Below are positions 1 to 56,819 of a stretch of DNA of 56,819 nucleotides, one piece after another. The position numbers and the translations under genes were made by a program. Origin of the DNA: Salinivenus iranica (lineage in GTDB: Bacteria; Bacteroidota; Rhodothermia; Rhodothermales; Salinibacteraceae); assembly GCA_002894665.1 (NCBI GenBank), contig NCRB01000015.1:1-56819 (forward strand), read 5' to 3'. Position 1 is the stretch's first letter. Every line of letters starts with the position of its first letter. Below the pieces are notes generated by a model, which worked only from the letters and a program-made list of their open reading frames with translations, did no database searches and was not told the DNA's origin.

Positions 1-22
1 GGCGGGAACGACACGGATCGGG

Positions 23-3000
23 TCAGTACGTGAGCCGGAGCTGGAAGGTGAGGCTGCGAGCGCTGGGGTACGGGGTTACCTCCACGGACTGGGCCACCGC
101 CTGCGTCCCGAAGACGGAGACTTCCGGGTCGTAGCTCGAGTAGTCGGAGAAGAGCAGGAGGTTGTTGCCCGTAATCCCGAGGCGGGCCCGGCTCAGGGCG
201 CCCCCGAGCTGGTTTTCGAGGAAGGAGGAGGGCACGTTGTAGTGGAGCGACGCTTCGCGCAGCTTCACGTACGAGGCGGTCTCGATAAACTGCGCGGCGC
301 CAGGGCCAAACTGGTCGACCCGGTCGCGTCCGTTGGGGACGCCGTCGCCGTCCTCATCCTCGTTCCAGTCGGGCGTCGTGCCGCCAATGTCGCCGAGGAG
401 GCGGGACAGGTTAATGTTTTCGCCGCCGCGCTTCCAGTGGAAAAGAACGCCGAGCTGGAAGTTGCGGAAGACCGTGAAGTCGTTCGAGAACGACATCTGG
501 AAGTCCGGCTGCGCGTCGCCGTACACGGTGAACGGGCTCTCTTCGTCCGGCGTGGCGGGGGTGCCCACGATGGTGGTGGGCGAGAAGCCCTCCTGGATGA
601 GGTAGGTGCCCAGGGCCGCGCCGAAGCCGCCCGTGGTGAAGCGGGGGATGTTGAGTTCGGTGATTTCGGAGTCGTTCGTCCAGAACAGTGTCTTGGAGTT
701 CCACCCGAAGCGCTCAGACTGGAAGGGCGCGACGGTGAGGCCGAGCTCCCAGCCTGTGTTGCGGAGCGTGCCGGCGTTCACGGCAATCTCGGTGATGCCG
801 GTCGAGATCGGGTTTTCGCGGTCCAGGATGAGGTCGGACACGGTCTTGCGGTAGTAGGTGAGCTCCAGGCCCAGGCGCTGGTCGAGCGCGCCGGCGTCGA
901 GGCCGAACTCGAACTCGCGGGCGCGTTCGGGGGTCAGGTCGGGGTCGACGCCCCGGGTGGCGATGGTGGAGCCGAGGCTGCCGTCGATGTTCTGGCTGGT
1001 GAGGGCCTCGAACGTCACGCCGTACTGTGGGAGGCCGCCGGTCTGTCCGTAGGCGCCGCGGAGCTTGAATTGTCCGACCTGCGGGAGCGTCCAGAAGTCG
1101 AACTCGTGCAGGTTGAGGGCCAGGGAGGCCTTGGGGTAGACGTAGTAGTCGTCCTGGGCGGCGTTCAGGGTGGAGCGGTCGAGGCGCACCCCGGCGGTGC
1201 CGATCAGGCGGTTTTCCCAGTTGATCTCCTGCTGGCCCACCCACCCGATGTCGCGGATGCGGACCGTGTTGTACACGTCGTCGGCCGTCTGATTGACGAC
1301 CTCCTGGATGCTGCCGTTGATTGGGTTCGTCTGGCCCGGGGGCAGCCCGCGGCCGCGGATGAGCTGGCGGTTCGTGTCCTGCGTGAAGCGAGAGAACCCG
1401 GCCTGCGTGGTCAGGTTCAGTTCGCCAATGCCGCGGTCGATTGTCTGGTTGTAGACGAGGAAGGCCTGGGCGTTGGTGTTGAAGTCGTCCTGCTTGCCGC
1501 GGATGGCATCCCCGGGGTCGGGCTGGGCCTGTTGGAATTGGAAGAACGGCGGGAAGTAGACGAGGCTGTTGCTGTTCAAGTAGTCGAAGCCGCCCTGCCC
1601 GCGGAGGGACAGGGAGGCGGCGTCGCTCGACCAGAGGTCGAGGTCGGCCGAGAACGACTGGATGTACCGGCTGATTTCCTGGTTGTTGGTGGCCCCGTCG
1701 ATGATGCGGAGCGGGTTTTCGGCGAAGTAGGGGTTGTCGGGGAAGGTGCCGTCCTCGCGGGCGAAGAAGTCGGCGTAGCTGCGGGCGTAGGCCAGGCTGT
1801 AGCCGATCGAGCCCCCGGTGCTGTTCTGGTTGCCGGTAAACCCGCGGTCGTTGTCGGTGTAGATGTAGTTCGACTGGGAGGTGAGGCGGAGGCGGTCGCT
1901 CACCGCGTGGTCGATGTTGGCCCGGATCGACTTCCGAGTGAACTGCGTGCCCTCGACGATGCCCTCCTCGTCCCGCAGCCCGCCGGAGAGGTAAAACTGG
2001 GTGTCCTCGGTGCCGCCGCCCACGCTCAGTTGCGAGTTGGTCGTGAGCCCGGTGCCGCCGTACACTTCGTCCTCGTAGTCGAAGCGATTGCCTTCGCGGA
2101 AGCGCTCAATTTCACGCTGGAAGCTCGCGGTGCCCTCTTCCTCGAACCGCGCAATCTTGTCCTCGCTCCAGTCGGCGGGGCCCAGCAGGTTGAGCGCAGT
2201 GTTGGCGCCGAGGTCCTGCGAGAAGGACACGGTGGTGCGGCCGGCCTGGCCGCGCTTCGTCTGGATGATGACCACGCCGGCGTTGGCGCGCTGGCCGTAG
2301 ATGGCGGCGGCAGAGGGGCCCTTTAGCACCTCCACACTCTCGATGTCCTCGGGGCTGAGGTCGGCGAGGCGGTTGGCGGTATTGTCCTGGGACGGACCGC
2401 CGGCCTGGTCCGCCACCGAGCGGCCCACAGAGATCTGGCTGTTGTTGAGGTAGACGCCGTCGATGATGTAGAGGGGCTGGGAGGAGCCGGCGCCGAGCGT
2501 GCTGATTCCGCGCAGCTGCACGTTGTTGCCCCCGCCGGGCGCGCCGCTCTGCGAGACGATGTTGACGCCGGGCAGCTTGCCCTGCAGGGCGTTGTCGAGC
2601 GTGGAGGGGTCGACGGCCCCGGCGATGTCGGCGGCGTCAATCTTGGTGACGGCGTTGGCCAGGTTGCGCCGCTGGATGGAGGAGGCCAGGCCCGTGACCA
2701 CCACCTCGTCGAGGTTCGACACGTCGGGCTGCAGGCGCACCTCCAGCGCGCCGGACGACGGGGTCACCTCCCGCTCCGTGGCCCGGTAGCCGACGAAGGT
2801 GAAGCGCAGGGTGCCGGACTCGCCGTCGACGCTCACCTCAAAGGTGCCGTCGGCAGAGGTGGCGACGCCGGTCGAGGTGCCGACGACGAGGACGTTGGCG
2901 CCGGGGATCGGGTCGCCGGACACGTCATCGAGCACCGTTCCCTCGACGGTAAACTGGGCGAAGGCCGTGGGGACGAACAGGACGCTCCCGGCCAGGAGAA

Positions 3001-3031
3001 AGAGGAGGCGGCAGAGGGACGGGCGAAGCAT
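23..3031 (-). CDS. SusC/RagA-family TonB-dependent outer-membrane receptor
   Basis: A TonB-dependent receptor of about 1002 residues that should import oligosaccharides or other large nutrients across the outer membrane. The ATG at 3031 gives a clean signal peptide (hydrophobic core, cleavage after AFA, residue 25). A carboxypeptidase-D-like beta-sandwich follows (residues 26-115), then the plug domain with the family hallmark LRGISTLG and PLYIIDG, then a long barrel ending in a strand with a C-terminal aromatic residue. An open frame extends 39 codons upstream, but that part is not signal-like. SusC proteins normally pair with a SusD lipoprotein encoded immediately downstream; here that position lies left of the window edge, so the partner and substrate cannot be judged. 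Confidence 0.93.
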   Translation of the reverse strand: MLRPSLCRLLFLLAGSVLFVPTAFAQFTVEGTVLDDVSGDPIPGANVLVVGTSTGVATSADGTFEVSVDGESGTLRFTFVGYRATEREVTPSSGALEVRLQPDVSNLDEVVVTGLASSIQRRNLANAVTKIDAADIAGAVDPSTLDNALQGKLPGVNIVSQSGAPGGGNNVQLRGISTLGAGSSQPLYIIDGVYLNNSQISVGRSVADQAGGPSQDNTANRLADLSPEDIESVEVLKGPSAAAIYGQRANAGVVIIQTKRGQAGRTTVSFSQDLGANTALNLLGPADWSEDKIARFEEEGTASFQREIERFREGNRFDYEDEVYGGTGLTTNSQLSVGGGTEDTQFYLSGGLRDEEGIVEGTQFTRKSIRANIDHAVSDRLRLTSQSNYIYTDNDRGFTGNQNSTGGSIGYSLAYARSYADFFAREDGTFPDNPYFAENPLRIIDGATNNQEISRYIQSFSADLDLWSSDAASLSLRGQGGFDYLNSNSLVYFPPFFQFQQAQPDPGDAIRGKQDDFNTNAQAFLVYNQTIDRGIGELNLTTQAGFSRFTQDTNRQLIRGRGLPPGQTNPINGSIQEVVNQTADDVYNTVRIRDIGWVGQQEINWENRLIGTAGVRLDRSTLNAAQDDYYVYPKASLALNLHEFDFWTLPQVGQFKLRGAYGQTGGLPQYGVTFEALTSQNIDGSLGSTIATRGVDPDLTPERAREFEFGLDAGALDQRLGLELTYYRKTVSDLILDRENPISTGITEIAVNAGTLRNTGWELGLTVAPFQSERFGWNSKTLFWTNDSEITELNIPRFTTGGFGAALGTYLIQEGFSPTTIVGTPATPDEESPFTVYGDAQPDFQMSFSNDFTVFRNFQLGVLFHWKRGGENINLSRLLGDIGGTTPDWNEDEDGDGVPNGRDRVDQFGPGAAQFIETASYVKLREASLHYNVPSSFLENQLGGALSRARLGITGNNLLLFSDYSSYDPEVSVFGTQAVAQSVEVTPYPSARSLTFQLRLTY

Positions 3032-3331
3032 GAGGCGAATAACGGGTCGGGTCCGAGGGGACGGGAGGGCTCGTCCCCATCCGAATGGGGCGACAGGGAG
3101 AGGGTCGGCGACGCAACGATGGGACGAAGCGCCACGACGAGACACCAAAGTGACTTGGGCATGGCCTTATTCGCTCCACCTGAGCCCCGGATCCCCTCGG
3201 GCGCAGATTGCGCCAATGATTGCCGATCCCGGAGCCACTGGCGCACCCCCCGGCGCGCCTTCCGACGTATTCCCCTGTGCCCAATCTATTGCAGCGGAGC
3301 CAATGGTCACCCACCTCATAAGTCGGTCCCT
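3032..3331. other. Intergenic region between the PfpI and SusC-like genes
   Basis: About 300 bases without a convincing gene. On the minus strand it is the leader of the SusC-like receptor. It holds a perfect 6-bp inverted repeat (ggcgca-gat-tgcgcc, 3200-3214) roughly 170 bases upstream of the receptor start, which could be a regulator site. No terminator, RNA gene or full promoter consensus was recognised. Confidence 0.4.
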
Positions 3332-3862
3332 TTAGCTCGTCTGAGCCCGAAGCGCGTCGACGAGCACACGGCAAAACGCCGGGATGTCCTTCACCACCCG
3401 GCCCCACACCTGATTTCCATCGCGGAAGGCGGCCTCGTCGACCCACGTGGCCCCGGCGTTCACGAGGTCGTCCTTGATGCCCTGGCTCCCCGTGGCGCGC
3501 TTTCCCTCCACGATCCCGGCCGAGATGCCCACCAGGCCGGCGTGGCAGATCTGCGCGACGATCTTGTCCTGCGCGTCCATATCGGCCACGAGGTCCGTCA
3601 CGCCCGGGTCGCGCCGCAGCTTGTCGGGCGCCCAGCCGCCGGGCACCACGACCGCGTCGAAGTCGTCGGCACTCAGGGTGCGGGCGGCCACCTCGGTGGT
3701 GGCCGTGAGGCCGTGTTTGCCGGTGAAGGTGCGGTTCGCCTCGCGCCCGGCGATCACCACGTCGGCCCCTTCCTCGCGGAGGCGCATGGTGGGGACCCAG
3801 AATTCCAGGTCCTCGAAGGATTTGTCGAGGAGGACGACGATGTGCTGGTCATCAAGCGCCAT
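3332..3862 (-). CDS. DJ-1/PfpI family protein (type 1 glutamine amidotransferase-like)
   Basis: 176 residues, the usual size for PfpI-type proteins. The nucleophile elbow is visible as QICHAG (Cys106, His107), with the conserved acidic residue Glu17 in the SFEDLE motif near the N terminus and the VVVPGG loop at about residue 74. Members act as deglycases or glyoxalase III, general stress proteins, or intracellular peptidases; sequence alone does not choose among these. Cytoplasmic, with no signal peptide. It is separated from both neighbours by more than 170 bases and is probably transcribed alone. Confidence 0.9.
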   Translation of the reverse strand: MALDDQHIVVLLDKSFEDLEFWVPTMRLREEGADVVIAGREANRTFTGKHGLTATTEVAARTLSADDFDAVVVPGGWAPDKLRRDPGVTDLVADMDAQDKIVAQICHAGLVGISAGIVEGKRATGSQGIKDDLVNAGATWVDEAAFRDGNQVWGRVVKDIPAFCRVLVDALRAQTS

Positions 3863-4040
3863 GAGGGTCTGTTCCGTTATTGCAAGAAAGGAAAAGAAGT
3901 AGTGCAGTCTTCAAAACGAGGGCCCCTCTCCGCAGGTCCGACGAAGGGGACACAGTGGGGGCTCCGGACCCCGCCGCACGAGGGAAGGAGGCAAAGATTG
4001 AGAATTGATGGGGCCGATGCGACTGAGGGACCTCCGAAGG

Positions 4041-4355
4041 CTACAGCCCCCGAAGCAACAGCCCCCACACGCCCATCATGAGCAGGCAGCCGGCCAACAT
4101 CCACTGGTCCTCATTCTGATTCCACGCATCGCGCCGGTACAGGCCGTAGAGCGCGACAGGCCAGAGAAGCAGAACGTACGCGACCATGAAATCGGACCGA
4201 CGGTACCAGGGCGGCCCGGTCCGCTCCGAGATCGTCGGGCCCGTAAACATTTCGCCGCACACGGGGCAGTACTCGTCGTCGTCCTCCCGGTGGGCGTCGC
4301 AATTGGGGCATCGCGTCATGGCAAGGGGAGGCCGGTACGGGGAGTCAGTCGCCAT
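4041..4355 (-). CDS. Small zinc-ribbon membrane protein
   Basis: A protein of up to 104 residues. It has two CxxC pairs (CPNC and CPVC, about residues 16-33) that should form a zinc ribbon, then two hydrophobic segments (about residues 56-73 and 85-103) that look like membrane helices. The first possible ATG (4355) overlaps the end of uvrC by 11 bases; a second ATG at 4319, just before the first CxxC, is equally plausible and would avoid the overlap. The arrangement suggests co-transcription with uvrC. Function is unknown; similar ribbon-plus-helix proteins are common orphan membrane proteins. Confidence 0.7.
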   Translation of the reverse strand: MATDSPYRPPLAMTRCPNCDAHREDDDEYCPVCGEMFTGPTISERTGPPWYRRSDFMVAYVLLLWPVALYGLYRRDAWNQNEDQWMLAGCLLMMGVWGLLLRGL

Positions 4356-6225
4356 TTTCGGCGTAGTACGACGTCACCTTTTCGGCCTTGGCCGGGCCCA
4401 CCACGTCGGCGAGGGCGTCTTCGTCGGTCTCTTTTACCTTGGCCACCGAGCCGAACTCGCTGAGGAGGGTCTGCGCGGTTTTCTCCCCAATGCCGTGGAT
4501 GTCGAGGAGTTCGGACTGCAGCGTCTGCTTCTTGCGCCGCTTGCGCTGATAGGTGACCGCAAACCGATGCGCCTCGTCCCGCACCTTCTGCAGCACCTGG
4601 AGCGCCGGGCTGTCCTTGGCGAAGAAGACCGGGTCGGAGTCGCCGGGGCGGAAGACCTCCTCGAGCCGCTTGGCGAGGCCGATGACGGGCACCCGGTCGA
4701 ACGCCCCCACGTCCTTGAGCACATCGACGGCGCTGGAGAGCTGCCCCTTCCCGCCGTCGATGACGACGAGGTCGGGCCAGGGGCCGTCCTCCTCGATCAT
4801 GCGGCGATAGCGGCGGCGCACCACCTCGCGCATGGCCTGGTAGTCGTCGGGCGTGCCCTCGTCGGTAGATCGGATCTTGTAGGTGCGGTAGTCGCTCTTG
4901 CGGGGTGTGGCGTCGGTGAAGACCACGCAGGAGGCGACGGTCTCCTTGCCGCCGTGGTGCGACACGTCGATTCCGTCGATGCGGCGCGGCGGATCGTCGA
5001 GGCCCAGCTGGTCGGCCAGGGCCTTCAAACTTTCGGGGATGCGGTCGCGCTCCCGCTTCATGCGCTGGGTCTTCCACTCGCCCACCTTCAGCTTTGCGTT
5101 GGATTGGGCCATGCGGACGAGGCTGGCCTTTTCGCCGCGCTGGGGGACCTTGATCGGCACCTGATGGCCCTTCGCCTGCCGCAGCAGTGCGTCCAGGGCG
5201 TGGGTGTCCTGCGCGGGGTGGTCGTTCGGGTCGTGGGAGAGAAGCACCTCCTCCGGGACGAAGTTGGCGTCCGCGTAGTAGGTCTCCACGAAGGAGAGCA
5301 TGAGTTCTTCGTCCGTACGGCCGTCGATGCGCTTCAGGTAGGTGTGCCGCTCGCCGATCATTTTGCCCTCGCGCACCTGGAAGAGGACCCCGCAGGCGAT
5401 GCCCTCGTCGCGGTCGACGTGCAGGGCAAACACGTCGCGGTCCTCGAAGTCCTGGCTCACCACCTTCTGCTGCTGCGAGTACTCCTTGAGGGCCTGAATC
5501 TGGTCGCGCAGGCGGGCGGCCTCCTCAAAGTTGCGCTCCTCGGAGGCGGTCTCCATTTCGTCCGTCAGCCGGTCGATGAGCGACTGGGTCTGCCCGTTCA
5601 GTAGCGACTTCACCTGCTCGATGGTCTCCATGTAGTCGGCCTCGGACTGTTTCCCGACGCACGGGGCCTGGCAGTTGTCGATGTGGTACTGCAGGCACAC
5701 GTCGTACTTTCCCTCCGCAATCTTCTCCTCCGTGAGGTCGAGCGAGCAGGTGCGCAGCTGAAAGACGGACCGGATCGCATCCATCATGTCGTTCATCTTC
5801 GACACGTTGGTGTACGGCCCGAAGTAGTCGGAGCCGTCCTGCTTTACGGTGCGCGTCTTGAAGACGCGGGGGAAGCGCTCGTTCTTGATGCAGATGTAGG
5901 GATAGGTCTTGTCGTCCCGCAGGTTGACGTTGTAGCGGGGCTGCAGCTCCTTGATCTGGTTGTTCTCCAGGATGAGCGCCTCCGCCTCCGTGTCCGTCAC
6001 GATGAGGTCCACGTCGACGGCCTTTTTCACCATCACCTCGATGCGGCCGTCGCGCTGGCGGCTGCTCTGGAAGTAGGAGCGGACGCGGCTGCGCAGGTTT
6101 TTGGCCTTGCCCACGTACAGGACGGCGCCCTCGTCGTCTAGAAATTTGTAGACGCCCGGCTCGGTGGGGAGGGAGTCGAGCTTCTGCCGGAGCGCGTCGG
6201 GCTTGTCGTCGAGAATCTCTGTCAT
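4345..6225 (-). CDS. uvrC: UvrABC system protein C (excinuclease subunit C)
   Basis: Makes the dual incisions in nucleotide excision repair after UvrA/UvrB damage recognition. 626 residues from the ATG at 6225, the normal UvrC length. The order is canonical: GIY-YIG nuclease (GVYKF at 24, YVGKAK at 37, metal-binding Glu87), a four-cysteine cluster (Cys160, 177, 185, 189) matching the ligands reported for the UvrC iron-sulfur cluster, a UVR motif for UvrB binding (about 215-250), an RNase H-like endonuclease domain (IDGIDVSHHGG with Asp420; VIDGGKGQ with Asp490), and a C-terminal helix-hairpin-helix pair (575-620). An in-frame extension to 6417 was rejected because the family begins near the chosen Met. 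Confidence 0.97.
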   Translation of the reverse strand: MTEILDDKPDALRQKLDSLPTEPGVYKFLDDEGAVLYVGKAKNLRSRVRSYFQSSRQRDGRIEVMVKKAVDVDLIVTDTEAEALILENNQIKELQPRYNVNLRDDKTYPYICIKNERFPRVFKTRTVKQDGSDYFGPYTNVSKMNDMMDAIRSVFQLRTCSLDLTEEKIAEGKYDVCLQYHIDNCQAPCVGKQSEADYMETIEQVKSLLNGQTQSLIDRLTDEMETASEERNFEEAARLRDQIQALKEYSQQQKVVSQDFEDRDVFALHVDRDEGIACGVLFQVREGKMIGERHTYLKRIDGRTDEELMLSFVETYYADANFVPEEVLLSHDPNDHPAQDTHALDALLRQAKGHQVPIKVPQRGEKASLVRMAQSNAKLKVGEWKTQRMKRERDRIPESLKALADQLGLDDPPRRIDGIDVSHHGGKETVASCVVFTDATPRKSDYRTYKIRSTDEGTPDDYQAMREVVRRRYRRMIEEDGPWPDLVVIDGGKGQLSSAVDVLKDVGAFDRVPVIGLAKRLEEVFRPGDSDPVFFAKDSPALQVLQKVRDEAHRFAVTYQRKRRKKQTLQSELLDIHGIGEKTAQTLLSEFGSVAKVKETDEDALADVVGPAKAEKVTSYYAENGD

Positions 6226-6311
6226 GGACCGGGGGGATGACGCCCAAAGTCGTGCACGAGAGTAACGCCCCGGCGTGGGGGCGTGATTCGGCCGAACCTG
6301 GGGCGAGGCAG

Positions 6312-6340
6312 GACGTACAGAATTTTTGACAATGTACGTC
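6312..6340 (+). promoter_or_regulatory. Palindromic operator of the toxin-antitoxin module
   Basis: A perfect inverted repeat: gacgtaca at 6312-6319 and tgtacgtc at 6333-6340, separated by 13 bases. Half-site centres are 21 bp apart, two helical turns. The spacer contains ttgaca (6326-6331), a -35-like hexamer, although no good -10 follows. The site lies 24 bases upstream of the ATG chosen for the antitoxin, as expected for autorepression by an antitoxin or toxin-antitoxin complex. The dyad is seen directly; the role is inferred. Confidence 0.6.
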
Positions 6341-6364
6341 TTTCCTGGAATGAGCAGTGTCGCC

Positions 6365-6616
6365 ATGTCCAAAAAACTCACCCTGCGGCTGGACGAAAAC
6401 GTGATCGAGCGGGCCAAGGCCTACGCGGCGGAGCGAGACACGTCCGTGTCGCGGCTTGTGGAAGAGTATTTTGCCGCCGTGACGGAAAACGAGGGGGAGC
6501 AACCGCAGACGTCGATCTCCGAAACCACCCGACAGTTTATCGGGCTCTTGGAAGGGGCCGATGAGGCCGACTACAAGCAGTATCTTGAAGAGAAACACCT
6601 GGAGGAACCGACATGA
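6365..6616 (+). CDS. Antitoxin, ribbon-helix-helix-like (DUF6364-type)
   Basis: 83 residues from the ATG at 6365. The N terminus reads as a beta strand (KLTLRL) followed by two helices with SVSRLVEEYF, the pattern of ribbon-helix-helix DNA-binding antitoxins that pair with PIN toxins. The acidic C-terminal half (EADYKQYLEEKHLEE) would be the toxin-binding tail. Its stop overlaps the toxin start in an ATGA arrangement, so the two are translationally coupled. Alternative starts at 6350 (ATG) and 6332 (ATG, inside the operator) are less likely. It probably neutralises the downstream toxin and represses its own promoter. Confidence 0.8.
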   Translation: MSKKLTLRLDENVIERAKAYAAERDTSVSRLVEEYFAAVTENEGEQPQTSISETTRQFIGLLEGADEADYKQYLEEKHLEEPT

Positions 6617-7035
6617 GGATCCTGTTCGATACCAACGTGGTCCTCGACGTTTTTCTGAATCGAGAACCGTTCGTCGAGCCCGCCGCGCGCCTTTTCGACG
6701 CAAATGCTCACGGGAAGCTGGGGGGCCTCCTTGGGGCGACCACCGTCACAACGATCTATTACCTTCTCGACAGCAACCGTGGATCCACCGTCGCCCATGA
6801 GAAGGTGGAAGTGCTTCTCCAGCTTTTCGATGTCGCGGGGGTGAACCGCCACGTGCTCTTGCAGGCGGCCCAATCGGGATTTGCCGACTACGAGGACGCA
6901 GTTCTCCACAGTGCAGCCCGGAGGGCCGGGGCGGACGGCATTGTGACCCGCAACGCGGCGGACTTCAGCGGCGCCGCCCTGTCGGTGCACACCCCGCGGG
7001 AGCTTCTCACGATCCTCGACCACCGACGGGACTGA
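6613..7035 (+). CDS. PIN-domain toxin (VapC-like ribonuclease)
   Basis: 140 residues forming a single PIN domain. The acidic metal-binding residues are present: Asp6 in LFDTNVV, the DYEDA cluster (Asp92, Glu94, Asp95) and Asp117 in TRNAADF. Proteins of this group cleave RNA, often tRNA, when released from their antitoxin. It overlaps the antitoxin by 4 bases. The pair sits on the plus strand between uvrC and the AbgT transporter, both on the minus strand, consistent with insertion as a self-contained cassette. Its target RNA cannot be predicted. Confidence 0.87.
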   Translation: MRILFDTNVVLDVFLNREPFVEPAARLFDANAHGKLGGLLGATTVTTIYYLLDSNRGSTVAHEKVEVLLQLFDVAGVNRHVLLQAAQSGFADYEDAVLHSAARRAGADGIVTRNAADFSGAALSVHTPRELLTILDHRRD

Positions 7036-7050
7036 GGAGGGACGCGCCCG

Positions 7051-8592
7051 TTATCCCATGTAGTACAGCTCCGCGCCCGGCCCGAGCGGCAAGCCGAAGA
7101 GCACCCACAGCAGAAAGACGACCGTGCTCACCACGCCAAAGGCGATGGAGTAGGGCAGCATGAGGGCAATGATGCTCCCGATCCCCACGTCCTCGTCGTA
7201 CCGCTGCGCGAAGATGATGACGAGCGGGAAGTAGGGCAGGAGCGGCGTGAGGATGTTGGTGAAGGCGTCGCCGATGCGGTAGGCGGCCTGCACGGTTTCG
7301 GGGGAGTAGCCGGGGTCGCCCGCCAGCATGAGCATCGGCACGAAGACGGGCGCCATGATGGCCCACTTCGCCGAGGCGCTGCCGACGAACAGGTTGATGA
7401 GGCCGGAGACAAAGATAAACGCGATGAGGAGCGGAATCCCGGTGAACCCGATGTTCTGCAGCAGGTCGGCTCCGCTGATGGCGATGATGGAGCCGAGGTT
7501 TGACCACTCGAACATGGCGATGAAGTGGGCCGCCGCGAAGGCCAGGACGATGTACGCACCCATGTCGGCCATCGTATCCGCCATCATGTCCGCCACGTCG
7601 GAGTCGTCCTCGATTTCGCCCACCACGATGCCGTAGGCCAGGCCGGGGAGGAAGAAGAGGAAGACCATGAGGGCGACGATGCTCTCGATGAGGGCCTCGA
7701 ACTCGGCCAGCGGGGCGCCCTCGGGCACGGCCATCAATACCACGCCAACAATAGCCGCGAGGGTGACCCCGCCCGCCCAGCGCAAGCCCCGGCGCTCATC
7801 ATCGGAGAGGGCGCCGTCGTCGATGTCCTCGGCCTCGAAGTCCTCGGGCGGCTCGTAGTCGCCGAGGTAGGGCTCGATAATGGCTTCGGTAATGTAGCTG
7901 CCCACGGCGATAAAGACGGGGGTAAGCGCAATCATAATGTACCAGTTGGCCGTCACCGGCACGCTGTAGTCCTCGTCGATCAGCTGGGCCGCCGGCTCGG
8001 TGAAGCTGGCGAGGAGGGGATCGAGCGAGGTCAGGAGCAGGTTGGCGCTGAAGCCGGCCGAGACCCCCGCAAAGGCGGCGGCCAGGCCCGCCAGCGGGTG
8101 CCGCCCCACGCCGTAAAACAGCACGGCGCCCAGCGGGATGACGACCACGTAGCCCGCATCGACGGCGAGGCTCGACATCACGCCCGCAAAGATGAGCGCG
8201 GCGGTCAGCAGCACGTCCGGCACGCTCGTGACGAACGACTTGAGGGCCGCGCTGATGAGGCCGGTCTTGTCCGCCACGCCGATGCCGAGCATCACCACCA
8301 GTACCAGTCCCAGCGGCGGGAAGTCGGCGAACGTCTCTGCCATGTCCGTGAAGAGGCGCTGGATGTTGCCCGACGAGAAGAGGTTGTCGGCAGCGATCGT
8401 CTCGTCGGTGCCCGGGTGCACCACGCTCACCTCGGCAGTGTGCGCGATCCACGACGCCACCATCACGATGGCGATGAAGATGAAGAAGAGCGTGACGGGG
8501 TCGGGGAGCGCGTTGCCGGTCCGCTCGATGCGGTTGAGCCAGCGATCGGACCAGCTGGGGGCGGTGTCGGGGGGGGCGGAGTCAGTGGACAT
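7051..8592 (-). CDS. AbgT-family transporter
   Basis: About 513 residues with ten or more hydrophobic helices and the AbgT family layout: a hydrophilic N terminus (SWSDRWLNRIERTGNALPDP), then LGIGVADKTGLISA, and re-entrant hairpin regions typical of this ion-coupled family. Characterised members import p-aminobenzoyl-glutamate or export sulfonamides. The ATG at 8592 was preferred to an in-frame TTG at 8601. The gene ends 15 bases from the convergent toxin gene. No folate gene is next to it, though a pterin dehydratase lies elsewhere in the window. Confidence 0.92.
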   Translation of the reverse strand: MSTDSAPPDTAPSWSDRWLNRIERTGNALPDPVTLFFIFIAIVMVASWIAHTAEVSVVHPGTDETIAADNLFSSGNIQRLFTDMAETFADFPPLGLVLVVMLGIGVADKTGLISAALKSFVTSVPDVLLTAALIFAGVMSSLAVDAGYVVVIPLGAVLFYGVGRHPLAGLAAAFAGVSAGFSANLLLTSLDPLLASFTEPAAQLIDEDYSVPVTANWYIMIALTPVFIAVGSYITEAIIEPYLGDYEPPEDFEAEDIDDGALSDDERRGLRWAGGVTLAAIVGVVLMAVPEGAPLAEFEALIESIVALMVFLFFLPGLAYGIVVGEIEDDSDVADMMADTMADMGAYIVLAFAAAHFIAMFEWSNLGSIIAISGADLLQNIGFTGIPLLIAFIFVSGLINLFVGSASAKWAIMAPVFVPMLMLAGDPGYSPETVQAAYRIGDAFTNILTPLLPYFPLVIIFAQRYDEDVGIGSIIALMLPYSIAFGVVSTVVFLLWVLFGLPLGPGAELYYMG

Positions 8593-8696
8593 GACCGACA
8601 AAAGAGTAGGGTCAGATCTCGCGAGGACCGATGCTGATACTACGAAAGCCAGTCCGCGGACGCAACGTTTGGATTAATGGCGCTTCTCCCACGGGG

Positions 8697-9389
8697 TTAG
8701 GGTCCCTCCTCAAGGGAGGCGTCGCTCATGGCTGCTTCGCCCCAGATCTCTTTCAGACGGGCGTCCCGGCCGCAGCCGTCGCGGTAGCTGTTGTAGCGGC
8801 CCGGGTTTTTCTGATAGAAGTTCTGGTGGTACTCCTCGGCGGCGTAGAACGCGTCGAGCGACTGGACCGGCACGACGATCTCCTGGTCGAACTGTGTGGC
8901 GACGGTGGCCTTCGACTGCTCGGCCAGGCGCCGCTGCTCGGCGTCGTGGGTGAAGATGACGGGCCGATAGGGCGAGCCGCGGTCGCAGAACTGCCCGCCG
9001 TCGTCGAAGGGGTCGACGTTGTGCCAGTAGACGCGGAGGAGGCGCTCGTAGTCGACCGTGGTGGAGTCGTAGATGACCTGCACGACCTCGGCGTGCCCCG
9101 TGGTGCCGGTGGTGACCTGGTCGTAGCTCGGGTTTTTGACGTCGCCTCCCGCGAACCCCGAAATGGTGGAGGCCACGCCCTCAATTTTGTCGTAGGGCGG
9201 CTCCATGCACCAGAAGCAGCCGCCGGCAAAGGTGGCGGTGTCGGCCACGGCGGCGGGCAGGGTGGTGTCCGGCGGAGCCGGGGCCGTGCCGTCGGCGTCC
9301 GACGAGGTGCATCCCAGGACGCTCAGCAGTACGAGGATGAGGAGCCCGGGCAGGAGAGCAGGAACCCAGGATTGGAGGGGGCGAGGCAT
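8697..9389 (-). CDS. msrA: Peptide methionine sulfoxide reductase MsrA, lipoprotein form
   Basis: Reduces methionine-S-sulfoxide in oxidised proteins. 230 residues. Residues 1-27 are a lipoprotein signal with lipobox LSVLGC (Cys27), so this enzyme should be anchored in the envelope rather than cytosolic. The catalytic GGCFWC motif follows (nucleophile Cys58), with Glu101, the EEYHQNFY segment (185-192) and a C-terminal Cys206 suited to be the resolving cysteine. There is no MsrB domain or neighbour. It may be co-oriented with the AbgT gene, but 104 bases separate them. Confidence 0.94.
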   Translation of the reverse strand: MPRPLQSWVPALLPGLLILVLLSVLGCTSSDADGTAPAPPDTTLPAAVADTATFAGGCFWCMEPPYDKIEGVASTISGFAGGDVKNPSYDQVTTGTTGHAEVVQVIYDSTTVDYERLLRVYWHNVDPFDDGGQFCDRGSPYRPVIFTHDAEQRRLAEQSKATVATQFDQEIVVPVQSLDAFYAAEEYHQNFYQKNPGRYNSYRDGCGRDARLKEIWGEAAMSDASLEEGP

Positions 9390-9792
9390 GGACGGGGGCG
9401 CGTGGGGAGTGGAGAGAACGCTTACGTGGGACGACGACTGTATCGAGTTTCTTTATCGCCCGTGATTCAGTTTGGTTGCAGGAGGGACCAATGCGTTACA
9501 GAGATGTAGGGCCTTCCGGCTGCGCCGTGGCGCGATCGACGAGAAGGGGAAGGCGATACGAACACCGCACCGGTGGATCACAACTGCCGGGGAGAGGACC
9601 CCCCGGCGCTCGGGCTGAGGGAATGCTATCATGGGGGCACCTCGCGCCGAGTTGTGGGGGGACGGCCGTCCGGGAGGGATTGGACCGGGGTCCCCCCATG
9701 CGAACCGCGAGGACTCCTTCCATCGGAGGGCCGGCTGGGATGCCCAGTCGAGACAGGCTCCGGAATTCTCCATCACACCAACCTGCAAACAA
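9390..9792. other. Long non-coding leader upstream of the FAS1 gene
   Basis: About 400 bases without a supportable gene, between divergent msrA and the FAS1 gene. It contains short GC-rich hairpins, for example ccgggg/ccccgg at 9587-9606 and a ggaccggggtcc palindrome in the 9690s. I recognise no riboswitch consensus, tRNA or small RNA. An open frame runs through part of it in frame with FAS1 (from 9631), but its peptide is neither signal-like nor FAS1-like. Confidence 0.4.
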
Positions 9793-10221
9793 ATGTCTAA
9801 AGTCCAGAAAAAAGCCCGAACCATCGTCGACATCGCCACGAGCGACGACAACTTTACCACCCTGGTCGGCGCCCTTCAGGCCGCCGGTCTCGTCGACACG
9901 CTGAAGGGCAACGGCCCGTTCACGGTCTTCGCTCCGACGAACGCGGCCTTCGACCGTCTTCCGAAGCAGACGCTGGAGGACCTCATGCTCCCGAAGAACA
10001 AGTCCCGGCTGCAGGAGGTCCTGAAGCACCACGTCGTTTCGGGCCGGCGCATGGCAAAGGAGGTATCGCGCCAGTCGTCCCTCTCCCCGATGAGTGGGGA
10101 CGCCGTCCCCGTGCGGGCGAAGGGAACCCGTGTCCGCATTGGCGACGCGACGATCCAGCAGACGGACCTGGAGGCCGAGAACGGCATTGTGCACGTCATC
10201 GACCGGGTCCTTCTGTCGTAG
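9793..10221 (+). CDS. Fasciclin (FAS1) domain protein
   Basis: 142 residues making one FAS1 domain. The first conserved block is GPFTVFAPTNAAF (about residues 46-58), and the second is HHVVSGR with the terminal NGIVHVIDRVLL. FAS1 domains are adhesion modules, usually secreted or cell-surface. This copy has no signal peptide from the chosen ATG at 9793; an upstream in-frame extension (to 9631) does not supply one either. It is followed within 45 bases by a strong intrinsic terminator, so it is a monocistronic transcript with a possibly long leader. Confidence 0.88.
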   Translation: MSKVQKKARTIVDIATSDDNFTTLVGALQAAGLVDTLKGNGPFTVFAPTNAAFDRLPKQTLEDLMLPKNKSRLQEVLKHHVVSGRRMAKEVSRQSSLSPMSGDAVPVRAKGTRVRIGDATIQQTDLEAENGIVHVIDRVLLS

Positions 10222-10262
10222 GCGTTCCCTCCGGCCCGGGCATAGGGCGGAGGTGATAACAA

Positions 10263-10296
10263 GCGTCGGGCAGCTTCGGCCGCCCGGCGCTTTTTT
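10263..10296 (+). terminator. Intrinsic terminator after the FAS1 gene
   Basis: Arms 10263-10274 and 10279-10290 form a 12-bp stem around a TTCG tetraloop (one G-T pair, one A-C mismatch), followed directly by six T residues (10291-10296). It ends FAS1 transcription and separates it from the convergent unknown gene. Confidence 0.9.
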
Positions 10297-10319
10297 GTGG
10301 TTCGGCGGACGGGACGTGC

Positions 10320-10826
10320 CTACAATTCCCCCCACTCGGCCTCCAGCAACAGGTCGCCGTTTTGCACGACGGCCGTGCGGAAGTACGAGGGCGCCTCGGA
10401 GGCGTCGGCGTACTGGACGGTGTGGAGGGCGGCGGCCGTATCGGTGTTCTCGCTCACTTCTTCGAGCGCGTCGTCGATGTAGACGGGGATGAGGATCTCG
10501 TCGAGGGCCGACCGGAGCTGATCGAGCAGGTCGGCGTGGGCGGGGGGCGTGTCCGGGGCGCGGCGATCCTCGAGGTCGAGCGTGCGGTCGTGCACGTAAA
10601 TGGCGCAGAGGGGCGTGCCCCGCCCGGTCTCCAGGTCGACCAGGGCTATGGTGTGAAGGGTGTCGGCGGAGGGGTCGACCGGGGCGCCGGTCAGCGCGTA
10701 TCCCTCGCCGGCGGCGCCCGTAAAGCGGACGGCCGGGGCGGTCTCGTCGATTGCGAGGTAGGGGGGCGCGTCGGGAACGGCATCGGTGGCCGTCCAGTCG
10801 CCAGACGTGGAGGCAAAGTACTGCAT
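10320..10826 (-). CDS. Hypothetical protein
   Basis: 168 residues, acidic, with no signal peptide, membrane segment or motif I recognise. A leucine/aspartate-rich helix (HADLLDQLRSALDEIL) lies near residues 97-112. It starts 10 bases after the stop of the aldo/keto reductase gene, and that gene in turn follows the epimerase/hydrolase fusion by 39 bases, so all three are probably one transcript. A role in the same catabolic or detoxification process is possible, but nothing in the sequence defines it. Confidence 0.7.
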   Translation of the reverse strand: MQYFASTSGDWTATDAVPDAPPYLAIDETAPAVRFTGAAGEGYALTGAPVDPSADTLHTIALVDLETGRGTPLCAIYVHDRTLDLEDRRAPDTPPAHADLLDQLRSALDEILIPVYIDDALEEVSENTDTAAALHTVQYADASEAPSYFRTAVVQNGDLLLEAEWGEL

Positions 10827-10836
10827 GGGCAGGGGG

Positions 10837-11838
<1,002 letters not shown>

Positions 11839-11877
11839 TGTGGGGGCGGAATGGGGAGCAGTGGGTGAAAGGCGGGG

Positions 11878-13044
11878 CTACGAGAGGCCGAAGTGATGGC
11901 GGAGGAGGGGCGCCAGCACGTCGAGCGGGATGGCGGAGAGGGCGTGGGTCGAACCGGGGAGCACGACCCACCGGGCGTCCGGGAGGGAGTCCTGAACGGC
12001 CCGCGTCGCGTCGAGCGGAAAGAGCGGGTCGTCGTCAAGGGCCGCGACCAGGGTGGGGGCGGTGATCTGGGCCAGCGAGTCGAGCGCCCCCTCCGTCGCC
12101 CGGGGAAGGGCGGCCACAAAGGCCCGGAGGTGCGAGAGCAGGCGGTCCGGGGCCTCGTGGCGGGCCGTGAGGGACGCGGCCCGGTCGGGGGCGTTTGCGC
12201 GGAGGGTGTCGAGGTCGAGGCGGGACTGCAGGGCCTCCGACTCGGCCTCCGTCCAGTCGAGGTGGGGACTGAGGAGGGCGAGGCGTCGGACGCGCTCCGG
12301 GGTGCGCTGGGCAAGCCGGAGGGCCACCGAGGCGCCGAGCGAAAACCCGAAGACGTGCGCCGACTCGGTCTCTGCCGCGTCGAGGGCGGCCCGCGCATCG
12401 TCGGCGAAGCGATCGAGCGTGAGGGGCCCGTCGGGCGGCATTGACGAGGCGCCGTGTCCGCTCAAATCGACCCCGACGACGTGCGCCCGGGGCTCCAGGC
12501 GGCGCATAAGCGGCGCAAGGTCGTGGCGCACGCACCCGGCCGCTCCATGAAGACAGAGGATCGTCTCCCGCGCGCGACGGCCGCGCTCGTACACGGCGAG
12601 GGTCCCGTCGCGATGGGCGACCGTGTGCGGGGGCCAGTCCGCCACGGGGGGAGTCTCGCAAAACTCAACGAGGACGCCGTGGGTGGCCTTCGGGTGGACG
12701 AAGCAGATGCGCTTGTCGTCGGCGCCGGGCTGGGGCGCGTCGCTCAGGAGGGGAAGGTCGGCCGCACGGAGGCGGTCCATCGTGGCCTCCAGGTCCTCGA
12801 CCTCGAAGGCCAGGTGGTGAATCCCTTCGCCGCGGGATTCTACAAACCGCGCCACTGGCGACGCCTCTCCCATCGCCTCCAGCATCTCCAACTTGGCGGA
12901 GTCGGCGTTCAAAAAGTGGGTCCGGACGCCCTGGTCGGCGACCGGTTCGGTTTTGTAGGGGCGCTCGCCCAGTAGGTCCTCGAACCGGTCGAGGACGGCC
13001 GCCACCTCGTCGACAGCAATGCCGATGTGTTCGAGTCGAGGCAT
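11878..13044 (-). CDS. Fusion: methylmalonyl-CoA epimerase-like domain plus alpha/beta hydrolase
   Basis: 388 residues with two complete domains. Residues 1-131 match the methylmalonyl-CoA epimerase branch of the vicinal-oxygen-chelate family (LEHIGIAV; GIHHLAF; VLVEFCE), with likely metal ligands His6, His76 or His77, and Glu127. Residues 140-388 are an alpha/beta hydrolase: oxyanion-hole LHGAAG (165-170), nucleophile Ser235 in GFSLGAS, an Asp near 337-339 and His367 in GSTHALS. Both active sites look intact. Epimerases are normally stand-alone proteins of about 140 residues, so the fusion suggests hydrolysis of the epimerised acyl-CoA or of a related ester; that is inference. A metal-dependent lyase or dioxygenase role for the first domain is the main alternative. 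Confidence 0.85.
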   Translation of the reverse strand: MPRLEHIGIAVDEVAAVLDRFEDLLGERPYKTEPVADQGVRTHFLNADSAKLEMLEAMGEASPVARFVESRGEGIHHLAFEVEDLEATMDRLRAADLPLLSDAPQPGADDKRICFVHPKATHGVLVEFCETPPVADWPPHTVAHRDGTLAVYERGRRARETILCLHGAAGCVRHDLAPLMRRLEPRAHVVGVDLSGHGASSMPPDGPLTLDRFADDARAALDAAETESAHVFGFSLGASVALRLAQRTPERVRRLALLSPHLDWTEAESEALQSRLDLDTLRANAPDRAASLTARHEAPDRLLSHLRAFVAALPRATEGALDSLAQITAPTLVAALDDDPLFPLDATRAVQDSLPDARWVVLPGSTHALSAIPLDVLAPLLRHHFGLS

Positions 13045-13112
13045 GGGGCTTTGGGGAAAACGAAAGAAGCAGTGCGAACTGAACCGCCGTCGGTCGAGTA
13101 CAGCCTCTCGTC

Positions 13113-14084
13113 ATGACTACCCAGAAACACACATCCGACCGCGCGGCAATCGACCGGGCCCGGAAGCGGGCCATGGCGGTGAGCCTCGTGGTCTCGTTTG
13201 TGATGCTGGGCGGGAAGGTGGGGGCGGCCTACCTCACCGGCAGTGCCGCCATCCTGTCGGACGCCGCCGAGTCGGTCATCCACCTCTTTGCGACGGGGTT
13301 TGCGGGGTTCAGTCTGTGGTACGCGGCGACCCCGCCGGACCCCGATCACCCCTACGGCCACGGCAAGATTTCGTATTTTGCCTCCGCCGTCGAGGGGACG
13401 CTGATTCTGATTGCGGCCCTCATCATCGGGTGGACGGCGATCCAGGACCTGGTGGCGGGGACCACCCTCCAGCGGATCGACATTGGGCTCTACATGCTGG
13501 GCGGGCTCACGGTGGTGAATCTGGCACTAGGGCAGTACCTGGTTCGGGTGGGACGGCGCACCAACAGCCTCGTCCTGGTCTCGAACGGGCAGCACGTGAT
13601 GACCGACATGTGGACCAGCTTCGGCGTGATTGCCGGGGTCGGCCTCGTGGGCCTTACCGGCATCATGTGGCTCGATCCGCTGGTGGCGCTGCTCGTGGCG
13701 GCCAACATTCTTTGGACCGCCAAGCACCTGCTGCGCCGCTCCGTCTACGGGCTCCTCGACGAGGCCGACCGGGACGCCACGCAGGCGCTTCTCGACGAGC
13801 TTGGGGAGGCCCGGGACGAGGGCACGATTGCCGGGTTTCATCAGGTGCGGCACCGCCGCGCCGGGGACCAGGTGTGGGTCGAGTACCACCTCTTGTTTCC
13901 AGGCGACATTTCGATCCGGGAGGCCCACACCCGGTCCCACGCCGTGGAGGACCGGGTGGATGCCCTCTTCCCGGACGATACCGTCTACGTGACGGCCCAC
14001 CTGGAGCCCCGGCGGCACGACGAGGCGCACCCCGACGGCCACCGCGAGCCGGCCGACCCGCTCCGGCACACCTTCTCCGGATAG
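13113..14084 (+). CDS. Cation diffusion facilitator family transporter
   Basis: 323 residues. It exports divalent metals such as Zn, Fe, Co or Mn from the cytoplasm in exchange for protons. The transmembrane part (about residues 20-215) carries the paired-helix metal motif LSDAAESVIH and, in the later helix, a second site with HVMTDMWTS; HPYGHGK marks the loop after the second helix pair. The C-terminal cytoplasmic metal-binding domain runs from about 215 and includes HQVRHRRAG and HTRSHAVED. The tail is His-rich and acidic. It is divergent from the epimerase/hydrolase cassette with 68 bases between starts. Confidence 0.93.
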   Translation: MTTQKHTSDRAAIDRARKRAMAVSLVVSFVMLGGKVGAAYLTGSAAILSDAAESVIHLFATGFAGFSLWYAATPPDPDHPYGHGKISYFASAVEGTLILIAALIIGWTAIQDLVAGTTLQRIDIGLYMLGGLTVVNLALGQYLVRVGRRTNSLVLVSNGQHVMTDMWTSFGVIAGVGLVGLTGIMWLDPLVALLVAANILWTAKHLLRRSVYGLLDEADRDATQALLDELGEARDEGTIAGFHQVRHRRAGDQVWVEYHLLFPGDISIREAHTRSHAVEDRVDALFPDDTVYVTAHLEPRRHDEAHPDGHREPADPLRHTFSG

Positions 14085-14112
14085 GCGCGGGCGCTCCGGA
14101 CAGGCGCGGGCG
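14076..14112. repeat. 19-bp tandem duplication at the end of the CDF gene
   Basis: Two adjacent 18-base copies (14076-14093 and 14095-14112) differ at one position, unit length 19 including one spacer base. The first copy includes the CDF stop codon. It lies in the short gap before the convergent mdh stop and may be a replication-slippage product; no function is evident. Confidence 0.7.
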
Positions 14113-14114
14113 GG

Positions 14115-15059
14115 TCATCCGATTTCCCCGGCGGCCCGAAGGCGCTCCAGGTCGTCGAGGTTGCTGTGCACGTGCTCGGTGGAGGTGTCGAACTGCGCCT
14201 GCTCCTCCTCGGTCAGCTCCACCTCGATGATCTCCTCCACGCCGTTGGCGCCCAGCTTGACGGGCACGCCGATGAAGAGGTCCTCGACGCCGTACTCGCC
14301 GTCGCAGTACGCCGCGGCGGGCAGAATGCGCTTGTTGTCCTTGATGATGGCCTCCGTCATCTCGGCCGCGGCCGCGCCGGGGGCGTACCAGGCGGAGGTG
14401 CCCATCAGGTCCACGATTTCGCCGCCGCCGCCCTTCGTGCGCTCCACAATCTCGTCGATCGTCTCGTCGTCGAGCCACTGGGGCAGGGGAACGCCGCCGA
14501 TCGTGGTGTAGCGCGGGAGGGGCACCATCGTGTCGCCGTGGCCGCCCATGAGGAGCGCCTGGATGTCGCGCACCGACACGTCGAGCTCCTGGGCGATGAA
14601 GGCGCGGTAGCGGGCCGTGTCGAGCACGCCGGCCATGCCCATCACGCGGTTCGAGGGGAAGCCGCTGGCCTCGTAGGCGACGTAGGTCATCACGTCGAGC
14701 GGATTGGCCACCACGATGATTGTGCTGTCCGGGCTGCCCTCCACGAACTGCTCGGTGACGCCGCCCACAATCTCCGTGTTCTTGGCCAGCAGGTCGTCGC
14801 GGCTCATGCCGGGGCTGCGCGGGAGGCCGGCGGTGATGATGCACACGTCCGAGTCTTCGGTGGGGCCGTAGTCGTTGGTGCCGGTCACTGTGGTGTCGAA
14901 GCCGTGAACCGGACCGGACTCCAGCATGTCGAGGCCCTTGCCCTGCGGCATGCCGTCCTTGATGTCGACCATGACCACATCCTGGACCATGTCTTTCTGG
15001 GCAACCGCGTCGGCCACGGTGGCTCCCACGTTGCCGGCGCCGATGACAGTAACTTTCAT
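14115..15059 (-). CDS. mdh: Malate dehydrogenase
   Basis: Interconverts malate and oxaloacetate with NAD(H) in the TCA cycle. 314 residues from the ATG at 15059, which begins the Rossmann fold with KVTVIGAGNVG; the longer open frame upstream adds non-homologous sequence. It belongs to the lactate-dehydrogenase-like MDH group: substrate-binding arginines in ITAGLPRSPGMSR, then NPLDVMTY and the catalytic His in MGGHGDTMVP. It strongly resembles, from memory, the characterised Salinibacter ruber enzyme, which supports the organism assignment. It is a single gene convergent with the CDF transporter. Confidence 0.96.
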   Translation of the reverse strand: MKVTVIGAGNVGATVADAVAQKDMVQDVVMVDIKDGMPQGKGLDMLESGPVHGFDTTVTGTNDYGPTEDSDVCIITAGLPRSPGMSRDDLLAKNTEIVGGVTEQFVEGSPDSTIIVVANPLDVMTYVAYEASGFPSNRVMGMAGVLDTARYRAFIAQELDVSVRDIQALLMGGHGDTMVPLPRYTTIGGVPLPQWLDDETIDEIVERTKGGGGEIVDLMGTSAWYAPGAAAAEMTEAIIKDNKRILPAAAYCDGEYGVEDLFIGVPVKLGANGVEEIIEVELTEEEQAQFDTSTEHVHSNLDDLERLRAAGEIG

Positions 15060-15155
15060 GGGGAAGAGGGGGATTGATGAGCAAGAAAAAGGAGATGGAC
15101 ACGCATGATAACGAAGGCGATTTCGGACCTGTTTGCCAGCAATTTTGTGCGAAAA

Positions 15156-15190
15156 GGAGACGCGCCGACAGACACCGACGCCGCGTCTCC
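15156..15190. promoter_or_regulatory. Perfect inverted repeat in the mdh leader
   Basis: Arms ggagacgcg (15156-15164) and cgcgtctcc (15182-15190) are perfectly complementary over 9 bp with a 17-base loop. On the minus strand the stem is followed by TTTTCG, about 97 bases upstream of mdh. It could be an attenuator-like hairpin or a regulator site in the divergent mdh/acid phosphatase region. Only the dyad is seen; the role is not known. Confidence 0.45.
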
Positions 15191-15236
15191 CTTTGTTGGG
15201 GCTGCCCATCTGCCCTCATAGTTCGACATTGGTCGT

Positions 15237-16187
15237 ATGTGCCACAAATATCTCGCGTCTGGACTCATCGTTCTGCTCATGGTGGGGTGTGGCACCAGCC
15301 GCCCGCCCACCGGCGACTCCCCCACCGCCCTTCGACAGCAGGCCGACAGCCTCGCCCGGGCGGCCGACAGCCTGAAGGCCGAGGCCGAGCGGTGGAAGAC
15401 GGAGGCGCAGCTCCGGAATCCGTTGCTGGATGCGACCCTCTGGACCCAGACGGCCGTCGAGTACGACGGGGTGACGCGCAGCGCCTACCAACTGGCCGAG
15501 GAGATGCTGACCCGCGCACTGGCGGACTCGTCGTGGTCGGCCGATCCGGAGCAGGCCGATCGCCCTCCCTCGCAATATCGTGACAAGCCGCCGGCCGTGG
15601 TGCTGGACGTGGACGAGACGGTGCTCGACAACAGCCCCTACCAGGCCCGACTCATTCGGCAGGATGCGTCCTATGATTCTGAAAGCTGGGCTGCCTGGAC
15701 CCGCGAGCGGACCGCCGACCCGGTGCCCGGGGCCCGCGCCTTCACGCAGCGGGCCGACTCGATGGGTGTGCAGGTGATCTACCTCACCAACCGGGACGCG
15801 TCCCTGGAAGACGCCACGCGGGACAACCTGGAGCAGCTGGGCTTTCCCGTCCGCGACGCCCCCGACGCGGTGCTCACGCAGGGGGAGCGGTCCGGCTGGG
15901 AGCCCAAGGCCCCGCGCCGGGCGTGGGTGGCCGACCGGTACCGGACCCTGCTTCTGATGGGGGACAACCTCGGCGATTTCGTAGAACCGGCCGACACGTC
16001 CCTCACGGCCCGACGCCAGATGGCGGACCGCTACGATCGGTTCTGGGGCACCCGATGGATTGTGCTCCCCAACCCGCAGTACGGGTCGTGGGAAGGGGCG
16101 CTGTTTGACTACGACTACAGCCTTTCGCCCCTCGACCAGCTGCGCCAGAAGCGATCGCGTCTGGAGACGAAACAAGACCGTGACTAA
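15237..16187 (+). CDS. 5'-nucleotidase, lipoprotein e(P4)-type acid phosphatase
   Basis: 316 residues. The N terminus is a short lipoprotein signal with lipobox MVGC (Cys18), followed by a small coiled stretch (about 30-58). The class C HAD phosphatase core has the nucleophile motif LDVDETVLD (Asp124, Asp126), then YLTNRD, and the late acidic pair in LLMGDNLGDF. Family members hydrolyse nucleoside monophosphates and other phosphomonoesters at the cell surface, which lets cells take up the nucleoside or phosphate. It stands alone, divergent from mdh. Confidence 0.92.
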   Translation: MCHKYLASGLIVLLMVGCGTSRPPTGDSPTALRQQADSLARAADSLKAEAERWKTEAQLRNPLLDATLWTQTAVEYDGVTRSAYQLAEEMLTRALADSSWSADPEQADRPPSQYRDKPPAVVLDVDETVLDNSPYQARLIRQDASYDSESWAAWTRERTADPVPGARAFTQRADSMGVQVIYLTNRDASLEDATRDNLEQLGFPVRDAPDAVLTQGERSGWEPKAPRRAWVADRYRTLLLMGDNLGDFVEPADTSLTARRQMADRYDRFWGTRWIVLPNPQYGSWEGALFDYDYSLSPLDQLRQKRSRLETKQDRD

Positions 16188-16285
16188 TGCCGAGCGGGGG
16201 CCCGGCGTTCTGTGGACTTTCCGGGGGCCGTAGCTTACCGTTTACACATGCCAGTGCCCACCGTCTCCGCAGTTGATCGTCGCCC

Positions 16286-17989
16286 ATGCACGTCTCGGAC
16301 GCCACCTTTGTCGTCACCGATACGGAAACGACGGGGACGAAGCCCGAGAAGCACCGCGTCATCGAACTCGGGGCGGTGAAGGTACGCGACGGCGACATCG
16401 TGGATCGCTTCCAGCAGCTCGTCAACCCTCAGCGGTCCGTGCCGGGGCGCATCACGAAGCTGACCGGCATCACCACGGGGATGGTGTTTGAGGCGCCGCC
16501 CATGGCGGAGGTCCTGCCGGACTACCTCGACTTTCTGGGGGACGGCCTCTTTGCGGCCCACAACCTGACCTTCGACCAGGGCTTCCTGAACGCGGAATGT
16601 CGTCGGGCCGGGCACGACGAGCTCTCGAACGAGACGCTGTGTACGCTGCGCCTGGCCCGCCGCCTGCTGCCGGGGCTCGACTCCAAGGGCCTCAGCCGCC
16701 TCACGCAGTTCTACGACCTCGACGTGGACGGGCGGCACCGGGCCCTGGGCGACGCGGAGGCCACGGGTCACGTCCTGACCCGGTTTCTTAGCCAGCTCGC
16801 CTTCGAGCACGAGATCGACACCGTCGACGGACTGCTGTCGTTTCAGCACCAGCAGTACCAGCAGGTCCGCACGACGCCGTCGCACCTTCGGGAGATTCGG
16901 CAGGAGACGCTGCCGGAGGTGCCGGAGGCGCCGGGGGTCTACGAGCTGCACAACAGCAGCGGCACCCCGATCTACATCGGCAAGGCCAAGTGCCTTCCCG
17001 ACCGCCTCCGGAGCCACTTCACGGCGGTCGAGTCGAAGAGTGCCCGCATGCGCAAGATGCTGCAAAAGGTGCGGGCGGTGGACTGGACCGCGACCGACAC
17101 GGAGCTGCAGGCCATTCTCCTGGAGTCGCGCCGCATTAAGGCCGACAAGCCCCGCTACAACCGAGCCCAGCGGCGCTACTACAATCGGCCGTTTCTCCAC
17201 CTCGACACGAGCCACGAGTACCCGACCATTTCGTGGAGCCGGACCTTGGAGGCGGACGGGGCCGAATACTACGGCCCGGTGCGCAATACCGAGCAGGCGG
17301 AGATGGTGGTGGATGTCGTCGGGCGCTTCTTCGAGCTCCGGGAGTGCGACGACCAGCGCCTGCGCCTGGGGCAGCGCTGCCTCTACGCCGATATGGATCG
17401 CTGCACCGCGCCCTGCGAGACGGACGATCAGGACGCCTACGCCGAGGTCGTCGACCGCGTGCGGGCATTCCTCACGGGGCAGGACCCGTCGGTCGTCGAG
17501 CGGCTGCGCGACCGGATGCGCCAGGCGTCCGAGCAGCGGGACTTCGAGCGGGCGGCCGAGTTTCGGGACATCATCGAGCAGCTGGATCCCATTCTGGAGA
17601 AGCAGCGGGTGGCCGCGGCACCGATCCGACGGTACCACGCCGCCCTCCTGCACCCCACAGCCGATTCCGACGGGCGGGTGGAGGTGCTGTTCATCCGGTT
17701 CGGCCGCTTTGAGGACGCGGTGGTCTGCAGCCGCCCCCTGACGGCGTCCGATCGTCAGCAGCTCCGGGCGCGGTGCCGGGCGCTGTTCGATCCGGAGATG
17801 TCGGCGCCGGAGTCGCTGTCGAAGCGGGACGCGACCGAGATCCGCCTCGTCCTGCACTGGGCCTATGCGCACCGCGACGAGCTGTCGGTGGTGCGCTGGT
17901 CGGCGGGCGAGGCCCCCGATGCATTCGGCGATCGGATTCTGAAGGCGCTTCCGCAGCCGGCGGGGGCCCCCGACGCTCCGGACGCGTAG
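16286..17989 (+). CDS. DnaQ-like exonuclease fused to GIY-YIG/UVR endonuclease
   Basis: 567 residues. Residues 5-170 are a DEDDh 3'-5' exonuclease: Asp12 and Glu14 (TDTETTG), Asp97 (HNLTFDQ), His151 and Asp156 (HRALGDAE). Residues 213-300 are a UvrC-type GIY-YIG nuclease (GVYEL at 217, YIGKAK at 230, Glu280). Next come four cysteines (354, 365, 373, 377) in the same pattern as the UvrC iron-sulfur ligands, and a UVR motif (about 402-436) that would bind UvrB. The RNase H-like and HhH parts of UvrC are missing. It resembles known exonuclease/Cho-like fusions and probably makes a single 3' incision and trims ends in repair. A true uvrC is also in the window. Confidence 0.92.
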   Translation: MHVSDATFVVTDTETTGTKPEKHRVIELGAVKVRDGDIVDRFQQLVNPQRSVPGRITKLTGITTGMVFEAPPMAEVLPDYLDFLGDGLFAAHNLTFDQGFLNAECRRAGHDELSNETLCTLRLARRLLPGLDSKGLSRLTQFYDLDVDGRHRALGDAEATGHVLTRFLSQLAFEHEIDTVDGLLSFQHQQYQQVRTTPSHLREIRQETLPEVPEAPGVYELHNSSGTPIYIGKAKCLPDRLRSHFTAVESKSARMRKMLQKVRAVDWTATDTELQAILLESRRIKADKPRYNRAQRRYYNRPFLHLDTSHEYPTISWSRTLEADGAEYYGPVRNTEQAEMVVDVVGRFFELRECDDQRLRLGQRCLYADMDRCTAPCETDDQDAYAEVVDRVRAFLTGQDPSVVERLRDRMRQASEQRDFERAAEFRDIIEQLDPILEKQRVAAAPIRRYHAALLHPTADSDGRVEVLFIRFGRFEDAVVCSRPLTASDRQQLRARCRALFDPEMSAPESLSKRDATEIRLVLHWAYAHRDELSVVRWSAGEAPDAFGDRILKALPQPAGAPDAPDA

Positions 17990-18095
17990 CACGGGCCCGA
18001 TCCGAACTATTTGCATTGGCCGACGGTTTGATCACGTCTCACCGGCGAAGGCTCCCTGCCGGCCTCCGTCCTGTTCTTTCTGTGTCCCGTGTTGC

Positions 18096-19775
18096 ATGAT
18101 CGATTCGCCCCCGGACGTCACTGAGCGCGCCGCCTGCATTCGCGTCCCCGAGACGACCTATCGAGCCCAAGAGAGTGCCGCGCCGGTCCGGGTGTGCGTG
18201 ATCGACCTGGGAACCAACTCCTTCCACGCGGTCATCGTGGATGCCCACCCCAACGGCAGCTTCCAGGTCGTGGACCGGATGAAAGAAATGGTGCGGCTTG
18301 GCCAGCACGGCCTGTCGGCCCAAACCCTGCCCCAGGACGCCATGCAGCGGGGCCTCCGGGCGCTCAAGCGGATTCATCTGCTGGCGCGGGGGTGGGATGC
18401 GCGCGAGTTTTTGGCCTTTGCGACGAGTGCCATCCGGGAGGCCACGAACGGCGGTGCGTTCATCCAGCGCGTGCGAGAGGAGATTGGGCTCCGCATCCGG
18501 CCGATCAGTGGCGAGCAGGAGGCCGACCTGATTCGGCAGGGCGTGCAGCGCGCCGTGGACCTGCCGGACCCCGCCCTGCTGGTGGACATCGGCGGCGGGT
18601 CCGTGGAGTTCATCGTCGTGGCGCGGGGAGACAACGTGTTTGCGACGAGCCTGAAACTTGGGGCGGCCCGGATGACGGAGCGGTTTGTGTCGTCCGACCC
18701 GCTTTCGGCGGACGACCACGCCGCGCTCCGTGCCCACATTGAAGAGGCCCTCGCGCCGGTGGTGGCGGCTTGTCGGGAGCACGGCGTGTCGGCGGTCGTC
18801 GGGTCCTCCGGCACCCTGAAAAGCCTGGCCCGCGTGGCCCTGGAGGAGCAGGGCGGCGACCACGAAACGGTGTTTCAGCACTCCCTGGCGACGCGTGCTG
18901 TCCAGACGGCCCTGGACTGGGTGCTCGCCTCGACTGCGGACGAGCGGGTGGCCCATCCGGCCATCGCCCCGAAGCGGGTCGACCAGATTGGGGCCGGGGC
19001 GGTCCTCCTCAACACCCTGTTCGATGTGCTCCCGACGGTTGAGTCGCTCCAGGTCTCGCCCAATGCGCTCCGGGAGGGCATGGTGGTCCACTTCATCGAG
19101 ACGAACTACACCCGCATTCAGCAGATCGCTCCCTTCCGCGACCCCCGACGGCGGAGCGTGCACGAGATTGCCTATCGGTTTCAGTGGGAGGAGCGCCACG
19201 CCCAGCACGTGGCCGCCACGGCTACGTTTCTGTTCGACGTCTGCCGTCCGTTGTACGAGGGCCCCGCCACGGACGCCGAGCTGCTGGAGTACGCGGCGCT
19301 TCTGCACGACGTGGGCTATCTCCTGAGCCACGACCAGCACCACGAGCATTCTGGCTACCTGATTCGGCACGCCGACCTGCAGGGATTCCGGAGGGAAGAG
19401 ATTCGGATGATGTCGCTCGTCGCGCGCTACCACCGCGGGGCCGCCCCGAGCGCAGACGACCCACACTTCGCCGCCCTCCCGGCCGCACAGCAGCGGCGCG
19501 TCCGCCAGCTGGCGGCCCTGCTCCGGATTGCCGAGGGACTGGACCGGAGCCACTTCCAGAACGTCACGGCCCTGCGCGTTCGATTGAACGGGGACGCCCT
19601 GCATCTGCAGGTGGCGACGAAGGGCGACCCCCAGCTGGAGGTGTGGTCCGGGGAAGAGGAGGGGGCCCTGTTTTCGTCGGTGTTCGATCGGGACATCCAG
19701 GTGGAGCCGAAGGCGATGAACGCGTCCGTAGGGGGAGAGCCGGAGCCTGCGATGACACATGCGACCCCGTCGTAG
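18096..19775 (+). CDS. ppx: Exopolyphosphatase / guanosine pentaphosphatase (Ppx/GppA) with HD domain
   Basis: 559 residues. The first half is the ASKHA-fold phosphatase: phosphate-1 motif VIDLGTNSFH (about 35-44), ATSAIREATN, then VDIGGGSVEF and the VVGSSGTL motif. The second half (about 345-510) is an HD-type domain with HVAATATFLFD and LLHDVGY, as in E. coli Ppx. It removes terminal phosphate from polyphosphate or converts pppGpp to ppGpp; the two cannot be separated here. A short extra N-terminal stretch of about 30 residues precedes the core. It stands just before the complex I genes but with a 214-base gap holding a promoter candidate. Confidence 0.92.
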   Translation: MIDSPPDVTERAACIRVPETTYRAQESAAPVRVCVIDLGTNSFHAVIVDAHPNGSFQVVDRMKEMVRLGQHGLSAQTLPQDAMQRGLRALKRIHLLARGWDAREFLAFATSAIREATNGGAFIQRVREEIGLRIRPISGEQEADLIRQGVQRAVDLPDPALLVDIGGGSVEFIVVARGDNVFATSLKLGAARMTERFVSSDPLSADDHAALRAHIEEALAPVVAACREHGVSAVVGSSGTLKSLARVALEEQGGDHETVFQHSLATRAVQTALDWVLASTADERVAHPAIAPKRVDQIGAGAVLLNTLFDVLPTVESLQVSPNALREGMVVHFIETNYTRIQQIAPFRDPRRRSVHEIAYRFQWEERHAQHVAATATFLFDVCRPLYEGPATDAELLEYAALLHDVGYLLSHDQHHEHSGYLIRHADLQGFRREEIRMMSLVARYHRGAAPSADDPHFAALPAAQQRRVRQLAALLRIAEGLDRSHFQNVTALRVRLNGDALHLQVATKGDPQLEVWSGEEEGALFSSVFDRDIQVEPKAMNASVGGEPEPAMTHATPS

Positions 19776-19839
19776 CACCGCCCCAGCGAGCGACGGGCCC
19801 GGCCAATGGGGAGTTCATCGGTGATTAACCGCGGCGTAT

Positions 19840-19870
19840 CTTGCCCCTACGAGCAAGGCGCGTTACTTTG
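19840..19870 (+). promoter_or_regulatory. Candidate Bacteroidota-type promoter for the nuo operon
   Basis: cttg at 19840-19843 and ttactttg at 19863-19870, separated by 19 bases, match the Bacteroidota housekeeping consensus TTTG-N19-TAnnTTTG with one mismatch in each element. It lies in the gap after ppx and would leave a leader of about 110 bases before nuoJ. Confidence 0.4.
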
Positions 19871-19989
19871 CGCTCACGCTTCACGTGCCGCCCGGACGAT
19901 GACTCGGCGGCGAAGAGCAGGGACATTTTCAACCTCTTCCGGGCGTCGGGACGAGGTTTCGTGTTGGATGCATCCAGGACGCATGGCTC

Positions 19990-20499
19990 ATGGCAGCCCC
20001 CTTCATGTTCTTTCTGCTGGCGACCCTCGCCGTCGCAGCGTCGATCGGAATGCTCGTCGCGCGCAGCCCCGTCTCCAGCGCCCTTTGGCTGGTGCTCACC
20101 ATGTTTTGCATCGCGGGGCTCTACCTGACCCTGAATGCAGCCTTCATCGGGGTCGTCCAGATCCTGGTGTACGCCGGGGCAATCATGGTCTTGTTCTTAT
20201 TCGTGATCATGCTGCTGAACTTATCGGCCCTCCCGGAGCTGAGCGACATTAACTGGACGTGGGGCGCGGCCTTTGTGCTGGGCATTGGCGTTCTGAGCCA
20301 GCTGCTGTACATGGTGGCGCTGGAGTTTGACCTGGGGGTGGAGCCGGTCTCGGCCGAACAGGCGGCGACCTCCGGCTCGGCCGAGTCGCTCGGCCTCATG
20401 CTGTACACCCGCTACGCCCTGCACCTGGAGGTCGCGGCCATTCTTCTTCTTGCGGCGACGGTGGGGGCGGTGATGCTGGCCCAGCGCCGGTTCGAGTAG
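19990..20499 (+). CDS. nuoJ: NADH-quinone oxidoreductase subunit J
   Basis: 169 residues with five hydrophobic helices, the usual NuoJ architecture; the conserved helix-3 stretch is seen as VQILVYAGAIMVLFLFVIML. It is a membrane-arm core subunit of proton-pumping complex I, in the cytoplasmic membrane, lying between NuoH and NuoK. First gene of a nuoJKLM-phhB-nuoN run, with nuoK starting 42 bases later. The genes normally upstream (nuoA to nuoI) are absent from this location. Confidence 0.95.
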   Translation: MAAPFMFFLLATLAVAASIGMLVARSPVSSALWLVLTMFCIAGLYLTLNAAFIGVVQILVYAGAIMVLFLFVIMLLNLSALPELSDINWTWGAAFVLGIGVLSQLLYMVALEFDLGVEPVSAEQAATSGSAESLGLMLYTRYALHLEVAAILLLAATVGAVMLAQRRFE

Positions 20500-20541
20500 G
20501 AAGGAACGCTTGTTTGCACTCGATCATCCTGTCGGTCCGCC

Positions 20542-20847
20542 ATGGAAGTTGCCCTCAACTGGTACCTCTCGCTGAGCGCCGTGCTGTTTACGATCGGCAC
20601 GCTCGGCGTGCTCTTCCGGCGCAACGCCATCGTGGTGTTGATGTCGGTTGAGCTGATGCTCAACGCCGTGAACCTGACGCTGGTGGCGTTGAGTCAGTCG
20701 ATGGGCGATGCCAGCGGGCAGATGCTGGTCTTCTTTGCGATTGCGGTCGCGGCGGCCGAGGCGGCCGTCGGGTTGGCCATCGTGATTGCCATCTTCCGGA
20801 GTAAGGTGACCGTGGATATTACTGAGATCGACCTGTTCAAGGGGTAG
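20542..20847 (+). CDS. nuoK: NADH-quinone oxidoreductase subunit K
   Basis: 101 residues, exactly the usual NuoK size, with three helices. The conserved glutamates involved in proton transfer are visible in [11 protein letters not shown] (helix 2) and in [11 protein letters not shown] (helix 3). Related to MrpC antiporter subunits. It lies between nuoJ and nuoL with gaps of 42 and 54 bases. Confidence 0.96.
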
Positions 20848-20901
20848 CCCCCGGAGCCTGCAGGTCTCCATCGTTTTCGTGAATGGACTTTCGTCGCGCC
20901 G

Positions 20902-22902
20902 ATGAATCCCGATGTGCTCGTGCGTCTCATCCTGCTCCTGCCGCTGGCCGGGGCCGTCCTCAATGGGGTCGTGCCGCTGTTCCAGCCGCAGTTTCGGACC
21001 CGTGAGACGGTGATTGGCACCCTCGGGACGGCCGTTGTGGCGATCCCCTTCGCGCTCACGCTCTATCTGTTTGTGACCTTCGGGGGCGATCCCTTCGTCG
21101 CGGAGTTCTTCTCGTGGATGGCCGCCGGCGACCTGGACCTGAGCTTTGCGTACCGGGTCGACGAGCTGTCGCTCCTCATGACGCTGGTGGTGACGGGCGT
21201 GGGCGGGATCATCCATCTCTACTCGATCGGGTACATGCACGGGGATGAGGGATACTGGCGGTTCTTCGCCTGCCTCAACCTCTTCATCTTCGCCATGCTG
21301 AACCTGGTGCTGGCGAACAATCTGCCGGTGCTGTTTCTGGGCTGGGAGGGGGTGGGCCTCTGCTCCTACCTGCTGATTGGGTTCTGGTACACGGACCTGA
21401 GCAACAGCACAGCCGCCAACAAGGCGTTTATCGTCAATCGCATTGGCGGCTTTGCCTTTCTGCTGGGTATGTTTCTGGTCTTCCAGGAGTTGGATTCGCT
21501 GAGCTTTGATGTGGTGCTGAGTGAGGGGCCGTCGCTTCCGACCGAGACGCTCAACTGGATTGTCTTCCTCTTCTTCATTGGGGCGACGGGCAAGAGCGCC
21601 CAGATTCCGCTGTTCGTATGGCTCCCGGATGCGATGGCCGGCCCCACGCCGGTCTCGGCCCTCATCCACGCGGCGACGATGGTGACGAGCGGCCTCTACC
21701 TGCTGGCGCGCCTCTCGGGCCTCGTGCTGAATGCGCCGGTCGTGATGGCCATTATCGGCGTCACGGGCGCGGTCACGGCGCTCATGGCGGCCACGATTGC
21801 CATTGCGCAGAACGACATCAAGCGGGTCCTGGCCTACTCCACCGTCTCGCAACTGGGCTACATGTTTATGGCGGCGGGCGTGGGGGCCTTCTTCGTGGCC
21901 ATCTTTCACGTGGTGACGCACGCGTTCTTCAAGGCGTGCCTCTTCCTCGGCTCCGGCAGTGTGATTCACGGCATGGAGGAGGTGGAGCACGGCCTGGCGC
22001 ACGACGGACACGACGTCAGCGACTTTGACCCGCAGGACATGCGGACGATGGGCGGGCTCGGCGACTACATGCCCTCCACGCGCACGACCTACCTGCTCGC
22101 CACGCTCGCCATCTCCGGCATCCCGCTCACGGCAGGCTTCTTCTCGAAAGACGAGATTTTGTTTAAGGCCTTCGAGTACGGCTATGCGGGGGGCGAGACG
22201 TACGCGTACGCCGTGTGGATTGTCGGCGTGCTGACCGCGGCGCTGACGGCCTTCTACATGGTCCGCTCCTATGTGCTGACCTTTGAAGGGACCCCGCGCT
22301 GGCCCGACGCGGACACCCACACGCCGCACGAGTCGCCGTCGAGCATGACGGTGCCGCTGTGGACGCTCGGGGGCCTCTCGATGGTGGGGGGCTTCATCGG
22401 GCTGCCGGCGGTCATCCAGGGCGGCGACTGGAACTGGATTCACCACTACCTGGGGGCCAAGTACGGGGGGCCGGTGGCGGAGGCCTCTATCAAAAGTCAC
22501 GTGCCGCTGGCGCTGGAATGGGGCCTCATTGCCCTTAGCTCCGTGATCGCGCTGGGCGTGGTGTACTACGCCTGGTCGGTCTACCGGACCGAGGGGCTCG
22601 CCTACGATGACGTTCTGGCCAATCGGTTCGGCGGGATGTATCAGAACTGGGGCGACGCGTACCACTGGGACGACTTCTACGAGAACGTCGTCGTGGAGAC
22701 GGTGATTGACGGCCTTGGGCGCAAGGCCTTCGCGGCCTTCGACACGCGGGTGGTGGACGGGGCGGTGAACGGGGTCGCCCGACTGTCCCAGGGGGCGAGT
22801 CAGGTGCTCCGGCGGACGCAGACCGGGATCGTGCAGAATTATGCCCTCGCGCTCGTGTTGGGCGTTGTGCTCGTGGTGGGCATTCTCCTCGTCGGCGTGT
22901 AG
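20902..22902 (+). CDS. nuoL: NADH-quinone oxidoreductase subunit L
   Basis: 666 residues, the largest antiporter-like membrane subunit at the distal end of complex I. The core region contains LFLGWEGVGLCSYLLIGFWY (the essential Glu of helix 5), the Lys-bearing stretch GKSAQIPLFVWLPDAMAGPTP, and HAATMVTSGLYLL. The C-terminal part (about 520-666) has an amphipathic region followed by a last hydrophobic helix, fitting the lateral helix and its anchor. Complete, with no frameshift. Confidence 0.97.
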   Translation: MNPDVLVRLILLLPLAGAVLNGVVPLFQPQFRTRETVIGTLGTAVVAIPFALTLYLFVTFGGDPFVAEFFSWMAAGDLDLSFAYRVDELSLLMTLVVTGVGGIIHLYSIGYMHGDEGYWRFFACLNLFIFAMLNLVLANNLPVLFLGWEGVGLCSYLLIGFWYTDLSNSTAANKAFIVNRIGGFAFLLGMFLVFQELDSLSFDVVLSEGPSLPTETLNWIVFLFFIGATGKSAQIPLFVWLPDAMAGPTPVSALIHAATMVTSGLYLLARLSGLVLNAPVVMAIIGVTGAVTALMAATIAIAQNDIKRVLAYSTVSQLGYMFMAAGVGAFFVAIFHVVTHAFFKACLFLGSGSVIHGMEEVEHGLAHDGHDVSDFDPQDMRTMGGLGDYMPSTRTTYLLATLAISGIPLTAGFFSKDEILFKAFEYGYAGGETYAYAVWIVGVLTAALTAFYMVRSYVLTFEGTPRWPDADTHTPHESPSSMTVPLWTLGGLSMVGGFIGLPAVIQGGDWNWIHHYLGAKYGGPVAEASIKSHVPLALEWGLIALSSVIALGVVYYAWSVYRTEGLAYDDVLANRFGGMYQNWGDAYHWDDFYENVVVETVIDGLGRKAFAAFDTRVVDGAVNGVARLSQGASQVLRRTQTGIVQNYALALVLGVVLVVGILLVGV

Positions 22903-22953
22903 CCCGCTCCGACGATCCGACGGATTCTTTTTCGGTGTAGCTGTTGGCATTAC

Positions 22954-24585
22954 ATGGACATTCCGTTTCTCACGTCGCTGGTCATTTTCCTCCCGGCCGT
23001 CGGTGCCCTCCTGACGCTGGCGTTGCGGGATGTGTCGTCCATCCGCTGGGCGGCCCTGGGCACCACCACGCTCACGTTCCTTTTGTCGATCGGGCTCTTT
23101 CTCGGCTACGACCCGTCGGTGAGCACGGCGCAGGCGCCCCAGCTCGTGGACATGTCCAGTGCCTGGTTCCCCGATGCGTTCGACATCAAGTACTTCGTCG
23201 GGATTGATGGGCTCAGCCTGCTTCTGGTGATGCTGACCACGCTCCTGGGCCCGATCGTTGTGCTCTCGTCGTGGACCTACATCGAGGAGAAGCAGAAGGG
23301 GTACTATGCCCTTCTGCTCCTGCTGCAGACCGGCGTCACCGGCGTCTTTACCTCGTTCGACCTCTTCCTCTTCTACATCTTCTTTGAGCTGACGCTCATC
23401 CCGATGTACTTCATCATCGGGGTCTGGGGCGGAAAAGACCGCATCTACGCGGCCGTCAAGTTTGTGATTTACACGCTGGTCGGCTCGCTGCTGATGCTGG
23501 TGGCCATCCTGTTTCTGGGGTACGAGGCGGGCGCGGCGGTCAACAACGGCGTGTTCACGACCGACTGGTACACGCTGCTGGAGTACAACGTGCCGCTGGC
23601 CACGCAGGGCTGGTTGTTTGCGCTGTTTGCGTTCTCCTTTGCCATCAAGGTGCCCCTCTTTCCGCTGCATACGTGGCTGCCGGATGCTCATGTGCAAGCC
23701 CCAACCGGCGGCTCGGTCATTCTGGCCGGCGTGCTGCTGAAGATGGGCACCTACGGGTTGCTCCGCTTCTGCCTGCCCTTTTTCCCGAATGCCGCCCAGA
23801 ACGCGGCGCTCGTGATCGGCATCCTTGCCGTCATTGGCATCGTGTACGGGGCCCTCATCGCTCGCGTGCAGGAAGATGCCAAGAGCCTGGTCGCGTACTC
23901 GTCGGTGAGCCACCTCGGGTTCGTGGTGCTTGGGCTGTTTGCGTTCACCACGGAGGCGATGCAGGGAGCCGTCATTCAGATGATTAACCACGGCCTCTCG
24001 ACGGGGGCGCTCTTTCTGCTCGTGGGGATGCTGTACGAACGGCGCCACACCCGCCTGATGGACGATTACGGCGGGCTCGCCTCGTCCGTCCCCGTGCTCA
24101 CGACGCTCATGGTGATCAGCGTGCTCGCCTCGGCCGGCCTGCCGGGCCTGAACGGCTTCGTGGGCGAGTTCATGATCCTGCTCGGCTCGTTCAAGAGCAC
24201 CGTGCTCGACAGCGTCCTGCTCGTTGCGTTCGCCACCAGTGGCGTCATCCTGGCGGCAATGTACCTCCTCTACATGGTGTATCGCACCTTCTTCGGGGAA
24301 CTGACGGTGGAGGCGAATGCACAGATGGCCGATGTCAACGGCCGAGAGTTCCTGCTCATGGCACCCCTCATCGTGCTCATGTTCGTGATGGGCTTTTACC
24401 CGGCGCCCTTCCTGCGCCAGACGGAGCCGACGACCGAGTTCCTGCTGAATCGTATTGAGGAGAAACGGGCCGCCGCGCTGGAGGCGGCCGAGACGCCCCG
24501 CGCCTCGGGGCGGGTGCCCGTGGCGCCGCCGGAGGGGGCGGGCGAGATTCGCCTCGACGCCGAGGCCCTGTCCGCGCAGCCGTAA
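22954..24585 (+). CDS. nuoM: NADH-quinone oxidoreductase subunit M
   Basis: 543 residues, antiporter-like proton-channel subunit. Motifs: IFFELTLIPMYFIIG with the conserved Glu, AIKVPLFPLHTWLPDAHVQAPT with the Lys and the HTWLPDAH signature, and SLVAYSSVSHLGFV. The C-terminal tail (about 500-543) is hydrophilic, Ala/Glu-rich and longer than usual. It is followed after 41 bases by the pterin dehydratase gene rather than directly by nuoN. Confidence 0.97.
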   Translation: MDIPFLTSLVIFLPAVGALLTLALRDVSSIRWAALGTTTLTFLLSIGLFLGYDPSVSTAQAPQLVDMSSAWFPDAFDIKYFVGIDGLSLLLVMLTTLLGPIVVLSSWTYIEEKQKGYYALLLLLQTGVTGVFTSFDLFLFYIFFELTLIPMYFIIGVWGGKDRIYAAVKFVIYTLVGSLLMLVAILFLGYEAGAAVNNGVFTTDWYTLLEYNVPLATQGWLFALFAFSFAIKVPLFPLHTWLPDAHVQAPTGGSVILAGVLLKMGTYGLLRFCLPFFPNAAQNAALVIGILAVIGIVYGALIARVQEDAKSLVAYSSVSHLGFVVLGLFAFTTEAMQGAVIQMINHGLSTGALFLLVGMLYERRHTRLMDDYGGLASSVPVLTTLMVISVLASAGLPGLNGFVGEFMILLGSFKSTVLDSVLLVAFATSGVILAAMYLLYMVYRTFFGELTVEANAQMADVNGREFLLMAPLIVLMFVMGFYPAPFLRQTEPTTEFLLNRIEEKRAAALEAAETPRASGRVPVAPPEGAGEIRLDAEALSAQP

Positions 24586-24626
24586 CTTCCGTTTCGCTTT
24601 TCCCACACCTCTCGATTTCACTTCCT

Positions 24627-24950
24627 ATGCCTGACCGCACCCCGCTTTCCGACGCCGCGATCCACGAGGCCCTCGACGATCTGGAGGGGTGGACGTACGA
24701 AGACGACAAGCTGAAGGCCACCTATGAGTTTGCCGATTTCCGGGCGGCGATTAGCTTCATCGTCCGCCTGTCGTTCTACGCCGAGGAGATGAACCACCAC
24801 CCGGAGCTGGAAAACGTCTACAACACCGTGTCCATCGCCCTCACGACGCATGACGCGGGCGGGAAGGTTACGGAAATCGACGTGGAGCTGGCGTCGAAAA
24901 TCGAGGAGTTCGTGTGGACGAAGGGGCATCTCGACCGCAGGCGCCGTTGA
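24627..24950 (+). CDS. phhB: 4a-hydroxytetrahydrobiopterin dehydratase (pterin-4a-carbinolamine dehydratase)
   Basis: 107 residues, standard PCD/DCoH length. The signature is clear: AEEMNHHPELENVYNTV followed by LTTHDAGG, with the active-site histidines His57, His58 and the later His74-type position in TTHD. The enzyme dehydrates the 4a-hydroxypterin made by aromatic amino-acid hydroxylases; many bacterial copies lie near no hydroxylase, and some serve molybdopterin metabolism. Here it sits inside the complex I operon between nuoM (41-base gap) and nuoN (21-base gap), so it is surely co-transcribed with them. No hydroxylase gene is in the window. Confidence 0.95.
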   Translation: MPDRTPLSDAAIHEALDDLEGWTYEDDKLKATYEFADFRAAISFIVRLSFYAEEMNHHPELENVYNTVSIALTTHDAGGKVTEIDVELASKIEEFVWTKGHLDRRRR

Positions 24951-24971
24951 CTAGGACCAACCGTTTTGACT

Positions 24972-26471
24972 ATGGAGCTCGCCGATGCGTACGCCGCCAT
25001 GGCTGGGGATTTGCCCGCCGTCGTTTCGATGATGGTGGTGGCCTTTATGGGACTGGTGATGCTGGGGGTCGAGGCGTTTCGCAACGACCACCCGTCGATC
25101 CCCTGGATGGGGGCGGCGGGGCTCGCGGTGGCGGCCGGGTGGGAGCTCTCGCAGCTGGGGGCGCCGCAGGGCACGGCCTTCTTTGACACGGTGCGGACCG
25201 GCGGCTACGCCGCGTTCGTCAACCTTATCGTTCTCCTGTCGGCCCTCGCTACGATCCTGCTGTCGACTCCCTACCTGAACGACCTGAAGCGGGCGTACGG
25301 GGAGGTCTATGCCCTCATCATGTACGCCACCGTGGGCATGCTCCTCCTCGGCACGGCCAACGACATGATCAGCATCTTCGTGGGCCTGGAGACGATGTCG
25401 GTCTGCCTCTACATCCTGACCGGCCTGGTGCGCGAGGATGAGGGGGCCGTGGAGAGCGCGCTCAAATACTTCCTGCTGGGGGCGTTCTCCACCGGGTTCT
25501 TCCTTTACGGCATTGCGCTGATGTATGGCGCGACGGGCACCATGGTTCTTCCCGAAATGGCGGAGGCAACCCTCGGCACCACCAGCGCGCAGCTCATGTT
25601 CTGGGGCGGGCTCGGCCTCTTCCTGGTGGGCTTCTTCTTCAAGGTGAGCGCGGTGCCTTTCCACATGTGGACGCCGGACGTGTACCAGGGCTCCCCCACG
25701 CCCCTCACCGGCTTCATGTCGACGGCCTCCAAGGCGGCGGCGTTTGCGGCCCTGATCCTGGTCCTGTACCACGCCGTGCCCAGCGGGCCGGCGTCACTGG
25801 TGCTGGCCGTGGTGGCGGTGGTGACGATGGTGGGGGGCAATGTAATGGCCCTCGCGCAGTCCAACGTCAAGCGCCTCCTCGCCTACTCGTCGATTGCGCA
25901 TGCCGGCTACGTGCTCGTCGGCCTCTCGGCCGGCACCGCGGCGGGGTACTCGGGCGCGCTCTTTTACCTGCTCGTCTACGCCGTGATGAACATCGGGGCC
26001 TTCGGGGTCATGGCGCTGCTGGAGTGGGACGGCAAGCAGGGGCGCGAGCAAACGCTGGACTCGCTGGCCGGGATCGGCTCCCGGCGCCCCGTCCTCGGCG
26101 TGGCGATGGCGGTCTTCATGTTTAGCCTGATCGGGTTCCCGCCCTTTGGCGGCTTCATCGGCAAGTGGGCCGTCTTCGCCCCCGCAATCGATGCTGGCAT
26201 GACCTGGCTGGCGATCGTGGGGGTGCTGATGAGCGCGGTGAGTGCCTACTACTACCTGCGGGTCGTCTACGTCTTCTGGATGCAGTCGGCGGCGGACGTG
26301 GAGGCCGCCTCGACGTTCTCCGACTCGGCGTTGCCCCGCGCCACCTCGGGCGCGGTGGGCACGCTCGTGGTGTGCGCGCTGGCCCTGCTCGTTCTCGGCG
26401 TCTTTGCGGGGGGAGTGCTCGAAACCACGGCGGCGTTCTTCGACGTCTCGGCCATGGCTGCCGCGCCCTAA
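24972..26471 (+). CDS. nuoN: NADH-quinone oxidoreductase subunit N
   Basis: 499 residues from the ATG at 24972 (a TTG two codons earlier is possible but unneeded). Antiporter-like membrane subunit of complex I with about 14 helices. Key stretches: IFVGLETMSVCLYILTGL with the conserved Glu, FKVSAVPFHMWTPDVYQGSPTPLTGFMST, and NVKRLLAYSSIAHAGYVLVG. Last complex I gene in this cluster. Confidence 0.97.
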   Translation: MELADAYAAMAGDLPAVVSMMVVAFMGLVMLGVEAFRNDHPSIPWMGAAGLAVAAGWELSQLGAPQGTAFFDTVRTGGYAAFVNLIVLLSALATILLSTPYLNDLKRAYGEVYALIMYATVGMLLLGTANDMISIFVGLETMSVCLYILTGLVREDEGAVESALKYFLLGAFSTGFFLYGIALMYGATGTMVLPEMAEATLGTTSAQLMFWGGLGLFLVGFFFKVSAVPFHMWTPDVYQGSPTPLTGFMSTASKAAAFAALILVLYHAVPSGPASLVLAVVAVVTMVGGNVMALAQSNVKRLLAYSSIAHAGYVLVGLSAGTAAGYSGALFYLLVYAVMNIGAFGVMALLEWDGKQGREQTLDSLAGIGSRRPVLGVAMAVFMFSLIGFPPFGGFIGKWAVFAPAIDAGMTWLAIVGVLMSAVSAYYYLRVVYVFWMQSAADVEAASTFSDSALPRATSGAVGTLVVCALALLVLGVFAGGVLETTAAFFDVSAMAAAP

Positions 26472-26578
26472 GCGGGGGCGGGACAATCCTTCGGGGCTGT
26501 GCCGTCGGATAAGTGCCGGGACGTTTTCTCTCATTGCCCTGATCGTTCCGGGCGGTCGTTCGCCCCGGCCCTGTACCC

Positions 26579-27148
26579 ATGGAGGACCTGATTCGGGACC
26601 GGCTCCCGCACGCGCCCACGATGGGCCTCTTTGTCGCGCCGGACGTCCCGCCGAATCGGTTGGGGCGTGCGCTGGAGGACTACGCCACGGCGGTCGCCCG
26701 GGAGGAAGTGGTGGCTCTGTACGACGCCACCCTCACCGGGACCGGCGGCGACGGGGCCGTCTTCACGACGGATCGGGTCGTCTTTCAAAACAACGACCTC
26801 CAGGCGGTCGAGACCATTCGGTACGCCGACCTTGTGGACGTGGAGGCGAACCGCCGGTGGCTCGGCCTCGGGGGCAAGTTCGTTCAGCTAACGGTCAACC
26901 GCGGGCGGGCGACCTTCGAGCTTCGGATGGACTTTTCGGGCGCGCCGGAGGCGGCCTCCTACGTGGCGGATTTCCTGGAGGCGGCGCTGCTCCGGGGCGT
27001 GCAACTGGCGGATCATGGCGGGGGCGAAACGGACCCCGCCGCCGTCCGGCGGGTCCTGGAGCGACTGCACGCCGACGGAAAGCTGAGCACCGCGGATCGG
27101 GAGCGGCTGCTTGACACCCTGGAGGCCCTGGAGGGAGGCTCCGCCTGA
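26579..27148 (+). CDS. Hypothetical protein with possible PH-like domain
   Basis: 189 residues, soluble, no signal peptide. The middle (about 42-125) is rich in beta strands and reads like a bacterial PH-type fold (ALYDATLTG, GAVFTTDRVVFQNND, IRYADLVDVE, VNRGRATFEL). A short C-terminal helical pair (AVRRVLERLHADGKLSTADRERLLDTLEAL) resembles the SHOCT-type tails that often follow such domains. The assignment is by pattern only. It begins 107 bases after nuoN on the same strand and could be a read-through partner, and it converges with the aldehyde dehydrogenase gene. Confidence 0.72.
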   Translation: MEDLIRDRLPHAPTMGLFVAPDVPPNRLGRALEDYATAVAREEVVALYDATLTGTGGDGAVFTTDRVVFQNNDLQAVETIRYADLVDVEANRRWLGLGGKFVQLTVNRGRATFELRMDFSGAPEAASYVADFLEAALLRGVQLADHGGGETDPAAVRRVLERLHADGKLSTADRERLLDTLEALEGGSA

Positions 27149-27155
27149 GTGTTGC

Positions 27156-28613
27156 TTAGGAGCGTCCCAGAAGCCACTCCGTGACGCGCTCCGCGAGGCG
27201 GCCGTACGGAGGAAAGAGTGGCTCGATGAGGCGGGCGCCGTACGATCGCCGGAGCACGGATCGTTCGTTGGAGAAGGCCTCGAACCCGCGGCGGCCGTGG
27301 CCGCGCCCGATGCCGCTCTCGCCCTTTCCGCCGAAAGGCAGCGCCGGGTTGTTGAAGTGCAGGAAGCCCTCGTTAATGCAGGTGCTCCCGGCGGTCGTTC
27401 GGGACAGGACGGTGTCGATGGTGGCGTCGCGTTCGGTGAAGAGGTAGAGGGACAGGGGCGCCGGCCGCTCGTTCACGATCCGAAGGGCCTCGTCCAGCGT
27501 GTGGAAGGAGATGATGGGCAGCAGCGGCCCAAAGATCTCCTCCTGCATGACGGCCGCGTCGAGGGGGACGTCGGTGAGGAGGGTTGGGGCAACAAAACGG
27601 TCCCCGGCGGTGTGGTGGCCGCCCGTCGCCACTCGGGCGCCGGCGCTGAGCGCGTCCGTCAGGAGCTCAACCACGGCTGCGTAGTGCCCGTCGTAGGCGA
27701 GCCGGGCGTAGTCGTCGCTGGCCTTCTGCTGGTCGGGCGAGGCCCCGTAGAAGGAATGAATCGCGTCGCGAAGGTGGTCGACGAGTGCATCGTGGACCCC
27801 CCGCTCAACCAGCACGTAGTCCGGGGCAATGCAGGTCTGCCCGGCGTTGACGAACTTTGACCAGGCGATGCGGCGGGCGGCCCGCTTCAGGGACGCCGTG
27901 CGGTCCACGAGCGCCGGGGACTTGCCGCCCAGCTCCAGCGTGACGGACGTGAGGTGCTCGGCGGCGGCTTTCATGACGCGGCGCCCGATTGTGGGGCTCC
28001 CGGTGAAGAAGATGTGGTCGAACGGCTCTCGGGTCAGTGCCTCGGCCACGTCGGGCCCGCCCGGGACGACGGTGATCTCGCGCTCGTCGAAGAGCTCGGC
28101 GATGAGGTCGTGCACGAGGGCCGTCGTGCGGGGGGCGTGCTCGGAGGGCTTGAGCACGGCGCAGTTGCCCGCGGCGATGGCGCTCACCAGGGGGCCGAGC
28201 GTCAGGTTGAGGGGGTAGTTCCATGGGGCCAGGATCAGCACCACGCCCTTGGGCTCGTAGTGAATCGTAGACTGAGTGCCGGTGTAGAGGAGGGGCGTCT
28301 CTACACGCGTGGGCGCCATCCACTCGTTGAGGTGATCGATGGCGTGCTGGATCTCGTCGAGTGTGGTTTTCAGTTCCGTGAGGTCGGTCTCGACGGGCGG
28401 TTTTTGGAGGTCGGCGTGGAGCGCTTCCTGGACGGCGCTGCGATTCGACAGCAGGCCATCGCGGAGGCGCCGCAGCTTGGCCTTTCGTTGGGCCGCGTCG
28501 GCGGAGCGGACGGTGGGGGCATGGTTCCGCTGCCGGTCCACGATGGGGCCGACGTCCGACGGCGAGCTGGACAGGGCGTCGTGCGGGGGAAGGGAGGAGA
28601 GAGCATTCGACAT
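27156..28613 (-). CDS. Aldehyde dehydrogenase (class 3-like)
   Basis: 485 residues, NAD(P)-dependent oxidation of aldehydes to acids. Cofactor and catalytic motifs: APWNYP with Asn132, catalytic Glu227 in VTLELGGKSP, and nucleophile Cys261 in VNAGQTCIAPDYVL. The compact length, the N-terminal arrangement (RDGLLSNRSAVQEALHADLQKP) and the C-terminal PFGGKGESGIGRGHGRRGFE point to the ALDH3 group, which handles medium- and long-chain fatty or aromatic aldehydes. Such a substrate would fit the fatty-acid oxidation genes a few kilobases away. It is divergent from the nicotinamidase gene. Confidence 0.94.
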   Translation of the reverse strand: MSNALSSLPPHDALSSSPSDVGPIVDRQRNHAPTVRSADAAQRKAKLRRLRDGLLSNRSAVQEALHADLQKPPVETDLTELKTTLDEIQHAIDHLNEWMAPTRVETPLLYTGTQSTIHYEPKGVVLILAPWNYPLNLTLGPLVSAIAAGNCAVLKPSEHAPRTTALVHDLIAELFDEREITVVPGGPDVAEALTREPFDHIFFTGSPTIGRRVMKAAAEHLTSVTLELGGKSPALVDRTASLKRAARRIAWSKFVNAGQTCIAPDYVLVERGVHDALVDHLRDAIHSFYGASPDQQKASDDYARLAYDGHYAAVVELLTDALSAGARVATGGHHTAGDRFVAPTLLTDVPLDAAVMQEEIFGPLLPIISFHTLDEALRIVNERPAPLSLYLFTERDATIDTVLSRTTAGSTCINEGFLHFNNPALPFGGKGESGIGRGHGRRGFEAFSNERSVLRRSYGARLIEPLFPPYGRLAERVTEWLLGRS

Positions 28614-28800
28614 GCGAGGCGGGAGAGATGCACAGATGTTACGAGAGATCGAACCTTCCGGGTTGGGCCTGTGATCCCGGTCGATCGATAAACACGGGGG
28701 GCGGTGCGTCGTATTCGTTCTTGGCGGTGTTATAAGTAAAACACACGCCTCACAGCCGCCTCGCTCGTTCTTGTGTTTTCCAGATCCGTTTCACCTTGAT

Positions 28801-29427
28801 ATGCAGGCACTCCTCATCGTCGATCTCCAGAACGACTTCTGTCCCGGAGGGGCCCTCGCCGTGCCGAATGGCGACACCATCGTCCCCACCGTGAACGACC
28901 TCGCCGACCAGTTCGACCACGTACTGCAGACGCAGGACTGGCACCCGCCCGGGCACCAGTCGTTTGCCTCGTCGCACCCCGAGCATGATCCGATGGACGT
29001 GATTGAGGTGGACTACGGCGAGCAGGTCCTGTGGCCCGATCACTGCGTGCAGGGGACGGAGGGAGCGGATTTCCATCCGGACCTCAACACCACGCCGACC
29101 GAGCTCGTCATCCGGAAGGGATTTCGCCCCGAGATTGACTCCTACTCGGCCTTCTACGAAAACGACGGCGAGACCCCGACCGGTCTCGCGGGCTACCTGC
29201 GTGACCGGGGCATCGACACCCTCTACCTGTGCGGCCTCGCCACCGACTTCTGCGTGAAGTGGTCGGCCCTGGACGGCCGGTCGGAAGGGTTCGACGTGTA
29301 TGTGATTGAGGACGCCACGCGGGGCATTGATCAGGACGGCTCGCTGGCGCAGGCCTGGGACGAAATGAACGACGCCGGCGTGCAGGTCATCTCCTCGGCC
29401 GCGGCCCGGGACGTGGTGGCACGGTAG
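28801..29427 (+). CDS. pncA: Nicotinamidase
   Basis: Converts nicotinamide to nicotinate in the NAD salvage pathway. 208 residues from the ATG at 28801. The catalytic triad is present: Asp8 (LIVDLQNDF), Lys106 (VIRKGF) and Cys151 (CGLATDFCV). Metal ligands Asp46 and His48 (QDWHPPGH) and His81 (WPDHCVQ) are also seen, as is the conserved cis-peptide region before Cys151. It is convergent with the kinase gene, the two stop codons being one base apart. The gap before it contains an AT-rich stretch (28731-28740) that may hold the promoter. Confidence 0.96.
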   Translation: MQALLIVDLQNDFCPGGALAVPNGDTIVPTVNDLADQFDHVLQTQDWHPPGHQSFASSHPEHDPMDVIEVDYGEQVLWPDHCVQGTEGADFHPDLNTTPTELVIRKGFRPEIDSYSAFYENDGETPTGLAGYLRDRGIDTLYLCGLATDFCVKWSALDGRSEGFDVYVIEDATRGIDQDGSLAQAWDEMNDAGVQVISSAAARDVVAR

Positions 29428-29428
29428 C

Positions 29429-31018
29429 CTAGTCGCCCAGCCGGATCAGGGCCTTCAGGATGGCCAGGGTCGTGTCGTCCTCGCTCCGGTCGGTCCCAAT
29501 CCGGACGTGTCGAGCGTCTTCGAGGGCGTCGGGGGTCTGGTAGCGGGCCATCAGGGTCTCAAAGTCGTCGAGTCGGGCGTCGGACACCGTGTCAGGCGTG
29601 TGGTCCCGTGCCGCGAGGCGGGCCCGGAGGGTGTCGTGCGGGGCCGTTAACTCGATAAATACATGCGGGAGGTCGGCTGCCCGGAGCGCCGATCGGAGGC
29701 GCTCTCGTCGCTCAGCCCCGCTGAAGGTGGCGTCGAGCACGGTGCCCTGATGGGAGCGTCCGCGCTGCACCGCGCGGTGGCGGAGCGCCTCGTAGACGGC
29801 ATCGGAGCGATCCTTGCTGTAGAGCTGCTCTCGGGTCTCGGGGGCGGGGCGGTCGTGGAGGGGCACGCCGGCTTGCTCCTTTCGCACCCGGTCGGACGAG
29901 ACGTGGGCCCAGCCGAGCGCAGACGACAGGGCAGCGGCCTGGGTGCTCTTGCCGGTCCCGGACTGGCCCATCACGACCACGACGAGGGGGGCGCCGCCGG
30001 AGACGGCGTATCGGAGGGCCCACTGGTAGTACTGCCGGGCCTGCTGCCGACTTTCCTCCCGCTCGGGGGAGGCGACCTCCTCGTCGACCGCCTGCATCCC
30101 CTCCACCTTGCCCCGCACGTAGGCGCGGTAGCACTTGTAGAACGGCAGGAGGCGGTGCAGGTCCGGATCGCCGAGACCGTCGGACACGTGGTGGGCCAGT
30201 CGGGCGGCCAGCGTCGGGTACCCGCTCCGATCCAGGTCCATGCAGAGGAAGGCCACGTCGTTGGCCACATCGAGGTGCCGGAACCGTTCGTTGAACTCGA
30301 TGCAGTCGTAGATCGCGACCCGATCGTCGGTGATGTGCACGTGCTCCAGGCGCAGGTCGCCATGGCCGTCTACGAAGTGGCCCTCGGCCCGCCGACGATG
30401 GAAGAGGGCCGCGTGCTGGTCGTAAAACCGATCGGTATAGTACCGCAGCGCCTCAAAGGCGGGCGGCGAGAGGGCCGTCCCCACCAGATCGGCCGTCTGC
30501 TCGAAGTTCTCCTCGGTGCTCACGCGGAGTTGGTCGATCCATCCCGCCTCGGCCACCTCGGGAGTGCGGGCGCGGGACTGGTAGAAGGAGCAGAGGCGAC
30601 GGGCCACGCGATCAATGTCGGCGGTCGGGGCCTCGCCTCGGTCCAGTCGGGCATCCAGGAACTGCGTCGGGCGCAGGTACCGCATTTTAACAGCCACCTC
30701 GACCACCTCCCCCGCGGCCGGGTCGCCGTCGATGCGCAGTCCGTCCCCGGTCGCCACGATGGGCACCACGCCCTCGTAGGTATCGGGGCACAGGCGTGTG
30801 TTGAGGCGCACCTCTTCCTCGCAGAAGTGGCGCCGACGCTCGAGGGTGGTGAAATCGAGGAAGCCCAGGTCGACGGGCTTTTTCACCTTGTAGGCCCAGG
30901 GGGGCGCCAGGGCGACGAGGGAGATATGGGTCTGCTCGATTTCGATCCGGTCCGGATCATGGGGGTACGCGCTGGGGGTCGTGAGGGCGTCGCGGAGGGT
31001 TCGCGTCGAAATCGGCAT
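29429..31018 (-). CDS. Bifunctional APH-like kinase / P-loop ATPase fusion protein
   Basis: 529 residues from the ATG at 31018. The N-terminal two-thirds resembles aminoglycoside phosphotransferase/choline kinase folds, with the catalytic loop HGDLRLEHVH (about residue 219) and IYDCIEFNERFRHLD downstream. The C-terminal part is a zeta-toxin/gluconate-kinase-like P-loop domain with GQSGTGKST at about 350 and DATFSGAERR. This combination is a recurring bacterial family (COG2187 with COG0645), but its substrate is not established. It starts 11 bases after the FadJ-like gene and so belongs to the beta-oxidation transcript. Aminoglycoside resistance should not be assumed. Confidence 0.88.
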   Translation of the reverse strand: MPISTRTLRDALTTPSAYPHDPDRIEIEQTHISLVALAPPWAYKVKKPVDLGFLDFTTLERRRHFCEEEVRLNTRLCPDTYEGVVPIVATGDGLRIDGDPAAGEVVEVAVKMRYLRPTQFLDARLDRGEAPTADIDRVARRLCSFYQSRARTPEVAEAGWIDQLRVSTEENFEQTADLVGTALSPPAFEALRYYTDRFYDQHAALFHRRRAEGHFVDGHGDLRLEHVHITDDRVAIYDCIEFNERFRHLDVANDVAFLCMDLDRSGYPTLAARLAHHVSDGLGDPDLHRLLPFYKCYRAYVRGKVEGMQAVDEEVASPEREESRQQARQYYQWALRYAVSGGAPLVVVVMGQSGTGKSTQAAALSSALGWAHVSSDRVRKEQAGVPLHDRPAPETREQLYSKDRSDAVYEALRHRAVQRGRSHQGTVLDATFSGAERRERLRSALRAADLPHVFIELTAPHDTLRARLAARDHTPDTVSDARLDDFETLMARYQTPDALEDARHVRIGTDRSEDDTTLAILKALIRLGD

Positions 31019-31029
31019 CGAGAGAGGCG

Positions 31030-33189
31030 TTACTCGTAGAAGCAGCGATTGTCGGAGGCACAGGCCTGGAGGGACTCGGCGGGCCGAAACCGATCCCCGT
31101 ACCGCTCGGCAAGGTCGCGGAGGCGATGGACGATCGCGCCGGCCCCCTCCTGATCGACGTACCGGAAGGGCCCGCCCCGAAACGGCGGAAAGCCGAGGCC
31201 GAAGACGGCCCCCAGGTCGCCGTCGGTGGGGGAGCGCAGGACGCCCTCGTCCAGGCACCGCACGGCCTCGTTCACCATCATGAGCGCCAGTCGGTTCTGG
31301 ACGGTGTCGGCGGACGGGGTCGACCCGTTGGCGGGCGCCACCACGTCGTAAATGGCCTCGTTGAGGTCTCCCCGCTCCGGCTCGTCGTCCGCCGCGGTCG
31401 GCGTGTAGTGGTAGAAGCCCTCGTGGGATTTTTGGCCCAGCAGGTCGGCGTCCGCCAGGCGCTCGGCGGTGTCGCTAATGTCGAGCCGGTCCGACGGGAG
31501 GCGGTCGCGCATGACCTCGGTAATCTTGCCCGCCACGTCGAGGCCCACGAAGTCGAAGAGCTCGAAGGGCCCCATCGGAAAGCCAAAGTCCTTCATCATG
31601 GTGTCCACGGTCGGGACATCGGCCCCGGCGTCGAGGAGGTGAAGTGCCTCGTTCATGTAGAGCGCCAAGATGCGGGTGGTGTAGAAGCCCGGCCCATCGT
31701 TCACCACAATGACGGTCTTGCCCTGGGCGAGGCCGGCGTCGACGGCGGTGGCGAGGGCGGCCTCGGAGGTCGCGTCGGTCGCGATGACTTCGAGGAGGGG
31801 AATGTCGGGCACCGGAGAAAAGTAATGCATTCCGACCACCCGTTCGGGGTGCTCGGCGGCCGCGGCGATCTCGCTGATGGGCAGGGAGGACGTGTTTGAG
31901 GCGAAGACGGCGTCGGGGGCAATCACCGCTTCGGTGTCCGAGAGGACCTGGTGTTTCAGGTCGAGATCCTCCGGCACGGCCTCGATGACCAGGTCGCAGG
32001 TGTGGAGGAGGTCGTAGTCGCCGGTGGGGACCACGCGCTCGACCCGCTGGTCGCGCTCAAACCGGTTGATGATGCCCTTCTCCTTCTCCCGATGTGCGGC
32101 CGCCCAGATGCGCCGTTTGCCCTGGGCGGCGAGGTCGAGGGTTTGGTCTTTGAGGACGGCCTCCAGTCCGTTCTCGGCCGTGACCTGCGCGATGCCGGCC
32201 CCCATGAGGCCGGCCCCGAGCACCCCAACCGTCTCGACCGGGCGCGCCTGGTCGGCGAGGGGGTTCTTTTCGCCCCCCTGCTTTGCAAAAAAGACCTGCA
32301 CGAGGGCGTTCGACTCGGGCGTGAACACGAGGTCGCCAAAGTGACGCATCTCGGCGTCGAGGCCGGCGTCGAGGCCCTCCTCCATGCCCGTCCGCACGGC
32401 GTCGAGGATGCGGGGCGGGGCGGGGTAGTTGCCCCGGGTGCGCGACTTGGTTCGGCGCCCGGCCTGGCGGTAGATGATGCGCCGACTGAGCGGGTTGCTT
32501 TCAAGGACCTGCTCTCCGAAGGAGGGCCCGTCGCGGTCCACCGTGCGCGTGCCGTCGGCCAACTCGCGGGCGGCCCGGACCGCGGCCGGGTGGAGGCCCG
32601 GGGGATGGATGAGCGCATCCACGAGGCCGAGGCGCCGGGCCTTCTCGGGATAGGTGTTTTTGCCGGTAAGGATGAGCGTGAGGGCCTGCTGAACCCCGAT
32701 GAGCCGGGGCAGATGCTGCGTCCCGCCCCCGCCGGGGAGCAGGCCAAGCTTCACTTCAGGCAGGGACAGCGTGGTGGTGTCCGCTGTCGTGGCGATCCGG
32801 TAGTCGCACCCGAGCGTCAGTTCCAGGCCGCCGCCCGCGCAGGCTCCGTGAATCGCGGCGACTGTGGGGAGGGCGAGGTGCTGGAGGCGCGAGACCAACC
32901 GGTGGGCCTGTCGCGACACGGCGCGGGCCTCGGCGGGCATCTCGAAGCCCGACAGCATGTCCAGGTCGGCCCCGACGACGAACGAGTTGGGCTTGCCGCT
33001 GATGAGGACGAGCCCGCGGAGGTCGTCGTGGGCCTCGACGGTGTCGATCAGTTCGGAGAAGCCGTCGAGCGTCGCCTGCGAGATTTTGTTGACGGAGGCG
33101 GAGGGGGCGTCGAGCCAGGCGGTTGCGACGCCCGTGTCGTCCACCGTGAGGCGGAGGCGGTCGGTATCGAGGGAGAGGGGAGTGCTCAT
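31030..33189 (-). CDS. fadJ: Fatty acid oxidation complex alpha subunit (FadJ/FadB-like)
   Basis: 719 residues from the ATG at 33189. The N-terminal enoyl-CoA hydratase domain (about 1-200) has the oxyanion loop HGACAGGGLELTLGCDY and PEVKLGLLPGGGGTQ with its catalytic acid region. The 3-hydroxyacyl-CoA dehydrogenase part begins at GVLGAGLMGAGIAQV (NAD-binding), contains the catalytic His in GMHYFSPV, and ends with two helical C-terminal repeats (GFYTTRI; GLGFPPFRGGPFRY). It carries out steps two and three of beta-oxidation. It follows the thiolase by 38 bases in the same operon. Confidence 0.95.
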   Translation of the reverse strand: MSTPLSLDTDRLRLTVDDTGVATAWLDAPSASVNKISQATLDGFSELIDTVEAHDDLRGLVLISGKPNSFVVGADLDMLSGFEMPAEARAVSRQAHRLVSRLQHLALPTVAAIHGACAGGGLELTLGCDYRIATTADTTTLSLPEVKLGLLPGGGGTQHLPRLIGVQQALTLILTGKNTYPEKARRLGLVDALIHPPGLHPAAVRAARELADGTRTVDRDGPSFGEQVLESNPLSRRIIYRQAGRRTKSRTRGNYPAPPRILDAVRTGMEEGLDAGLDAEMRHFGDLVFTPESNALVQVFFAKQGGEKNPLADQARPVETVGVLGAGLMGAGIAQVTAENGLEAVLKDQTLDLAAQGKRRIWAAAHREKEKGIINRFERDQRVERVVPTGDYDLLHTCDLVIEAVPEDLDLKHQVLSDTEAVIAPDAVFASNTSSLPISEIAAAAEHPERVVGMHYFSPVPDIPLLEVIATDATSEAALATAVDAGLAQGKTVIVVNDGPGFYTTRILALYMNEALHLLDAGADVPTVDTMMKDFGFPMGPFELFDFVGLDVAGKITEVMRDRLPSDRLDISDTAERLADADLLGQKSHEGFYHYTPTAADDEPERGDLNEAIYDVVAPANGSTPSADTVQNRLALMMVNEAVRCLDEGVLRSPTDGDLGAVFGLGFPPFRGGPFRYVDQEGAGAIVHRLRDLAERYGDRFRPAESLQACASDNRCFYE

Positions 33190-33227
33190 GAGGTGGGGGG
33201 AGGAGAGGAAATGAATCGCGAGCAGTC

Positions 33228-34523
33228 CTACGGGCGTCGTTCCAACAGCAGGGCGTGGCCCTGCCCGCCGGCGGCGCAGGCTGCGACCAGGGCCCACCGG
33301 CCGTCCTCCACGTGCAGGCGGTGGGCGGCGGTTGTGACGAGGCGGGTGCCCGTAGCGCCGAAGGGATGGCCCAGCGACAGCGACCCGCCCCAGGCGTTGA
33401 GGCGGTCCGGGTCGATCGCTCCGACCGCCGAGCCGCGGCCCAAGTTTTCCTGGGCAAAGGTGTCGGACTGCAGCGCCTCCAGCACTGCCAGCACCTGGCC
33501 GGCGAACGCCTCGTGGAGCTCCACCACGTCGATGTCGTCGAGAGAAAGTCCGGCGGCATCCAGGACCTGGGGGATCGCGTAGGCAGGGCCCAGCAGAAGC
33601 TCGGTGCCGGGGTCCTGGGCCACGTACGTATAGTCGCGGAGGGCGGCCTGTGGGGCGAACCCTTCGGCGTCGGCCACCTCGTCCGCCATCAGGAGCGTGG
33701 CGGAGGCCCCGTCGGTGAGGGCGGACGCGTTTCCGGCGGTGACGGTGCCGTAGGGGTCGACGAACGCCGGGGGGAGGGATCGCAGTTTCTCCATCGACGT
33801 ATCGTCGCGCACCACGTTGTCGGTCGTGATCGGCTCACAGTGCGGGGGCGGAGTGGCCGGATGGAGCTCCGGGCCGAAGTGTCCGGCGTCGCGGGCCTCC
33901 GCCGCGCGTCGGTGCGAGCGGAGGGCGTAGGCGTCCTGCTCCTCCCGCGACACCCCAAACATCGCCGCCAGCCGGTCGGCGCTCTCGCCCATCACCTCGC
34001 CCGTCGAAAATTCGGCGATCGCCGGGGACTCGGGGAGCAGGTCCGAGGGGCGGAGTCCCTCCAGCAGTTCCAAGTAGTCCGCGGGGCCCTTTGCCTTGCG
34101 GGCCTCAAACAGCCGCTTGCGGAGCGGGCGCGCAACCCGGATCGGCGGATCGCTGAGCGTTTCGGTGCCGCCGGCGACCACCACGTCGGCCAGGCCGGTG
34201 CGCACGAGATCCATCCCGCTGGTGAACGCCTGGTTGCTGGAGATGCAGGCCATTGTGACCGTGAAGGCGGGCACCGAGTGGGGGATGCCCGCGCCGAGGG
34301 CCGACTCGCGGGCCACGTTGCTCGTCTCCGGGTCTTGGATGACCGATCCCATTACGACCCGGTCGATCCGTTCGGGGGAGAGGCCGGTGCGACTCAGAAG
34401 GCCCCGGAGCACCATCCGGCCCATATCGTAGGCCATCAGGGCCTCGTAGCCGGTGCCGGAACGCTGGAACGGGAGGCGACAGCCGTCGACAAGCACGGCC
34501 GTCCGGGGAGCAAGAGAAGACAT
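33228..34523 (-). CDS. fadI: Acetyl-CoA C-acyltransferase (3-ketoacyl-CoA thiolase, FadI/FadA-like)
   Basis: 431 residues, thiolytic cleavage of 3-ketoacyl-CoA, the last step of beta-oxidation. Catalytic residues: nucleophile Cys93 in TMACISSNQAF, His in ELHEAFAGQ, His in LGHPFGATG, and the second Cys in VAACAAGGQGHALL. Length and insertions fit the FadI group rather than the shorter biosynthetic thiolases. First gene of the leftward operon thiolase - FadJ-like - kinase fusion. Confidence 0.95.
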   Translation of the reverse strand: MSSLAPRTAVLVDGCRLPFQRSGTGYEALMAYDMGRMVLRGLLSRTGLSPERIDRVVMGSVIQDPETSNVARESALGAGIPHSVPAFTVTMACISSNQAFTSGMDLVRTGLADVVVAGGTETLSDPPIRVARPLRKRLFEARKAKGPADYLELLEGLRPSDLLPESPAIAEFSTGEVMGESADRLAAMFGVSREEQDAYALRSHRRAAEARDAGHFGPELHPATPPPHCEPITTDNVVRDDTSMEKLRSLPPAFVDPYGTVTAGNASALTDGASATLLMADEVADAEGFAPQAALRDYTYVAQDPGTELLLGPAYAIPQVLDAAGLSLDDIDVVELHEAFAGQVLAVLEALQSDTFAQENLGRGSAVGAIDPDRLNAWGGSLSLGHPFGATGTRLVTTAAHRLHVEDGRWALVAACAAGGQGHALLLERRP

Positions 34524-34715
34524 TGCGGGGTACGTGATGAAAATGAAGTGCTCTTCCTAAACGCATGCCCGCCCGGCCCGTTGCATGGAGGAACGAGAAG
34601 GCCCCACCCGGGACGTCCCGTTTGCCTTCCCCTCGCGTCCGCCGGGGGGGGGGCTGCTGGGCGCCGCCCCGGCCCGGCCCATCGATTCGATTTTCTTTCT
34701 AGTCCCGACCTTCGT

Positions 34716-35534
34716 ATGAGTGACGACGACACCTCGACCCTTGTAGGCCGCCAGCCCGTGCTGGAGGCGCTGGAGCGCGAGGACCTTGGCATCGAAAAGG
34801 TGATGCTGGAACAGGGCGCCAGTGGCGAACAGATTGGCGCCATCCGGCAGGCGGCCCAGTCGCGGGGCGCGCCGGTGCAGTACGTGCCCGCGGCCCGCCT
34901 TCGTCACGAGGCGCAGGGCGCGGCACACCAGGGCGTCGTGGCCATCACGGCCCCGCTCCGGTACCGGGAGGTCGACGAGATGCTTTCCGAGATTGCCCCT
35001 TCCTGGGGCGCGGTCAAGGACAAAAAGCCGTTTCTCCTGGCCGTCGACCGCGTAACCGACCCGCGCAACTTCGGCGCCATCCTCCGGAGTGCCGTCGCCG
35101 CTGGGGCAGACGGCGTCATCGTTCCGGACCGCGAGATGGCGCCCCTCAACGCCGCGGCCATCAAGGCCAGTGCCGGCACTGCCCCGCGCATCCCTATTGC
35201 TCGGACGAGCGACCTCGCCCGCGTGCTGGAGCAGGTGAAGGAGCGGGGCTACTGGGTCGTGGGGGCCGACGGGGCGGCCGACACGCCGTACTGGTCGGTC
35301 GACTGGGACCGCCCGCTGGTGGTGGTCGTCGGAAGCGAGGGCGAGGGGCTGGCGCCCGCCGTGGCCGAGGCCTGCGACGAGCGGACCGCCATCCCGATGC
35401 GGGGGCCGGCGGAGTCGTTAAACGTGTCGGTCGCGGCGGGGCTCCTGCTCTTCGCGGCGGCCCGCCCCCGAGCCACCCCTGCCCTCGACGATGGATCGGC
35501 GACAGGCCCCTCGGGGGACCTGGGCGGGGAGTAA
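34716..35534 (+). CDS. rlmB: TrmH/SpoU-family RNA 2'-O-methyltransferase (RlmB-like)
   Basis: 272 residues. An N-terminal substrate-binding domain (about 5-85, with GRQPVLEAL) precedes a SPOUT methyltransferase domain bearing the three family motifs: VDRVTDPRNFGAILRSA, VVVGSEGEGL and the trefoil-knot motif IPMRGPAESLNVSVAAG. RlmB methylates G2251 of 23S rRNA; other close paralogues act on other 23S or tRNA sites, so the symbol is tentative. The C-terminal tail of about 25 residues is low-complexity. Divergent from the thiolase gene. Confidence 0.9.
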   Translation: MSDDDTSTLVGRQPVLEALEREDLGIEKVMLEQGASGEQIGAIRQAAQSRGAPVQYVPAARLRHEAQGAAHQGVVAITAPLRYREVDEMLSEIAPSWGAVKDKKPFLLAVDRVTDPRNFGAILRSAVAAGADGVIVPDREMAPLNAAAIKASAGTAPRIPIARTSDLARVLEQVKERGYWVVGADGAADTPYWSVDWDRPLVVVVGSEGEGLAPAVAEACDERTAIPMRGPAESLNVSVAAGLLLFAAARPRATPALDDGSATGPSGDLGGE

Positions 35535-35663
35535 GTGTCCCGGTCCCGAGCGGAAGCTGCCCGCGGTTCGCATCGCCGTGCGGCGCGGGCGGAGGACGTC
35601 CTGGCCGGCGTAGTGGAGTGGGGAGATCGGAACGTCCATCGGGGGCCGGGCACCGCCTCCGAA

Positions 35664-35697
35664 AGCCCCGTCCTATCGGGGCTGAGCGGCAATTTTT
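35664..35697 (+). terminator. Possible terminator after rlmB
   Basis: A 7-bp perfect stem (35664-35670 with 35677-35683, 6-base loop) is followed after nine bases by five T residues (35693-35697). The distance between stem and T-run is larger than ideal, so this is only a weak candidate. Confidence 0.35.
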
Positions 35698-35746
35698 GCC
35701 CCCACGGTCGCGGATGGACCGTCGGAGGGACCGCAAGGGGAACCCA

Positions 35747-35763
35747 ATGAGCCTCAGGCTCAT
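35747..35763. promoter_or_regulatory. Perfect 8-bp dyad, candidate operator
   Basis: atgagcct-c-aggctcat: two perfect 8-base arms around one central base, about 160 bases upstream of the lipoprotein gene that heads the envelope cluster. A partial copy of the half-site (ctgaggca) occurs about 27 bases further on. The shape fits a dimeric regulator site; which protein would bind is unknown. Confidence 0.45.
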
Positions 35764-35925
35764 CTCAAATGGACTTAAATCTGAGGCACATCTGCGGGTT
35801 TCTTCGCTTTCTTGCGGCGCAAGGCAGCCGGATTTGTTACCGTCGGTCGAGCGTCGCCAGGGAGTGTGGCGACGCCGATCTGTTCGGTGGACCCACCCTC
35901 CTCTCTCACACTCAGCCTCTTCTCT

Positions 35926-36504
35926 ATGTCTTTCTTGTCCTCCGTTGAACTGCTTCGCTCCCACCTGCCGACCGTTCCGCGAGGCGCCGTTCAATGGGCC
36001 GGTATTGTTGTCGCTCTGATCGTTGGGGGCACGATCGTTAGCGCTTGTGATGGAGGGGGGGAGGGCCCGCCGCCGTCGGATCTGGAGGGGACCTATGTCT
36101 TTACTCGGTTCGAGTTTACGGTGCAGGGAGTCGACAACTTTGATCTTCTGGCCGACACGCTCGTCCAGTCCCAAAACTCGCCCCGGATGGAGTTTTTTGG
36201 GGGCAATGCGACCGCGAACCTCGTGTATCGCATTGAGAACAGTGACGGAAGCTCCTTTATCCCGGGGCAGTTTTCAACCCGGCCGGATCGGGTGACGGTG
36301 GACTTCAGCCAGGCGAGTGAGGAGGATCGTTTCCAGCTTCTGTTGCCGACCGTGGTGCGGTTTCAGCTGCAGAATGACCGATCAGTCCTCGTGGCCGAAC
36401 AGTCGGTCGATGACATCAACCTGCGGGAATACGCCCCGGAGCGGTACGGGGGGCTTTCGCAAAATGTGAATGGGACCCTGCGCCTTCGACTGGAACGCCA
36501 GTAG
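35926..36504 (+). CDS. Putative lipoprotein
   Basis: 192 residues from the ATG at 35926. An N-terminal hydrophobic stretch ending in IVSAC (Cys about residue 38) followed by DGGGEG reads as a lipobox with a flexible spacer, though the leader is rather long. The mature part (about 50-192) is beta-rich, with alternating hydrophobic strands (GTYVFTRFEF, NLVYRIEN, VVRFQLQND), as in small lipocalin-like envelope lipoproteins. No named family is recognised. It is 57 bases upstream of the two-barrel outer-membrane protein on the same strand, so the two are probably expressed together. Confidence 0.75.
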   Translation: MSFLSSVELLRSHLPTVPRGAVQWAGIVVALIVGGTIVSACDGGGEGPPPSDLEGTYVFTRFEFTVQGVDNFDLLADTLVQSQNSPRMEFFGGNATANLVYRIENSDGSSFIPGQFSTRPDRVTVDFSQASEEDRFQLLLPTVVRFQLQNDRSVLVAEQSVDDINLREYAPERYGGLSQNVNGTLRLRLERQ

Positions 36505-36561
36505 GTACTGCCGCAGGCCCTTCTCCCTTTCACAGCCTCTTTCTTCTTTCTCCTGCCCCTC

Positions 36562-39003
36562 ATGTCTTTGTCTACGCTCTCCGCACGCCGCATTCCGAGA
36601 TGGATCTTCGGCCTCCTGTTCGCCCTCTGTCTCCTGATCGGCCCTCTCCAGAACGCGGAGGCCCAGTTTCGCGACCTGGGATACACGCTTGAGCCGATGG
36701 TTGTCAACGTGTTTGCGGCGGACAATGCCGCCTTTCACGACTCGCCGCTGTACGGGGGCGCCCTGGGGCTCGGCTTTGGCCGCTCGTTTGAGTTGAGCGG
36801 GGAGTACCTCGTGAATACGGGGGCAACGGCCGACCTGTCCCGCGTCGATGGGCTGGAGGGACTGGTGGATCGCTCGGTGGATATCCGGCGCTACGGCGGC
36901 CGCATGCGAGTCAATCTGTCGAGCGGGCAGGTCCAGCCGTACCTGACGGCCGGGACGGGGGCCCTCCGCATCGACCCGGAAGCGGCCGAAGCCTCCCACA
37001 CCATTTACGCCCTCGGGGGCGCGGGCATCACGTATGGGGTCCGCAATCAGTACCGCGTGTCAGTCGGCGGCGAGCTGCTCGGTTACCGGTACGACCCCGT
37101 CACGACGCTTCTGGAAACGGACTCAGGGTTTGAGAACGAAGAGCGACTGGTGCAGAGCCCCTCCCTCACCGCGTCCGTGTCGCTATTCCTGGGGGGGCGG
37201 GCCCCGAATGAACCGACGATTGTAGACCAGCGACTGCAGGAGCAGTTTGGGGGGCGGGGGCTTTTTCGCAATACGCAGCTCTTCGTGAACCCCTTCTACG
37301 GGCGGGTGGAATTCGACGATGCGCTCAACTTTCCTAAGGACCAGAACCTGACGGGCGTCAATGCCGGCATTGAGCTCGGCCCCTACGTGGGCCTCCGTGG
37401 ATTTTACTGGCGGGCCACCACCGGGGAGGATCTCCTCGATGAGTTTGCGTCGGGCTTCGAAGGCATGGAAATGTACGGGGGAGAGCTGCGGCTGCGGCTG
37501 AACGCGGAATTTGGGCGTGGATTTGTTCCGTACGCCACCCTCGGCGGGGGGTTCTTGAACGTGCGGGGAGACTACGACGACGACATTCCGGCCGATGCGA
37601 TGGCGCCGAGCGACCGGTTCTTCTCGACGGCGGGCGGCGGATTGGAGGTGCCCCTGACTCGCTCCCTCAAGCTGTCGGGCGGGCTCCGGTCCCTGCTCAT
37701 GAGTGACCAGAATGCGGATGGCATGGACAATGCCGGCGACCTGCAGTCCAGCCTCCTGTACAACGCGGGCATTGAGTTTCGGCTGGGCGGCGGAGGGGAT
37801 CGGTCGCCGCGCCCGCCGGCGGAGGCGCCACCGCCCCAAATGCCGGAGCCCCCCGCTGCGGCCGCGGGCGAGCGCGTCGCAGCGGAAGAAGCGGCCGCCG
37901 TTCAAGACGAACAGGTTGAAGCGGAGGCCCTCCCGCCCGAGCAGGCACAGCTCATGGCCCAAGTTGATTCGCTGGAGCGCGCCCTGGAGCAGCTGCGGGA
38001 CGAGCGAACGCCGCCTCCCGCCGCGACGGCCCCGGTGCAGCGCACGGTGAGATCCAACGTGTCGGGTCGCACCATTACCATTCCGGTCCCCGAGAATGGC
38101 GAGTTGTACCTCCGATACGGCGACGGGAGCGGCACCGCGGGGGCGAGGACCCCGTCCGACACGGCGTCGGCCCCGGCCCGACCGGCCCCGGCCGCGGCGC
38201 AGGCCCCGACCAGCCCGGAGGCGATGCAGCGGGCCGTGCAGAGCGCGGTGGCTGCGGCCCTCCAGGCGGATACGGCCGACGCGCTCTCGGACGCGGACAT
38301 CGACCGTATCGTGCAGCGGGCCGTGCAGCGCGCGCTGGACCGGCAGGCCCCGACGGCGGAGCAGGCGCTGGATGTGGAGGAGCGGCAGGCACAGCAGCGG
38401 ACGATTGAGCGAATGGAGGAAGACCTCGCGGACCTGCGTCAGCGTCTCCGGGAGCAGTCGGCCGACGTACTGCAGGCGCGACGGGAGGCGGCCTCACGGC
38501 CCTCCGCCCCGTCTACGCAGGTCGTTACTCAGGCCCCGACCCAAGAGGAGATGGACCGCCCGCCGTTTTACCGGCAGGCCCTGGGCCGACCGCTCACCTA
38601 TGTCGTGCCCACCACGGGCGTGCGGGTCGGAGAGGGGCCGAACCAGTTCCAGGTCGGCGTGCGGGGAGACTACCGACAGCAGCCCGACTCCCGGCTGCAC
38701 TTCCTGCCGGAGTTCGCCGTCGGATTTGGCAGCGGGGAAACGTCGGTGACGCTGCTCGCGAACGGCGCCTACGGCTTCCTCCGCGATCGAACCGCGCGGT
38801 GGACGAACCTGCCGCTGGAGCCGTACAGCGGGCTTGGCCTCGGGCTGAAGAGCGATGGGGGGCTGTCGTTCGAGTTCGTCACGAACCTCTTCCTGGGGGC
38901 CGACTATCGGTTTGGAAACGGCCAAACGGGCTTTGTGGAAGTTGGGGGGCTTGACTTCTTCGACACCACCCGGTTCACCGTTGGGTACCGAATTCGTCTC
39001 TAG
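36562..39003 (+). CDS. Outer-membrane protein with two predicted beta-barrels and a coiled-coil linker
   Basis: 813 residues. After a signal peptide (cleavage near NAEA, residue 34) comes a first beta-barrel-like region (35-405) of alternating strands with Gly/aromatic girdles. A Gly then Pro/Ala-rich stretch follows (about 408-445), a short coiled coil (463-482), a small beta segment, two helical repeats each starting QRAVQ (about 556-595) and a longer coiled coil (604-643). A second barrel-like region with repeated GLGLGLKS/FLGADYRF-type strands closes the protein (668-813). The assignments are from pattern reading. One chain with two barrels and a periplasmic-size linker is unusual. The next gene encodes an OmpA-family protein, 35 bases away. 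Confidence 0.8.
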   Translation: MSLSTLSARRIPRWIFGLLFALCLLIGPLQNAEAQFRDLGYTLEPMVVNVFAADNAAFHDSPLYGGALGLGFGRSFELSGEYLVNTGATADLSRVDGLEGLVDRSVDIRRYGGRMRVNLSSGQVQPYLTAGTGALRIDPEAAEASHTIYALGGAGITYGVRNQYRVSVGGELLGYRYDPVTTLLETDSGFENEERLVQSPSLTASVSLFLGGRAPNEPTIVDQRLQEQFGGRGLFRNTQLFVNPFYGRVEFDDALNFPKDQNLTGVNAGIELGPYVGLRGFYWRATTGEDLLDEFASGFEGMEMYGGELRLRLNAEFGRGFVPYATLGGGFLNVRGDYDDDIPADAMAPSDRFFSTAGGGLEVPLTRSLKLSGGLRSLLMSDQNADGMDNAGDLQSSLLYNAGIEFRLGGGGDRSPRPPAEAPPPQMPEPPAAAAGERVAAEEAAAVQDEQVEAEALPPEQAQLMAQVDSLERALEQLRDERTPPPAATAPVQRTVRSNVSGRTITIPVPENGELYLRYGDGSGTAGARTPSDTASAPARPAPAAAQAPTSPEAMQRAVQSAVAAALQADTADALSDADIDRIVQRAVQRALDRQAPTAEQALDVEERQAQQRTIERMEEDLADLRQRLREQSADVLQARREAASRPSAPSTQVVTQAPTQEEMDRPPFYRQALGRPLTYVVPTTGVRVGEGPNQFQVGVRGDYRQQPDSRLHFLPEFAVGFGSGETSVTLLANGAYGFLRDRTARWTNLPLEPYSGLGLGLKSDGGLSFEFVTNLFLGADYRFGNGQTGFVEVGGLDFFDTTRFTVGYRIRL

Positions 39004-39038
39004 CCGTCCCCCTGCGCCTCGCTTGCCGAGCAGTGCCC

Positions 39039-40025
39039 ATGTCCCGCCTCCCGTCTCAACTTCTGATCGGGCTCCTCCTCGGGGGAGGGGTCTGGAGTCT
39101 CAGTCCGCAGCCCGGAGCGGCCCAGGCGCCCGCGAGCGTGGAGCGGGTGCGGGAGCGGATCCAGGAGATCCGGGGCGAGGCGCCAGCGCCCTCGGTGAGG
39201 GCCGAGCCGAGGGCCCCGCACGCCGATACGCTGTCGCGGCGTGCCGTCGGGGCACCCCCGGCGGTCGCGACGCGCCCGGGGCTGACGCCTCGCGTCCTTC
39301 GAGCGTTTGAGGAGCGGCTCCTGCGCCGCGTGCGAGAGGTGGTGCGGCGTCAGACGGCGCTGAGCCAGGCGCAGCAGGCGCAGGCACGCCGGACGGAGCG
39401 CCCGGTGGACTCCTCTTACCCGCCCCCGGCCTCGGCCCCACCCGTGGTCCAGTATTCCGACCGTGGAAGGGCAGGCCCAGACACGACCGCACCGCTCGCG
39501 GTCCCTCCGCCGGACACGGCCCGTTCCGTCCCGCCGGCCGTCGACACGGCTACGCGCCCCGCGGCCCCGGCGCCCGACACGGTTGTTCAGCGACAGGTGG
39601 TGCAGGTGCGCCGCTCCTTGCTGGAGACCGGCCTCTTTCGGGCGTTCGAGGTGAACTTTGCGACCGGACAGAGCACGCTCCTCCCGCGGGCGCAGCGGTC
39701 CCTGAACGCGGTCGGGGAGGTGTTCCAGCAATACCCGGCCCTTCGGGTCGAGATCGCCGGCCATACCGACGCCGTCGGGAGCGACGAGGCCAACCAGCAG
39801 CTGTCGCGGGAGCGGGCGGCGGCGGTGCGAGACTATCTCGTCGACGAGTTTGCCCTGTCCCCCGACCGGTTTGATGTTCGGGGGTACGGAGAGGCCCGTC
39901 CCATCGGCAGCAATGGGACCTCGGCCGGACGAGAGCTGAACCGCCGCGTTGCATTCGTCGTGCTCAACCCGGAAGAGGCGGAGCGCATCCTCGACGTGTC
40001 GGGCGAGTCGTCCGACCCTGAATAG
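39039..40025 (+). CDS. OmpA-family peptidoglycan-binding protein
   Basis: 328 residues from the ATG at 39039. A signal peptide (cleavage near GAAQA, residue 30) is followed by an Arg/Glu-rich helix likely to form a coiled coil (about 35-60 and 88-120) and a Pro-rich linker (125-180). The OmpA-like domain spans about 200-318: FEVNFATGQSTL, VEIAGHTDAVGSDEANQQLSRERA with the Asp and Arg that contact diaminopimelate, and VRGYGEARPI. It anchors the outer membrane or a partner to peptidoglycan. It has no barrel of its own, which the upstream two-barrel protein could provide. Confidence 0.92.
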   Translation: MSRLPSQLLIGLLLGGGVWSLSPQPGAAQAPASVERVRERIQEIRGEAPAPSVRAEPRAPHADTLSRRAVGAPPAVATRPGLTPRVLRAFEERLLRRVREVVRRQTALSQAQQAQARRTERPVDSSYPPPASAPPVVQYSDRGRAGPDTTAPLAVPPPDTARSVPPAVDTATRPAAPAPDTVVQRQVVQVRRSLLETGLFRAFEVNFATGQSTLLPRAQRSLNAVGEVFQQYPALRVEIAGHTDAVGSDEANQQLSRERAAAVRDYLVDEFALSPDRFDVRGYGEARPIGSNGTSAGRELNRRVAFVVLNPEEAERILDVSGESSDPE

Positions 40026-40033
40026 CCGGGCCC

Positions 40034-41134
40034 TCACGTCGAGGCGTCCTTCGCGGCCGGAGTGGGGGAGGAAGACCGGGGGGGCGACGGGAAGAACGTT
40101 TCGATCCCCGTTCCCTGATAGAGCATCGCGACCCCTCCGGCGAGCGTGTAAAAGACAAACTGGGCCCCGTGGGCGAGCACCGCATAGGTGAGGGCGGCCT
40201 CCGCGGGCATGCCGTAGAGGTGGACGAGGGCCTGCTCCGTGATGTAGTGGTACGATCCGATGCCGCCGGGCGTGGGGACGAGCAATCCCAGGGCCCCGAT
40301 CGCCATGAGGGCCCACGCATCCGCGATTCCGATGCCGTAGGGTTGGGCCAGCCCCAGCATCCGAAACGGGAGGTAGGCCATGAGGAGGTAAGATCCCCAC
40401 ATGCCCACCGTCGAAAGGAGGAGGGCGCCGCGCCGGCGGGAGAGCAGCAGCGTTCCCATCCCGTCCCGAAACGAGACAAGCGCCGGTTCTACGGTCTTGC
40501 GCCAGAAGCGCCCGAGGGCGGAATTGCCCTGTCCCATTCGACGAACCATCCAGACGGTTCCGGCCCCGAGGGCAACCACCAACAGGCTGCCGCCCACAAT
40601 CCAGCCCAGGGGGAGGTCTGCAAGCGTATTCCAGGCGGGCTCAAAGAATTGGGTCCGGAGGACGGAGAGTCGATCGAAGAGCAGCGCCACCGTGCTCACC
40701 AGCGCGAGGCCCAGCACGGCCGTATCGAAAATGCGCTCGGACACCACGGTGCCAAGGAGACTGCTGAACCGGTAGGGGGTGCGGGCCGCCATGTTGGCCG
40801 TTCGGGCCACCTCCCCCATCCGAGGGGCCACGTAGTTCACCATGTACCCGATCATCACCGACGAGAAGGACGCCTCCAGCGTATTTTTGGTGGCGGGGGA
40901 CGCCTGCGTCTCGTCGGAGGGAGAGAGGGGCGGCAGGGCATCAATCAGTACATTCCAGCGCCAGGCGCGGCACAGATTCCCGACCAGTACGAGCAGGACC
41001 AGGGGCGGAAGCCACCAGTAGTCGGCCTGTCGGAACGCCTCCCCGATGCGGCCAAGATCCACGCCGTAGAGGGCCAAAGCGAGCAATCCCCCGGCGAGCA
41101 GAAAGCTGGCAGCCTGGAGCAGTCGGCGGCGCAT
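40034..41134 (-). CDS. Lysylphosphatidylglycerol synthase-type transmembrane (YbhN/UPF0104) protein
   Basis: 366 residues with about eight membrane helices and the family signatures NYVAPRMGEVART (about 95-107) and LLVPTPGGIGSYHY (about 285-298). The fold is the flippase-like transmembrane part of MprF, here without the soluble aminoacyl-transferase domain. Such stand-alone proteins are thought to move lipids across the cytoplasmic membrane; the substrate is unknown. It ends nine bases from the OmpA-family stop, convergent, and starts 51 bases after lolA, so it is probably in one transcript with lolA. Confidence 0.9.
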   Translation of the reverse strand: MRRRLLQAASFLLAGGLLALALYGVDLGRIGEAFRQADYWWLPPLVLLVLVGNLCRAWRWNVLIDALPPLSPSDETQASPATKNTLEASFSSVMIGYMVNYVAPRMGEVARTANMAARTPYRFSSLLGTVVSERIFDTAVLGLALVSTVALLFDRLSVLRTQFFEPAWNTLADLPLGWIVGGSLLVVALGAGTVWMVRRMGQGNSALGRFWRKTVEPALVSFRDGMGTLLLSRRRGALLLSTVGMWGSYLLMAYLPFRMLGLAQPYGIGIADAWALMAIGALGLLVPTPGGIGSYHYITEQALVHLYGMPAEAALTYAVLAHGAQFVFYTLAGGVAMLYQGTGIETFFPSPPRSSSPTPAAKDAST

Positions 41135-41185
41135 GAGAGAACTCCGATTGGTTCGACGGGCGGCAGCTACGGACGGGGACGGGTC

Positions 41186-41818
41186 CTACTCGCCCCGCAA
41201 GTCGACGACTTCGACGTCCTCCGGCGGGCGAAACGAAAATGTGCTGTCTGTGAGCGGAGGGTTGACCTGGAGGTCCCGAAGCCGCAGATCGAAGGTGGCC
41301 CCCTCGCGATCCGTCGCCCGCAGGCGGGTCACGATCCGGTCGGACCGGCGGACCCACAGTTGGGCCTCTTGAAACCGGGACGCCGACGTGGTCGACGCGA
41401 GGGAAAGCCGCACGTGGGGCGTGCCGTCTACGTCGCTCGATCGTTGATCCGTCACCTCATACCGCTGGGCCGACGCGTCCAAAAAGGTTTCGGGCGTAAT
41501 GGGGCCGTCGCTCGTGTCCGCACTGTCGATGACCACCTGCTCGTCGGCCGGCGAGTAGATCCACGTCGTTGCGCCATCGGTCACGACCACCTGCCCGGGC
41601 GTCTCCACCCGGTACCGGTCGCCCGCGAGGAGAACCGTTCCCTCGATTCGGCTCGAGTCGGAGGCGAACGCTGATCCGACGACCTGAGTGAAGGAGGCCT
41701 CGAGGCCGTCGAGGGCTTGATAGGCAGAGCGCACGTCATCGAGCGTCATCGAGGGCTGCGCTGCGGCGGGGAGGGCGCTCACCAGCAGGACGACCACGAA
41801 CAGCAGACGGCGCGTCAT
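41186..41818 (-). CDS. lolA: Outer-membrane lipoprotein carrier protein LolA
   Basis: 210 residues from the ATG at 41818, with a signal peptide ending at ALPAAAQ. The mature protein has the LolA pattern: a first helix with LDGLEASFTQVVGS, then half-barrel strands (GTVLLAGDRYRVETPG, TTWIYSPADEQVVI, LWVRRSDRIVTRL). LolA carries lipoproteins across the periplasm from LolCDE to the outer membrane. This fits a window rich in predicted lipoproteins. A longer frame to 41899 lacks a signal. Confidence 0.9.
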   Translation of the reverse strand: MTRRLLFVVVLLVSALPAAAQPSMTLDDVRSAYQALDGLEASFTQVVGSAFASDSSRIEGTVLLAGDRYRVETPGQVVVTDGATTWIYSPADEQVVIDSADTSDGPITPETFLDASAQRYEVTDQRSSDVDGTPHVRLSLASTTSASRFQEAQLWVRRSDRIVTRLRATDREGATFDLRLRDLQVNPPLTDSTFSFRPPEDVEVVDLRGE

Positions 41819-41914
41819 AAAAAGCGGGGGGCTACGAGAAATCGAAAGAATCAATCTGCATACTGAGGACCCAGGCGGAATGTCCCATTCCTTCCGCAAA
41901 GGTTCTCGAAAACG

Positions 41915-42466
41915 CTACGCGGCGGGCGCAGACAGCGCAAACGAGGATCGCTTTTCGTGCACGGCCCCGTCTGAGGCAAGTGTGCTTTCGTACAGGTGGA
42001 GCGTGTTGGCAGCGAAGGCCGCCGGGAGCGGGGCATCGTTGGCCCGCAGGGCGTGGTGAACACGCTCAGGGTCCGGATCGTCGAGGCGGGCGAGCGTGAG
42101 GTGGGGGCGGTAGGTCCGCTCCTCCGGGGCCAGTCCCTCAGACGCCAGCGCCGTGCTCACCGACTCGTGCAGCGCGAGGAGGGAGTCGGTGCGGGTGAGG
42201 CCTACGACTACGACGCGCGGCGTCTGCCGGGAGGGGAGCACGTCCAGGCCGTAGGGAGCGCACCGGGCCGGGGCGCACTGCACCTCCGACAACGCCGCCT
42301 CGTACCGCTGAGCCTGTTCGGGCGCGGTGTCCCCGACAAAACGGACGGTGACGTGGAGCTGGCTGAGGGGCGTCCAACGGGCGGTGGGGAGGGACAGGGT
42401 GTTCTGCAGTTCCGCACACCTGTCGCGTGCGTCGGAGGGGGGGTCCAGCGCCGTGAAGAGCCGCAT
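41915..42466 (-). CDS. thpR: RNA 2',3'-cyclic phosphodiesterase (LigT/ThpR)
   Basis: 183 residues, 2H phosphoesterase family. Both catalytic motifs are present: HVTV in QLHVTVRFVGD (about residue 38) and HLTL in YRPHLTLARLDD (about residue 121). It starts MRLFTALDPP, typical for the family. Substrates in vitro are 2',3'-cyclic RNA ends or 2'-5' linkages; the in vivo role in bacteria is not settled. It is divergent from the SLOG-type gene, with 97 bases between starts. Confidence 0.92.
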   Translation of the reverse strand: MRLFTALDPPSDARDRCAELQNTLSLPTARWTPLSQLHVTVRFVGDTAPEQAQRYEAALSEVQCAPARCAPYGLDVLPSRQTPRVVVVGLTRTDSLLALHESVSTALASEGLAPEERTYRPHLTLARLDDPDPERVHHALRANDAPLPAAFAANTLHLYESTLASDGAVHEKRSSFALSAPAA

Positions 42467-42493
42467 GGGGCGGGAGCAAATCCGTGAAATCGA

Positions 42494-42505
42494 TCGAGTA
42501 CTCGA
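42494..42505. promoter_or_regulatory. 12-bp palindrome between divergent genes
   Basis: tcgagtactcga is a perfect 12-base palindrome lying 28 bases from the thpR start and 58 bases from the SLOG-type start. It could be a shared operator; a chance occurrence in a GC-rich genome cannot be excluded. Confidence 0.3.
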
Positions 42506-42563
42506 AACCGGAGGGTGCGCGGGAAGGTTCGATCCGGTCCTTTTGCCAGGAGCGACCAGACGG

Positions 42564-43040
42564 ATGCGCCTTCTCAAGATCATCTCGGGCGGTCAAACCG
42601 GAGTGGACCGGGCGGCGCTCGATGCGGCGATGGCGTTTGATGTTCCGGTGGGGGGCTGGTGCCCAAAGGGGCGACGCGCCGAGGACGGGCGCATACCGGC
42701 GCGGTATCCGCTCACGGAAACGCCAATGGCGGCCTACGAGCAGCGCACCGCCTGGAATGTGCGCGACAGCGACGGGACGCTCATCATTACGGACGGGGCG
42801 ATGGAGGGCGGGACGGCCCTCACGATGTCCGAGGCGCGGCGTCAGGGACGGCCCGTGCTGCACGTGCGCACCACGGATCCCGTCCCCATTCCGATGATTC
42901 GGGCGTGGGGAGAGGATCACCATCTCCGCACCCTGAACGTGGCGGGCCCCCGCGCCAGCGAGGCCGAGGGCATCTACGACCGGGCCCGACGGCTCCTAGA
43001 GGACCTGTTCGAGGCGGAGACCGAACCGCCGCCCGGATAA
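42564..43040 (+). CDS. SLOG/YpsA-like nucleotide-binding protein (putative molybdenum carrier family)
   Basis: 158 residues. The start IISGGQTGVDRAALDAA is the hallmark of the family annotated as putative molybdenum carrier, a Rossmann-like member of the SLOG superfamily related to lysine-decarboxylase-like LOG proteins and to DprA. The second conserved block is NVRDSDGTLIIT followed by GTALTMSEARRQGRPVL. SLOG proteins bind nucleotides or nucleotide-derived ligands, and several take part in conflict or signalling systems; the molybdenum name rests on a structure-based idea only. Its partner, if any, may be the divergent 2H phosphoesterase. Confidence 0.85.
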   Translation: MRLLKIISGGQTGVDRAALDAAMAFDVPVGGWCPKGRRAEDGRIPARYPLTETPMAAYEQRTAWNVRDSDGTLIITDGAMEGGTALTMSEARRQGRPVLHVRTTDPVPIPMIRAWGEDHHLRTLNVAGPRASEAEGIYDRARRLLEDLFEAETEPPPG

Positions 43041-43063
43041 AGGCCGACCCGGACGCCAATTCC

Positions 43064-43372
43064 TCACGACGATGGGGAGTCGTTGGGGCCGCCGGGGCGA
43101 CGGCGATGCCGCTGCGCAAACAGATCCTCCCCCGCCTCGACGCGGCGGGCGGCGCGCCAGAGAATCCCGACGGCTGCGACCGTCGACAGGAGAACGAAGG
43201 CCGCGAGGGCCGGCCACAGGGGTGCCTCGAGCCCAAACTGGCTGGCCCGCGCCTCCGGCACTTGGCGCCACTTGTCGAGCACCCACACGATAAAGGCGGT
43301 GCCCAGCACGGCAAATGTAATCGCGCCCCCTTTGAGGAGCCGGGCCGGGGTGGGGGAAGAGGCGTTACACAT
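43064..43372 (-). CDS. Small membrane protein downstream of hisF
   Basis: 102 residues from the ATG at 43372 (another ATG lies at 43378); the start overlaps the last codons of hisF by 8 bases. Two hydrophobic helices (about residues 16-36 and 51-72) flank a short loop, and the tail is basic (RHRRRPGG). Translation is likely coupled to hisF. The family is not recognised; length and topology resemble small two-helix proteins of unknown function. Confidence 0.65.
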
Positions 43373-44168
43373 GGGCATAGCGGTCGGGCCAGTCGGAGGA
43401 GACCGGACGAATCGGAAGGTCGGCGTTGCGGAGATGCCTCTTGGCCTCCTCCACGGTGTACTCGCCAAAGTGGAAGATCGACGCGGCCAACACCGCGCTC
43501 GCGCCGCCTTCCACCAGCCCCTCACGTAGATGCTCCAGCGTGCCGGCCCCGCCGGAGGCGATGACGGGAATGTCGATTCGCTCGGTGATGGCTCGGAGCA
43601 GGGCGAGATCGTAGCCCGACTTGGTGCCGTCCCGGTCCATGGAGGTGAGGAGGATTTCCCCGGCGCCGCGGGCCGCGGCTTCTTCGGCCCACGCCACGGC
43701 GTCCCGCCCGGTCCCTTTTCGGCCCCCGTGCACGAACACTTCCCATTTGGGCGGGTCGTCGCCGACACGCTTCGCGTCGATCGCCACCACGATGCACTGG
43801 TCGCCAAAGGCATCGGCCCCGCGTTCGATGAGGGACGGGTCCTTGACCGCAGCCGAGTTGATGGCCACCTTGTCGGCCCCGGCGTGCAGCATCGCGCGTA
43901 TGTCGTCGACCGAGCGGAGGCCGCCGCCCACCGTGAGGGGAATGAAGACCTGATCGGCGGTCCGGCGCACCACGTCGTGCATGATGTCGCGGCCCTCATG
44001 AGTCGCCGTGATGTCGAGGAAGACGAGTTCGTCCGCACCGGCGGCGTCGTACGTGCGGGCCTGTTCCACCGGGTCGCCCGCGTCGCGGATGTCGACGAAG
44101 TTGATGCCCTTCACCACGCGCCCGTCGTCGACGTCGAGGCAGGGGATGATGCGTTTGGCAAGCGGCAT
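43365..44168 (-). CDS. hisF: Imidazole glycerol phosphate synthase cyclase subunit
   Basis: 267 residues, TIM barrel that cyclises PRFAR-derived intermediate with ammonia from HisH to give imidazole glycerol phosphate and AICAR. Catalytic acids are in [15 protein letters not shown] (Asp11) and [13 protein letters not shown]. Phosphate-binding loops VGGGLRS and ASGGAG are clear. A short insertion ([10 protein letters not shown]) lies in the middle. Last his gene of the leftward operon. Confidence 0.97.
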
Positions 44169-44211
44169 GAGAAGTCGGCGTCAGGGAGAAAAAGGCAGTA
44201 GTGAGGAGCGA

Positions 44212-44988
44212 CTACCGGAGGGAGGCGCTCGAGAACGTGTCGAGGTCGACCGTGTCCTTGTCGTGCCACGCCCAGAATTGCTGGCACGGGAACCGGTTCT
44301 CGTACAGTGCGGTCCCCACGATGACCGAATCGATGCCGTAGGGCTGCAGGGTTTGGATGTCGAGAAGATCCTCGTAGTCGCCGACGCCGCCGGAGGCCGT
44401 GATCTTTGCCTCGGACAGCGATCGGCCGAGGGTTCGGTAGGCGTCAATGTTCGGTCCCTCCATGGTCCCGTCGCGGCTGATGTCCGTGTACACGAAGCGG
44501 CGGACGCCCCGGCCTTCCATCTCACGGGCAAACGCGACGGCATCGATACCCGAGCCTTCGGTCCAGCCCTGCACCTTCACGTCGCCGTCGCGCGCATCGA
44601 TGCTGACGACGACGCGTTGCGCCGAAAACCGATCCACGGCCCGTTCCACAAGATCGGGGTTCCGGACCGCCGCGGTGCCCAGGATGACCCGGTACACCCC
44701 CATGTCCAGCGCCGCCTCGATCTTCTCCATCGAGCGGATGCCGCCGCCGAGCTGCACGGGAATGTCGAGGGCCGAGCACAGCTCGCGGAGGACGGCCCCG
44801 TTGTCCTCGTCGTCCCCGCGGGCCGCGTCGAGGTCGACCACGTGAAGGGTGCGGGCGTTCTGCACGCGCCACAGCTTGGCCATCTTGACAGGGTCCTCGA
44901 AATAGACGGTTTCCTCGTCGTAGTCGCCCTGATGGAGGCGGACACAGCGACCGTCGCGGATGTCGATGGCGGGGATGACGAGTGTCAT
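44212..44988 (-). CDS. hisA: Phosphoribosylformimino-5-aminoimidazole carboxamide ribotide isomerase
   Basis: 258 residues, TIM-barrel paralogue of HisF catalysing the Amadori rearrangement of ProFAR to PRFAR. Catalytic Asp8 in VIPAIDIRDGRCVRL and the second Asp in VYTDISRDGTMEGPN are present; QLGGGIRS and ASGGVGDYED are the phosphate loops. Lies between hisH and hisF, with gaps of 33 and 43 bases. Confidence 0.97.
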   Translation of the reverse strand: MTLVIPAIDIRDGRCVRLHQGDYDEETVYFEDPVKMAKLWRVQNARTLHVVDLDAARGDDEDNGAVLRELCSALDIPVQLGGGIRSMEKIEAALDMGVYRVILGTAAVRNPDLVERAVDRFSAQRVVVSIDARDGDVKVQGWTEGSGIDAVAFAREMEGRGVRRFVYTDISRDGTMEGPNIDAYRTLGRSLSEAKITASGGVGDYEDLLDIQTLQPYGIDSVIVGTALYENRFPCQQFWAWHDKDTVDLDTFSSASLR

Positions 44989-45021
44989 GGCAACGCGGAA
45001 GAAGAAGGGAGAGCGAGCGTG

Positions 45022-45672
45022 TTAGGCCCGGCCGGGGGTTGCGGGGCGGGGCATCGTGGCGAAATTGTCGAGAAGCCGAAGGCCGGCGGCCTGCGACTTC
45101 TCCGGGTGAAATTGGACGCCGCACACGTGATCCCGCTGCACGATGGCCGGAAACGGGCGGCCGTAGGTGCTGGTGGCGAGCACGTCGTCGGGGTGGTCCG
45201 GCACGGCGTGGTACGAATGGACGAAGTAAACGTACGCCTCGTCGCCCAGCCCGTCGAGCAGCGGGTGGTCGCGGGTGGGCGAGAGGGCGTTCCAGCCCAT
45301 GTGGGGGATCACGAGGTCATCCATCTCGTCCCCGTTGGTCGCCTCGTGGAAGTGGCGCACGGAGCCGGGCAGCAGGCCGAGGCCCTCGTGGACCCCTTTC
45401 TCGTGGCCGGTGTCGAAGAGAAGTTGGAGCCCTACGCAGACGCCGAGGAGGGGCGTGCCGTCCGCGACGGCCTCCAGGATCGGCTCCTCCAGGGCCCGGT
45501 CGCGGATTTCGTGGATGCAGGCGCCAAACGCCCCCACGCCGGGGAGCACGAGCCGCTCCGCGCTCGCAATCCGCTGCGGGTCGTCGGTCCGCACAACCTC
45601 TGCGTGTACGCGTTCGAACGCCTTCTCGATCGAACGCAGATTTCCAATGCCGTAGTCGATGATCGTGACCAT
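45022..45672 (-). CDS. hisH: Imidazole glycerol phosphate synthase glutamine amidotransferase subunit
   Basis: 216 residues, class I glutaminase supplying ammonia to HisF. Nucleophile Cys in LLGVCVGLQLLFD, and the His/Glu pair in GVQFHPEKSQ complete the triad. It starts MVTIIDYGIGNLRS as usual. It is 25 bases after proC and 33 bases before hisA. Confidence 0.97.
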   Translation of the reverse strand: MVTIIDYGIGNLRSIEKAFERVHAEVVRTDDPQRIASAERLVLPGVGAFGACIHEIRDRALEEPILEAVADGTPLLGVCVGLQLLFDTGHEKGVHEGLGLLPGSVRHFHEATNGDEMDDLVIPHMGWNALSPTRDHPLLDGLGDEAYVYFVHSYHAVPDHPDDVLATSTYGRPFPAIVQRDHVCGVQFHPEKSQAAGLRLLDNFATMPRPATPGRA

Positions 45673-45697
45673 GAGATTAGGGGCGGGGAGAGGGGAA

Positions 45698-46516
45698 TTA
45701 CTCTTCGTTCAGCTCTTTGGAGCGCTGGGTGGCCGTGCCCACCGCGTTGATGAGCATGGTGCGGAGGCCGTGCTCCTCCAGCGAGGAGACCGCGGCGATC
45801 GCGGTGCCGCCGGGCGTCGTCACCTCGTCGCGGAGGATGGCGGGATGCTTGCCCGTTTCAATGGCCAGCTTGGCGGCCCCGTACACGGTCTGCCGGGCCA
45901 GCTTGGCCGCGTCGGCGCGTCCCATGCCCTGCTTGACCCCCGCGTCCGTCAGGGCCTCGATGAACATGTAGACGTAGGCGGGGCCGCTGCCGGAAAGTCC
46001 CGTCACGGCGTCCATCTGCTCCTCGGGCACGTCCACCACCTCGCCCACCGCCTCAAAGACCTCGCGGGCGAGGGCCAGGTGGGGTTCGGTGGCGTAGGTG
46101 CCGGCCGAGAGCGCCGTGGCCCCGGCGTCGACCAGGGCGGGCGTGTTGGGCATGGCGCGCACCACCGGTTGATCCTGCCCGAACGCCAGCTGGAGCCGCT
46201 CGGTCGTAATGCCGGCCAGGACGCTGACCACCAGCACGTCGCGCTCGATGTGTTCACGGATCTCGGTCACGACCTCGGCCCGGCTCTGCGGCTTGATCGT
46301 GAGGAGGACCACGGAGGCCTCTTGGACGGCCGCCACGTTGTCGGTCGTCGTGCGGAGCCCCGGGAATTCGTCTTCCATCGCGTCGAGGGCCGAGGCGGTG
46401 CGGCGCGTGGCAATCACGTGGTCGGCGGCGATGAGGTTGCTGTCGATCATGCCGCCGATGAGGGCGCGGCCAATATTTCCGGCGCCAATCACGGCAACGG
46501 TTTCGTCGGAGAGCAT
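45698..46516 (-). CDS. proC: Pyrroline-5-carboxylate reductase
   Basis: 272 residues from the ATG at 46516; a GTG at 46570 would overlap hisB and add an unneeded 18 residues. Reduces pyrroline-5-carboxylate to proline. Rossmann motif VAVIGAGNIGRALIGG, active-site region LSGSGPAYVYMFIEALTDAGV and TPGGTTA-like stretch VTTPGGTAIAAV are all present. It lies between hisB and hisH in the histidine operon, which is not where proC usually is, so proline and histidine synthesis are probably co-expressed here. Confidence 0.95.
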   Translation of the reverse strand: MLSDETVAVIGAGNIGRALIGGMIDSNLIAADHVIATRRTASALDAMEDEFPGLRTTTDNVAAVQEASVVLLTIKPQSRAEVVTEIREHIERDVLVVSVLAGITTERLQLAFGQDQPVVRAMPNTPALVDAGATALSAGTYATEPHLALAREVFEAVGEVVDVPEEQMDAVTGLSGSGPAYVYMFIEALTDAGVKQGMGRADAAKLARQTVYGAAKLAIETGKHPAILRDEVTTPGGTAIAAVSSLEEHGLRTMLINAVGTATQRSKELNEE

Positions 46517-46569
46517 GGGAGGGGAAGGCTGGGAGGGGAGGAAGGAGGCGGCGAGCGGGGACACGGGCA

Positions 46570-47172
46570 CTAGAGCGTGCCCTTGGTGGACGCCACCTCC
46601 GGATGGGTCGGATCGCGACGGATCGCCATGCGGAGCGCCCGGGCCGTCGCTTTGAACGCGGCTTCAGTCTTGTGGTGCGTGTTTTTGCCGTGAAGGACCG
46701 TTACGTGCAGGTTGCAGCGGGCGTGCGCCGCGAGGGAGCGCCACACGTGCGGCACCATCTCCGTCGATAGGTCGCCAACGCGGTCCCGTCCCCAGTCGGC
46801 CTCGACCCGACAGAAGGCGCGCCCCGACAGGTCGATCACACTCCGGGCCAGGGCGTCGTCCATCGGCACGTAGGCGTGGCCGTACCGGGCAATGTGCTTC
46901 TTCTCGCCCAGGGCCGAGTGCAGCGCCTGCCCGAGGGCAATGGACACGTCCTCCACGGTGTGGTGGTCGTCCACCGCCAGGTCCCCGTCACAGCGCACTG
47001 TGAGGGTGAGGCCGCCATGCTTCGCAAACAGGTCGAGCATGTGGTCGAAGAAGCCGACGCCGGTATCCACGTCGTAGGCCCCGTCGCCGTCCAGCGACAG
47101 ATCGACGGTGACGTCGGTCTCGGCGGTGGTGCGCTCGACGGTGGCCGTGCGGGGGGAAAACGAGTCTGTCAT
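46570..47172 (-). CDS. hisB: Imidazoleglycerol-phosphate dehydratase
   Basis: 200 residues, monofunctional dehydratase without the histidinol-phosphatase domain found in enterobacterial HisB. Mn-binding histidine motifs DHHTVEDVSIALG and HHKTEAAFKATARALR, plus GFFDHMLDLFAKHGG, are clear. First gene of the leftward hisB-proC-hisH-hisA-hisF operon; hisG, hisD, hisC, hisE/I are not in the window. Confidence 0.96.
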   Translation of the reverse strand: MTDSFSPRTATVERTTAETDVTVDLSLDGDGAYDVDTGVGFFDHMLDLFAKHGGLTLTVRCDGDLAVDDHHTVEDVSIALGQALHSALGEKKHIARYGHAYVPMDDALARSVIDLSGRAFCRVEADWGRDRVGDLSTEMVPHVWRSLAAHARCNLHVTVLHGKNTHHKTEAAFKATARALRMAIRRDPTHPEVASTKGTL

Positions 47173-47263
47173 CTGACGGGCAAATAAAACGGAAGGAAAC
47201 GGCAGCGCGTGTTTTCACGAGTGGCTCACGCGGGACAAACACGCAGGTCTATCCGCTGGTTTT

Positions 47264-47271
47264 TATACTTG
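47264..47271 (+). promoter_or_regulatory. Candidate -7 element upstream of the unknown/metG unit
   Basis: tatacttg matches the Bacteroidota -7 consensus TAnnTTTG at seven of eight positions and lies in the only AT-rich part of the hisB/metG divergent region, about 60 bases before the GTG at 47331. No matching -33 element was found, so this is weak. Confidence 0.25.
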
Positions 47272-47330
47272 ACAACTGCGTTCGTGCCGATGCGCCATCA
47301 CAATTTGCATCATAAGCATACCCAAGCCCT

Positions 47331-47657
47331 GTGGCAACGTACAGCGAAGCCGACTTCGAGGACAGCCGGTTCGACTATGGGGAGCGGGTGCGGATCCTGC
47401 TCCGTCATCCCAAGCTCGGGGGGGTCTTTGGCGAGGCGGAGGGGACGTGTGCCGCCCGGGAGCAAGACGTCGAGTTTGAAGCGCGCGACGGGACCATGCG
47501 GACCAAGACCCTCGTGTGGCTCAAGGACATCGAGGGGTACGAGAAGCCGCACGAGGACCTCCCGGGAAAGAAGGAAGAGGTGGACGAGGCGTGGTTCGCA
47601 GAGGAGGCGCTTCGGAAGAAAGAAGGGGACCCGCTCGACGGCATCAGCTTTAACTAA
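47331..47657 (+). CDS. Hypothetical protein upstream of metG
   Basis: 108 residues starting at GTG 47331 (ATYSEADF); no in-frame ATG stands at a sensible position. Strongly acidic, no signal peptide or membrane helix. Beta-strand-like core (about 18-70: RVRILLRHPKLGG, VEFEARDGTM, LVWLKDIEGY) then a charged helix (82-98). Its stop is 17 bases before metG, so it is very likely co-transcribed with it. Function unknown. Confidence 0.7.
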   Translation: MATYSEADFEDSRFDYGERVRILLRHPKLGGVFGEAEGTCAAREQDVEFEARDGTMRTKTLVWLKDIEGYEKPHEDLPGKKEEVDEAWFAEEALRKKEGDPLDGISFN

Positions 47658-47674
47658 CCATTCCGTTTTCGATC

Positions 47675-49798
47675 ATGTCGACATCCGATGCCGAGCGCCT
47701 GCTCGTCACTGCCGCGCTTCCCTACGCCAACGGCCCCATCCACATCGGTCACCTGGCGGGGGCGTACCTCCCGGCGGATCTCTTCGTCCGCTACCAGCGG
47801 TTGAAGGGCGAAGACGTGGCGTTCATCTGCGGCTCCGACGAGATGGGCGTGGCGATCCTCATGCGCGCCATCCGGGAGGACCGCACCCCCGAAGACATCA
47901 TCGACACCTATCATCCCCAGATCCGTGAGAACTTTGAGCGGTTCGGGATGAGCTTCGACTACTACGGGCGCACGAGCAGTGACCTGCACCAGGAGACGAC
48001 GCAGGAGTTCTTCCGCGTCCTGGACGAGCAGGAGGGGTTCAAGCTCAAAACTGAAGAACAGCTCTATGACCCGGAGGCCGAGATGTTTTTGGCCGATCGG
48101 TTCGTGACGGGCACCTGTCCCGTCTGCGGCTTTGAGGAAGCCTACGGCGATCAGTGCGAGCAGTGCGGCTCGTCGCTCAGCCCTACCGAGCTGGAGCAGC
48201 CCCGAAGCACGCTCACCGACGCGGCGCCGGAGCTGCGGGAGACGACGCACTGGTACCTCCCCCTGGAGGAGATGCAGCCCGACCTGGAGGAGTGGATCGA
48301 CACGCATCCCGAGTGGAAAAACAACGTCCTCGGCCAGATCCAAAGCTGGTTTAATGATGGCCTGAAGGACCGAGCCATCACCCGCGATGTGCCCTGGGGC
48401 GTCCCCGTGCCGCCGGATGTGGCCGAGCGCCACGACCTCGACGCCGAGGGCAAGGTCATCTACGTGTGGTTCGATGCCCCCATTGGCTACATCTCGGCCA
48501 CCAAGGAGTGGGCGATGCAGGACGGGGCGCCGACCAAGTGGAAGGCCTACTGGCAGGACGAGGACACCCGCCTCGTGCACTTTATCGGGAAGGACAACAT
48601 TGTTTTTCACTGTCTCATGTTTCCGTCCATGCTCATGCAGCATGGCGACTACATCCTGCCGGACAACGTGCCGGCCAACGAGTTTTTGAACCTGGAGGGG
48701 GAGAAGCTGTCTACGAGCCGCGGCTGGGCGGTGTGGCTGCACGAGTACCTCGAGGACTTTGGGGCGGACCGTGGCCCGGACCTCCTCCGCTATGCCCTGG
48801 CCACCACGCTGCCCGAGACAAAGGACGCCGACTTTAGCTGGGAGGGGTTTCAGAATCGCGTCAACGGCGAACTGGCCGACGTGCTGGGCAACTTCGTCAA
48901 CCGGACGCTGACGTTTGCGCACCGGTACTTCGACGGGGAGGTCCCGCCTCTAAAAGATCCGTCGGACGCCGACGAGCATGTTCTCGATGCCCTGTCCGCG
49001 GCGCCCGAGGACATTGGGCAGGCCTACGACAATTACCGGATGCGCGAGGCGGTTTTTGAGACGATGGCCCTGGCGCGCACCGGGAACAAGTACTTCAACG
49101 ACACCGAGCCCTGGCACACCCGCGAGACGGACCCGCAGGCCTGCGCCAACACCATTCACCTGAGCCTGCAACTCTGCGCGTCCCTCTCGATCTTGTTCGA
49201 GCCGGTCATTCCCGACGCGGCTCAGCGCCTGCGCGACATGTTGCGTCTCGCGGACGTCCGCTCCAGCACTCCGGCGGACGCCCCGGACGGGGCGCTGGGC
49301 TGGGGCGACGCCGCCGAGCCCATCCTTGAAGCGGGCCACACGCTCGGGGCCCCCGACATTCTGTTCGAAAAACTGGAAGACGACACCATCGAGGCCCAGA
49401 CCGAGAAGCTGCGCGAGCGGGCCGCCCAACGCTCTGACTCTACATCCGACTCCGATATGGACTACGCCAACCTGAAAGACAACATCGACTTCGACGACTT
49501 CACCAAGCTCGACCTCCGTGTCGGCACGGTCACGGCCGCCGAGCCGGTGCCCGATGCCGACAAGCTGCTGCGCCTGGAGGTCGACCTCGGCTTTGAAGAG
49601 CGCCAGATCCTCGCGGGGGTGGCCGAGCAGATGGCGCCCGAGGAGGTGGAGGGGCTGCAGGTCGTCGTGGTGGCCAATATGGCGCCGAAGGAGATGTTTG
49701 GGCTGCAGAGCGAAGGGATGGTCCTCATGGCCGAAGAGGCAGACGGCACTTTCGTCCCCGTCTCGGCCGACGCCGCAAATGGATCGGTCGTTCGGTAG
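47675..49798 (+). CDS. metG: Methionine--tRNA ligase
   Basis: 707 residues. Class I synthetase core: HIGH motif at 23-26, KMSKS equivalent KLSTS near residue 343 in LNLEGEKLSTSRGW, and a zinc knuckle with Cys148, 151, 161 and 164. The anticodon-binding helical domain follows, and the C-terminal 110 residues are an EMAP-II/Trbp111-like tRNA-binding domain (FDDFTKLDLRVGTV, ILAGVAEQM) that makes dimeric MetRS. An acidic linker joins the two parts (about 565-590). Confidence 0.98.
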   Translation: MSTSDAERLLVTAALPYANGPIHIGHLAGAYLPADLFVRYQRLKGEDVAFICGSDEMGVAILMRAIREDRTPEDIIDTYHPQIRENFERFGMSFDYYGRTSSDLHQETTQEFFRVLDEQEGFKLKTEEQLYDPEAEMFLADRFVTGTCPVCGFEEAYGDQCEQCGSSLSPTELEQPRSTLTDAAPELRETTHWYLPLEEMQPDLEEWIDTHPEWKNNVLGQIQSWFNDGLKDRAITRDVPWGVPVPPDVAERHDLDAEGKVIYVWFDAPIGYISATKEWAMQDGAPTKWKAYWQDEDTRLVHFIGKDNIVFHCLMFPSMLMQHGDYILPDNVPANEFLNLEGEKLSTSRGWAVWLHEYLEDFGADRGPDLLRYALATTLPETKDADFSWEGFQNRVNGELADVLGNFVNRTLTFAHRYFDGEVPPLKDPSDADEHVLDALSAAPEDIGQAYDNYRMREAVFETMALARTGNKYFNDTEPWHTRETDPQACANTIHLSLQLCASLSILFEPVIPDAAQRLRDMLRLADVRSSTPADAPDGALGWGDAAEPILEAGHTLGAPDILFEKLEDDTIEAQTEKLRERAAQRSDSTSDSDMDYANLKDNIDFDDFTKLDLRVGTVTAAEPVPDADKLLRLEVDLGFEERQILAGVAEQMAPEEVEGLQVVVVANMAPKEMFGLQSEGMVLMAEEADGTFVPVSADAANGSVVR

Positions 49799-49826
49799 CA
49801 GCCGCTTCGGTCGGCCCCCCACTGAC

Positions 49827-49832
49827 AGGAGG
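49827..49832 (+). promoter_or_regulatory. Canonical Shine-Dalgarno site of mtnN
   Basis: aggagg with a 5-base spacer to the ATG at 49838. It is notable because most starts in this window have no such sequence, in keeping with Bacteroidota-type initiation. Confidence 0.6.
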
Positions 49833-49837
49833 ACGCC

Positions 49838-50548
49838 ATGACGATTGCGATCCTTACGGCGATGGCGGAGGAGGGGGCCCTCTACCGCGACATCTGCGAC
49901 GTCGCGGACTCCCTCTCCCAGGCCGGGCTCACTCTACACCGCGCCCCCTACGCCGGACACGATCTCGTGCTGGCGACGATGGGCGTAGGAAAGGTGAATG
50001 CCGCCCGGGCGACCCAGGTCGTGATTGGCGCCGCCGCGCCCGACGCGATCATCTGTACCGGCACGGCCGGGTCCCTGCACGACGGCCTCGAAGTAGGCGA
50101 TCTTGTTGTGGGCCGCGACTGCCTGCAACACGACCTGCGCGTCGAGTTTTTGGGCCTGCCGCCCGGACAGGTGCCCTTTACGGACCTCCGCCTCTTCCGG
50201 GCCTCCCCGCCCCTGGTGGAGCGCGCACAGGCCGTGGAGCTGTCCGGACGCACTCAGCACGTGGGCCGTGTCCTGACGGGGGACACGTTCGTGCAGGACG
50301 CGGCGACCCGTCGGGCCCTTCACGACGAACTGGAAGGCGACTGCGTCGAGATGGAGGGCGCCGCCGTGGGGCAGGTGTGTACGATCAACGAGGTGCCGTT
50401 TCTGCTCGTCCGGGCGGTTTCGGACCGGGCCGACGGCCGCTCCGACGTCGACTTTTCTGCCTTTCTGGAGGACGCGGCCGGGGCTTCTGCCCGCCTCGTT
50501 CTCGGGGTTCTCGAGGCCCTGCCGTCGGAGGCCCACCTGCCCGACTGA
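49838..50548 (+). CDS. mtnN: 5'-methylthioadenosine/S-adenosylhomocysteine nucleosidase
   Basis: 236 residues, hydrolyses MTA and SAH to adenine and the thioribose or ribosylhomocysteine, recycling methionine-derived compounds. Key residues: Glu12 (TAMAEE), the purine and ribose site EMEGAAVGQV with Glu173, and the catalytic Asp196 in VRAVSDRAD. It follows metG by 39 bases, so two methionine-linked genes are adjacent. A futalosine hydrolase role is the main alternative within this family. Confidence 0.88.
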   Translation: MTIAILTAMAEEGALYRDICDVADSLSQAGLTLHRAPYAGHDLVLATMGVGKVNAARATQVVIGAAAPDAIICTGTAGSLHDGLEVGDLVVGRDCLQHDLRVEFLGLPPGQVPFTDLRLFRASPPLVERAQAVELSGRTQHVGRVLTGDTFVQDAATRRALHDELEGDCVEMEGAAVGQVCTINEVPFLLVRAVSDRADGRSDVDFSAFLEDAAGASARLVLGVLEALPSEAHLPD

Positions 50549-50635
50549 ACGGAGCCGGAACGCAACAGAGGACGACGCTCCAGGGTATACGCGGGGGCCT
50601 CCTGTCATCGTACTTCTCCGAAACCCCTGTGCTCC

Positions 50636-51214
50636 ATGAAGCGGGATTATTACGCCGTACTGGGGGTCGGACGGGACGCCAAGCAGTCCGAGATTAAGGA
50701 GGCGTACCGCGCGCGTGCCCTGGAATGTCATCCGGACCGGGCGTCGGACGATCAGAAGGAGGCCGCCAAAGATGAGTTCTTGCGCGTACGGAAGGCGTTT
50801 GATGTCCTGAGTGATCCCCAACGGCGAGCAGCCTACGACGCGAATGGGAGAGAGGGGGCCGAGGACTCGGCCCGGAACGGGACCTCCACCACTGTGCGTC
50901 CGCGAAAGCAGTCGTTCAAGGAGCAGTGGCGCGCCAACCAGTCGAAGCGGGTGCGGGTGCACCGGTCGCTCTTTGATCAAATCGATGGGCTCTGGGTGGA
51001 CCGGGAGGCCCTAGACCGGCGCACCGCCCGGACGGTGCCCGTATTTGCTGCGCTTGGCTTCGCGCTGTTTCTCTATGACCCGCAGTATATCTACGCCACG
51101 GACATCTACGTGGTCGACCTTGCGCTCTGCACGCTCATTGGGGCCGCACAGGGGTACGTAGTGGGCAGCGCGTGGGCCTACCTTGATCTTGCCTGGGAGC
51201 GGTATCAGTCCTGA
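50636..51214 (+). CDS. J-domain protein with membrane anchor
   Basis: 192 residues. N-terminal J domain (1-68) with YYAVLGVGRDA and the HPD motif at 32-34 that stimulates Hsp70 ATPase. There is no zinc-finger or C-terminal substrate domain of classical DnaJ; instead a basic linker and two hydrophobic helices (about residues 130-150 and 157-178) anchor it in the membrane. It probably recruits DnaK to a membrane site. Its client is unknown. It sits between mtnN and the M1 peptidase on the same strand. Confidence 0.87.
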   Translation: MKRDYYAVLGVGRDAKQSEIKEAYRARALECHPDRASDDQKEAAKDEFLRVRKAFDVLSDPQRRAAYDANGREGAEDSARNGTSTTVRPRKQSFKEQWRANQSKRVRVHRSLFDQIDGLWVDREALDRRTARTVPVFAALGFALFLYDPQYIYATDIYVVDLALCTLIGAAQGYVVGSAWAYLDLAWERYQS

Positions 51215-51265
51215 TGGACATGCACCGCCCGTCCCCGGTCGCCGTGACTCGTATTGTAACTCTGT

Positions 51266-52921
51266 ATGCGTCTGTTCAACCTCGTCGCACTCGTCGTCCT
51301 CGTCCTGGCCGTCGGAGGCGCTGGATGTGAGGGGGGCAACGCGCAGCCGGCCCGCCCGCTTCCGTCTCTGCAGTCGGCCTACGACGTGCAGCACTACGAG
51401 TTGGAGGTGCGCGTCCGCCCCGAGGCGAAGACCATTGCGGGGACCCTGCGAATGCGGGCCGCTGTCCGGGATACGCTCCGCGCCGTGCTCCTGGACCTGG
51501 ATTCTCGCCTTCACGTGGAGGATGTTTGGGTTGGGGGCGAGGCCCTTCCCCCGGACTCCATTACCCGCCCCGCGGCCGGCAATCAATTGCGGGTGGGGCT
51601 TCCCGAGTCGCGACCGCCGGGCGACAGCGTCGGGGTTCGGGTTGCGTATCAGGGGGCGCCCCGCGTGGCCCCCAATCCGCCCTGGGATGGGGGCGTCACC
51701 TGGAGCACAACCCCCGCGGGCGCGCCCTGGATCGCCACGTCGGTCCAAACCAACGGGGCCTCCCTGTGGTGGCCCGTCAAGGACCACCCGTCCGATGAGC
51801 CGGACTCGATGGACATTGCCCTCACGGTGCCCGACTCGCTGGTGGCGGCGTCGAACGGGCGGCTCCGTGCCATCGACCGGACTTCGGACACCACCCGGAC
51901 CTTCCGGTGGCACGTGTCGATGCCCATCAACGCGTACAACGTCACGATGAATGTGGCGCCCTACGCCCGCGTCGACACCACGTACGAGAGCACGGCGGGC
52001 GGGCGGGTGCCGGTGTCGTTCTATGCCCTGCCGTCGGATTCGGCGGAGGCGGCCCGCGTGCTGCCGGACTTTCTGCGGCAGCTCCGCTTTCTGGAGGAGA
52101 CCCTGGGGCCCTATCCGCCCCGGGCCGACAAGTACGGCGTGGCGCAGGCCCCCTTCCTGGGCATGGAGCACCAGTCGCTGATTGCCTACGGGCACGACTT
52201 TTCGACCGGCGGCCTGGGGTACGAGGCCCCTTTTGATGCGTTGCACTTCCACGAACTGGCGCACGAGTGGTACGGCAACCTCGTGACGGTGCAGGACTGG
52301 AAGGACTTCTGGCTCCACGAGGGGCCGGCCACCTACCTGGAAGCGCTCTACGCCGAGCACCTGCGCGGCGACCGTGCCTACCACGCGGTGACGAATCACT
52401 TTCGGACGCAGGTGCAGGGCGGGGGGGCCATCGCCCGCCGCGAATCAACAACGGCGCAGGGCATTTATCACCGCGACGTGTATTTCCGAGGGGCGTTGCT
52501 TCTCCACACGCTCCGGTACTGGGTGGGGGAGGCGGCGCTCCGCACGATCCTTCGGCGCATCGTGTATCCGGAGGGGACGGCCGAGGGCGAGGAGCCCCCC
52601 TTTCGGCATGTGACGACCGAGGACGTTGTCGACACGGCGGAAGCGGTGACGGGCCGGTCGCTCGAAGCCTTCTTTGAGGTGTACCTGTATCAGGCGTCCC
52701 TGCCCCGGCTGGTGACGGAGCGCTCCGAGGGCACCCTCACGCTGCGGTGGGAGGAGACGGGGACGGTGCCGTTCGAGGTGCCAGTGCCCGTGCGGGTCGA
52801 CGGCGCCACGCAGCGGGTGGACATGACGGGCGGGCGGGGGCAGGTCGAGGTCCCGCGGGACGCGGAGGTCACGGTGGACCCAAAAGGCTGGGTGCTGCGG
52901 GCGGAAGAGGGACCGGCGTGA
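51266..52921 (+). CDS. M1-family metallopeptidase, predicted lipoprotein
   Basis: 551 residues. An N-terminal lipobox GGAGC (Cys21) followed by EGG suggests anchoring on the outer side of the membrane. The aminopeptidase N fold is clear: substrate-recognition loop with GMEHQ in place of the usual GAMEN, zinc motif HELAHEWYGN (HELAH at 329-333) and the downstream zinc ligand in WLHEGPATYLE. It lacks the long C-terminal ERAP-like domain, so it is a short M1 form. Likely trims peptides or oligopeptides outside the cytoplasm. Confidence 0.92.
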   Translation: MRLFNLVALVVLVLAVGGAGCEGGNAQPARPLPSLQSAYDVQHYELEVRVRPEAKTIAGTLRMRAAVRDTLRAVLLDLDSRLHVEDVWVGGEALPPDSITRPAAGNQLRVGLPESRPPGDSVGVRVAYQGAPRVAPNPPWDGGVTWSTTPAGAPWIATSVQTNGASLWWPVKDHPSDEPDSMDIALTVPDSLVAASNGRLRAIDRTSDTTRTFRWHVSMPINAYNVTMNVAPYARVDTTYESTAGGRVPVSFYALPSDSAEAARVLPDFLRQLRFLEETLGPYPPRADKYGVAQAPFLGMEHQSLIAYGHDFSTGGLGYEAPFDALHFHELAHEWYGNLVTVQDWKDFWLHEGPATYLEALYAEHLRGDRAYHAVTNHFRTQVQGGGAIARRESTTAQGIYHRDVYFRGALLLHTLRYWVGEAALRTILRRIVYPEGTAEGEEPPFRHVTTEDVVDTAEAVTGRSLEAFFEVYLYQASLPRLVTERSEGTLTLRWEETGTVPFEVPVPVRVDGATQRVDMTGGRGQVEVPRDAEVTVDPKGWVLRAEEGPA

Positions 52922-52998
52922 GGACCGTCCAGGCCCAGCGGTTCCTCCGGTCTGCACGACGCCTCTAGCGTGTACGGGCGACTCGGAAGTGCGGAAAT

Positions 52999-53030
52999 AA
53001 AAAAGCCCCGTCCTCGAACGAGAACGGGGC
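52999..53030 (-). terminator. Intrinsic terminator for lpdA
   Basis: Arms 53005-53016 and 53019-53030 pair over 12 bp with one mismatch and a 2-base loop; on the minus strand the stem is followed by six T residues (complement of 52999-53004). It lies 28 bases after the lpdA stop and opposite the end of the M1 peptidase gene. Confidence 0.88.
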
Positions 53031-53058
53031 CTGGATTCCAAAACGGAGGCGCCGGGGG

Positions 53059-54477
53059 TTAGATGTTGATCGGCTGGTCGTAGGCGGAGCGTGTGGCCTC
53101 CATCACGGCCTCCGAGAGCGTCGGGTGCGGGTGCATCGACTCCATGATTTCGTGTCCCGTCGTCTCCAGCGTGCGCGAGGCGACGACCTCGGCGATCAGT
53201 TCCGTGGCCTCGCTGCCGATGATGTGGCAGCCCAGGAATTCGCCGTACTTCTCGTCGTAGATGGTCTTGACGAAGCCTTCCTGCTGGCCGAGCGCCGCGG
53301 CCTTGCCGTTGGCCTTGAAGGGGAATTTGCCGACCTTCACGTCGTACCCCTCCTCCTTGGCCTCCTCCTCGGTGTAGCCGACGGACGCGATTTGGGGCTG
53401 GCAGTAGGTGCAGGCCGGAATGTCCTTCTTGTCCATGGGCCGCACGTCGTGCCCGGCGATGTGCTCGATGCAGAGGATGCCCTCGTGGCTGGCCTTGTGC
53501 GCGAGCCAGGGGGCGCCCGTCACATCGCCGATGGCATAGACGCCGTCCACGTTGGTGCGGTAGTAATCGTCCACCACGATGTCGTTGCCGTCCGTTTCCA
53601 CGCCGACCGTCTCCAGGCCGAGGTCCTCGACGTTTCCTACGACGCCAACGGCGGAGAGCACCTGTTCGCACTCGATGTGCTCGGTTCCGTCGCCGGTTTC
53701 GACTTCGACCGTAAGCGGCTCACTGTCCTTGTCGACGCCCTGCACCCCGGCGCCGGTCATGACCTCGATCCCCGCCTTTTTGTAGGATTTCTCCAGCTCC
53801 TTCGAGACATCCTTGTCCTCGTTCGGCACCATGCGGTCCTCCACCTCGATGACCGTCACGTCGGTGCCCATGTGGTGGTAGAAGTAGGCGAACTCCACCC
53901 CGATCGCGCCGGCCCCCACAATCACGAGCGAGTCGGGCTGCTCCGTCTGGAGCATCGCCTCCTTCGAACTGATGACCTTCTCGCCGTCGATGGGGAGGAA
54001 GGGGAGCTCGTTGGGCCGTGCGCCGGTGGCCAGGATGATGTGATCGGCGGTCACGGTCTGCTCCTCGCCGACCTCTTCGCCATCCATGTTGACGGACGGT
54101 TCGATCTCGACCGTGTCGGCGTCGGTGAGGCGACCGTGGCCGCGCAGGACGTCGATGTCGTTCTTCTTCATCAGGAACTGGACCCCCTGATTCATCTGAT
54201 TGGCCGCGCCCCGGCTGCGCTGGATGACGCTCGGAAAGTCGGCCGAGACGGACCCGTCGAGCTCCAGTCCAAAGTCGTCAAGGTGCGACGTTTCGGCCAT
54301 CACCTCGGCGCTTTTCAGGAGCGCCTTGGTGGGAATGCAGCCGATGTTGAGGCACACCCCGCCCAGCTTGTCCTTCTCGACGATCGCCGTCTTCATGTCG
54401 AGCTGAGAGGCGCGAACCGCCGTTTCGTAGCCACCGGGGCCGCTACCAATGATGACGCAGTCGTAGTGAGTAGCCAT
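53059..54477 (-). CDS. lpdA: Dihydrolipoyl dehydrogenase
   Basis: 472 residues from the ATG at 54477. FAD-binding GSGPGGYE, redox disulfide motif GGVCLNIGCIPTKALL, NAD-binding GAGAIGVEFAYF, and the C-terminal HPHPTLSE with the catalytic His and Glu are all present. E3 subunit of pyruvate, 2-oxoglutarate, branched-chain or glycine-cleavage complexes; the partner genes are not in the window, so it may serve several. Single gene followed by a strong terminator. Confidence 0.97.
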   Translation of the reverse strand: MATHYDCVIIGSGPGGYETAVRASQLDMKTAIVEKDKLGGVCLNIGCIPTKALLKSAEVMAETSHLDDFGLELDGSVSADFPSVIQRSRGAANQMNQGVQFLMKKNDIDVLRGHGRLTDADTVEIEPSVNMDGEEVGEEQTVTADHIILATGARPNELPFLPIDGEKVISSKEAMLQTEQPDSLVIVGAGAIGVEFAYFYHHMGTDVTVIEVEDRMVPNEDKDVSKELEKSYKKAGIEVMTGAGVQGVDKDSEPLTVEVETGDGTEHIECEQVLSAVGVVGNVEDLGLETVGVETDGNDIVVDDYYRTNVDGVYAIGDVTGAPWLAHKASHEGILCIEHIAGHDVRPMDKKDIPACTYCQPQIASVGYTEEEAKEEGYDVKVGKFPFKANGKAAALGQQEGFVKTIYDEKYGEFLGCHIIGSEATELIAEVVASRTLETTGHEIMESMHPHPTLSEAVMEATRSAYDQPINI

Positions 54478-54603
54478 AGGGAAAAGTCGGTGCGTGCGAC
54501 GGAGAAGCAGAACATGTGTAACGTACGCCCCGCTCTGCCCGAACCCCAAATCCCCGGTCCGACCCCGCCGAAAGGTTTCTGTGAATCCGGGCGGATGTCC
54601 CCG

Positions 54604-55854
54604 CTACTGGGCGGCCAGCCAGCCCGTGGGGTCGACCGATGTGTTTTGTGAGCGATCAAAGACCGCGAAGAAGATGCCGGGCCCTCGGGGCTCCGCCTCC
54701 GTCCCGGCTTCGCCGATCACCTCCCCGGCCTCGACGGTCTCGCCCTCGGCCACGTAAAGGGAGGAGAAGTTGCTGTACACCGAGAGATACTCCCCGTGGC
54801 GGATCACCAGATAGGTCCCATAGCCCGGCACGAAGTCGACCCCCCGCACCGTGCCCCGAAAGACCGCGCGCACCTCGCTCTCCGGGTTGGTGGCGATGAG
54901 GATGCCGGGATGATAGGTTTCGGTGCCGTGCACCGGGTCGACGCGGTTGCCAAACCCCTCGGTGATGGCCCCCTCTGCGGGCCAGGGAAGGGCGCCCCGA
55001 TTGTCCTCGAAGGAGGCCGACAGGTCCGCCCACTCGGAGGCGTCGCGGCCCCCTTCGGCCGTCGCCTCGGAACCGGCGGCGTCCGACCGGCGGGCAATCT
55101 TCTCCGAAAGCAGCTGGATCTGTTTCTCCAGCTGCTGCGCCTGGGCCTGCTTCTCTTCAATCTCGGACTCCAGCTCCGACCGGCGCGAGCGCAGGTCCGC
55201 GATGACTTCTCGCCGGTCGGCCTCCAGGGCCTCCAGGTTCTCGCGCTCGGTGCGAGCCTCCGCAAGCAGGCGCTCGGTCCGCTCGCGCTTCTCGGCCAGG
55301 GCGCTCCGCGAAGCTTCGATCTCTTCGGTGGCCGACTGGATGCTCGCGCGCTGGTCCTGCCGTTGCTGCGCAAAGCGCTGCAGGTACTGGACGCGGACCA
55401 GCATCTGGTTTACGGAACGAGACGCCAGGATGAGGGCGAGGTCGGGGACACGGCTGTACATGTACGCGTGACGGGCGCGGCTCTGGTATTCGCTCCGGAG
55501 GGCATCGAGCCGGTCCTGAAGCGTTTGGAGCGTGTCCTGTACCTGCTGGCGCTCGCCTTTGAGTTGGCGCAGGCGCTGCTGGTAGGTGGCGACGAGCTCT
55601 TCGCGCAGGGCAATTTCGCGCTGCAGTTCGTCCAGTCGCTGCTGGCTCGACTCGGCGGCCTCGGCGGTTTTTTGGAGCCGCTGTTGTTGCTGTTGAATCT
55701 GCTTCTGGAGCGTCTGGAGACGCTGCTGCGTGGCGGAGCGGCGGTCCTCGGGGTCGTCTTGAGCGCGGAGGGGGCCGCCCGCTGCCATCAGTAGCAGGGG
55801 GACGAGGACGAGCGTCCGGGAAGACCAGAAGAACGGAGGGACCAGGCCAGTCAT
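54604..55854 (-). CDS. EnvC-like murein hydrolase activator with degenerate LytM domain
   Basis: 416 residues. A signal peptide (cleavage near LRAQ, residue 31) is followed by a long coiled coil (about 38-265; EnvC type) and a C-terminal LytM/M23 fold (about 290-410). The zinc ligands of active M23 peptidases are missing: the HxGxD site reads HPGIL, the HxH position reads SNF, and the last His position is Phe. It should therefore act as an activator of an amidase at division, as E. coli EnvC does, not as a peptidase. It is next to the DUF4292-like lipoprotein gene, a common Bacteroidota pairing. Confidence 0.88.
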   Translation of the reverse strand: MTGLVPPFFWSSRTLVLVPLLLMAAGGPLRAQDDPEDRRSATQQRLQTLQKQIQQQQQRLQKTAEAAESSQQRLDELQREIALREELVATYQQRLRQLKGERQQVQDTLQTLQDRLDALRSEYQSRARHAYMYSRVPDLALILASRSVNQMLVRVQYLQRFAQQRQDQRASIQSATEEIEASRSALAEKRERTERLLAEARTERENLEALEADRREVIADLRSRRSELESEIEEKQAQAQQLEKQIQLLSEKIARRSDAAGSEATAEGGRDASEWADLSASFEDNRGALPWPAEGAITEGFGNRVDPVHGTETYHPGILIATNPESEVRAVFRGTVRGVDFVPGYGTYLVIRHGEYLSVYSNFSSLYVAEGETVEAGEVIGEAGTEAEPRGPGIFFAVFDRSQNTSVDPTGWLAAQ

Positions 55855-55875
55855 GAGGGGCCGTGCCGCACGAAA

Positions 55876-56664
55876 TTAGCGAAGGGGCTTGCGGGGAACC
55901 GACGAGGGAACGCCTAACTCAAAGGACAACCCGTTGGGATTTAGGTTCATGTCCCGGTATTGAATCATCGCCATGAGGTCGTCCGGCGGCCGTCGAAAGA
56001 TGACGCGGTGCGGAATCAGCACGCCCTCGACGCTCTGGAAGTCGGTAAACAGCCGTTCATCGACGACGGTCCCGTTTTCGTTTTCCCGTGTGTAGCGGAC
56101 CACGCGCCAGCGCGTCGGGTCCACGATCATGCGGGTGTCCGTGTTGCCGGTGGACAGGAAGTACTGCGAGCTGTCGGTTTCAACGGACCAGTCCCGGGAC
56201 TGAGAGGGCGACAGGAGCCCCAGCATGTTTTCGAAGATCTGGCCCGAGTTGACCGGAGCCGGGAGCAGTTCCTGGGCGTCGGCGAGGGGGCCGGTGCGCA
56301 GCACCCGACTTCGGCTGTCGTAGAACAGGACGCTGTCGGGGGTGAGGAGGAGCCGTCCGCCTTCGACGCCAAACAGACTGACCCGCATAAAGAGCGAGTC
56401 GGCCCGCCGCTGGCGCAGGTCGGCGTTGAACGATCGATTGCGGGAGGGGGTACGGACGGTCACTCGGGCCTCGGCCGAGTAGCTGTGGAGCGAGTCTCCC
56501 GACGCCGTGATGAGGGCGTTCATCTGCGCCGGGGTGTGATTGGGAAACCCGCTTGGAAGGGTGGGGGCGGTCGCCGCAGACGGCCCCCCACAGCCGGTCG
56601 CGAAGAACCCACCGACCAGGAGCAGAAGGGCAAAGAGGGAGACTCGAAAGCGGGAGGCAATCAC
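55876..56664 (-). CDS. DUF4292-like lipoprotein
   Basis: 262 residues from a GTG at 56664, chosen because it gives a regular lipoprotein signal ending at FATGC; the open frame extends to 56778. The mature part shows DUF4292/LolB-like beta-strand organisation (SYSAEARVTVRTP, LFMRVSLFGVEGGRLLLTPDSVLFYD, MLGLLSP). Proteins of this kind are outer-membrane-associated and thought to handle lipids or lipoproteins. It lies 21 bases upstream of the EnvC-like gene, both leftward, so they form a unit. The start is uncertain. Confidence 0.8.
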   Translation of the reverse strand: MIASRFRVSLFALLLLVGGFFATGCGGPSAATAPTLPSGFPNHTPAQMNALITASGDSLHSYSAEARVTVRTPSRNRSFNADLRQRRADSLFMRVSLFGVEGGRLLLTPDSVLFYDSRSRVLRTGPLADAQELLPAPVNSGQIFENMLGLLSPSQSRDWSVETDSSQYFLSTGNTDTRMIVDPTRWRVVRYTRENENGTVVDERLFTDFQSVEGVLIPHRVIFRRPPDDLMAMIQYRDMNLNPNGLSFELGVPSSVPRKPLR

Positions 56665-56819
56665 AAACGGGGAATCAATCTGAAACGAACGACGAAGGCC
56701 CTGCGATCTCACTGCGGGATGCTCCTCTCTCCTCAACCGACACCGTCGTGAGGGAACGATCCTCACGCGGCGCTCCACCGTCCGGTCCCGAGCTAGAGTC
56801 GGGGCGATGGGGGGGGGAG

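Follow-up and report, generated by a model that had tools for sequence, protein, structure and literature searches.

As described so far, methylmalonyl-CoA epimerase consists of one domain, and a covalent joining of parts of the B12-mutase pathway is familiar from IcmF, a mutase fused to its own GTPase chaperone. For the epimerase reaction, a review describes a pair of glutamate bases and a metal-bound carboxylate (PMC8142540). Here, we analyzed a stretch of 56,819 nucleotides from Salinivenus iranica (the window), in which an epimerase of this kind continues within a single reading frame into an alpha/beta hydrolase. Compared with the methylmalonyl-CoA epimerases represented by the model TIGR03081 and the solved chains 6wf6, 3rmu and 1jc4, the protein is alike in covering the whole 129-residue model, in its putative ligands and in the presence of the mutase in the genome. 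In contrast to the epimerases elsewhere in the phylum, i.e., outside the order Rhodothermales, where the open frames that hold the listed matches do not exceed 257 amino acids and mostly stay below 185, it carries an additional hydrolase half of 257 residues. The fusion shares with IcmF the covalent linkage of pathway parts; IcmF, however, joins an enzyme to a known helper, whereas the fusion adds a hydrolase which many relatives lack. The titles and abstract beginnings in the open-access literature yielded no description of such an epimerase-hydrolase fusion.

We consider it quite likely that the protein combines the cell's epimerase with an auxiliary, dispensable hydrolase, that both were fused early and that the hydrolase activity was given up in some lineages. 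The epimerase half would convert (S)- to (R)-methylmalonyl-CoA between the carboxylation of propionyl-CoA and the B12-dependent mutase, and the hydrolase half would contribute an auxiliary and dispensable activity, most likely the hydrolysis of an ester or thioester. Some lineages would have abandoned this activity by losing the cap and the catalytic residues, leaving a shortened tail in an open frame, and in others the hydrolase half would be missing entirely. The two domains genuinely form a pair, which is conserved and probably old. What is new is an architecture made of known folds, accompanied by a clearly graded decay of one domain; the epimerase itself is ordinary.

Architecture of the two-domain protein

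The gene occupies positions 11878-13044 on the minus strand, starts with ATG and encodes 388 amino acids plus a stop; the plus strand over the same positions is interrupted by stops. A methylmalonyl-CoA epimerase domain of the VOC type (residues 1-131; 12652-13044, minus strand) is followed by the alpha/beta hydrolase half (residues 132-388; 11881-12651, minus strand), whose homology to hydrolases, as seen in Pfam, NCBIfam and profile searches, begins at about residue 138-143. Pfam places Glyoxalase_4 (residues 6-115) and Glyoxalase (residues 3-128) in the N-terminal half and Abhydrolase_1 (residues 161-274, E 5.1e-26) and Abhydrolase_6 (residues 162-369) in the C-terminal half. The preliminary description had proposed exactly this pair in one open reading frame, and the frame of 388 residues, free of internal stops, together with the Pfam and NCBIfam matches bears it out: the first half matches the TIGR03081 epimerase model above its cut-off and the second is an alpha/beta hydrolase. 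Its phrase "almost no linker" is also fair, with about 7-12 residues lying between the two homologous regions.

For the hydrolase half, a profile built from the 34 intact copies covers valacyclovir hydrolase (2ock) almost from end to end. Ser235, the predicted nucleophile in the motif GFSLG (12340-12342, minus strand), which is also conserved among the intact orthologues, Asp339 as the predicted catalytic acid (12028-12030, minus strand) and His367 as the predicted catalytic histidine (11944-11946, minus strand) fall on the nucleophile-elbow serine, the late aspartate and the histidine of 2ock. Ser235 and His367 had been named correctly before, and this alignment now supplies Asp339 as the acid. 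His367 is present in all 34 intact members, for which it served as a sorting criterion, and in none of the 35 members with a shrunken hydrolase half (see below). GxSxG, acid and histidine thus ordered, together with the sequence match to the fold, form the signature of serine alpha/beta hydrolases. Two PHB depolymerases and one further hydrolase outscore 2ock, but were matched only in part or in separate pieces.

Beyond the triad, His166 in the motif HGAAG (12547-12549, minus strand), which we take to mark the usual oxyanion-hole strand, the GxSxG motif, Trp264 and His296 are found in 34 of 34 members with a full triad, and His166 is found in 0 of the 35 shrunken ones. Both Trp264 and His296 lie in the presumed cap or lid (about residues 263-325; 12070-12258, minus strand), as placed by analogy to the fold. 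Neither aligns with an identical residue of 2ock, and both are candidates for contacting the substrate. Compared with the capped hydrolases of the valacyclovir hydrolase (BPHL), meta-cleavage hydrolase and PcaD groups, this half is alike in the fold signature, GxSxG, Asp, His and the near full-length alignment to 2ock, but differs by scores far below the NCBIfam cut-offs, by its own Trp264 and His296 and by being joined to an epimerase. The PcaD model TIGR02427, for instance, gave 83.2 bits against a cut-off of 255.85, and the other NCBIfam hydrolase models shown were also far below theirs. As part of the general overlap within the fold, the Pfam Thioesterase model matches 18 of the 34 intact members; among the Pfam and NCBIfam matches shown, there was no model for an acyl-CoA or (S)-methylmalonyl-CoA thioesterase. 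In intact pairs, dN/dS of the hydrolase half ranged from 0.09 to 0.35 (Nei-Gojobori, eight closest pairs per group). Because every one of the 34 full-length members combines the triad, His166 and the two cap residues, the second half is predicted to be a capped serine alpha/beta hydrolase that is active in this organism. An AlphaFold2 model of the fusion, computed from a two-row alignment, had a mean pLDDT of 32.9, and two scans of viral contigs, made to deepen the alignment for structure prediction, found no relatives.

Three states of the hydrolase half and its possible role

Among 114 genomes of the order, 95 have a usable epimerase locus. The 19 others, in which epimerase matches, if any, fall short of about 90 bits, comprise the seven of genus g2 and 12 more (G207, G214, G218, G227, G228, G243, G244, G248, G261, G263, G280 and G291). 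An intact hydrolase half with a full triad occurs at 34 of the 95 loci (379-398 amino acids; 21 from the family of the window and 13 from five further families), a shrunken one with an open tail of about 110-200 residues at 35 (240-330 amino acids) and none at 23 (129-148 amino acids), the protein starts having been picked by script, with a possible error of a few residues in length. Three loci (G217, G219, G258) are unreadable, being cut by a contig end or by unread bases, and are in no class. No protein among the 92 classified has a length between 330 and 379 amino acids. A second, weak epimerase-like VOC gene beside the first epimerase in G277 (L141, 57.8 bits) was left out of the locus set.

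None of the 35 shrunken members has a GxSxG motif, and neither His166 nor His367 is ever retained; 25 of them have no triad residue at all and ten have a single one in the alignment, none having more. In the heart of the presumed cap (residues 281-320), 0-4% of the alignment cells hold a residue, compared with 13-45% at the cap edges (263-280 and 321-325); preservation is best in some core strands and in the C-terminal helix. Profile comparison supports homology of the tails to the hydrolase at the group level for 21 of the 35: a group of seven matches the intact half with a probability of 99.3% (E 1e-20), the cap missing, a group of five matches its C-terminal part (93%, E 3e-7), and nine more are linked through that group of five (98%, E 2.5e-14; 32% in direct comparison). 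Another five form a group with suggestive evidence of homology (13% in direct comparison, 78% by way of a different group), and for the remaining nine tails profile comparison gave no support. By the same dN/dS procedure, the shrunken tails gave 0.12-0.52 in the closest pairs and up to 0.71 in distant, near-saturated ones, and in most cases, but not in all, they are under weaker constraint than the epimerase part.

A leftover hydrolase pseudogene behind the stop of unfused epimerases was considered as well and rejected: at six of the 23 unfused loci (L167, L092, L102, L078, L124 and L129), matches were at chance level, the best having E 0.01.

As far as these sequences tell, the hydrolase half has decayed or is missing in relatives which retain the epimerase half. 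This applies to 58 of the 92 classified members, which suggests that the hydrolase reaction is optional. Such dispensability would also fit a hydrolase whose substrate is unrelated to methylmalonyl-CoA and whose fusion arose by chance and was kept as harmless, all the more as alpha/beta hydrolases are promiscuous and this one resembles many esterase families, with scores far short of the NCBIfam cut-offs in the cases shown. We hold this reading to be possible and tentative, as the catalytic and cap residues have been kept in 34 members from six families, in a single gene with the epimerase.

A structural function is the main alternative and appears slightly less probable still. According to it, the hydrolase half would mainly serve stability or oligomerization of the epimerase and catalysis would be secondary, hence the persistence of dead tails. 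The 35 open tails without catalytic residues, their dN/dS below neutrality in the closest pairs and the preferential preservation of some core strands and of the C-terminal helix are consistent with such a role, which may hold for the shortened tails; the strict conservation of the catalytic features in full-length members and the 23 members without any tail argue against it.

More specific, and in our estimate unlikely, is that the hydrolase half acts as a thioesterase on methylmalonyl-CoA or a related acyl-CoA and thereby as a valve, for overflow or repair, on the very substrate of the epimerase. The fusion of a full-triad hydrolase to the epimerase of the pathway, kept in 34 genomes of six families, the clade-specific cap residues Trp264 and His296 in all of these and the presence of YbfF (3bf7) among the solved relatives speak for it, YbfF having activity on malonyl-CoA. 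On the other hand, many relatives that retain epimerase and mutase dispense with it, the best full-length solved match, valacyclovir hydrolase, is an esterase, and no CoA-binding feature was identified in the hydrolase half. A search of the open-access literature, at the level of titles and abstract beginnings, also returned no relevant enzyme paper on a methylmalonyl-CoA hydrolase or EC 3.1.2.17. To our knowledge, (S)-methylmalonyl-CoA hydrolase is an orphan activity without an assigned gene; it corresponds to EC 3.1.2.17, and on this reading the hydrolase half would be a candidate for it. A bifunctional epimerase/thioesterase removing surplus or stray methylmalonyl-CoA, or else a thioester side product, combined with a stepwise inactivation series in Rhodothermales, is a rather improbable scenario, marginally more so than the valve by itself. 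If true, it would provide a gene for the orphan hydrolase and a series leading from the full enzyme via a cap-less dead domain and a short tail to nothing.

Within the preferred reading of a cellular epimerase with a dispensable companion, our best guess is an auxiliary esterase or thioesterase. Since the hydrolase is fixed onto the epimerase of the pathway, an acyl-CoA thioester of that pathway is a reasonable first guess; as a substrate class, CoA thioesters of the same pathway are the leading, albeit doubtful, proposal, which draws on the fusion and the fold.

The epimerase half and its pathway

The epimerase half scores 128.2 bits against the TIGR03081 model, whose cut-off is 114.95, with residues 3-130 covering the whole model (1-129). 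Its nearest solved chain is 3oa4, followed by chains such as 6wf6 and 3rmu, both deposited as methylmalonyl-CoA epimerase. His6 (13027-13029), Glu53 (12886-12888), His76 (12817-12819) and Glu127 (12664-12666; together spanning 12664-13029, minus strand) are conserved at 95 of 95 epimerase loci of the order and are presumably the metal ligands, a putative role taken from solved epimerases, whose ligand pattern is His, Glu/Gln, His, Glu, and placed by alignment. In its own genome (3.4 Mb in 133 contigs), the fusion is the sole epimerase match above the cut-off, two weaker VOC matches both lying within one frame of 505 amino acids.

One contig of this genome (C79) carries the small subunit of the mutase, its large subunit and MeaB in a row (mutA-mutB-meaB), the latter two above their NCBIfam cut-offs and the small subunit below its own (357.9 vs. 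617.25 bits). There are two full-length genes with a carboxyltransferase domain, neither of which exceeds the cut-off of its best-matching model. From the mutase row, MeaB and the carboxyltransferase genes it follows that a route from propionyl-CoA to succinyl-CoA is likely present, with an uncertain assignment of the carboxylase, and that the fusion would be its epimerase. Another mutase match, within a frame of 1,219 amino acids, looks like IcmF, judging from its length and the position of the match. The preliminary description had suggested looking for a separate epimerase next to the mutase: the mutA-mutB-meaB row was found, but the genome has no second epimerase above the cut-off.

Across the order, mutase and epimerase go together. 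We counted by hand from the match tables the genomes that are at least 95% complete (64 of 114) and scored the mutase as present at a best E below 1e-150 and the epimerase at a best E below 1e-20. On this basis, 58 of the 64 have the mutase, and 57 of these 58 also have the epimerase, the exception being G243; the six mutase-negative genomes all belong to genus g2, and none of them has an epimerase match. Being confined to one genus, this joint loss counts as a single evolutionary event, but a joint absence is what a true epimerase predicts. All seven genomes of g2 (G003, G008, G050, G058, G155, G253, G254) are without the two-subunit mutase and without a convincing epimerase, the one weak match being in G253 (E 9.4e-4), and they retain only a mutase match in an IcmF-like frame of about 1,160 amino acids.

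The first half is hence very probably a genuine methylmalonyl-CoA epimerase, as the preliminary description had considered: the TIGR03081 score above the cut-off, the lack of a second such gene, the mutA-mutB-meaB row and the ligands at 95 of 95 loci all point this way. Its alternative, an enzyme of the glyoxalase type acting on a glyoxalase-type adduct, could appeal to the common superfamily, to the Pfam naming and to the deposition of 3oa4 as "glyoxalase"; the same score, the single copy in a genome with mutase and MeaB, the conserved ligands and the absence together with the mutase in one genus disfavor it, and we reject it as very unlikely.

Several observations on the pathway genes stand apart from this. 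In G293 (L195, 1734-5147) and G275 (L196, 1663-4869), the large subunit of the mutase lies in a single frame of 1,068-1,137 amino acids, with 400-450 residues ahead of it that are possibly a shortened small subunit fused on, and similarly long mutase frames (>900 amino acids) occur in all five matched f46 genomes and in six of seven g136 genomes. For Roseithermus, the epimerase gene is listed as not differentially expressed, and the passages concerned do not mention a fusion (PMC7409140).

Spread, origin and significance of the fusion

A match reaching at least residue 371 of the query was found in 25 of 41 genomes searched, the own genome included (42-100% identity); 24 of these 25 have no internal stop, and in G213 a stop occurs only at the very end. 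Within the genus, 12 of 13 genomes have the fusion. The thirteenth, G207 (83% complete), carries only residues 1-45 in a frame of 80 amino acids inside a contig (L082, reverse strand, 4395-4261), which may reflect either a disrupted gene or an assembly break. Over the order, the full-length fusion with Ser235, Asp339 and His367 is present in 34 genomes of six families at 37-100% identity to the window's protein, itself included, or 37-95% without it. A named relative is the protein of Salinivenus lutea (Rhodothermales, Salinibacteraceae), 95% identical over residues 1-388 and the sole match in a scan of named bacterial and archaeal genomes which is sensitive to close relatives only. Elsewhere in the phylum, a survey of 395 genomes gave no fusion among the matches listed (E to about 6e-32); those from outside the order end by residue 159, and the longest contain internal stops. 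That the joined frame is a frameshift or an error of sequencing or assembly, as the preliminary description had cautioned, has a negligible probability, for no point in its support was found, the frame is uninterrupted and the same fusion with its full triad recurs in 34 genomes, several times on contigs longer than 3 Mb (G147, G195, G206, G210).

Flanking genes were surveyed by tblastn at 92 loci, one contig being counted twice (L012, L142) and many being short or cut by contig ends; these differ from the 92 classified members, some of whose loci are absent from the survey. The commonest neighbor is a divergently transcribed cation-efflux (CDF) gene assigned by Pfam (13113-14084 in the window, plus strand), found at 51 of the 92 loci beside fused, shrunken and unfused epimerases alike, and uvrC follows with 45, some matches possibly belonging to a DnaQ-like gene with a related domain. 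As flanking genes are common to all three states, these are most likely states of one orthologous gene. The downstream aldo/keto reductase (10837-11838, minus strand; Pfam) and the 168-residue gene without a Pfam match (10320-10826, minus strand) had been taken for the rest of the same pathway. This does not hold up: they occur at 11 and nine of the 92 loci, respectively, all in the window's own family, and neither is in range at the 13-kb loci of G204, G205 and G206, which belong to the window's genus and carry the intact fusion. Being poorly conserved in this way, they give no evidence for a shared pathway and were rejected as partners.

States differ within several families, with two intact and one shrunken member in f43, six shrunken and 20 absent in f5, 14 shrunken and one absent in f7, and six intact and one absent in f45. 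In this last member, G259 (L092), the unfused epimerase clusters with those of other phylum members and is without the usual neighbors, and for these reasons it is probably a horizontal replacement of the fused gene from outside. On a tree of the epimerase domain (131 columns; 40 open forks among 98 inner branches), the three states need at least ten changes, but the strongly supported branches alone force only one or two per state, which leaves the number of losses uncertain; one weakly supported group unites an intact (G221), a shrunken (G030) and an absent (G179) member. Such counts on the tree cannot separate gain from loss. We infer loss as the direction, as the shrunken tails keep hydrolase sequence without the catalytic residues, and losses probably occurred in more than one lineage. 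The fusion most likely dates from early in the history of Rhodothermales; the tree does not prove a single early origin. A separate hydrolase gene nearby in other orders of the class was rejected as a source: none was found at 19 of 20 such loci, the remaining one (L177) having one weak and distant hydrolase match (E 2.6e-5), so that no operon precursor of the fusion is seen.

The series of intact, shrunken and missing hydrolase halves in what is most likely one orthologous gene represents a natural experiment, which indicates the residues that matter, hints at an optional reaction and identifies the genomes worth comparing. That a clade keeps the epimerase covalently attached to another enzyme, one that is apparently active, suggests an unrecognized reaction beside propionate breakdown.
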